Origin: a virus
Reading direction: 5' to 3' (one strand)
IMG/VR virus record: IMGVR_UViG_3300006119_000036
Coordinates: 1 to 29,729 of that record
DNA: 29,729 nucleotides
The notes under the pieces were generated by a model that was not told the origin of the DNA, searched no databases, and worked only from the letters and a program-made list of their open reading frames with translations. How positions within the stretch are numbered: position 1 is the first letter of the stretch; the number at the start of each line of letters is the position of its first letter. The position numbers were made by a program, and so were the translations under genes. Shown here piece after piece: positions 1 to 29,729 of this stretch.

Positions 1-158
1 CCCATTAAACGTCCATATCTAGGATCAGATTTTTTACCTCTTCTTTTTGGCTCATCACCTTCTGCTTCATTTAAAATTTGGATAACTTTACTCATCCATT
101 GTTCTTCAGTTAATGGTTCTACGTTTTGTACCCAACTACTGGTAAATAGCTTATTCAT
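1..158 (-). CDS. Late gene of unknown function, N-terminal part only
   Basis: The minus strand carries an open frame starting with ATG at 158 and running off the left edge, giving 52 complete codons (begins MNKLFTSSWVQNVEPL, then an acidic stretch and a basic RRGKKSDPRYGR segment). The start is supported by a late-type box, TAAATA, 6 bases upstream. I do not recognise the family. Late expression suggests a virion or assembly protein, but that is inference from the promoter only. It is divergent from the glutamine amidotransferase at 208, and the two promoters sit next to each other in the 49-base gap. Confidence 0.7.
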   Translation of the reverse strand, partial: MNKLFTSSWVQNVEPLTEEQWMSKVIQILNEAEGDEPKRRGKKSDPRYGRLM

Positions 159-164
159 ACATAA

Positions 165-170
165 TATTTA
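165..170 (-). promoter_or_regulatory. Late promoter box (TAAATA) for the left-edge gene
   Basis: On the minus strand the sequence reads AATAAATATT, with the TAAATA core ending 6 bases before the ATG at 158. T4 late promoters use TATAAATA as their only essential element, so this is read as the equivalent. Transcription would start within about two bases of the start codon. Confidence 0.65.
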
Positions 171-198
171 TTGATTTTAGGTAATTTTGTGTTATAAT
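171..198 (+). promoter_or_regulatory. Early sigma70-type promoter of the 208-2318 operon
   Basis: TTGATT at 171-176, a 16-base spacer, then TATAAT at 193-198. The ATG of the amidotransferase follows after 9 bases, so the mRNA would have a leader of only a few bases. A second TATAAT at 204-209 overlaps the ATG and may be chance. Confidence 0.7.
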
Positions 199-207
199 AA
201 CCGTATA

Positions 208-870
208 ATGTGCGGAATATACGGAGCATTTAATCCTAGTAAGTTTGAAGTACTAGATCAAGCTAATAAAGTTAGAGGCAACTTTGCTTCTGGTGTTTAT
301 TACTGTGATGGTGTAGATTATGATGTGCAGAAGACGGAAGGCAGCTTTGACTGGAATAAAGTCAAATTACCTAAAGGCTTCATTTATTTAGGCCATAATC
401 AAGCACCCACTTCTAGTGAAAGAAAGTGGAAAATGCATAACTGCCACCCTTTTATAAGAGATAATTGGATAGTGGCTCACAATGGAGTGCTAACAAACTT
501 TAAACAATTAAAGGAAAACTACTTACCAGCCCATGATAATCTAGTTGACTCAAGTATTATACCAGCTTTATTAACTCATTTTGAACATATGTTTGAGGAT
601 GCTAATACAACAGAGAAAGAACAAGACTTGATTTGCTATGTATTAGAGCTTTTACAAGGTACTTTTGGTTTATGGATTGTCAATACAAAGACATATAATG
701 TTTATATTGCAAGACAAGGCAGTACTTTATTCTTTGATAAAGATAGCTTTTCATCTGCAAAGGGTGAAGGGTTTGAAGAACTAAAAGAAGGCATTTTGTA
801 TAAGTTTGGTAAAAAAGGTACAAAGCCCGTTGACGCATTTAAAGTAAAATCACCGTTTTTAGAATTATGA
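208..870 (+). CDS. Class II (Ntn-type) glutamine amidotransferase domain protein
   Basis: A stand-alone glutaminase domain of 220 residues, of the type that releases ammonia from glutamine at the N-terminus of GlmS, PurF and AsnB. The start is ATG at 208, not the longer frame from 187, because the mature family enzyme needs Cys directly after the initiator Met; the protein begins MCGIYGAFN. Other family marks are GHNQAPT (62-68, the GHxR-like loop, with Gln instead of Arg) and AHNGVL (90-95, oxyanion/substrate loop). There is no synthetase or isomerase domain, so the ammonia acceptor is unknown. It heads an early operon and shares an ATGA overlap with the GNAT gene. Partners could be the neighbouring transferases or a protein outside the window. 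Fold call is firm; pathway is open. Confidence 0.88.
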   Translation: MCGIYGAFNPSKFEVLDQANKVRGNFASGVYYCDGVDYDVQKTEGSFDWNKVKLPKGFIYLGHNQAPTSSERKWKMHNCHPFIRDNWIVAHNGVLTNFKQLKENYLPAHDNLVDSSIIPALLTHFEHMFEDANTTEKEQDLICYVLELLQGTFGLWIVNTKTYNVYIARQGSTLFFDKDSFSSAKGEGFEELKEGILYKFGKKGTKPVDAFKVKSPFLEL

Positions 871-1340
871 TAAAATATTTACAACCAACTACAGTTCATG
901 AAAAAATGGACTTGATGAAATTTGTTTATGATAACACTGACTCATTTATACTTAACACTTTTGGGTATGTTTGGGAAAGTAGACTGTGGTGGGTTACTCA
1001 ACCTATCCAGGTTTATATGGTAGGGGACATTATTGCTGGGTTGCATGCATTTTCAGTCAATACAAAAGCACCTGGTACGTTGAAGACATACTACATTGTA
1101 ACGGGTAAAGCTTTTAGAAAGCAAGGCATAGCTAAAAAGCTTACACTTAAAGCATTGAAAGACTATAAAGATAAGTGTGACAACTACTTTGTCAATACTG
1201 AACAAAATAGTGATGGTGTGCATTTCTATAATAGCTTATTTGACCATCAGTACTACTTAAGAGCAAATGAATTTGGCACGTTTGATTTAAATTTTGAAGA
1301 GTCAATTGAAAGTATTTTAAAAAATGAAAAGACAATTTGA
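867..1340 (+). CDS. GNAT-family N-acyltransferase
   Basis: 157 residues. The acyl-CoA-binding motif A appears as RKQGIAKKL (84-92) after a beta strand (TYYIVTG), and the following helix-strand pair ends in NSDGVHFYNSLF (114-125), typical of the GNAT C-terminal half. The fold predicts transfer of an acyl group from acyl-CoA to an amine; the substrate cannot be read from sequence. The start overlaps the amidotransferase stop (ATGA at 867-870), with no Shine-Dalgarno sequence, which implies translational coupling. The end overlaps the next gene by 17 bases. Its place between an ammonia-producing domain and a glycosyltransferase is compatible with sugar or base modification, but that is inference. 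Confidence 0.78.
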   Translation: MIKYLQPTTVHEKMDLMKFVYDNTDSFILNTFGYVWESRLWWVTQPIQVYMVGDIIAGLHAFSVNTKAPGTLKTYYIVTGKAFRKQGIAKKLTLKALKDYKDKCDNYFVNTEQNSDGVHFYNSLFDHQYYLRANEFGTFDLNFEESIESILKNEKTI

Positions 1341-1638
1341 TACAGGAGCACAAAGAGATACAGATATTGGTAAACCAAGAATGAGTTTGGTACCAACTCA
1401 GGAATTTGTACGTCTTATGGACCATTACCGCAAGGGGGGAGAAAAGTACGGGTTTGATAATTGGAAACATGGCATGACTTCTTCCGTTTTTTATGACAGT
1501 GCACAGCGTCATTTACTAAAATGGTGGATGGGTGAAAAGGATGAAGACCATTTAGCTGCAGTGTTGTGGAACGTGATGGGTGCAATGTGGACAGAACAAA
1601 ATAAGCCTGAACTTGATGACAGGGAAAAATACAAATGA
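1324..1638 (+). CDS. dATP/dGTP diphosphohydrolase-like all-alpha NTP pyrophosphatase (DUF5664 type)
   Basis: 104 residues. The pattern GGEKYGFDNWKHG (38-50), then SAQRHLLKWWMGE (59-71) and DHLAAVLWNV (75-84) matches the family annotated in phages as dATP/dGTP diphosphohydrolase N-terminal or DUF5664, an all-alpha fold related to MazG that uses acidic and His residues to bind metal and a nucleotide triphosphate. Likely role: trimming the host or phage dNTP pool. Relatives occur beside PurZ in phages with 2-aminoadenine DNA, but no purZ is visible here, so a Z-genome is not supported by this window. The preceding stretch ttttaaaaa has no Shine-Dalgarno; the gene is read through from the GNAT gene and ends in an ATGA overlap with the glycosyltransferase. 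Confidence 0.72.
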   Translation: MKRQFDTGAQRDTDIGKPRMSLVPTQEFVRLMDHYRKGGEKYGFDNWKHGMTSSVFYDSAQRHLLKWWMGEKDEDHLAAVLWNVMGAMWTEQNKPELDDREKYK

Positions 1639-2318
1639 AAAAAATTAAACTTGGAGTAGTGTCACAGAAAAAAACTTTTAAGGAAACTTTCCTTTATAAG
1701 TCACAAGCAGTAAAAGAGGATGATATTATTTTTGTAGGAGAGAATAAAGAAGCTCTTACAAAGGTATATAATGCAATGCTTAAACAGTGCAGAAATGAAA
1801 AGGTAGATATTTTGGTACTGGTTCATGATGATGTTTATATAAATTGTGCAGAGTTCCTACAAAAAATTGAAAAATGTGCTGAAAAATACACGGTTTTTGG
1901 TGTAGCGGGCACGTGTTCCTTAACGGTGAAAGAGCCTGCTTTATGGCATTTAATGGGAACTCGTGAGTCTTTAAGAGGGTGCGTAGCTCATGGACCTAAT
2001 GAGGAAAACTATAGCTACACGTCATTTGGTTCCGTTAATCAGCAGGTACTAATGATTGATGGCGTGTTTATGGGCATTAATTTGAACAAACTTCCTATTA
2101 ATATTGCATTTGATGAGAACATTCCAAGCAAGTTCCATTACTATGACCTGGTGTTTTCCTTTGATTGTAGCCTGGCTAAACAAAAAGTAGGCGTGGTTGA
2201 CATACCAATCATACATAACTCACCAGGTTTGAGAGAGCAAAGTAAAGAATGGTTAGATGGACAGGCTTATTTCTTAAAAAAGTACGAGAAATACAAAAAT
2301 AAGACCTTGACTGTATAA
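1635..2318 (+). CDS. Glycosyltransferase, StrF-like (family 2 type)
   Basis: 227 residues resembling the Glyco_tranf_2_5/StrF domain. Signs are the strand-plus-metal motif LVLVHDDVYI (61-69) that acts as the DxD site, the AGTCS loop (91-95), QQVLMIDGVFMGIN (136-149) and the C-terminal FDEN..FHYYDLVFSFDCSLA (159-181) followed by His194 in HNSPG. The family transfers a sugar from a nucleotide donor; acceptor unknown. In T4-like phages such enzymes modify DNA bases, virion proteins or host glycans, and the sequence does not decide between these. It is the last gene of the early cassette, starting on ATGA at 1635-1638 with a weak AGGG upstream, and the gp41 promoter begins inside its last codons. 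Confidence 0.75.
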   Translation: MKKIKLGVVSQKKTFKETFLYKSQAVKEDDIIFVGENKEALTKVYNAMLKQCRNEKVDILVLVHDDVYINCAEFLQKIEKCAEKYTVFGVAGTCSLTVKEPALWHLMGTRESLRGCVAHGPNEENYSYTSFGSVNQQVLMIDGVFMGINLNKLPINIAFDENIPSKFHYYDLVFSFDCSLAKQKVGVVDIPIIHNSPGLREQSKEWLDGQAYFLKKYEKYKNKTLTV

Positions 2319-2335
2319 CGGAAGTATAGTATAAT
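2307..2335 (+). promoter_or_regulatory. Early sigma70-type promoter of the gp41 helicase gene
   Basis: TTGACT at 2307-2312, 17-base spacer, perfect TATAAT at 2330-2335, then AGACCT and the ATG at 2342. With 6 bases between the -10 box and the ATG the transcript is expected to start at or beside the start codon. Confidence 0.8.
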
Positions 2336-2341
2336 AGACCT

Positions 2342-3670
2342 ATGGAATTAAAACTCAATCTAGATGAGTACGAAAACGTAATTGTCTATAAATCTTTAAC
2401 TGATGAGAAGTATCTCACTAGTATTATAGATCATATTAAGCCAAATTACTTCAAAGATAAGAATATTAAGACGATTTTTGAAGTGATTAAGGCTTTTTAC
2501 GTTAAGCACAATACTATTCCAACAGTTACTGAGTTAAAAACGTATATAAACTCAGATGAGACAAGAGATGCGTTCAAAACTGTACTGAGAAACTTTACAA
2601 ACATAGATAAAAACCTAAATGAAGATGAATTAACCATAAGCACTGAAAGGTACATTAAAGAAAGAGCAATTTATAACACGATGTTAGAGGTTGCTGAAGA
2701 TGTTGGTGCTGGGAAGATAGATACAGCGTTCATTTTAGATAAATTTGAGAAGAGTTGCGGTATAAACCTTAAAAGAGATATTGGTTTAGACCTTTTCAAT
2801 GATATTGACGTTGTGATTGATGACTTAACCACTGAGCATCCTGTTATTCCATCGGGTTGGCGTTGGTTAGACAATAAATTAGACGGTGGGTTCTTACAAA
2901 ACGGTAGAGCATTGTATATATTTGCAGGTGAAACTAATGTAGGTAAGAGTATCTTCTTAGGTAACATAGCTAATAACATTGCTAAACAGGGTAAAACGGT
3001 TTTAATCGTATCATTAGAAATGAGCGAGTTAATTTATGCAAAAAGATTATCATCTAACATAACTAAGATACCTTTACGTACGTTAAAAACAGAAACCGTA
3101 ACGTTGAAACAGCAAATTGATGAGATTGCTAAGGGTAATCCTAACTGTAAGATATTAATTAAGGAGTTTCCTCCTAGTACGGTAACTCCCCACGAAGTAC
3201 AAAGCTTTATTAAGAACATTCAAAGCAAAGGCATTAAGATTGATGCAATTGTACTAGATTATGTTAACCTTTTAAAGAGTACTGTTGGTAATAATAGTTA
3301 CGAACGTATAAAATATGCAACAGAACAGGTAAGAGCTATGAGTTATGTGTTTAGTTGCCCTATTATTACAGCTACTCAGTTAAATAGACAGGGCTTTGAC
3401 GTAAAGAACCCTGGACTTGAAACAATATCTGAAAGTTATGGCTTGGCTGCAACGGCAGACGTTATTGTTAGTATATTTCAAGACGAAGAAGACAGAGAAT
3501 TAGGCTGTGTTAAGCTGGGTATGATGAAGAATCGTTTCGGTGAGAACCATGGCACTACTATTATGAGGTTAGATTACCATACTTTAACAGTAAGTGAGGA
3601 TGACTCCTTAATGAACCAAGGTGATCAAAGTAATATAACTAAAACACTCACAATGTTTAGTAATAGTTGA
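2342..3670 (+). CDS. 41: Replicative DNA helicase, T4 gp41-like (DnaB family)
   Basis: 442 residues, close to T4 gp41 (about 475). RecA-type ATPase motifs are clear: Walker A GETNVGKS (196-203), the DnaB H1a segment VSLEMSE (223-229), Walker B DAIVLDYVNLL (301-311) and the sensor-like TATQLNRQ (343-350). The N-terminal 150 residues correspond to the helical collar domain. It unwinds DNA at the fork as a hexamer and works with the gp61 primase encoded at 8106. It has its own promoter, whose -10 box ends 6 bases before the ATG, so the message is probably leaderless. Starts with MELKLNLDEYE and shows no truncation. Confidence 0.93.
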   Translation: MELKLNLDEYENVIVYKSLTDEKYLTSIIDHIKPNYFKDKNIKTIFEVIKAFYVKHNTIPTVTELKTYINSDETRDAFKTVLRNFTNIDKNLNEDELTISTERYIKERAIYNTMLEVAEDVGAGKIDTAFILDKFEKSCGINLKRDIGLDLFNDIDVVIDDLTTEHPVIPSGWRWLDNKLDGGFLQNGRALYIFAGETNVGKSIFLGNIANNIAKQGKTVLIVSLEMSELIYAKRLSSNITKIPLRTLKTETVTLKQQIDEIAKGNPNCKILIKEFPPSTVTPHEVQSFIKNIQSKGIKIDAIVLDYVNLLKSTVGNNSYERIKYATEQVRAMSYVFSCPIITATQLNRQGFDVKNPGLETISESYGLAATADVIVSIFQDEEDRELGCVKLGMMKNRFGENHGTTIMRLDYHTLTVSEDDSLMNQGDQSNITKTLTMFSNS

Positions 3671-3708
3671 TATAAAAAAAGGCTAATTAAATAAATTTTA
3701 GTTAGCTT
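3671..3708 (+). promoter_or_regulatory. Hairpin with embedded late-like box before the 3709 gene
   Basis: Bases 3682-3691 pair with 3697-3706 (ten pairs, one G-U, five-base loop), and the stem ends two bases before the ATG at 3709. The left arm and loop contain TAAATA at 3688-3693, a late-type box 15 bases before the ATG. On plus-strand readthrough RNA from gp41 the hairpin would lie against the start codon. On the minus strand it is followed by CTTTTTTT, so a minus-strand terminator is an alternative reading, weakened by an A-C mismatch. Confidence 0.4.
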
Positions 3709-4002
3709 ATGGTAGAAGAAAAAAACATTATTAGGACTCCTTATTCAAGTATTGAAACAGAAGAACTTTCTCACGCTTTTTACAGCTTTTGTACGTTCTG
3801 TTATATGTACTATGGGAAGAAAATAAACTTTGCAACAATTTTTACCAAGCTTTTACAAGAAGAGAAACTAAGAACTCTGTATAAGATATCAATTTCAGAA
3901 AATAGTGATTTTGAAGCATTGAGAAAGTTCATTATATTTGAGCCTTCCATTACCAAATCAAAATATATTACGAAGATTATTAATAAGGGCAAGATTTTTT
4001 AG
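3709..4002 (+). CDS. Unknown protein between gp41 and gp32
   Basis: 97 residues (MVEEKNIIRTPYSS...), mostly predicted helical, with an aromatic and cysteine-bearing segment FYSFCTFCYMYYG near residues 24-36 and a basic C-terminus. I do not recognise it. In T4 the gp32 neighbourhood holds the small regulators gp33 and gp59, so an accessory replication or transcription role is possible, but no motif supports it. The start follows a hairpin containing a late-like box, which suggests its expression may change between early and late infection. Confidence 0.6.
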   Translation: MVEEKNIIRTPYSSIETEELSHAFYSFCTFCYMYYGKKINFATIFTKLLQEEKLRTLYKISISENSDFEALRKFIIFEPSITKSKYITKIINKGKIF

Positions 4003-4011
4003 GAAAAACGA

Positions 4012-4017
4012 TATAAT
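4012..4017 (+). promoter_or_regulatory. TATAAT -10 box of the 4024 gene
   Basis: Perfect TATAAT at 4012-4017, then AACGTC and GTG at 4024. The spacing of 6 bases is the same as for gp41 and gp45. No good -35 hexamer is seen at 16-18 bases (best region around 3989-3995 reads GCAAGAT), so this promoter may need an activator. Confidence 0.55.
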
Positions 4018-4023
4018 AACGTC

Positions 4024-4674
4024 GTGACTGAAAAAGAAAAGTACATTTACAATTGTTACCTTGAGACGTCGCGTAAACTCAACAACCAGCCGTTCAGGTA
4101 CAGGAAAAATTTTGACTCCTTTGAAGAAAAGGAAGAATATCCTTATATTGTTAAGTTAGCACAATTTTTTAATAGGTTTCCAAACATAAACATTAAAGAC
4201 TTTTTTGAAGCACCTTTCTTTGTTTACGATGATAAGCATGTTGAGGTGAAATTTTATACTTCTCAAAAAGCTATCAAAGCTTATACTATATATGAGAGTA
4301 AGTTTTTAGTTGACACACCAGATCATCCACAGACTCTAGTTAAAATAAAAGATAGTTTTGTGTTTATTAGAGATTACTGTAACGAGAAACAAATTAAAGT
4401 AAAAAACTACGTCAACTATCAGCCAAAAGATAGCCAGTGGCATGAATTCATGATGCATTTAAAAAATAGAAACATTATAATATATTGTTTATTTGCATTT
4501 CCTGGGTTTGAAAAGATAGTACAAAGTTATGATAGTGATTTAAAGAGAGAAGTATTTGGCGACACATTTGGTAATTTAGGTTTTTATAGGGCTAAGTATT
4601 TTAGCAGCACAAAAGCAAAAAAATTATGCATTTTAATGTATAATAAGTTGACATCTGAAAACAATAACGTATAA
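4024..4674 (+). CDS. Conserved-looking protein upstream of gp32 (helicase-loader position)
   Basis: 216 residues starting on GTG, chosen because the TATAAT box ends exactly 6 bases upstream, as for gp41 and gp45. The N-terminal YNCYLETSRKLNNQPFRYRK block is rich in basic and aromatic residues, the middle has a FYTSQKAIKAYTIYE segment, and the C-terminal half is aromatic (IIIYCLFAFPGFEKIV; FGNLGFYRAKYFSS). The size and the place just before gp32 match T4 gp59 (217 residues, helicase loader), but I see no residue pattern that proves homology. Treat as unknown, probably a DNA-binding replication accessory. The gp32 promoter lies inside its 3' end. Confidence 0.7.
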   Translation: MTEKEKYIYNCYLETSRKLNNQPFRYRKNFDSFEEKEEYPYIVKLAQFFNRFPNINIKDFFEAPFFVYDDKHVEVKFYTSQKAIKAYTIYESKFLVDTPDHPQTLVKIKDSFVFIRDYCNEKQIKVKNYVNYQPKDSQWHEFMMHLKNRNIIIYCLFAFPGFEKIVQSYDSDLKREVFGDTFGNLGFYRAKYFSSTKAKKLCILMYNKLTSENNNV

Positions 4675-4675
4675 T
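4648..4675 (+). promoter_or_regulatory. Consensus sigma70-type promoter of gp32
   Basis: Perfect TTGACA at 4648-4653, 16-base spacer, perfect TATAAT at 4670-4675. It lies within the last codons of the 4024 gene. The ATG at 4688 follows after 12 bases, giving a leader of about five bases. This is the closest match to consensus in the window, fitting the high demand for gp32. Confidence 0.85.
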
Positions 4676-4687
4676 ATAGACAATTTT

Positions 4688-5533
4688 ATGACAAACATGA
4701 TTAGTAACTCATTATTCCAAAGTATTAAAGGTGCATTAGCACAAGATAACAATAGTAACGGGGTTGGCAATATTCTTAAGACTGAAGTAGGTAATACCTA
4801 TACAGTAAGATTGTTACCCTTTTCAAAAGATCCTAAGAAAACATTTTTCCATTATTTTCAGCATGGCTGGACTAGTTTTGCAACTGGCCAGTATGTTGGC
4901 TCGTTAAGTTTACAAACGTTTGGTGAGCGTGATCCGATCGCTGAAGAACGTTTTCGTGTACTTCGTACTGGTACAGATGCTGAAAAAGAGAAGATCAAGG
5001 CAATTGGTAGAGCAGAAAAGTGGCTGGTCAATGTTTATGTCGTAAATGATCCAGTCAATGCTGAAAATAATGGTCAAGTTAAGATCTTACGGTATGGTAA
5101 GCAATTGCAAAAGATTATTCTCGATGCAATTGAGGGTGAAGATGCAGATGATTTGGGTGCACGTATCTTTGACTTAGGACCTAATGGTGTTAACTTAAAG
5201 ATTAAGGTAGAAAAGCAAGGTGATTATCCAAGTTACGTCTCATCAAAGTTTTCAATGCCAACAGCTATTGCAGATCTAGATGATACTAAGGCTAGTAAGA
5301 TATATGAAAGTGTATTTGAACTAGATAAAGTATTTCCTGCTAAGTCCTACGACGAACTTAAGGCAATGTTAAATGAACATTATTATTGCACTGTAGTTAA
5401 GGATGAAGTTGATGTAATTGATAACAACCAACCTGAAGTTGTAACTAAAAAGCCAACTCCAGCCCCTGCTAAAGCAGATACTAATGATAGTGATATTGAT
5501 AGCTTGTTAAAAGAACTTGATGCAACTAGCTAA
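4688..5533 (+). CDS. 32: Single-stranded DNA-binding protein, T4 gp32-like
   Basis: 281 residues. The OB-fold core is recognisable from TYTVRLLPFSKDPKKTFFHYF and QHGWTSFATGQYVG, a block shared by gp32 proteins of marine T4-like phages. The C-terminus ends in an acidic tail (DSDIDSLLKELDATS) as in T4, where the tail recruits replication proteins, preceded by a Pro/Ala/Lys linker. T4 gp32 coordinates zinc through a His/Cys set; no such Cys cluster is present here, so the zinc ribbon seems lost. An alternative start is the ATG at 4697 (MISNSLF), which may be the T4-like start. The TAATG overlap with the next gene suggests coupling. Confidence 0.9.
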   Translation: MTNMISNSLFQSIKGALAQDNNSNGVGNILKTEVGNTYTVRLLPFSKDPKKTFFHYFQHGWTSFATGQYVGSLSLQTFGERDPIAEERFRVLRTGTDAEKEKIKAIGRAEKWLVNVYVVNDPVNAENNGQVKILRYGKQLQKIILDAIEGEDADDLGARIFDLGPNGVNLKIKVEKQGDYPSYVSSKFSMPTAIADLDDTKASKIYESVFELDKVFPAKSYDELKAMLNEHYYCTVVKDEVDVIDNNQPEVVTKKPTPAPAKADTNDSDIDSLLKELDATS

Positions 5534-5952
5534 TGGATAAAAACGAACTAGATTTAGTAGTTGGTTTGATGGGAAGTACCTTTGGGGAATTAAAGCAGCT
5601 GGATAGCTCCATTATAGGGGCTTCCAGCACTTTAAACCGTAGAAGTGAAGAGGTAAAAAAACAACTTGCTGAAGTTATAAAGCAAGGTTTACCTCCACAA
5701 CCACAAGTACAGCAAATACCGCAATGGTCTCCTCCCCAGGTACAACAAATTCCTACTATATCACAACCGCAACAAATAGCACCTGTTGTACAACCAGTAA
5801 GTGATCCTAATCAATTTGAATTTGATTTTAGTAAAGTAACTAAGTACGAAGATATTATTGCTGAAATAAGTGAAGTAAAGAAAGAAATTAAAGCAATAAA
5901 TGAAAAACTGGACATTTTGTTACAAAAGAAAAAAAAAGTAACTGGTACTTAA
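5533..5952 (+). CDS. Unknown Pro/Gln-linker protein with C-terminal coiled coil
   Basis: 139 residues starting in a TAATG overlap with gp32. Three parts: a helical N-terminus (1-50), a low-complexity linker rich in Pro, Gln and Val with repeated PQVQQIP units (about 52-95), and a charged C-terminal helix (EISEVKKEIKAINEKLDILLQKKKK) that looks like a short coiled coil ending in a basic tail. An aromatic-acidic segment QFEFDF (near 96-101) could be a clamp- or partner-binding peptide. Its place between gp32 and the sliding clamp suggests a replication or late-transcription adaptor; this is inference. Confidence 0.68.
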   Translation: MDKNELDLVVGLMGSTFGELKQLDSSIIGASSTLNRRSEEVKKQLAEVIKQGLPPQPQVQQIPQWSPPQVQQIPTISQPQQIAPVVQPVSDPNQFEFDFSKVTKYEDIIAEISEVKKEIKAINEKLDILLQKKKKVTGT

Positions 5953-5964
5953 GAATATTAGGTC

Positions 5965-5970
5965 TATAAT
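5965..5970 (+). promoter_or_regulatory. TATAAT -10 box of the gp45 gene
   Basis: Perfect TATAAT at 5965-5970, then AGACAA and the ATG at 5977. The same TATAATAGAC string precedes gp41. The -35 region is weak (TGGTAC near 5943). The 6-base gap predicts a leaderless message. Confidence 0.65.
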
Positions 5971-5976
5971 AGACAA

Positions 5977-6705
5977 ATGAAATTAAAAATAAAGAATAGA
6001 AAAGAGTTTCTAAGTAATGTACTTGGACCTATTTCTAATTTAAATGACTCTACTGTAATTAAAGTAGAAAAAAATAAAATTAGTAACATTACTGCATCTC
6101 AGGATGCTACTCTTGTACTATATTCTGAAACAGAATGCGAATCTGATATAGATCGTAATTTAAATGTAGGTGATATCAAAAAATTGGTACGCGTACTGGA
6201 ATGCGTTGACTCAGATGAGTTAAATTTAGATTTAAACTCAAATAATTTGCAATACGTTAGTGATTCATTTAAATTTAAATATCATTTACTTGAAGATGGT
6301 ATAATGAAGCTACCATCCATTAACATTAAAAAGATAAATGACTTAAAGTTTGACATTACATTTAAAGTTACTGAAGCTAAACTGGCTACTTTGTTTAAAG
6401 GTGCAGCTTTTACTACAGACACTAATAAATTGTATGTTTATTTTGAGAATAATAAGATATATGGTGAGTTAGGTGATAGAAATGCTCAAAATTCTGATAA
6501 TTTCCAGACAGTAATAGCAGATGCCTTTACTGGTAGTGCTCTAACAAAGAGTATTCCTATTAAGTTTGAGACTTTTAGGCTTATAAATTATAGCAAATGT
6601 AATGAACTAGAGTTTGCTATAAATGCTGCTTACGGAGTGATAAAAATATCACTATCAAAAGGAAATACTAAATTGATTTATATAGTTTCAGCTTTAATTA
6701 ATTAA
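5977..6705 (+). CDS. 45: DNA polymerase sliding clamp, T4 gp45-like
   Basis: 242 residues (T4 gp45 is 228). It has the two-domain layout of gp45: an N-terminal beta-rich half with MKLKIKNRKEFLSNVLGPIS, a basic and hydrophobic linker, and a second half with VTEAKLATLFKGAAF, then LYVYFENNKIYGELGDRN, the strand-loop pattern of the clamp fold. It forms the ring that tethers polymerase and, in T4, activates late transcription with gp55 and gp33. That is relevant because the late boxes here lack a -35 element. Its own -10 box ends 6 bases before the ATG. Confidence 0.85.
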   Translation: MKLKIKNRKEFLSNVLGPISNLNDSTVIKVEKNKISNITASQDATLVLYSETECESDIDRNLNVGDIKKLVRVLECVDSDELNLDLNSNNLQYVSDSFKFKYHLLEDGIMKLPSINIKKINDLKFDITFKVTEAKLATLFKGAAFTTDTNKLYVYFENNKIYGELGDRNAQNSDNFQTVIADAFTGSALTKSIPIKFETFRLINYSKCNELEFAINAAYGVIKISLSKGNTKLIYIVSALIN

Positions 6706-6706
6706 T

Positions 6707-7069
6707 ATGCTCAGCCAATTTAAGTTAAAAGAGAAAAAAGTATCCAATAAGATTAAAACCGCTGGTTATTTTATTAAAAGACTAAAAGATAGCGGGTTTA
6801 TTGTATGGAAGATCTTCAACGCTTACGGACAAAACGATCCAAGACGTTGGACGGTGTTGGTTGACCCGGGCTTATGTTCTGTTTACGTCACTTGTTATAC
6901 AAATAAGAATGAAGTAAACGAAGTTTTGTTTGAAATTGATGACGGTGGTAATAAATTCTCAAAAGGTTCATATTTTAAAACAGAAAGCATTGAAACCCTA
7001 GTCACAGAATTATTAAACAGGGGAGTAAATAACGATGTTACGAAAAATCCATTTGCCAAACTTAAATAA
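6707..7069 (+). CDS. Conserved small protein downstream of gp45, unknown
   Basis: 120 residues, ATG one base after the gp45 stop. The distinctive block is GYFIKRLKDSGFIVWKIF, then DPRRWTVLVDPGLCSVYVTCY, a compact alpha/beta pattern that looks like a conserved family of T4-like phages, though I cannot name it. The T4 small clamp-loader subunit gp62 lies near this position in T4 but is longer and not similar by eye. The stop codon is shared with the late-type box of the next gene. Confidence 0.65.
   Translation: MLSQFKLKEKKVSNKIKTAGYFIKRLKDSGFIVWKIFNAYGQNDPRRWTVLVDPGLCSVYVTCYTNKNEVNEVLFEIDDGGNKFSKGSYFKTESIETLVTELLNRGVNNDVTKNPFAKLK
7063..7068 (+). promoter_or_regulatory. Late promoter box for the 7074 gene
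   Basis: TAAATA at 7063-7068 inside the last codons of the upstream gene, exactly 5 bases before the ATG at 7074. Context CTTAAATAAA. It selects 7074 rather than the longer frame from 7035 as the start. Confidence 0.55.
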
Positions 7070-7073
7070 AAGT

Positions 7074-7472
7074 ATGGCAGATCTACCCACCAATAAAAAA
7101 AGTTCGGGTAATAAAAAAACAAAGCAAAGTAGAAAAAAACCAGTCCCTACCCCGATACCTGCACCAGTTAACCCTTCAAACTCTGAAACTCAGCAGGCTG
7201 TCCTGCAGGTGGTGAGAGATGCAATACGTATACAACTGGCTGGGTCAATGCAAAAAAGACGTCAAGTTGAAGAAGAAATTGACGCAATGGTAGGTACTTG
7301 TCAAGAATTTATGAAGAGTTTCATAATTTTAGGTTATGATATGGAAGGCAAGCAAGTGCCACCAATTATATCAGCCAATACACAGCAAGAAGCTGATGCT
7401 ATTGGTAATTATCTTCAGAAATTTCTACAACATATAGTAAGAAACGACGGGAATATCGGAACGATAGAATAA
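7074..7472 (+). CDS. Unknown late protein with basic Pro-rich N-terminus
   Basis: 132 residues from ATG at 7074 (MADLPTNKKSS...), chosen because a late box lies 5 bases upstream and because the longer frame would overlap the previous gene by 35 bases. Residues 8-40 are Lys- and Pro-rich and likely disordered; residues 44-132 are helical (QAVLQVVRDAIRIQLAGSMQKRRQVEEEIDAMVG). No family recognised. T4 late co-activator gp33 is of similar size, but I see no clamp-binding C-terminus. The late promoter suggests a virion or assembly role. Confidence 0.62.
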   Translation: MADLPTNKKSSGNKKTKQSRKKPVPTPIPAPVNPSNSETQQAVLQVVRDAIRIQLAGSMQKRRQVEEEIDAMVGTCQEFMKSFIILGYDMEGKQVPPIISANTQQEADAIGNYLQKFLQHIVRNDGNIGTIE

Positions 7473-7497
7473 ACGACGTTTCTCCATAGAAACTCTT

Positions 7498-7845
7498 ATG
7501 ATTTCAAAGGTAAAACCATTAGTACCATCTAAGTTTGAGGTTTTTAAGAACCTTTTAAATAGAAAGAGTAAAGTAATACCAAAGAGTAAACAAGTTTTTG
7601 CTGTAGGGACAGGGACTTATGTCGGTGAAATGTTAGTTTATGTTAAGAAAGACATGGATAACTATCACTTTTTAAGCATTCCAAAGAATATTAATAGGTC
7701 AATACCCATAGATAAGTTTGATTTTGCTATGGAGCATAAAATTGCTGAGTTAGCACATACATTACCAGGCAATATATACAAGTTATGCTGTGCTCAGTTC
7801 AAGTATAACAGCCAGAATTCTGGATCGCATAAGGTCTCTGACTAA
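7498..7845 (+). CDS. Unknown protein, probable nucleic-acid or regulatory accessory
   Basis: 115 residues (MISKVKPLVPSKFEVF...). Basic, with a beta-rich centre (VFAVGTGTYVGEMLVYVKK) and a helical C-terminus. No family recognised. The 25-base gap upstream lacks a clear -10 or late box next to the ATG, so it is probably read through from 7074. It ends just before the late box of the 7854 gene. Confidence 0.58.
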   Translation: MISKVKPLVPSKFEVFKNLLNRKSKVIPKSKQVFAVGTGTYVGEMLVYVKKDMDNYHFLSIPKNINRSIPIDKFDFAMEHKIAELAHTLPGNIYKLCCAQFKYNSQNSGSHKVSD

Positions 7846-7848
7846 ATA
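7843..7848 (+). promoter_or_regulatory. Late promoter box for the 7854 gene
   Basis: ACTAAATATT context, TAAATA core at 7843-7848 overlapping the stop codon of the previous gene, exactly 5 bases before the ATG at 7854. Confidence 0.65.
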
Positions 7849-7853
7849 TTGCC

Positions 7854-8099
7854 ATGGACATGTTTATTGAACCGACAAAAATTATATCGCCTTACAGTGG
7901 GCAAGCGTGTTACCCAGTTATTAACACGTTTACACAAGATGGTAAAACATATGAACAAGCAGTTTACAATGACCCAGTAACGGGATCGTTTGTAAAAAGA
8001 GGAATGGTCAGTGTTAAGGATGCTAAAACAGGTGAAGTATTACAAGACTACAAAAATAGTCAAAGAAACTCCTTGAAAAATACGTCTTATCGCACATAA
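7854..8099 (+). CDS. Small late protein, unknown
   Basis: 81 residues (MDMFIEPTKIISPYSGQACYPV...). A beta-rich pattern, FTQDGKTYEQAVYNDPVTGSFVKRG followed by VSVKDAKTGEVLQDY, reads like two small strand-turn units. The start at 7854 is fixed by the late box 5 bases upstream; a second Met lies two codons later. A virion or assembly role is inferred from the promoter. The early promoter of the primase overlaps its 3' end. Confidence 0.65.
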   Translation: MDMFIEPTKIISPYSGQACYPVINTFTQDGKTYEQAVYNDPVTGSFVKRGMVSVKDAKTGEVLQDYKNSQRNSLKNTSYRT

Positions 8100-8100
8100 T
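8073..8100 (+). promoter_or_regulatory. Early sigma70-type promoter of the gp61 primase
   Basis: TTGAAA at 8073-8078, 16-base spacer, CATAAT at 8095-8100, then AATGT and GTG at 8106. The 5-base gap again predicts a leaderless message. Confidence 0.6.
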
Positions 8101-8105
8101 AATGT

Positions 8106-9143
8106 GTGGTACCAATTCCAGAACAGTTTGTTGTACAGAAATTCTTTGAGTGCGTAAGTCACCCAACGTATAACAAGATAGCTAAAACCTATCAAGGTAG
8201 TTGTCCCTTCTGTAGAGAAGGGTCTTCTTTTGGAAAGAAGAGGAGATTCTTTTATATACCAGAAAAAGAGTATGCTTTCTGTCATAACTGTGGGTATACA
8301 AAGAAGACATTTGGGTTCTTATGTGATTTAACAGGGTTGCCGTTTAACATGTTAATTGCTGAGATAAAAAAGGGAACTAATGATGTGGTTCCAGTAAAGC
8401 AAGTTGAAACTAAGGTAGTTCCTGAGTCTAAGTCATTACCCGACGATTGCATCAATTTAACTGATAAAAATCAAGTAGAGTTCCATAAAGACAATCAAGT
8501 AGTGGGTATAGCAATGGATTTAATAAAGAAAAGACGTTTAGATACTGCTATAAACAGGCCAAAAGTTTTTTACCTTTCTTTATCCGATAAAGTACATAAA
8601 AATAGGTTAGTACTTCCCTTTTATGATGCAAATAACGACATCATTTTTTATCAAACCAGAACTTTATTACCAGCTGATAACAAGTTAAAGCCAAAGTACC
8701 TTAGTAAAGTACGTAGTAACCGTAGTTTATATGGTATCCACAATATAGATCAGTCATTGGAATATGTTTTTATCTTTGAAGGTCCTATTGACTCTTATTT
8801 TATAAAGAATGGGCTTGCAGTATGCGGTATTACTGAAGACGGAAACAAGATATTCACCGATTTACAACAGCAGCAAATTAATACATTACCCACTTACACT
8901 AAAATTTGGTGTTTAGATAATCAGTGGAACGATAAAGCATCATTAAAAAAGAGCATATCATTGACAGATACTAATGAAAAGATCTTTATATGGCCAGAAG
9001 AGCTGAAAAAATTTAAAGATATAAATGAATACTGTGTTTCAAAAAATTTAGACCAGATAGATCCAAAGTTTATTATTGAAAACTCTTTCAGCGGTTTGAA
9101 AGCAAAGATAATACTAACAAAAATTAAGAATAGTGTATCTTAA
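8106..9143 (+). CDS. 61: DNA primase, T4 gp61-like
   Basis: 345 residues (T4 gp61 is 342). The N-terminal zinc-binding domain shows CPFC (33-36) and CHNC (59-62). The TOPRIM catalytic core is visible as FIFEGPIDSYF (about 222-232, catalytic Glu) and IWCLDNQWNDKA (about 267-278), a variant of the DxD segment. It makes RNA primers with the gp41 helicase. The start is GTG at 8106, supported by the adjacent -10 box; an out-of-frame ATG sits at 8102. It is convergent with the minus-strand late gene at 9140, with stop codons overlapping in TTAA. Confidence 0.88.
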   Translation: MVPIPEQFVVQKFFECVSHPTYNKIAKTYQGSCPFCREGSSFGKKRRFFYIPEKEYAFCHNCGYTKKTFGFLCDLTGLPFNMLIAEIKKGTNDVVPVKQVETKVVPESKSLPDDCINLTDKNQVEFHKDNQVVGIAMDLIKKRRLDTAINRPKVFYLSLSDKVHKNRLVLPFYDANNDIIFYQTRTLLPADNKLKPKYLSKVRSNRSLYGIHNIDQSLEYVFIFEGPIDSYFIKNGLAVCGITEDGNKIFTDLQQQQINTLPTYTKIWCLDNQWNDKASLKKSISLTDTNEKIFIWPEELKKFKDINEYCVSKNLDQIDPKFIIENSFSGLKAKIILTKIKNSVS

Positions 9144-9577
9144 TTGTAACGGTACTTAGGGTCATGAGCTGTAGCTAAGTAACCTTTTAGGTCTTCATTA
9201 AAGCTAGACAACTCTGCTGCAACACGAGCAATCTTTTTCGTTTCAGCAGTACTGATTTTATCAAATAAAGTGTCTGTTTCAGCAGCATTCAATTTGCTTA
9301 CTAAGCTATCTGGGTTTGGATCATTGAGAAACTTTTTAAATTCATCAATCTTTTCTGTCCAAGCCTTTAATTCATCATACATCTTTTGTTGTATAGCAGA
9401 GAGTGTTGGTTTAGCAACAGCACCTGCTGGGGGAGCCTCTACATCAAAGTCCTCAGGAGCGGTACCTTTATCTAACGTCTGTGCCATAGCCTGTTGATCC
9501 GTCATTTCATCTGGAACATCAGGTGTTTCGTCTTTTTCTACTAAGAACTTCTTAAATCTATTCTCGTAAACGCTCAT
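9140..9577 (-). CDS. Acidic late protein, possible prohead core or internal protein
   Basis: 145 residues (MSVYENRFKKFLVEKDETPDVP...). The N-terminal 60 residues are acidic and Pro/Ala-rich, the rest is helical (PTLSAIQQKMYDELKAWTEKIDEFKKFL). Not recognised. Acidic, helical, late-expressed proteins in T4-like phages are often prohead core or internal proteins, and that is the most I would suggest. The ATG at 9577 lies 9 bases after a late box, and the gene is divergent from the late cassette starting at 9616. Confidence 0.7.
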   Translation of the reverse strand: MSVYENRFKKFLVEKDETPDVPDEMTDQQAMAQTLDKGTAPEDFDVEAPPAGAVAKPTLSAIQQKMYDELKAWTEKIDEFKKFLNDPNPDSLVSKLNAAETDTLFDKISTAETKKIARVAAELSSFNEDLKGYLATAHDPKYRYN

Positions 9578-9586
9578 ATATGTTAT

Positions 9587-9592
9587 TATTTA
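9587..9592 (-). promoter_or_regulatory. Late promoter box for the 9577 minus-strand gene
   Basis: Minus strand reads AATAAATAAT with TAAATA at 9592-9587, 9 bases before the ATG. It is back to back with the plus-strand box at 9604, so one 38-base gap feeds both directions. Confidence 0.6.
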
Positions 9593-9603
9593 TTAGATTT
9601 ACA

Positions 9604-9609
9604 TAAATA
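9604..9609 (+). promoter_or_regulatory. Late promoter box for the 9616-11221 cassette
   Basis: CATAAATATT context, TAAATA at 9604-9609, 6 bases before ATG 9616. The box is the left half of the palindrome TAAATATTTA (9604-9613). Confidence 0.65.
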
Positions 9610-9615
9610 TTTAAT

Positions 9616-9975
9616 ATGAAAAGGCTAATTTCAGAAGATGACTCAATGATGAATGCAAATAGACAGATAATGGGTCAGAAAACAGAGACACCTCCTGTTG
9701 CAAATCAAGTCAAATCGTTCTTAAACGCTAATAAGAAGGATACAAATTATGATGCCGGTAATGTAAAACCATATCCACTGAATCAAGCCGATGAAGTCCT
9801 ATCAGATATGTATATAGCAACGTTAAACCTTTCTAAGATAATGGATTTAGCATTAGAAAACCCAGCCCTTAAAGACAAATACAAGCATCTATTAAGAGAA
9901 ATCAAAGAAAAGAGCACTATTATAGGTAAAGCCATAGTTGATATTAGTAATGGCATAGATACAATAGGTAAATGA
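9616..9975 (+). CDS. Unknown late protein, first gene of a five-gene cassette
   Basis: 119 residues (MKRLISEDDSMMNANRQIMG...). The N-terminal half is polar and Asn/Lys-rich; the C-terminal half is one long amphipathic helix region (LSDMYIATLNLSKIMDLALE, then HLLREIKEKSTIIGKAIVDI). No family recognised. It has its own late promoter and ends in an ATGA overlap with the membrane protein gene, so the two are probably translated together. Confidence 0.68.
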   Translation: MKRLISEDDSMMNANRQIMGQKTETPPVANQVKSFLNANKKDTNYDAGNVKPYPLNQADEVLSDMYIATLNLSKIMDLALENPALKDKYKHLLREIKEKSTIIGKAIVDISNGIDTIGK

Positions 9976-10349
9976 TACAAAAGTTTTTAATTTCGTTAGG
10001 TATCACCGCATTAGTTAGCGGTTTAATAGCAGCATTGTTTGTTACACATTGGATTTTGGTGTTTTTATTAGCTTTCGTAGTGCAGGTCATGGCATTTTAC
10101 ATAGGCAACACCATATATGAGAATAGAACGTTACTTAAAGCTGAACAAATACGTATAGAACAACTTAAAGAGGCAGTAAAACAAGTTGCATTAGTGGAAT
10201 GTCCTTGTGGACAAAAGAATAGACAAGATGTTATAGTTAGATTTGATGAAAACGTTACATATAAGTGCAGTGAATGTAACAAAACCATTAAACTTGACAT
10301 TGATATTAAGCCAGTACTTACCACGGAACCTATCTACACACAAAAATGA
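9972..10349 (+). CDS. Inner-membrane protein with cytoplasmic zinc ribbon
   Basis: 125 residues. Two hydrophobic segments near residues 4-22 and 26-46 form a helical hairpin, followed by an amphipathic helix (LLKAEQIRIEQLKEAVKQV) and a soluble tail with two Cys pairs, CPCG (near 77-80) and CSEC (near 98-101), about 20 residues apart, as in a zinc ribbon. This suggests a membrane anchor carrying a small metal-binding domain, probably on the cytoplasmic side. Function unknown: membrane attachment of virion assembly, exclusion of other phages or a lysis-related role are all possible. Coupled by ATGA junctions on both sides inside a late operon. Confidence 0.72.
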   Translation: MIQKFLISLGITALVSGLIAALFVTHWILVFLLAFVVQVMAFYIGNTIYENRTLLKAEQIRIEQLKEAVKQVALVECPCGQKNRQDVIVRFDENVTYKCSECNKTIKLDIDIKPVLTTEPIYTQK

Positions 10350-10753
10350 GTGAATTAGATAAGATTACCACACAGATCAACTCCTCAATAACTGACATTA
10401 AGCAAGAAGCACCAGTTGTTCAGTTAAATGAACTGATTAAAAGCATAAGCACATGTCTTAACTTGAGTATGGAAGAATTGTTCAAGTTAAAAGAGGGATT
10501 GGCTACAGAAAAAAATAAAAATAATCAAGCACTTAAAATTTTTCTTGAAGTACTGATACATGCCCTTGATAAAAATACAATTGATACATCAGACAAGGAT
10601 CAGGAAGCACTTTTCATACAGAATAAAAAAATTATTAAAGATTTGACGTTTAATTTACTACAGTTGTACAAAAACTACAGCATAGATGACAAGGAAATGA
10701 AAATAACTCTATTAGGAAAACTCATACAATCATTATACGATGGAAAACGTTAA
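10346..10753 (+). CDS. Unknown helical late protein
   Basis: 135 residues (MSELDKITTQINSSITDIKQ...), almost entirely predicted helix with a Lys/Asn-rich middle and one Cys. Starts in an ATGA overlap with the membrane protein gene, without Shine-Dalgarno, and overlaps the next gene by 14 bases. No family recognised. The tight coupling suggests that it acts with its membrane neighbour. Confidence 0.65.
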   Translation: MSELDKITTQINSSITDIKQEAPVVQLNELIKSISTCLNLSMEELFKLKEGLATEKNKNNQALKIFLEVLIHALDKNTIDTSDKDQEALFIQNKKIIKDLTFNLLQLYKNYSIDDKEMKITLLGKLIQSLYDGKR

Positions 10754-10994
10754 AAGAGCAAAAAAAGACTCAGATTTAGAACCTGAAATTGATTACAAGA
10801 ATGATATCAATTTTTTAACACGATTTGCGTGTTTATTTGAAGGGGTAAACCTTGCTTGTGACAAGGCTGAGCAATTGGGTATTAATCCTGACAAGAATCT
10901 TAACTGGGTAAAACCTTTAGCATTTCAAAAATACATTCAAGAACGTGAAAAGGATATGAAGTATCATATTCAAAATTGGGTTGTCAAGAAATGA
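10740..10994 (+). CDS. Unknown small late protein
   Basis: 84 residues (MENVKRAKKDSDLEPEIDYK...). A basic N-terminus, then an acidic stretch and a helical region ending in QEREKDMKYHIQNWVVKK. No family recognised. It overlaps genes on both sides (14 bases upstream, ATGA at 10991-10994 downstream), so it is inside the cassette that begins at 9616. Confidence 0.63.
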   Translation: MENVKRAKKDSDLEPEIDYKNDINFLTRFACLFEGVNLACDKAEQLGINPDKNLNWVKPLAFQKYIQEREKDMKYHIQNWVVKK

Positions 10995-11221
10995 AGTACA
11001 TTCCAGGTAAAGTTTTTGTTGTCAAAAAACCTAAACTATCTGGTAAGGTTAAAGAGTTGTTTATACCGGGTAGAACTTATCAGATATACAACATACAGTT
11101 AAAGGAAGACAATAAAGTGCTGTATACCTTTATGGGCGGCGGTGCTGGTAGGTTTGAAATGCTATTTGACAGTAAACAAATAGCAGAAAATACTATAGAT
11201 TATCTTTTAAACTTAATCTGA
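10991..11221 (+). CDS. Unknown small beta-rich late protein, last of cassette
   Basis: 76 residues starting at ATG 10991 in an ATGA overlap, preferred over a TTG five codons upstream. The sequence (MKYIPGKVFVVKKPKLSG...) alternates strands and turns with a Gly-rich MGGGAGRFEM loop; it looks like a small barrel or SH3-like fold, but this is only an impression. No family recognised. Its stop abuts the stop of the minus-strand neck gene at 11222 with no gap. Confidence 0.65.
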   Translation: MKYIPGKVFVVKKPKLSGKVKELFIPGRTYQIYNIQLKEDNKVLYTFMGGGAGRFEMLFDSKQIAENTIDYLLNLI

Positions 11222-12088
11222 TTAGTAGTTACCGTACACGTCAGTTGCATCATTAGCTGACATACTGAATATAGTGGTGTTGCTAACTTGGTCAATTGAT
11301 GTTAATGGGTAAATTTCATCATACTTCTTAGGCGGTGCTGGGTCTTGTTTACCACCAGGTAAAACACCACTTGAAGTATCGTCATAAACTTGATCACTTC
11401 CTTTTTCTGCTGATAGACCAGGTTCAAAGCTGTAATCAAGTCTCTTAGCCTTTAAGATCCAAACATAATGACCACCTAACTGATTTGTTCTTGCAATATC
11501 TTGGTCTAAAATTTGTGTAACTTCGTAATTGTATCCGCTTCTTGGTCCTGGACGTCCGTAACCGTATTCTGTTAGTGTAAAAACGTCGCCTGCTTTAGGT
11601 TGTACTTGATTAAATTGCGTTTCAAAGGTAGTTGGGTCCTCTGTACGTAATCCAAATAAGTTTTCTGTTTCTAATTTAGCTGACAACGTAGGAGAACTCA
11701 AATATTCATTAGTTAGTATTTCTAAATTTATATTATGAAATACATCATAGAAAGTAGATAGGTGAATATATGCAGTAATTTCATCATCTGCTTGAAAACC
11801 AAATTTTGATAATGCTGTTGCGTTTTCTGCTAAGTCAACTGCTAAAACTACATTTCTAGGTTCAGCATATTTCTGTGTTGGTTGTTCACCGTAAAAATTA
11901 TCTGCGTTTAGTACGTTATAAGCATTAACATAATACGTAACCATAGTACCGTAAGTGTTAATCTGTTCTCTCCAGTAGTTACTAAACAAATATTCTTCAT
12001 TCTGTATAACGTTTTTATCAACGTATCTAAAACAAAAACCATCTGAGTCAACTACCCCAGGTAATCCGTTATTTTGTGCGTTATACAT
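11222..12088 (-). CDS. 14: Neck protein, T4 gp14-like
   Basis: 288 residues (T4 gp14 is about 256). The order of features fits gp14: a first block with NYWREQINTYGTMVTYYVNAYNV and NFYGEQPTQKY, then ALSKFGFQADDEITAYIHLSTF, then PKAGDVFTLTEYGYGRPG and HYVWILKAKRLDYSFEPG. This parallels the T4 blocks around MRGVECYYIPR, FGEDL, FFSNFGMQVQDEVTL and EGDLIYF. gp14 joins the head completion complex to the tail at the neck. It follows the 12090 gene by one base (TAACATG junction), so both come from the late promoter at 12458. It is opposite in strand to the terminase and tail block. Confidence 0.65.
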   Translation of the reverse strand: MYNAQNNGLPGVVDSDGFCFRYVDKNVIQNEEYLFSNYWREQINTYGTMVTYYVNAYNVLNADNFYGEQPTQKYAEPRNVVLAVDLAENATALSKFGFQADDEITAYIHLSTFYDVFHNINLEILTNEYLSSPTLSAKLETENLFGLRTEDPTTFETQFNQVQPKAGDVFTLTEYGYGRPGPRSGYNYEVTQILDQDIARTNQLGGHYVWILKAKRLDYSFEPGLSAEKGSDQVYDDTSSGVLPGGKQDPAPPKKYDEIYPLTSIDQVSNTTIFSMSANDATDVYGNY

Positions 12089-12089
12089 G

Positions 12090-12452
12090 TTAATTTTTTT
12101 CTATAATCCATTTACCTGAATTGATATCATGGTAAAGCTTTATGCCCATTTTACCACCAAGCATTTTCATTTCATTTGCTTTTGGAGGCAAGCCCTTTAA
12201 AAATTTTCTTGTTATATACTGCAAGTCTTTTGTATTACAGACAAATCTACCCGGGCCTTTCTTTAGAGTTTCAATCTTTGGATTAGCGTCCTCTTTAGCC
12301 TTGTACATATCAGGAACTAAATTAAGATGTTTCCTTCTATAATGTCTGTTTACATCGGTTGTTCCTAATGGATTGCGATGTCTTCTTTGTACACCGCCTC
12401 TAAGACTTAATGTTGGTGTATGAGATTTAAAAAACTCTTTGAATAGGTCCAC
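12090..12452 (-). CDS. Small basic late protein, unknown, GTG start
   Basis: 120 residues, rich in Arg, Lys and His (GGVQRRHRNP, RHYRRKHLN), pI clearly high. Starts on GTG at 12452; the start is supported by a late box ending exactly 5 bases upstream. The basic character and its operon with the gp14-like gene suggest a head or neck component touching DNA, such as a head completion protein, but no specific T4 counterpart can be matched by eye. Confidence 0.7.
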   Translation of the reverse strand: MDLFKEFFKSHTPTLSLRGGVQRRHRNPLGTTDVNRHYRRKHLNLVPDMYKAKEDANPKIETLKKGPGRFVCNTKDLQYITRKFLKGLPPKANEMKMLGGKMGIKLYHDINSGKWIIEKN

Positions 12453-12457
12453 GAATA

Positions 12458-12463
12458 TATTTA
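12458..12463 (-). promoter_or_regulatory. Late promoter box for the GTG-started 12452 operon
   Basis: Minus strand CTTAAATATA, TAAATA at 12463-12458, then TATTC and GTG at 12452. The 5-base spacing to a GTG codon supports both calls. It lies immediately downstream of the terminator of the acidic gene. Confidence 0.65.
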
Positions 12464-12465
12464 AG

Positions 12466-12496
12466 CAAAAGAAAAGCCGCTATTGCTAGCGGCTTT
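12466..12496 (-). terminator. Rho-independent terminator of the acidic late gene
   Basis: A perfect 10-bp stem pairs 12473-12482 with 12487-12496 (arm AAAGCCGCTA on the minus strand) around a 4-base loop, followed on the minus strand by TCTTTTGC. It lies 24 bases after the stop of the 12521 gene and just before the next late promoter, separating two minus-strand late units. Confidence 0.85.
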
Positions 12497-12520
12497 AATT
12501 TAATCTATTTTCGTTATATC

Positions 12521-13471
12521 TTATACTCCGAAGAATTCTTGATTTCTACCTTTAATCTTGCTCTTAGGTTCAATAGCATTGTGCTTTGTCATTGCTAAAC
12601 CAGCTGAGTCTGGTACTTCTTTACCATCACCATCTACTGGATTGTTAACATTGTACTGTGCTTTGCCCTTATTAGCAAGTTTTGCAGTTTTGTCACCGAC
12701 TTTAATCATATTATGCTTTGTGAGCTTTTTGCCGGATTCATCACTTACTAGCTTTCCGTCACCATCTACTGGATTGTCAACGGAATAAATTGCGCCAGAT
12801 GATTCTTTTTTAACTTCTTCATCTTCTTCATCAGCATCATCAGATTCTTCATTGTCTTCTTCATCTGCATCTTCTTCATTATCTTCTGAAGCTGCTTCAC
12901 CTTCGGCTTCACCTTCTGTTTCACCGCTCATTTCGGATTCACCTTCAGATTCACCTTCTGCATGTTTCTTTAATGCAGCTAATGCCTTTTCAAGCATCTC
13001 AATAATTTCGGCATGTGTGAGATCTGCATCTTCACCTTCTGCACCTTCATGTCCTTGGCCTTCTGAATCAACGCCGAGTGCTGCTAGATCAGCTGCATCT
13101 TCGTTACCCATTACTTCTTCGTATAGTTTATTGAAAATAGATTTCATATTATTATTTATCTTGTCTTTTGATGTTTTTTCCATATTTTGGTCAAAATTTT
13201 CTCCAAAACTAAGATTCGTAATATTATATGCATTGTCCTTCTTATGTTTTGGATTGCGTACGTCTACTGCCACATCACCGTAACCATCAGCAGCTGCTGG
13301 ACCAGAGGTATCTTTGTTTTGAATGTCTTTAGCCTTTGGGCTGTTTAAGTCAACTGGACCTGGACCCTTCTTAGTGGTCATTTTCGTTGCTTGTTTAGCA
13401 GGTGCTTTTTCATTTAGCACTTGACTGTTATATAATTCCCATATATCTACTAGGTTCTTAGAAGTGGACAT
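12521..13471 (-). CDS. Very acidic low-complexity late protein (prohead core/scaffold candidate)
   Basis: 316 residues from ATG at 13471, fixed by TATAAATA 5 bases upstream; the longer frame to 13603 would run into the terminase gene. Layout: Lys/Pro-rich N-terminus (1-80), helical NKLYEEVMGNEDAADLAALG (114-133), helix EIIEMLEKALAALKKH (155-170), a Glu/Asp/Ser low-complexity run (171-222), then a 28-residue unit present twice (229-256 and 273-300, sharing NPVDGDGK and TKHN). T4 prohead core proteins gp67, gp68 and gp22 are acidic and helical, so a core role is likely but unproven. The repeat units look like small surface or calcium-type loops (DGDGK). Confidence 0.78.
   Translation of the reverse strand: MSTSKNLVDIWELYNSQVLNEKAPAKQATKMTTKKGPGPVDLNSPKAKDIQNKDTSGPAAADGYGDVAVDVRNPKHKKDNAYNITNLSFGENFDQNMEKTSKDKINNNMKSIFNKLYEEVMGNEDAADLAALGVDSEGQGHEGAEGEDADLTHAEIIEMLEKALAALKKHAEGESEGESEMSGETEGEAEGEAASEDNEEDADEEDNEESDDADEEDEEVKKESSGAIYSVDNPVDGDGKLVSDESGKKLTKHNMIKVGDKTAKLANKGKAQYNVNNPVDGDGKEVPDSAGLAMTKHNAIEPKSKIKGRNQEFFGV
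12627..12777 (-). repeat. Two-copy 132-base-spaced repeat inside the acidic gene
   Basis: A 19-base identical string occurs at 12627-12645 and 12759-12777, part of a 44-codon duplication unit. At the protein level it encodes the NPVDGDGK units of the acidic late protein. Confidence 0.8.
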
Positions 13472-13472
13472 G

Positions 13473-13484
13473 TAAATATTTATA
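13473..13484. promoter_or_regulatory. Divergent late promoter pair (shared palindrome)
   Basis: The string TAAATATTTATA at 13473-13484 contains the palindrome TAAATATTTA. Read on the minus strand it gives TATAAATA (13484-13477), identical to the T4 late consensus, 5 bases before the ATG at 13471. Read on the plus strand it gives TAAATA (13473-13478), 12 bases before the terminase ATG at 13491. Confidence 0.7.
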
Positions 13485-13490
13485 TCGCTC

Positions 13491-15188
13491 ATGCTTAAAA
13501 ACAAACAGACGTATTTAAATAACCCTAACCTCCCAACCGTTAACGCGGAATTTGAGTACACACCAGAGATGATTGCGGACTTAGAAAAGTCATCAAAAAA
13601 CATTCTCTATTTTGCTGAAAACCACTTCCATATTATATCATTAGACGAAGGTAAACAAAAAATTGAACTTCATTTGTGTCAAAAGAGAGTGTTACGTAAG
13701 ATGCGTGATAATAGATTCTTTATATTGTTAGCTTCTAGACAGATTGGTAAAACCACGTTAATGACCATATATGCATTATGGATTGCATGCTTTCAAAAAG
13801 ACCAATCTATATTAATTGTAGCAAATAAAGAGGGCACTGCAATAGAAATCTTTAGAAGAATTAGATTAGCATATGAGGAATTACCAAATTGGTTAAAACC
13901 TGGTGTTAAAGAGTATGGTAAAACGTCTATGATACTAGGTAACGGGTGTAGAATTGGTATATCAACCACCACCGGCACTGCTGCAAGAGGTCAATCTATC
14001 AACTGTCTTATATTAGATGAGTTAGCGTTCATTGAACCTCATTTAGTTGATGAATTTTGGAAATCAGTGTATCCAATCGTTTCATCATCTAAGAAATCAA
14101 AAATCTTTATAGCTTCTACTGCAAACGGTACAGGCAATTTGTTTCATAGCTTGTATATTGGAGCAGAACAAAAGAAGAACGGTTGGGAAAGTGATAAAAT
14201 TTTATGGAATGAGATTCCAGGTAGAGATGAAAAATGGAAGAAAGAAACCGTAGCAACTATTGGTAGTTTAGATGCATTTAATCAAGAGTTTAATTGTGAG
14301 TTCCTAGATTCTGGTGAAAGTTCCGTTAATGAGGAATTATATGACAGGTTAAAGGTGTATGTCACTGACCCGAAGTATGTAATGGAGGACGGACATTATC
14401 TTATCTGGGAAGAACCAAAAGACTCTAATATATATGTAGCAGGAGTTGACGTAAGTGAAGGTGTTGATAAGGATGCTTCAGTAATTCAAATATTAGATAT
14501 ATCTGACTTAACTTCTATAAAGCAAGTTGCAGTATATCACAACAACGGCATATCTCCTTATCATTTCACTGAAAAATTGCACGAGATTTTAACACAATGG
14601 GGTAAACCTCTTGTTTGTATTGAGAGAAATAACTGCGGAGCCCAGGTTGTAGACAATTTACGTGAAGTTCACAGCTATGATAATATTGTATCGTGGGGTG
14701 CATCAGTAACAGGGCGTACAAAAGTTCAATTAGGTGTTGTAGCACATACAAATACCAAATTTACTGGCGTTACAAACATGCGTTACTGGGTTAATCAATT
14801 AGAAGTAGTTCAGATTAAAGATATGGGAACTTTAAAAGAGATGAGAGACTTTGTTAGAAGTGCAAACGGAACTTGGGCAGCTAAAAAAGGTGCTGGATAC
14901 CATGATGATAGGGTAATGTCTATGATTTGGGCTCTTATTATATTAGACGAAGCGTTAGTTTCAAAGCATTTTGAAGTTGTAAAGTATGATAATAATAATA
15001 GACCGCTAATTTTAAAGCAATTAGATTATGGCATTAAATACTATACATCAGCTCACTCTTTTTACAATCAAAAAGACGGAAACAATGCATTACCGTCAAT
15101 TATTGGAAAATCTGTAACTGATTCTCCTAACCCCTACGACGACGACATGTATACACTATCTTTACAAGGATTTAAACCACTACAATGA
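13491..15188 (+). CDS. 17: Terminase large subunit, T4 gp17-like
   Basis: 565 residues (T4 gp17 is 610). ATPase domain: Walker A SRQIGKTT (82-89), Walker B LILDE (173-177), coupling motif ASTANGTG near 204-211. Nuclease domain: GVDVSEGVDKDAS (about 318-330), CIERNN (about 375-380) and YHDDRVMSMIWA (about 470-481), the acidic residues of the RNase H-like site. It drives DNA into the prohead and cuts the concatemer. Start at ATG 13491 next to a bidirectional late promoter. The end overlaps the next gene by ATGA, linking it to the tube-like paralogue rather than directly to gp18 as in T4. Confidence 0.96.
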   Translation: MLKNKQTYLNNPNLPTVNAEFEYTPEMIADLEKSSKNILYFAENHFHIISLDEGKQKIELHLCQKRVLRKMRDNRFFILLASRQIGKTTLMTIYALWIACFQKDQSILIVANKEGTAIEIFRRIRLAYEELPNWLKPGVKEYGKTSMILGNGCRIGISTTTGTAARGQSINCLILDELAFIEPHLVDEFWKSVYPIVSSSKKSKIFIASTANGTGNLFHSLYIGAEQKKNGWESDKILWNEIPGRDEKWKKETVATIGSLDAFNQEFNCEFLDSGESSVNEELYDRLKVYVTDPKYVMEDGHYLIWEEPKDSNIYVAGVDVSEGVDKDASVIQILDISDLTSIKQVAVYHNNGISPYHFTEKLHEILTQWGKPLVCIERNNCGAQVVDNLREVHSYDNIVSWGASVTGRTKVQLGVVAHTNTKFTGVTNMRYWVNQLEVVQIKDMGTLKEMRDFVRSANGTWAAKKGAGYHDDRVMSMIWALIILDEALVSKHFEVVKYDNNNRPLILKQLDYGIKYYTSAHSFYNQKDGNNALPSIIGKSVTDSPNPYDDDMYTLSLQGFKPLQ

Positions 15189-15811
15189 GTGCATTACCAA
15201 CTTCAGACCCTGTTATTCAGTCACAGTTTAATAAAAGTAGAAAAGATAAATTTTTACTCGTTATACAGTTACCTGAAATAATGAGGTCAGTTATTAGTAA
15301 TGATTTATCTATAAGAAGTGACGACTTTGTTAATCAAGACTCTATTCAATTTTCAGTTTACGGGGCAGTAGTGCCAGAAATTTCAGTACCTGCTAACATA
15401 TCCGGGTACAGCGGCCAGTCAATTAAAACGTCATCATTAAGCAGGCCGCCATATCCAAACATTACGGTGAATTTTACGGTTGATAACAGATTTAACAACT
15501 ATTGGGTTATATACAAATGGCTTAATCTTTTAAACGATCAAAAAACATCGCTATATAATAGTAGTAATATTGTCCCATCCACGCAAGTGAGTAATAACGG
15601 GAATTTAAACAAGGCTTTAAGCCCTGCTTCCTATCAATCAGACTTTATTATGTATGCAAAAGATGAGTTTGATCAAAACATAGCAATGTTTACATACACA
15701 AAAGCTTTTCCAGTTTCCCTAGGCTTTATTGACTATAATTATAGAAATGCAGAAGAGATTGAAACGACTTTTGAGTTTGCGTTCTCTCAATTCTTTGTTG
15801 ATTTGGTGTAA
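15185..15811 (+). CDS. Tail-tube-fold protein (gp19 paralogue) between terminase and sheath
   Basis: 208 residues. The pattern RPPYPNITVNFTVDNRFNNYW, then YWVIYKWLNLL and the C-terminal AFPVSLGFIDYNYRNAEEIE..FEFAFSQFFVDL resembles the beta-sandwich of gp19/gp54-like tube proteins of T4-like phages. It may be a tube terminator-side or tube-baseplate adaptor, or a second tube subunit. T4 has no gene here, as gp17 and gp18 are adjacent. Starts in an ATGA overlap with gp17, no Shine-Dalgarno. The fold call rests on pattern only. Confidence 0.7.
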   Translation: MSALPTSDPVIQSQFNKSRKDKFLLVIQLPEIMRSVISNDLSIRSDDFVNQDSIQFSVYGAVVPEISVPANISGYSGQSIKTSSLSRPPYPNITVNFTVDNRFNNYWVIYKWLNLLNDQKTSLYNSSNIVPSTQVSNNGNLNKALSPASYQSDFIMYAKDEFDQNIAMFTYTKAFPVSLGFIDYNYRNAEEIETTFEFAFSQFFVDLV

Positions 15812-15827
15812 TTTTTATTCGCAATTC

Positions 15828-15835
15828 TATAAATA
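15828..15835 (+). promoter_or_regulatory. Late promoter of the tail sheath gene
   Basis: Exact T4 late consensus TATAAATA at 15828-15835, 7 bases before ATG 15843. The leader would be about two bases. Confidence 0.8.
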
Positions 15836-15842
15836 ATAATAT

Positions 15843-18281
15843 ATGGCATTAACACTCCAATCACCAGGTGTTCAGATCAATGAAGTTGATCTAAGTCAAA
15901 CACCAGTCTTACCAACCGGGACAAATATTTTAGTAGCAGGGTTTGCACCACAAGGTCCATCCGATCAAATCGTTCAGGTAAATTCGTTAAATGAATTTGA
16001 ACAGGTTTATGGCACGCCGCAGACTCCAGCAGAAAGATATTTTTATCAATCTGTTGCACCTATTTTTAATACCTCGGCAAATGTTAATGTTTATAGAATG
16101 CCTTATGGACCTGCTAACGGTACAGGTTTTGGTACATATTACGGTGCATTAGTTTATCCAGTTATTCCAGTATGTATTGACAATAACAACCAATCAATTT
16201 ACGGTACAGAGTTTACAACTTTAAATGCTCAGCAATCGGGTATTATGTATGTGCTCGGTCAACCATCTCACTTTGACCTAACTCAAGCCCAATACCAAGC
16301 CATTATTCAAAAGGGCACTGCTACAGACGGTAGCGGTTTTTCATTTAACTGGAGCAATACAGTCAATTTTTCACCAATCACACAGCTTTCACAAATTGGT
16401 AGTTCAGGCGTTATTGTATTAAACAAAGGTCAAACAACTATTGATCAAACCTATCAAGGTTATTATGTAGGCCTAATTGATAACTCAAATATCAATCCAA
16501 GTTCCAATTATAATGATATCTTAACTGTCCAATCTGTTGTTACAGCAAATCCAAATCAGGTAACAGTTCCATATATTACATTACCTTCAGCAAGATTAGC
16601 ATTTAACCTATCAGCTGTATCTGATAATTTACCATACGGTTCAATTATTACAGGTAATACAGGTCCAAGCGTATCACAAGTATTAGAAGATGCAAGTTCC
16701 TTTAACATCGGAACAAGAGCTTGGGACGATACATTAAACTTAGGCGTATTTAAATTAAATCAGTCCTCTTTCTCACCTAACACAATTCAATTAGCTTACT
16801 CGTTGGTTGAAAAGTATACAGGTTCATTAGATTATTGGAGAACAATTAACAATCCTAACGGTGGAAGCCCACAAAACTTTTATCTAGCTACAGAAGACAA
16901 TCAATCTTCAAACGTAGTAGTATTAGTTAACGACTACATTTCGCAAATTAATGGCACACCTTGGTTAGATAACGGTGGAGCACCTACAAACAAGATAAGA
17001 ATGGTAACACAGAACTATTCTTCCGGTGCAAGTCTTAATACATTGTTTACCACAGCTTCATCAGCATTTGGTATTACATCATCCACTTCAACTTCAGCAG
17101 TTGCAACCTTAACAGGTACATTAGTCAGCATTTACAACACACTACTTGGTGCTGATAGCTTATTCCCATTAGGTTCATATACTAATGGTAACTTACAAAC
17201 GAAAGATTTAGGTAGTATTCCAGCAAAGGTAGATAGATTATTAAACATTGCTGCTAACACTGAACTTTATAACATTGACGTGACAGTTGATGCTGGTATG
17301 TCAACGATATTTGCAGTACAGCAGTATATGAACAACACACCTTCATTGAGCTCTACAATAAGCGTATTCAATGATGAAATTACAATTCCATTAAATGGAC
17401 TATATGTAACAGATCCAGGCAGTATTACAGATCCAACAGCTAAGACGTTTATTCAAAATTATCAAACGATCATTAACAAGTATTCAAATTTTGCAACTTT
17501 AGTAAGAAAAGATCATATCTTTATTGGTGACTTACCAAGAAATCTTTTCATACAAGGTCCAAATTCAAAGATCTTAGATAACCCATCATACAATTTTGCA
17601 CTAAATGTGTATAGCCCAATTAAAGCTGCAACGCAGCCATTTAATACAAGCTATATGTCAATTTATGGTAATTGGGTCAAAGTATTTGATAACAATCTTA
17701 ACGACAATGTTTGGATTCCATCCTCAGGCTACGTAGCAGCAACATATGCAAATACAGATGCTAACTTCCAGCCATGGTTTGCACCAGCAGGCTTTACAAG
17801 AGGTATTGTAAATGGTATAGTTGACATTGCTCTTTATCCAAATCAAAAGCAAAGAGATCAATTATACAACATTGCAGTAAATCCAATTGCATTCTTCCCG
17901 AATGAGGGTTATGTAATTTACGGTCAAAAGACATTCTTAAAGCAACCTAGCGCATTCGATAGAGTTAACGTAAGAAGATTGTTCTTAAATCTTGAAAAAG
18001 CTACAAATGCAACAGCTAAATTCTTTGTATTTGAGCCAAACACATTATTAACAAGAACAAGACTAGTCAATACGTTAAAGCCACTATTTGAAAATGCTAA
18101 GAATACAGAAGGCGTATATGATTACCTAATCGTATGTGATGAACGTAATAATACACCAGCTGTTATTGATGCAAATGAGCTTGTTGTTGACATTTACTTA
18201 CAACCAGTACGTTCAGCAGAGTTTATCTTAGTAAACTTCTATGCTACACCTACCGGTACCAATTTCAGTGAGTTAGCATAA
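15843..18281 (+). CDS. 18: Tail sheath protein, T4 gp18-like
   Basis: 812 residues, longer than T4 gp18 (659). N-terminus SPGVQINEVDLSQ and the C-terminal domain, with DRVNVRRLFLNLEKATNATAKFFVFEPN, then ARNTEGVYDY-like NTEGVYDYLIVCDERNNTP and VDIYLQPVRSAEFILVNFYATPTG, are the hallmark sheath core that contracts around the tube. The extra length lies in the middle (residues about 130-560), where T4-like sheaths carry variable surface domains rich in Ser, Thr and Asn. Its late promoter is an exact TATAAATA. Confidence 0.96.
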   Translation: MALTLQSPGVQINEVDLSQTPVLPTGTNILVAGFAPQGPSDQIVQVNSLNEFEQVYGTPQTPAERYFYQSVAPIFNTSANVNVYRMPYGPANGTGFGTYYGALVYPVIPVCIDNNNQSIYGTEFTTLNAQQSGIMYVLGQPSHFDLTQAQYQAIIQKGTATDGSGFSFNWSNTVNFSPITQLSQIGSSGVIVLNKGQTTIDQTYQGYYVGLIDNSNINPSSNYNDILTVQSVVTANPNQVTVPYITLPSARLAFNLSAVSDNLPYGSIITGNTGPSVSQVLEDASSFNIGTRAWDDTLNLGVFKLNQSSFSPNTIQLAYSLVEKYTGSLDYWRTINNPNGGSPQNFYLATEDNQSSNVVVLVNDYISQINGTPWLDNGGAPTNKIRMVTQNYSSGASLNTLFTTASSAFGITSSTSTSAVATLTGTLVSIYNTLLGADSLFPLGSYTNGNLQTKDLGSIPAKVDRLLNIAANTELYNIDVTVDAGMSTIFAVQQYMNNTPSLSSTISVFNDEITIPLNGLYVTDPGSITDPTAKTFIQNYQTIINKYSNFATLVRKDHIFIGDLPRNLFIQGPNSKILDNPSYNFALNVYSPIKAATQPFNTSYMSIYGNWVKVFDNNLNDNVWIPSSGYVAATYANTDANFQPWFAPAGFTRGIVNGIVDIALYPNQKQRDQLYNIAVNPIAFFPNEGYVIYGQKTFLKQPSAFDRVNVRRLFLNLEKATNATAKFFVFEPNTLLTRTRLVNTLKPLFENAKNTEGVYDYLIVCDERNNTPAVIDANELVVDIYLQPVRSAEFILVNFYATPTGTNFSELA

Positions 18282-18286
18282 CTTAT

Positions 18287-18475
18287 ATGAAAGGTCAAAC
18301 AGTTTATTATACAACGTCATTTGATGCCAATGAAAGAACCGGGGTTATTCAAGAAGTAACCTCGGTTGGGTATCTTATTAACAATGTATGGTATTCTAAA
18401 AAGGACGTAATCATCAAAAACGTGCTTTTAGACAATAAAATGGACACAACAAACCAGCAATTAATACTAGGATAA
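18287..18475 (+). CDS. Small protein after gp18, unknown
   Basis: 62 residues (MKGQTVYYTTSFDANERTGV...). Beta-rich: VYYTTS, GVIQEVTSVGYLINNVWYSKKDVI, which reads like a KOW/SH3-like barrel. Starts five bases after the sheath stop with no promoter of its own and no clear Shine-Dalgarno, so it depends on the gp18 message. No family recognised; the small strand pattern and continuous frame support a real gene. Confidence 0.6.
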   Translation: MKGQTVYYTTSFDANERTGVIQEVTSVGYLINNVWYSKKDVIIKNVLLDNKMDTTNQQLILG

Positions 18476-18563
18476 TTTCCATATATTGTTAAATTTAATA
18501 AAAATTTTAAATTGTTTGTGTATTTTTTTTTATAAAATACGTATTATTACTAATTGCACAGAT

Positions 18564-18569
18564 TAAATA
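18564..18569 (+). promoter_or_regulatory. Late promoter box of the tail tube gene
   Basis: ATTAAATATT context, TAAATA at 18564-18569, exactly 5 bases before ATG 18575. It selects that start over the in-frame upstream ATG at 18554. The 99-base gap before it (18476-18574) is extremely AT-rich, with a run of nine T at 18523-18531 and weak AT-only hairpins; no gene is seen in it. Confidence 0.72.
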
Positions 18570-18574
18570 TTTTC

Positions 18575-19120
18575 ATGGCGGATACTTCCCAGACGATTCA
18601 AGACTTTTACACACAAGCAATTGCTAAGGATTTTGCACGTTCAAATTTGTTTAGAGTTATTAACATTAACTTCGGTAATGCTAGTAGCCAGGTTGTTACA
18701 GAAAATGATTTAGTATATGCCAGAACAGCTAATTTACCTGGTAAACAAATTGCAAACTTAACAGCTCCTTATATGGGCTTAAATTTTAACATTCCAGGAA
18801 CAGTTTCATACCCAGGCAGTGAAGCATATGTTATTAATTTCTATTCAGACGAAGCACAAGCATTAAGACAAAAATTCTTACAAGTTGTTTCCGATACATT
18901 CGATGATGCAACATCAACAGGTAACTACTTTGCACCATCAGATACAGCAGTTATTGACTTAGTACAACTTGATAAACAGTTAGTTAAAGTAGCTCAATAT
19001 CAATTAGTTGGTGTAAGCATTAGACAGGTAGCTGATTTAGCATATGATATTACAACAGCTGGTGAAATTCAAAACTTTGATGTTACACTAGCATATCACT
19101 ACTGGAGAAAAACAGGTTAA
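18575..19120 (+). CDS. 19: Tail tube protein, T4 gp19-like
   Basis: 181 residues (T4 gp19 is 163). Begins MADTSQTIQDFY and has the tube pattern: RSNLFRVININFG, ARTANLPGKQIANLTAPYMGL (the loop region of gp19), VSYPGSEAYVINFYSDEA, then a C-terminal strand AYDITTAGEIQNFDVTLAYHYW. The start at 18575 is fixed by a late box 5 bases upstream, so the seven-residue extension from 18554 is rejected. Followed by a strong terminator, giving tube protein a separate one-gene transcript, which suits its high copy number. Confidence 0.93.
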   Translation: MADTSQTIQDFYTQAIAKDFARSNLFRVININFGNASSQVVTENDLVYARTANLPGKQIANLTAPYMGLNFNIPGTVSYPGSEAYVINFYSDEAQALRQKFLQVVSDTFDDATSTGNYFAPSDTAVIDLVQLDKQLVKVAQYQLVGVSIRQVADLAYDITTAGEIQNFDVTLAYHYWRKTG

Positions 19121-19142
19121 TAGCCACTACAGTTAACAATTT

Positions 19143-19172
19143 ATACCGCATCTTATGGTGCGGTATTTTTTT
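19143..19172 (+). terminator. Rho-independent terminator after gp19
   Basis: Stem ATACCGCA (19143-19150) pairs with TGCGGTAT (19159-19166) across an 8-base loop, followed by a run of seven T that begins in the last base of the stem and ends at 19172. It closes the tube transcript before the next late box at 19176. Confidence 0.9.
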
Positions 19173-19175
19173 CAT

Positions 19176-19181
19176 TAAATA
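19176..19181 (+). promoter_or_regulatory. Late promoter box of the 19187 gene
   Basis: ATTAAATATT context, TAAATA at 19176-19181, exactly 5 bases before ATG 19187 and only 3 bases after the T-run of the gp19 terminator. Confidence 0.72.
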
Positions 19182-19186
19182 TTTGT

Positions 19187-20104
19187 ATGTCTAGTCTTTT
19201 AAATTCTGTTTCTAATGCTGCGGCAGGTTTAGCAAACTTAAAAAATGGTGGCTATAACAATCCAGTATCAAAAGCAATTAGTAACAGTGCTTTAGGTAGA
19301 TTAGAAAAGAAATTTAGTAGTAGTAAAATTCCAGGCTTACTAAACAATCTGCAATCTATTTTTGGAACACCTCAAGTGGGGCAAGCTGCTTATCAAAATG
19401 GTAGAATTGCATCAAATGTGCAAGGTTTTGACACTTCAAGCCCAGTAAGTCATTTTTTACAAACTATGGACAATTGGGTAGCTGCCATACCTTTAAGAAC
19501 ACAGTTTATGGTTATTATAGACACTATACCCAATCAGATATCTTCCACTTTATTAAGAAGACTAGAAGGTGCAGATGTTTACAATAATAACTTTGATAAT
19601 ACTATAACAGAACTTAAAACAAATGATCTACAAAAAACATACGGTTGTATGTTTATAACAGGAGCTAGTATTCCATCAGAAAATTTAGGTACAGGTACAG
19701 CAGCCATTGAAAACAATAGCGGTTTTAAACAAGGTGGTGTATTACAAGGAAGAGATGCATTTGCTTCAAACAATTTAACACTTCAGTTTAGAGAAACTAA
19801 TACATCGTTTACAGACTTTGTAATGAGGCCTTGGTTAATTGCAGCTGCCCATGCAGGGTATGTAGCAAGAAATGCTAACGACCCTTTAAATGTAAAGTGT
19901 AATATATACATTTACGAATTAGGAAAAACTTTTGCAGAGTATCCTATGGTAAATAGAAAAGTTTGGAAGTTTTATGACTGTGTGCCACTAAATTTGGGTA
20001 CACGTAACTTGTCATATGATGCTGAGAGTATTGAACAATACGATGTTTCGTTTATATATGATGATTATACGGTAGATAGCTTTATACCATTTATCATACA
20101 TTGA
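19187..20104 (+). CDS. 54: Baseplate tail-tube initiator, T4 gp54-like
   Basis: 305 residues (T4 gp54 is 320). After a Gly/Asn/Ser-rich N-terminus (1-95) the body has PLRTQFMVIIDTIP, LQFRETNTSFTDFVMRPWLIAAAHAGYVA (about 200-228), CNIYIYELGKTF and the C-terminal VWKFYDCVPLNLGTRNLSYDAESIEQYDVSFIYDDYTV, the tube-fold signature shared by gp54 and gp48. The protein would nucleate tube assembly on the baseplate. Here it comes before the hub genes, while in T4 gene 54 is at the end of the 25-54 cluster. Confidence 0.75.
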   Translation: MSSLLNSVSNAAAGLANLKNGGYNNPVSKAISNSALGRLEKKFSSSKIPGLLNNLQSIFGTPQVGQAAYQNGRIASNVQGFDTSSPVSHFLQTMDNWVAAIPLRTQFMVIIDTIPNQISSTLLRRLEGADVYNNNFDNTITELKTNDLQKTYGCMFITGASIPSENLGTGTAAIENNSGFKQGGVLQGRDAFASNNLTLQFRETNTSFTDFVMRPWLIAAAHAGYVARNANDPLNVKCNIYIYELGKTFAEYPMVNRKVWKFYDCVPLNLGTRNLSYDAESIEQYDVSFIYDDYTVDSFIPFIIH

Positions 20105-20877
20105 TATCAAATCATTTAAATTACAATATAAACGGTAAACAGTTAAAGATAAGAGAAATATCTTTCACTGAATATAAAAATCTGTGCAAAAAACTATTTA
20201 CAGATGATGTGAATGAACTACAAGCAGTGTTTAATGAAATTTTAAGTTCAACAGTAATAGGCCCCACGCTAAACTGTGTAGAGAAATTTTATTGTTTACT
20301 GTTAATAAGGAACTTACTGTATGGTAATGAATTTGCGTTCCAGTATAACGGTATTAACACTACTATGGATTTGAAAACCATACTAAATGCATTTAAATTC
20401 ACAGTAAATGATGTGGTGGTTACTGATAAAAATGTTGAGTACCATTTTAACATACCAGATAATTTATACAACCCTACCATTGATAGGGTAATTGCTGATA
20501 GCCTCAAAAAAGTAGTCGTACCAACAAAAGAAATTGAATGTTCAACTTTTAGTTACGAGGAAAAGCTAACTGTCATTAACAATTCAAATATACCGTTACA
20601 GGATACTTTTAATAGATTGCAAAACCAATTTAGACAGCTTAATATACCATTTATAAAAGATATTGAGATTGATATTATTACAGGTACTTTATTAGGGTTT
20701 CTAAAAAGAGTATTTAACGATAACATTGGTGCTATATACAACTTTGAATATGTATGTATAAGAAGTCTAAACTTCGGTGCTAATGATTTTGACAAATATA
20801 CATTGCCTGAACTTAAGATATTTTTAAATTCCTTGAAGAGTGAGCAAAGTAAAAGCAACAATGGTCAGGATAGTTGA
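20101..20877 (+). CDS. Baseplate hub subunit, gp26/gp51-type, TTG start
   Basis: 258 residues. The N-terminal part YNINGKQLKIREISFTEYKNL and the following LNCVEKFYCLLLIRNLLYG resemble the T4 gp26-type baseplate family (Pfam T4_baseplate). It lies before the tape measure, as gp26 and gp51 do in T4. The only available start is TTG at 20101, overlapping the previous stop as TTGA; no in-frame ATG occurs near. The family match is by pattern and position, so moderate. Confidence 0.6.
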   Translation: MISNHLNYNINGKQLKIREISFTEYKNLCKKLFTDDVNELQAVFNEILSSTVIGPTLNCVEKFYCLLLIRNLLYGNEFAFQYNGINTTMDLKTILNAFKFTVNDVVVTDKNVEYHFNIPDNLYNPTIDRVIADSLKKVVVPTKEIECSTFSYEEKLTVINNSNIPLQDTFNRLQNQFRQLNIPFIKDIEIDIITGTLLGFLKRVFNDNIGAIYNFEYVCIRSLNFGANDFDKYTLPELKIFLNSLKSEQSKSNNGQDS

Positions 20878-20894
20878 ATAACTAACTTAGTAAG

Positions 20895-20900
20895 TAAATA
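20895..20900 (+). promoter_or_regulatory. Late promoter box of the 20906 gene
   Basis: AGTAAATACT context, TAAATA at 20895-20900, exactly 5 bases before ATG 20906. The flanks deviate from the usual ATT after the core, so it may be weaker. Confidence 0.6.
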
Positions 20901-20905
20901 CTGTT

Positions 20906-21646
20906 ATGAGTAACAATAGTTTTACAGATCTACTTAAAGAAATTAACACAACAAAGGCAACTATTGCTGCCTACTCACCGTCTACTAAAGAAGATATACA
21001 GTTAGCCCCATTAACTTTACAGCAACAGAAAAGCATTATTGAATCATCTGTTGACTCCACTTTAGCATCATTGTTTTTTAATAACACTTTCTTTAAAATT
21101 TTAAAACAAAACTTAGGCGGTGATATTTCAAGATTTGATACCGTAGACAGGGTAAATTTTGCTTTACAGTTACGTTCACAGCTATCTGACAGTTATGAAA
21201 AGAACGACACAACCATTTCAGTTAACGACATTTTAGCCAAAAATAGGACCATAGCCTATACACCAACAGAAAAACAAATTGTAATGGACAATTACACATT
21301 TACAGTTAGGACGCCTAATTTAGTAATTGACGATAAGGTGAATGTAGTGTTACTAAACAAGTATAAGAATGAAACTCTAAATGGTAATAAGCTTAAGACA
21401 CTAATAAGCGACCTATTTGTCCATGAGATCTTAAAGTTCATTCCTAAATTGAAGGTAAATGATAAAGAAATTTTGTTACATACGGATTTACAAGCTGCAG
21501 CTAACTTGCTTGAGAACATAGATAGTATTAAATTTGTGCAGATCACCGATTATATCAATACTATAAGAGATACTGAAAGAAGTTTTGCTACAATACCTGG
21601 TACCGATACTATTATTGATATTATTCCTGAATTCTTCATTGTATAG
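20906..21646 (+). CDS. Baseplate hub subunit, gp26/gp51-type
   Basis: 246 residues (MSNNSFTDLLKEINTTKATI...). The segment LAPLTLQQQKSIIESSVDST followed by FFNNTFFKILKQNLG is the pattern I associate with the T4 gp26-type baseplate family. The rest is helical with a C-terminal IIDIIPEFFIV. Together with the previous gene it occupies the gp26-gp51 position before the tape measure. Which of the two is the gp26 and which the gp51 counterpart cannot be told by eye; both may belong to one family. Confidence 0.6.
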   Translation: MSNNSFTDLLKEINTTKATIAAYSPSTKEDIQLAPLTLQQQKSIIESSVDSTLASLFFNNTFFKILKQNLGGDISRFDTVDRVNFALQLRSQLSDSYEKNDTTISVNDILAKNRTIAYTPTEKQIVMDNYTFTVRTPNLVIDDKVNVVLLNKYKNETLNGNKLKTLISDLFVHEILKFIPKLKVNDKEILLHTDLQAAANLLENIDSIKFVQITDYINTIRDTERSFATIPGTDTIIDIIPEFFIV

Positions 21647-21666
21647 TTAATATAATAGGTTTGCCA

Positions 21667-21672
21667 TAAATA
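21667..21672 (+). promoter_or_regulatory. Late promoter box of the tape measure gene
   Basis: CATAAATATT context, TAAATA at 21667-21672, exactly 5 bases before ATG 21678. Confidence 0.72.
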
Positions 21673-21677
21673 TTCAT

Positions 21678-23597
21678 ATGGCGACTGATAAAAGCATGGG
21701 AGAGATTCTAGCACTTTTAACTAAAGTGTCAGATAAACTTGGCGCCAACCTTATTAACTTAGAAAAGAAGGTACAAACTGCTGAGCAGCAACCAGAAACA
21801 AAGAATAAACAGGAACAACCAACTAAAGTTCCTGAAAAACAAGGCACTTTAGATAAAATAGCTGGTTTCTTTGGTAAAAAGACAGAAACACCAGAGCCAG
21901 CTGAACCAGCAGCAGAAGATAAAGACGCACTTTCAGGTAACAATGACGAAGTAATCAAAAAGTTATCTAACATAGAGAAATTACTTGGAACTGAAGTTAA
22001 GACTGAAACTGAACCTGAAGAGGTAGAAGAAAAACCTAAACAAATCATCTTATCAGAGTTTGGTAAAAAATCTAAAGACACTTTAGCAAGGTTACTATCA
22101 GGTAAAGGTAAACAACAGGACAAGCCAGAAGAGGTGGTGCAAGAAGAACAGCATGTTGTTGTGTCGGAATTTGGTAAGAAAGCAGAAAACACATACGACA
22201 AATTAGGTAAGAAGTTAGAAAAAATAGCAAATTTACGTATGCCCAAAAATGGGGAAGATAAAAAAGAAGATAGTGAAGTAATGAAATATGTAAAACTGCT
22301 TATTGGCCCTGCTTTATTAGTTTTAGGTGGTATAGCTTCTTTTGTAATGGGGTTATTTAACAACGGTCCACTAAAAGGTCTATTTACCATGCTGGGTAAA
22401 GTAGGCATAAAAGGTGGCTTGTTTTGGATGGCTAAAAAGTTAGGTGAGACTTTAGGCCCTAAAGTACTAAAAAAGATACCTATAGTAGGTACAGTTTTAG
22501 GATTAGCAGATGCTTATTCAAGATTTAAGTCCGGGGACATGGTAGGTGGTGTGATAGCTTTAATAAGTGGTCTTGCATCATTACTTGACCTTGCAGTACC
22601 TGGTCTTGGTACAACCTTATCATTAGGGTTAGATATAATGAATTCAGTATTAGATGCTAAAGCTAATGATGAAAAAGACCCAACAAAACGTACTGCAAAG
22701 AAACTTGGTATATTAAAGGATTGGGCAAAAGCAGTGGGTAAATTCATTTATAACATTCCAGTTATTCACAACTATTTACAAGCAGTTGAAGGTTGGTATG
22801 ATATAGTAAGAGGAGATTACAAGTCCGGGTTTAATAAACTTGCATATGCAATACCAGGGTTTGGATTCTTTGCAGAATTAGCTGGAGCTCCTGCAACTGC
22901 AGAAGAAGCAACTAAACAGGGAATGGATGTAAGACAGGTCATTAACAAAACAATGCAACCTCTTTATAAGATGTTGCTTAATCTTTTACCTGCTTCATTA
23001 AGATCATTCTTCTCTATAAACCCAGATGGTTCATTAGAGTTTGACCCAAGTAAAGGTGCAAAACACTTGCTTAATATGGCAAAAGGTTTCTTTGGTTTTA
23101 AAACTGAAGAGGAAGATAATAGCACGACACCAACAGATGCAGATATTGCTAAGTTAAATGCTGAAAAACCAAAACCTGCAACTGCAACGCCAGATAAACA
23201 ACCAAATAAACAAGCAAGCACAGCAGAAGCATCAGATGTAGGAGAAAAAAAGACATCTACATCTGAAACCGCAGTACCAGAGCCACCTGAAGAAACACCG
23301 CAGTTAGCTACAGCTAATCTTTCTGAAGATGCAATCAAAGACAATTCAAAACTATTAGAAAAGAACAACGGTGCATTAGAAAACTTAACTGATGTAACAT
23401 CGTCTCACTTATCTAAACAAACTGAACTACTAGCAGTTAATAATAGGATATTAATTTCAATAAAAGATGCTTTAGCTAATTTAAATGTCGGTGGCAATAG
23501 TGCAAGTGTGATAAATCATGTTTCACCTAGTGTACATCATCACAAGTCAATACGAAATATTCAAGCGAAAGGTTTGGATTTCGGTTCACCTGCTTAA
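21678..23597 (+). CDS. 29: Tail length determinator / tape measure, T4 gp29-like
   Basis: 639 residues (T4 gp29 is about 590). The N-terminal 200 residues are charged and Pro/Glu/Lys-rich, with repeated SEFGKK units (near 125 and 163) and related FFGKK. A hydrophobic block of several helices follows (from LLIGPALLVLGGIASFVMGLF, about 209-229, to the CLGTTLSLGLDIMNSV-like region near 315), as expected for a tape measure that inserts into the membrane. The C-terminus has a helical segment and ends in HVSPSVHHHKSIRN. Its position between hub and tube-cap genes fits gp29. Confidence 0.72.
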   Translation: MATDKSMGEILALLTKVSDKLGANLINLEKKVQTAEQQPETKNKQEQPTKVPEKQGTLDKIAGFFGKKTETPEPAEPAAEDKDALSGNNDEVIKKLSNIEKLLGTEVKTETEPEEVEEKPKQIILSEFGKKSKDTLARLLSGKGKQQDKPEEVVQEEQHVVVSEFGKKAENTYDKLGKKLEKIANLRMPKNGEDKKEDSEVMKYVKLLIGPALLVLGGIASFVMGLFNNGPLKGLFTMLGKVGIKGGLFWMAKKLGETLGPKVLKKIPIVGTVLGLADAYSRFKSGDMVGGVIALISGLASLLDLAVPGLGTTLSLGLDIMNSVLDAKANDEKDPTKRTAKKLGILKDWAKAVGKFIYNIPVIHNYLQAVEGWYDIVRGDYKSGFNKLAYAIPGFGFFAELAGAPATAEEATKQGMDVRQVINKTMQPLYKMLLNLLPASLRSFFSINPDGSLEFDPSKGAKHLLNMAKGFFGFKTEEEDNSTTPTDADIAKLNAEKPKPATATPDKQPNKQASTAEASDVGEKKTSTSETAVPEPPEETPQLATANLSEDAIKDNSKLLEKNNGALENLTDVTSSHLSKQTELLAVNNRILISIKDALANLNVGGNSASVINHVSPSVHHHKSIRNIQAKGLDFGSPA

Positions 23598-23601
23598 TCT
23601 T

Positions 23602-23607
23602 TAAATA
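23602..23607 (+). promoter_or_regulatory. Late promoter box of the gp48 gene
   Basis: TTTAAATATA context, TAAATA at 23602-23607, 6 bases before ATG 23614, six bases after the tape measure stop. Confidence 0.7.
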
Positions 23608-23613
23608 TAATAT

Positions 23614-24792
23614 ATGGCTGCATTAAACAACAACCTCTGGACATTATATACGGTACCAAATCAGCCATTACCCATCTTAACACGAAATAAAGCTAGTGTT
23701 AATAATAATGCCGCTACACAAGGTTCATCAAATATTGCTAACGCTGTACTACCCACCAAGTACTATACTGATACATCTAGCGGTGCAACGGCAGATTGGA
23801 TAGATGTTGTCAATACATTTCCATGGACAGTAAGCCCTCAAACGTCTAGAGTTGGAGTACCATATGCCACTTTAATCGAAAGAAGAATAATAGTCAATAG
23901 TAATGTTTCAAACATTATTAATTCTATTTTAGCTACCACTCAATCAGCTAACAGCGTTTTACCAACCTCATTACAAAATTCTATTACTAAACTTTTACAG
24001 ACAGGGGGGCAAGCAGGTAACGCATTACTTAAAAACGCATCACAATCACTTTATAACGTCGTAAACAATGCTCAAGGGGCAGCTACCAATACAGGAGGAC
24101 AAAATTCAGGATCTTTTAACAACCCTGCTTTAGCCCCGTACGATTATTTGTATATTACAGAAAATACAGGATTTAATTATAAGTTTCCGTACCTAGGTGA
24201 TAGCTACAATGATAGTTCCTTAGATTTTGGTAGTGAAGCAGGTGGTATATTAGGACAGGTGGCAGGTGCTGTTGAAGGATTTGCAGGTTTAACTACTAAT
24301 TTAGTCGGAGCATTAAAACCGGGCGTGTACATTGAAAAATCAAAACAGTTTGCAATGGGCGATAATGGTAGAAAAATAGAACTAGTATTCCCATTACTCA
24401 ATACACGTAAAGTTTCAGATATTTCTAGAAACTGGCAATTATTATACGGTTTAATATATCAAAACAGGCCAGGAAGAATTACAAGATCAATTATCGATTT
24501 ACCGGTAATATATCAAGTACAAATTCCTGGCGTAGTATATATGCCTTATGCATTTATTTCAGGATTATCAGTAAAGTTTTTAGGTACAAGACGTCTACAA
24601 AGTGTGACGGTTCCAATATCAAATAGTACTGGTGCAAATTTCACTACTATTGAAACTATAGTTCCTGATGCATATGAAGTATCAATATCATTACAAGGTT
24701 TAAATGAAGAAACAAGGAACTTCTTATATGCTAGTGTCAATCCAAACCCGGTAACAGTAGGAAAATCACCAATAAATACAGGAGCAGTATAA
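23614..24792 (+). CDS. 48: Baseplate tail tube cap, T4 gp48-like
   Basis: 392 residues (T4 gp48 is 364). The C-terminal half is diagnostic: GVYIEKSKQFAMGDNGRKIE (about 233-252), NWQLLYGLIYQNRPGRITRS, DLPVIYQVQIPGVVYMPYAF and VPDAYEVSISLQGLNEETRNF, a pattern shared with gp48. The N-terminal half is Asn/Ser/Ala-rich and more variable. It caps the baseplate and starts the tube with gp54. Its stop and the gp53 start are joined as TAACATG, with an AGGAG 9 bases upstream of that ATG. Confidence 0.85.
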   Translation: MAALNNNLWTLYTVPNQPLPILTRNKASVNNNAATQGSSNIANAVLPTKYYTDTSSGATADWIDVVNTFPWTVSPQTSRVGVPYATLIERRIIVNSNVSNIINSILATTQSANSVLPTSLQNSITKLLQTGGQAGNALLKNASQSLYNVVNNAQGAATNTGGQNSGSFNNPALAPYDYLYITENTGFNYKFPYLGDSYNDSSLDFGSEAGGILGQVAGAVEGFAGLTTNLVGALKPGVYIEKSKQFAMGDNGRKIELVFPLLNTRKVSDISRNWQLLYGLIYQNRPGRITRSIIDLPVIYQVQIPGVVYMPYAFISGLSVKFLGTRRLQSVTVPISNSTGANFTTIETIVPDAYEVSISLQGLNEETRNFLYASVNPNPVTVGKSPINTGAV

Positions 24793-24793
24793 C

Positions 24794-25186
24794 ATGGAAG
24801 GGCAATATCAAAAATATATAACAGATTTACCAAATTTAGAAGCTTACAGGTATGAAAACTTGTTTAAAGTTTATCAGACCCCTAATTCAACAACACCAAC
24901 CGGGGAACCAGCCCCTAACTTTTACTACTATAATATATTAAAGAACATATCAGTGCCAGATAATATAGCTAGTAACATATTTGATGTTATTGTGCTGCCT
25001 ACATCACTACCATTAAGTGTGTTGAGTTATCAGTTATATGGTACTACATATTTGTGGTGGTTAATATGTATAGTAAACAAGATTACAAACCCATTTCAAC
25101 AGATATCAGCAGGAACTAAAATAAAAGTAATACAAAAACCCTATGTGAAGCCAATACTAGATAGTATTAAACAACAACTGCAATGA
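24794..25186 (+). CDS. 53: Baseplate wedge subunit, T4 gp53-like
   Basis: 130 residues, shorter than T4 gp53 (196). The segment DVIVLPTSLPLSVLSYQLYGTTYLWWLICIVNKITNPF (in residue order near 65-103) has the LysM-like core seen in gp53, with the paired Trp and the NPF turn. It connects wedges in the baseplate. Unlike most genes here it has a Shine-Dalgarno-like AGGAG 9 bases before the ATG. The shorter length seems to come from a reduced C-terminal region. Confidence 0.8.
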   Translation: MEGQYQKYITDLPNLEAYRYENLFKVYQTPNSTTPTGEPAPNFYYYNILKNISVPDNIASNIFDVIVLPTSLPLSVLSYQLYGTTYLWWLICIVNKITNPFQQISAGTKIKVIQKPYVKPILDSIKQQLQ

Positions 25187-26751
25187 GATATACAGAGACA
25201 TTTTCTTACTCCTCACAAAATTACAATCAGTTTTTCCATTTAATTAATAAGAAAAACTATGTGTTCCGTGCAACACTTGTCAATCCTAATAGTGTAGTTG
25301 TGGAATTACAAAAAAGTGCTATAAGAGAGCTTTCAATTAATGATAATGTTTATGATCCCTTTTTTAAAGGTTATATTGTAATTGATAATACAGACAATGC
25401 TTTTGAAAGATATAAATCAGACCCGACACTTGCTGAATTATCACCCAACACTACTCAATCATTACAAAGTTACAGGGTAAGAGGTGATAATAGAGATATT
25501 TTATTACTAAGTATAATACCAGCTGACAATGGTAAAAATCCATACGATGTAAACACTGAAGACTATAATCAGGTATTTGGTTTACAGCTTATATTTGTAT
25601 TATCTGATGAAGAAGACATGGAATCGGACGAATATGGTAAAGTAAAAAAGTTTAAGTTAATGGATTTTGATGAGCAGTTGTTAAAAGAAAAAAAATCTTT
25701 CTTTTCTTGCGCTTCATTGTTAGACGGAAGTAACATAGCATTTTTATCAGACAATGACAGACAAGTTCAAACAGGTAAAATAATAAGAGCTCTTTTACAA
25801 GACAATTTAGGCACAACTTGTGTGGCTACTCAAACAGTTAATGGTAAGCAAGTACCTGAAAACTTTGATGATGGTAGTAGCAAAATATTTTATAGCTCTC
25901 CTAACAACAACACTGTTATGGATGACTTAGCATTTTTATTAGCACATCATGCTAGTTCTGGCGACAGTAAAGACTTTTCACTTTTAAATAAGAACCAATA
26001 TACCGGTGAATATTCATTTGAAAGTGCAGGTAGTATTTTTAGTAAAAGTTTCAATAAAAGTTTAGATGCGGGGGGACCATACTTTTTAGAAAATTTAACC
26101 ATACCAGGTGGTCAAGATATTAAAACAGTTTTACAGAATGATTTAAAGAAACCAAAATATGCTTTAGAGTTTGGTGAAACGAGTGATATTATAGATATTA
26201 AATTTTTTAATTCACCTGGACAGTTATATCAGGAACATATTAAAACGAATTTAGTTCATACATATCATTTTGATGACAAGTCATTTAAAATTGACGCCAC
26301 AAGCGGTAACATAGAAAACGTAAAGAAAGATTTTACCAATCTTTATGTAAAGCCTATGAAAGGTAAAATATCGCCTTACCCTCACCTTATCCTTAATAAC
26401 GGTCAAAAAACTAACCAGTTATTCAATAACGTGTTTACAATTTTTGGTCAAGATGACGACTTTATTAAACTATCAGTTGGTAGAAACCAGTTATTAAGAG
26501 AAGCCTTAAAATTGAATTTAGGTGTAGAGATAACAGTACAGGGTGGCTTACATAGACAAGCAGGTTATTTCTTTAGTATTGACAGGTCAGGTTCCTATAT
26601 TGATAATGACTTTGATAATAAGTTCCTAGGTATATACTTTATTCTAGATATTGAGCATTTGTTTGTAAACGATAATCAATTTATAGATAAAATTATTGCA
26701 GTTAAAACATATAGTTTCGTTGACTTAAAGAATAGCGAGGACGTTGTATGA
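25183..26751 (+). CDS. 27: Baseplate hub protein, T4 gp27-like
   Basis: 522 residues (T4 gp27 is 391). The N-terminal part FRATLVNPNSVVVELQKSAI..LSINDNVYDPFFKGYIVIDN and the C-terminal LREALKLNLGVEITVQGGLHRQAGYFFSID followed by KFLGIYFILDIEHLF fit the hub fold of gp27/gp44-like proteins: two tube-like barrels with a terminal strand pair in which a ligand leaves a pre-spike barrel. The extra length is in the middle, residues about 165-340. Starts in ATGA overlap with gp53. The family call is good, the T4 number moderate. Confidence 0.68.
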   Translation: MRYTETFSYSSQNYNQFFHLINKKNYVFRATLVNPNSVVVELQKSAIRELSINDNVYDPFFKGYIVIDNTDNAFERYKSDPTLAELSPNTTQSLQSYRVRGDNRDILLLSIIPADNGKNPYDVNTEDYNQVFGLQLIFVLSDEEDMESDEYGKVKKFKLMDFDEQLLKEKKSFFSCASLLDGSNIAFLSDNDRQVQTGKIIRALLQDNLGTTCVATQTVNGKQVPENFDDGSSKIFYSSPNNNTVMDDLAFLLAHHASSGDSKDFSLLNKNQYTGEYSFESAGSIFSKSFNKSLDAGGPYFLENLTIPGGQDIKTVLQNDLKKPKYALEFGETSDIIDIKFFNSPGQLYQEHIKTNLVHTYHFDDKSFKIDATSGNIENVKKDFTNLYVKPMKGKISPYPHLILNNGQKTNQLFNNVFTIFGQDDDFIKLSVGRNQLLREALKLNLGVEITVQGGLHRQAGYFFSIDRSGSYIDNDFDNKFLGIYFILDIEHLFVNDNQFIDKIIAVKTYSFVDLKNSEDVV

Positions 26752-27458
26752 GTTATAAAACATCATTATTACCAGATTACATTGACATTGTACAAGATAC
26801 AAGTATAAACTTTTATAACAATAGCACTAACATATTAAATGCTATTGGGAACTACTTAGGGGAACTACAGCAGTATATTGACTTAGAACAAACTAAAGTT
26901 TCCACTAATATGCTTATAGCAATGGGTAATTTGTTTAACGTTTTAAACTCTACAGGGTTTAGTATACCTACATATGATGTTAATGGGAACGTTACAGGTG
27001 TAAAGCAAATGGATAACATTTTTATACTCAATTTTATTGAGAAATATCAATCACTTTCAGATCAGTATAAACAGATAGTAGATCAGCAAATAATAAACAA
27101 CGTATACTTTAAGCCTTTTTCAGAGGATGTAGGGTTTGTGGCAGATAGTGTATCAGTAATGGACTGCAATGTAAGTCCGTATTTTGATACTTTTGATGAA
27201 CTGTATTTTTACCCAGTTAATGTTCCTGCAACAGCAGTAAATAAACTATCCCAAAATGAGTTAGCAATTGCTAAGACATTTAGCTACTATAATGATCCTT
27301 TAATAAAGCAAAATTTATCAGGATTACAGGATGATTTTACTAACCCATTTACAGCAACCTACTCACACGGAACTAACCTTGTAACTGATGTAATTTACTA
27401 CAATACTTATATTGTTCCAGATTCCAATATTAACCACATTGAATGCAATACTTGGTAA
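26748..27458 (+). CDS. Virion protein of unknown function (baseplate block)
   Basis: 236 residues (MSYKTSLLPDYIDIVQDTSI...). Helical N-terminus with QQYIDLEQTKVSTNMLIAMG, then Asn/Tyr/Phe-rich beta segments. Starts in ATGA with a Shine-Dalgarno-like GAGGA 6 bases upstream. No family recognised. The C-terminal 16 codons overlap an open frame at +1 that continues naturally (see next entry), so the true product may be longer. Confidence 0.65.
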   Translation: MSYKTSLLPDYIDIVQDTSINFYNNSTNILNAIGNYLGELQQYIDLEQTKVSTNMLIAMGNLFNVLNSTGFSIPTYDVNGNVTGVKQMDNIFILNFIEKYQSLSDQYKQIVDQQIINNVYFKPFSEDVGFVADSVSVMDCNVSPYFDTFDELYFYPVNVPATAVNKLSQNELAIAKTFSYYNDPLIKQNLSGLQDDFTNPFTATYSHGTNLVTDVIYYNTYIVPDSNINHIECNTW

Positions 27459-27663
27459 CTTGAGCCAGTTTGTTTTATTCTTCGGACAAATAAATCCTAA
27501 AGATCAGGACCCAGATAGAAGTGCTATATTCTTTAAGTACACAATTACTGATATTGAAGGTATGTGTCAGAACGTAGATATATTAAAGAATCTACTTAAC
27601 AAAAAGCAATATGCTTCATCAGACATACTAGGATACTCTACTACCAATACTGCTACAGTTTAA
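27412..27663 (+). CDS. Downstream frame to the 26748 gene, possibly its C-terminus by +1 shift
   Basis: 83 codons, open in the +1 frame from 27394 and starting no nearer than TTG at 27412; TTG at 27439 and at 27460 (just after the stop of the first frame) are alternatives. No ATG or Shine-Dalgarno is present. The sequence NAILGNLSQFVLFFGQINP then DQDPDRSAIFFKYTITDIEGM reads like a real folded segment. A +1 frameshift, or a base error around CC at 27434-27435, would fuse it to the upstream product. Ends convergently with the minus-strand gene, sharing TTAA. Confidence 0.55.
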   Translation: MFQIPILTTLNAILGNLSQFVLFFGQINPKDQDPDRSAIFFKYTITDIEGMCQNVDILKNLLNKKQYASSDILGYSTTNTATV

Positions 27664-28118
27664 AGTTCCTTAGTTTCAACATTAATAATTTTAGCATCGT
27701 CTAAAAGCTTTTTCAAAAGCTCTTCTCTATTCATTAGGAACTTACCCTGCATATCAATCTGTTGTAGTTGCTTTTTACTTTCAATATCCATATTCTTTAA
27801 CGCAACTTTAGACTCATGTTGTTTATTGCTAATTAAAATCTTGTTTAAACTTTCAATAGCTGATGCAGACGAGGCTATAAGTTCCGCAACAGCTGCAATT
27901 TCCTTTGCATCAGGAGCCGATGATATATAAGTTTTAATATCGTCTACAAACTCCACGCTCCCCTTAACCAATTTACCGGAGTACTGTAATAGGAACTTTT
28001 CCAAGTTATCTTTATCTATGTTAAGTTCCTCTTTAGGTGCAGGTTTAGTAATAGTGTTGTTTTGCAATTGATCAACAAGTTGATTAAGTGCATCATCCAT
28101 ATCATTTTCGTCAGCCAT
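27660..28118 (-). CDS. Helical late protein, possible small terminase (gp16-like)
   Basis: 152 residues from ATG at 28118 (MADENDMDDALNQL...), fixed by a late box 5 bases upstream; the longer frame to 28241 would overlap the dUTPase. The middle and C-terminus are a long predicted coiled coil: EIAAVAELIASSASAIESLNKILIS, then LKNMDIESKKQLQQIDMQGKFL. The size and the central paired helices resemble T4 gp16 (164 residues), the small terminase ring, but there is no gp17 beside it and no decisive motif. Alternatives: prohead or baseplate helper. Confidence 0.65.
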   Translation of the reverse strand: MADENDMDDALNQLVDQLQNNTITKPAPKEELNIDKDNLEKFLLQYSGKLVKGSVEFVDDIKTYISSAPDAKEIAAVAELIASSASAIESLNKILISNKQHESKVALKNMDIESKKQLQQIDMQGKFLMNREELLKKLLDDAKIINVETKEL

Positions 28119-28123
28119 ATAGA

Positions 28124-28129
28124 TATTTA
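28124..28129 (-). promoter_or_regulatory. Late promoter box of the 28118 minus-strand gene
   Basis: Minus strand GATAAATATC, TAAATA at 28129-28124, exactly 5 bases before the ATG. It faces the early promoter of the dUTPase, 13 bases away. Confidence 0.7.
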
Positions 28130-28141
28130 TCTTAATATCTG

Positions 28142-28169
28142 TTGAATTAAACTGGTACGGTGTTATAAT
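28142..28169 (+). promoter_or_regulatory. Early sigma70-type promoter of the dUTPase-gp44 unit
   Basis: TTGAAT at 28142-28147, 16-base spacer, TATAAT at 28164-28169. The ATG at 28168 overlaps the -10 box itself and cannot be on the transcript; the next in-frame ATG at 28180 follows 10 bases after the box. Confidence 0.75.
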
Positions 28170-28179
28170 GACTGTATCT

Positions 28180-28635
28180 ATGTTTCCAGTTACTATTAAA
28201 TTTATAAAGACACATGAATTGGCTGTACTACCTAAGTTCAACCATGCAGACCCTTATACAGGTGATTCAGGCTTAGACTTAACTTGTGTTGAAACAACTG
28301 CAATACCTGCAAGAGGGTTTGCAGTAGTGCCAGTAGGCTTAAAACTTGCTTACATTACTCCAGGGTATTGGTTAAGAGTTGAAGGACGTTCAGGAGTAGG
28401 CTTTAAAAAGAGCATATTCCCGCATTTCGGTATTATTGACAATCCTTACCGTGGAGATATGGGCATTAAGTTGTATAATTACTTAGACACTGCTCAAACG
28501 TTTATGCCTGGAGATAAGATAGCTCAGTTAATTGTTTATCCATTAATTCAGGCTGACGTTGAATGGACTGATCAAGTAAGTGAGACAGCTAGAGGTGATA
28601 AGGGTTTCGGATCATCAGATAAAACTACAAAATAA
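28180..28635 (+). CDS. dut: dUTPase (dUTP diphosphatase)
   Basis: 151 residues from ATG at 28180, chosen because the ATG at 28168 lies in the -10 box. All five trimeric dUTPase motifs are visible: DSGLDL (29-34), GRSGVGF (69-75), IIDNPYRGDMGIKLYN (85-100, with catalytic Asp87 and Tyr90), GDKIAQLIV (111-119) and the C-terminal RGDKGFGSS (138-146) that closes the active site. It hydrolyses dUTP to dUMP and pyrophosphate, keeping uracil out of phage DNA. Transcribed with gp44, whose ATG follows after one base. Confidence 0.95.
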   Translation: MFPVTIKFIKTHELAVLPKFNHADPYTGDSGLDLTCVETTAIPARGFAVVPVGLKLAYITPGYWLRVEGRSGVGFKKSIFPHFGIIDNPYRGDMGIKLYNYLDTAQTFMPGDKIAQLIVYPLIQADVEWTDQVSETARGDKGFGSSDKTTK

Positions 28636-28636
28636 T

Positions 28637-29554
28637 ATGTTTAATAACCTGTGGGTAGAAAAGTATAGGCCTAGTACTCTGGATGAGATGGTACTCTCTC
28701 CAGAGAATAGGAACTATTTCAAAGCATTAAAGGGTGAGATTCCTAATTTACTATTTGTCGGAACTCCCGGCATTGGTAAAACTACTATAGCTAAGATTAT
28801 AGTGCAGGACATACTCAAATGCCAGTACTTGTACATTAATGCATCTGATGAGAACGGTATTGATACTATTAGAAGTAAGGTTAGCGGTTTTTCTCAAACT
28901 AAGAGCATTGATGGGAACATAAAGGTTGTTATATTAGATGAAGCTGACGGTATTACCATTGATGGGCAAAGAGCTTTACGTAATACCATGGAAGAATACA
29001 GTGGTTATACCCGGTTTATTCTTACTGCAAACTATAAACATAAGATCATTCCTGCTATACAAAGCAGGACTCAGTATTTTGATTTAAACCCTAATTTGCC
29101 AGACGTTGTAAATAGAGTCATCCATATAATGAAAGAGGAAGGAGTTAATATACCTTCTAATGAAAAGCAGAAATTAGGAAAACTATTTAAAGATAACTAC
29201 CCAGATATTAGAAAGATCATTAATACAGTGCAAAAGTACTGTGTAACAGGAACTTTAACTATAAAAGAGAACGTAGATAGGAACTCTATAACCTCTAAAA
29301 TACATGATTATGTAAAGACTGGTAAGTTAATGGAACTTAGAAAGTATTTGATTGACAATGAAACTGAGTTTCAAGGTGATTACGGAACTTTACTCAAGAG
29401 CTATCTTAATTTCATTTACGAGTCTGATTTAAAAGACGAAAACAAGAGACAAGTTATAGTTACAATTGCAGAGTACTTGTATAGAGATGTTATTGTATTG
29501 GATAAGGAAATTAATTCCTTTGCTTGTTACTGCCAACTACAAAAACTTATTTAA
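28637..29554 (+). CDS. 44: Clamp loader large subunit, T4 gp44-like
   Basis: 305 residues (T4 gp44 is 319) from ATG 28637, one base after the dUTPase stop; the frame extension upstream to 28580 lies within dUTPase. AAA+ motifs: NLWVEKYRPSTLDEMV (4-19, the conserved N-terminal block), Walker A GTPGIGKT (42-49), Walker B VVILDEAD (97-104), sensor 1 FILTANY (127-133) and QSRTQ (142-146) in place of the usual SRC. It opens the gp45 ring and loads it on DNA, with a small gp62 subunit not seen in this window. The partner gp45 is about 22 kb away, whereas T4 has them adjacent. Confidence 0.93.
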   Translation: MFNNLWVEKYRPSTLDEMVLSPENRNYFKALKGEIPNLLFVGTPGIGKTTIAKIIVQDILKCQYLYINASDENGIDTIRSKVSGFSQTKSIDGNIKVVILDEADGITIDGQRALRNTMEEYSGYTRFILTANYKHKIIPAIQSRTQYFDLNPNLPDVVNRVIHIMKEEGVNIPSNEKQKLGKLFKDNYPDIRKIINTVQKYCVTGTLTIKENVDRNSITSKIHDYVKTGKLMELRKYLIDNETEFQGDYGTLLKSYLNFIYESDLKDENKRQVIVTIAEYLYRDVIVLDKEINSFACYCQLQKLI

Positions 29555-29729
29555 GTTTAGTTGGTAGCTTTGTATAGACTTTAGAAAAGCCTTTTACTTC
29601 TTGTGATTTATGACCAACAGCTGGGCTAGCTGGAATTGGAATGTTTACATTTGCTAAAGCCTTATCACCACGGGTAAGCTTTTCACCATCTTGGGTCATT
29701 AAAGTCTGAACGTAAGGGTTGTTTGGTAC
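29547..29729 (-). CDS. C-terminal part of a minus-strand gene entering from the right
   Basis: The minus strand is open from the right edge to a TAA at 29549-29547, 60 codons (ends HKSQEVKGFSKVYTKLPTKLK). Its stop overlaps the gp44 stop by eight bases. The segment NNPYVQTLMTQDGEKLTRGDKALANV has a loose resemblance to the NNPVDGDGK units of the acidic late protein at 12521 (NNP, DGxK, a charged turn), so they could be related virion components. Identity unknown without the N-terminus. Confidence 0.68.
   Translation of the reverse strand, partial: VPNNPYVQTLMTQDGEKLTRGDKALANVNIPIPASPAVGHKSQEVKGFSKVYTKLPTKLK

Follow-up and report, generated by a model that had tools for sequence, protein, structure and literature searches.

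A four-gene unit of an uncultured T4-like phage as a probable arm of 7-deazaguanine DNA modification with an exchangeable acyltransferase

The window, by which we mean the whole 29.7 kb virus fragment analysed here, carries replication and tail genes of T4-like type together with a compact cassette of four overlapping genes. A nucleotide search of the window against phage records matched nothing. The cassette and its surroundings comprise the following features:

171-198, + strand: sigma-70-like promoter, TTGATT-16-TATAAT with TG before the -10 box; 9 nt lie between its end and the amidotransferase ATG
208-870, + strand: stand-alone class II glutamine amidotransferase of the Ntn type (open reading frame call; GATase_6, 9e-6, Pfam)
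400-402, + strand: codon for Gln65 of the amidotransferase, within a GHNQAPT motif common to KVP40-type QueC-adjacent amidotransferases
867-1340, + strand: GNAT acetyltransferase (Acetyltransf_1, PF00583, 3e-5, above the cut-off)
1324-1638, + strand: diphosphohydrolase, a single-domain dATP/dGTP diphosphohydrolase-N (dGTP_diPhyd_N, PF18909, 1e-22)
1635-2318, + strand: GT-A glycosyltransferase with an HDD motif (Glyco_tranf_2_5, PF13712, 2e-14)
2307-2335, + strand: helicase promoter, TTGACT-17-TATAAT, the next good promoter after that at 171-198
2342-3670, + strand: DnaB-like (T4 gp41-type) helicase, the conserved downstream neighbour of the cassette

Successive cassette genes overlap by 4, 17, and 4 nt, and the promoter at 2307-2335 marks the end of the unit. 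The amidotransferase starts at the ATG at 208—the TTG at 187 is merely the start of the longest reading frame—and its product begins MCG, such that the cysteine becomes residue 1. In most of the dereplicated relatives, which belong to a clade collected by a profile scan of IMG/VR, the promoter keeps its position upstream of the amidotransferase, with the -10 box a few bases 5' of the start codon. Reading frames, Pfam matches, and this conserved promoter confirm what an earlier, sequence-only reading had claimed, namely four genuine, overlapping genes behind one promoter; the early expression that it assigned to them is plausible. That reading had also pointed to related phages as the place to look for the combination, and there all four genes stand together in the same order in 36 of 80 loci (21 of the 52 that are left when loci are dereplicated at 95%). 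Genes scattered independently with no co-occurrence, the pattern that would have spoken against it, are not what these relatives show. Judged from these loci, the association appears to exceed chance. Three strong sigma-70-like promoters in the window (171-208, 2307-2342, and 4648-4688) stop 6-12 nt 5' of start codons, distances which suggest that the phage transcripts are leaderless or nearly so.

The amidotransferase had been described as a lone enzyme in need of an ammonia acceptor, which is accurate within the window but not in the clade: a QueC gene lies 0-3 kb upstream of it in all 62 contigs that extend more than 1.8 kb in that direction. QueC typically follows UvsX, with one opposite-strand gene between QueC and the amidotransferase, and in three cases (L100, L107, and G038) the two genes abut directly. 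This is the closest arrangement among the relatives' loci, where they are separate genes throughout and no Gat-QueC fusion occurs. A search against a defence-system library returned a QueC relative as the sole match. In the amidotransferase alignment, the class II hallmarks (C2, H91 N92 G93, and D114) are invariant, and the nearest relatives outside the window clade are unannotated proteins encoded after QueC in KVP40, nt-1, pf16, and Vibrio phage 2.275, with which the window clade forms a single clade (support 99/96). Within the alignment, the motif GHxQAPT is confined to the window clade, a few members of which depart from it, and the KVP40 type. Both groups have Gln (Gln65 in the window protein) in place of the arginine that binds the glutamine carboxylate (Arg73 of GlmS), a residue that is kept at the equivalent site in GlmS, PurF, AsnB, and other phage amidotransferases.

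We propose that the amidotransferase is a putative split partner of QueC; ammonia from glutamine most likely passes from the one to the other, and the predicted acceptor is QueC or its product. A route through an amidoligase or cell-wall peptides, raised by matches in RIO-1, Lyrsu01, and Leptolyngbya, was rejected, as those proteins keep the arginine and fall outside the window clade. Unannotated class II amidotransferases lie next to or overlapping QueC at L020:5001-5609 (KVP40.0125), L137:12099-12707 (nt-1 VPFG_00173), and L021:5001-5639 (pf16_77). At L008:689-1347 the amidotransferase frame is broken near its end, by a frameshift or a sequencing error.

No que or dpdA genes occur within the 29.7 kb window. 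In long relatives, QueE was found, together with QueD (13/20 records), FolE (3/20), and QueF (21/27); in several partial contigs, FolE, QueD, or the transglycosylase was not found. A Pfam search of the relatives for TGT gave no match, and DpdA was therefore traced through its synteny with QueF. The transglycosylase gene lies two places before QueF, with a kinase between them. Its product shares 52% identity with the protein annotated as DNA guanine transglycosylase in Flavobacterium phage immuto and 45% with one from a Campylobacter phage. A PDB profile search with this protein gave no significant sequence match to TGT. For an AlphaFold model of the L178 protein (pLDDT 92.9), every top PDB match was either a tRNA-guanine transglycosylase or the DNA preQ0 insertase DpdA (7ui4), at a TM of about 0.65. 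From this model and from its relatedness to annotated DpdA, the relatives' transglycosylase appears to be a DpdA with a TGT fold.

The order DpdA-(acyltransferase)-kinase-QueF recurs in more than 60 loci, and assignment of the clade to phage 7-deazaguanine DNA modification is, on gene content, well supported. Base hypermodification, one of the outcomes offered by the sequence-only reading, was thus the right direction, with its support coming from beyond the window, from the QueC gene upstream and from QueD, QueE, QueF, and the transglycosylase in relatives. The kinase between DpdA and QueF resembles AAA_28/dNK proteins (L133:8249-8824, L123:2327-2890, and L147:8828-9370), and a gene annotated as thymidylate kinase comes after DpdA in Campylobacter phage CPt10. 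Several neighbourhoods contain further genes recognised by eye: a curli export/subunit-like set (CsgF-, CsgG-, and curlin-repeat-like) with a CHASE2-like protein beside DpdA (L232:6174-11925, L235:6016-11794, and similar regions), spermidine synthase- and AdoMet decarboxylase-like genes adjoining QueE in a 185 kb relative (L122:6405-7960), and proteins like the DUF1549/DUF1501 types of Planctomycetes and Verrucomicrobia (L121:4866-8087, record G016), a possible hint of the host.

The decisive evidence is the gene slot that follows the amidotransferase. Across 80 loci it holds a GNAT in 55, a formyltransferase in 16, both in none, and neither in 9. The GNAT alignment shows an RxxGxA motif; the formyltransferase belongs to Formyl_trans_N (PF00551), and its profile matches GAR transformylases at 1e-12. 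Either enzyme starts 4 nt inside the amidotransferase gene (50/55 GNATs and 16/16 formyltransferases). Where loci without an acyltransferase in the slot could be traced on a long record, the gene is found beside DpdA or QueF, as a GNAT in G016 and G034 and as a formyltransferase in G014, G036, and G038; in G035, a formyltransferase precedes kinase-QueF. The converse pattern holds in the genomes viewed: with a GNAT beside the amidotransferase, DpdA-kinase-QueF has no acyltransferase between its genes. Six DpdA-only regions have a formyltransferase before kinase-QueF, about 7 kb off, and we discarded the apparent absence of an acyltransferase from such loci as an artefact of a short view. A genome-wide search found exactly one acyltransferase in each of 12 long records (7 GNAT and 5 formyltransferase), the G034 match being counted by construction, since the GNAT profile contains that protein.

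Among loci with the slot, the helicase tree places replacement by the formyltransferase as a single event; the amidotransferase tree implies eight slot changes, at least five of them forced by well-supported branches. The disagreement between the two trees makes gene exchange likely and leaves the number of independent exchanges uncertain. Gene identities, linkage, and the exchangeability of the acyltransferase can thus be read from the sequences, and the properties expected of a dPreQ1 acyltransferase—linkage to DpdA and QueF, and one copy per genome—are both found. N-acylation, which had been among the suggested chemistries, fits this exchange, and we propose the window GNAT as a candidate N-acetyltransferase of preQ1, acting on the base or on DNA.

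The other two cassette genes are less closely bound to this pattern. Entire clades are without the diphosphohydrolase, which is accessory, and the dNTP pool trimming named in the sequence-only reading is thus not a required step; in pf16, the amidotransferase is followed by a different, pyrophosphatase-like gene of PRA-PH/MazG type. The glycosyltransferase adjoins the amidotransferase in nearly all loci, even where no acyltransferase or diphosphohydrolase is present there, and since its position holds even in loci whose acyltransferase has another place, it has no fixed link to acylation. Its GT-A fold is nearest to majastridin and to protein/collagen glycosyltransferases (collagen galactosyltransferases); the best matches of the fold search were other GT-A enzymes and not known DNA glycosyltransferases. 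Several relatives carry an apparent fusion of a sugar cytidylyltransferase with a GHMP kinase (the kinase part recognised by eye) between the diphosphohydrolase and the glycosyltransferase, as at L069:4307-5416, a hint that the glycosyltransferase may have a nucleotide sugar made specifically for it.

A possible second piece of the window's own genome came from the DpdA scan. The contigs closest to the window, L002 (sample 3300021139) and L003 (sample 3300032753), encode proteins 99-100% identical to those of the window, and the scan recovered L178 (sample 3300032753) and L179 (sample 3300021137), mutually 98.9% identical, from the same sample or the neighbouring series (33000211xx). Both carry DpdA-kinase-QueF with no acyltransferase, matching the prediction for genomes with a GNAT in the slot. 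Judged from this co-occurrence, an L178-type contig fits as a second piece of the window's phage.

Taken together, we consider it probable on these sequence grounds that the cassette supplies one arm of a pathway for 7-deazaguanine modification of DNA, in which the GNAT acetylates the aminomethyl nitrogen of preQ1. The chemistry, the role of the amidotransferase in supplying QueC with ammonia, acylation on the free base as against DNA, and the rest of the pathway in the window's genome are what we infer. In the proposed scheme, QueD, QueE, and QueC would make preQ0, with FolE provided by phage or host and the amidotransferase working with QueC, most likely as its source of ammonia from glutamine. 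QueF would reduce preQ0 to preQ1, a primary amine, and the TGT-fold DpdA would swap guanine in phage DNA for the modified base. The window GNAT would acetylate the aminomethyl nitrogen, and in sister phages the GAR-transformylase-like enzyme would formylate the same atom; the predicted product in the window's phage is 2'-deoxy-7-(acetylaminomethyl)-7-deazaguanosine. The diphosphohydrolase would be an optional nucleotide-pool helper, and the glycosyltransferase would share a transcript with the acyltransferase. Acylation of the amine is the simplest reading because the acyltransferase accompanies QueF and DpdA and moves between two pathway operons. The sequence-only reading is partly supported overall: its direction was right and its detail wrong, with the base and the logic of the pathway lying outside the window.

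Several known systems resemble parts of this scheme. Campylobacter phages of the CP220/CPt10 type have dADG DNA (PMC6884629). They encode the related transglycosylase (45%) followed by a kinase resembling that of the window relatives but, unlike these, no QueF or acyltransferase in the region viewed. Immuto carries QueD-QueE-FolE-DpdA-formyltransferase-kinase-QueF in one run, in the same order as the window relatives, and has the closest DpdA and formyltransferase (42%, annotated as phosphoribosylglycinamide formyltransferase) to theirs; it differs from the window in that no amidotransferase was detected and that the group would be formyl, not acetyl. Cui et al. (NAR, 2023) reportedly described a dPreQ1 formyltransferase, DpdN, which forms fdPreQ1 by formylation of dPreQ1 in phage DNA; a like formylation is predicted for the formyltransferase phages of the clade, while the window GNAT would give acetyl. 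The closest amidotransferase relatives, those of Schizotequatrovirus (KVP40), nt-1, pf16, and Vibrio 2.275, sit in clusters with adjacent QueC and FolE. As in the window relatives, QueF is present in KVP40, pf16, and 2.275; the differences are that no GNAT or formyltransferase was seen in these clusters and that KVP40 and nt-1 carry the DpdA2 type. Phage 9g has a fused Gat-QueC and DpdA, a deoxyarchaeosine pathway that inserts dG+ (Hutinet et al. 2019, PMC6884629). It shares with the window clade a class II amidotransferase associated with QueC, preQ0 genes, and transglycosylase insertion into DNA; in the window clade, however, the amidotransferase is encoded separately and its glutamine pocket has Gln in place of Arg, QueF and an acyltransferase are present, and DpdA is of a different type.

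The 9g precedent raises the main rival for the role of the amidotransferase, that it turns preQ0 into archaeosine (G+) as the fused enzyme does, leaving dG+, possibly N-acylated, in the DNA in place of acyl-preQ1. We regard this as a tentative alternative, weakened by the presence of QueF, which in 21/27 long records would compete for preQ0. The Gat domain of 9g, moreover, retains the arginine (GNARAEPT) and falls outside the window clade. Phage nt-1, whose QueC and amidotransferase are likewise two separate genes and whose listed region has no QueF, bears on both sides, as its DNA contains some dG+ but mainly dPreQ0; the KVP40-type amidotransferase could bear on that dG+. Rather unlikely, though compatible with the acyl-preQ1 pathway, is that the glycosyltransferase acts on the modified base in DNA to yield a sugar-bearing hypermodified guanine. 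T4 relatives do glycosylate bases, with unrelated enzymes, and the gene is kept next to the amidotransferase in nearly all loci; on the other hand, its best folds are not DNA glucosyltransferases, and no such gene lies beside DpdA-formyltransferase-QueF in immuto.

The latter observation also tells against a third possibility, which we judge quite improbable: that the GNAT or formyltransferase acylates an amino sugar which the glycosyltransferase moves to a virion or host-surface glycan, with the amidotransferase a neighbour by coincidence. Amino-sugar pathways often exchange N-acetyl for N-formyl, the weaker matches of the formyltransferase profile include sugar formyltransferases, and the glycosyltransferase shares its operon with the acyltransferase; the cytidylyltransferase fusion inserted before it in some relatives and the dTDP-sugar genes seen by eye in G005 point the same way. 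In the more basal phages and immuto, however, the acyltransferase lies between the transglycosylase and kinase-QueF, away from the glycosyltransferase, which still adjoins the amidotransferase in loci whose acyltransferase has another position. Chance grouping of four unrelated auxiliary genes in a modular replication region is very improbable and largely refuted by co-occurrence. GNATs, diphosphohydrolases, and glycosyltransferases are each common in phages, and whole clades lack the diphosphohydrolase, but order, overlaps, and promoter are conserved over 50 dereplicated loci, and the alternation of GNAT and formyltransferase is strict.

For the acyl-preQ1 pathway at large, we lean slightly toward the view that a large uncultured clade of T4-like phages caps preQ1 in its DNA with formyl or acetyl through non-homologous enzymes in one slot, that the acetylated form is a new natural DNA base, and that a split amidotransferase makes QueC glutamine-fed. 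We know of no earlier description of acetylated preQ1 in DNA. The virion nucleosides of GNAT and formyltransferase phages are predicted to differ in mass by 14 Da. If true, a new base would be added to the set known in DNA, and a function would be assigned to the widespread unannotated amidotransferase of KVP40-type phages. The outermost group of a DNA modification would then be swapped by exchanging whole enzymes, as would be expected if host restriction tracks that group.
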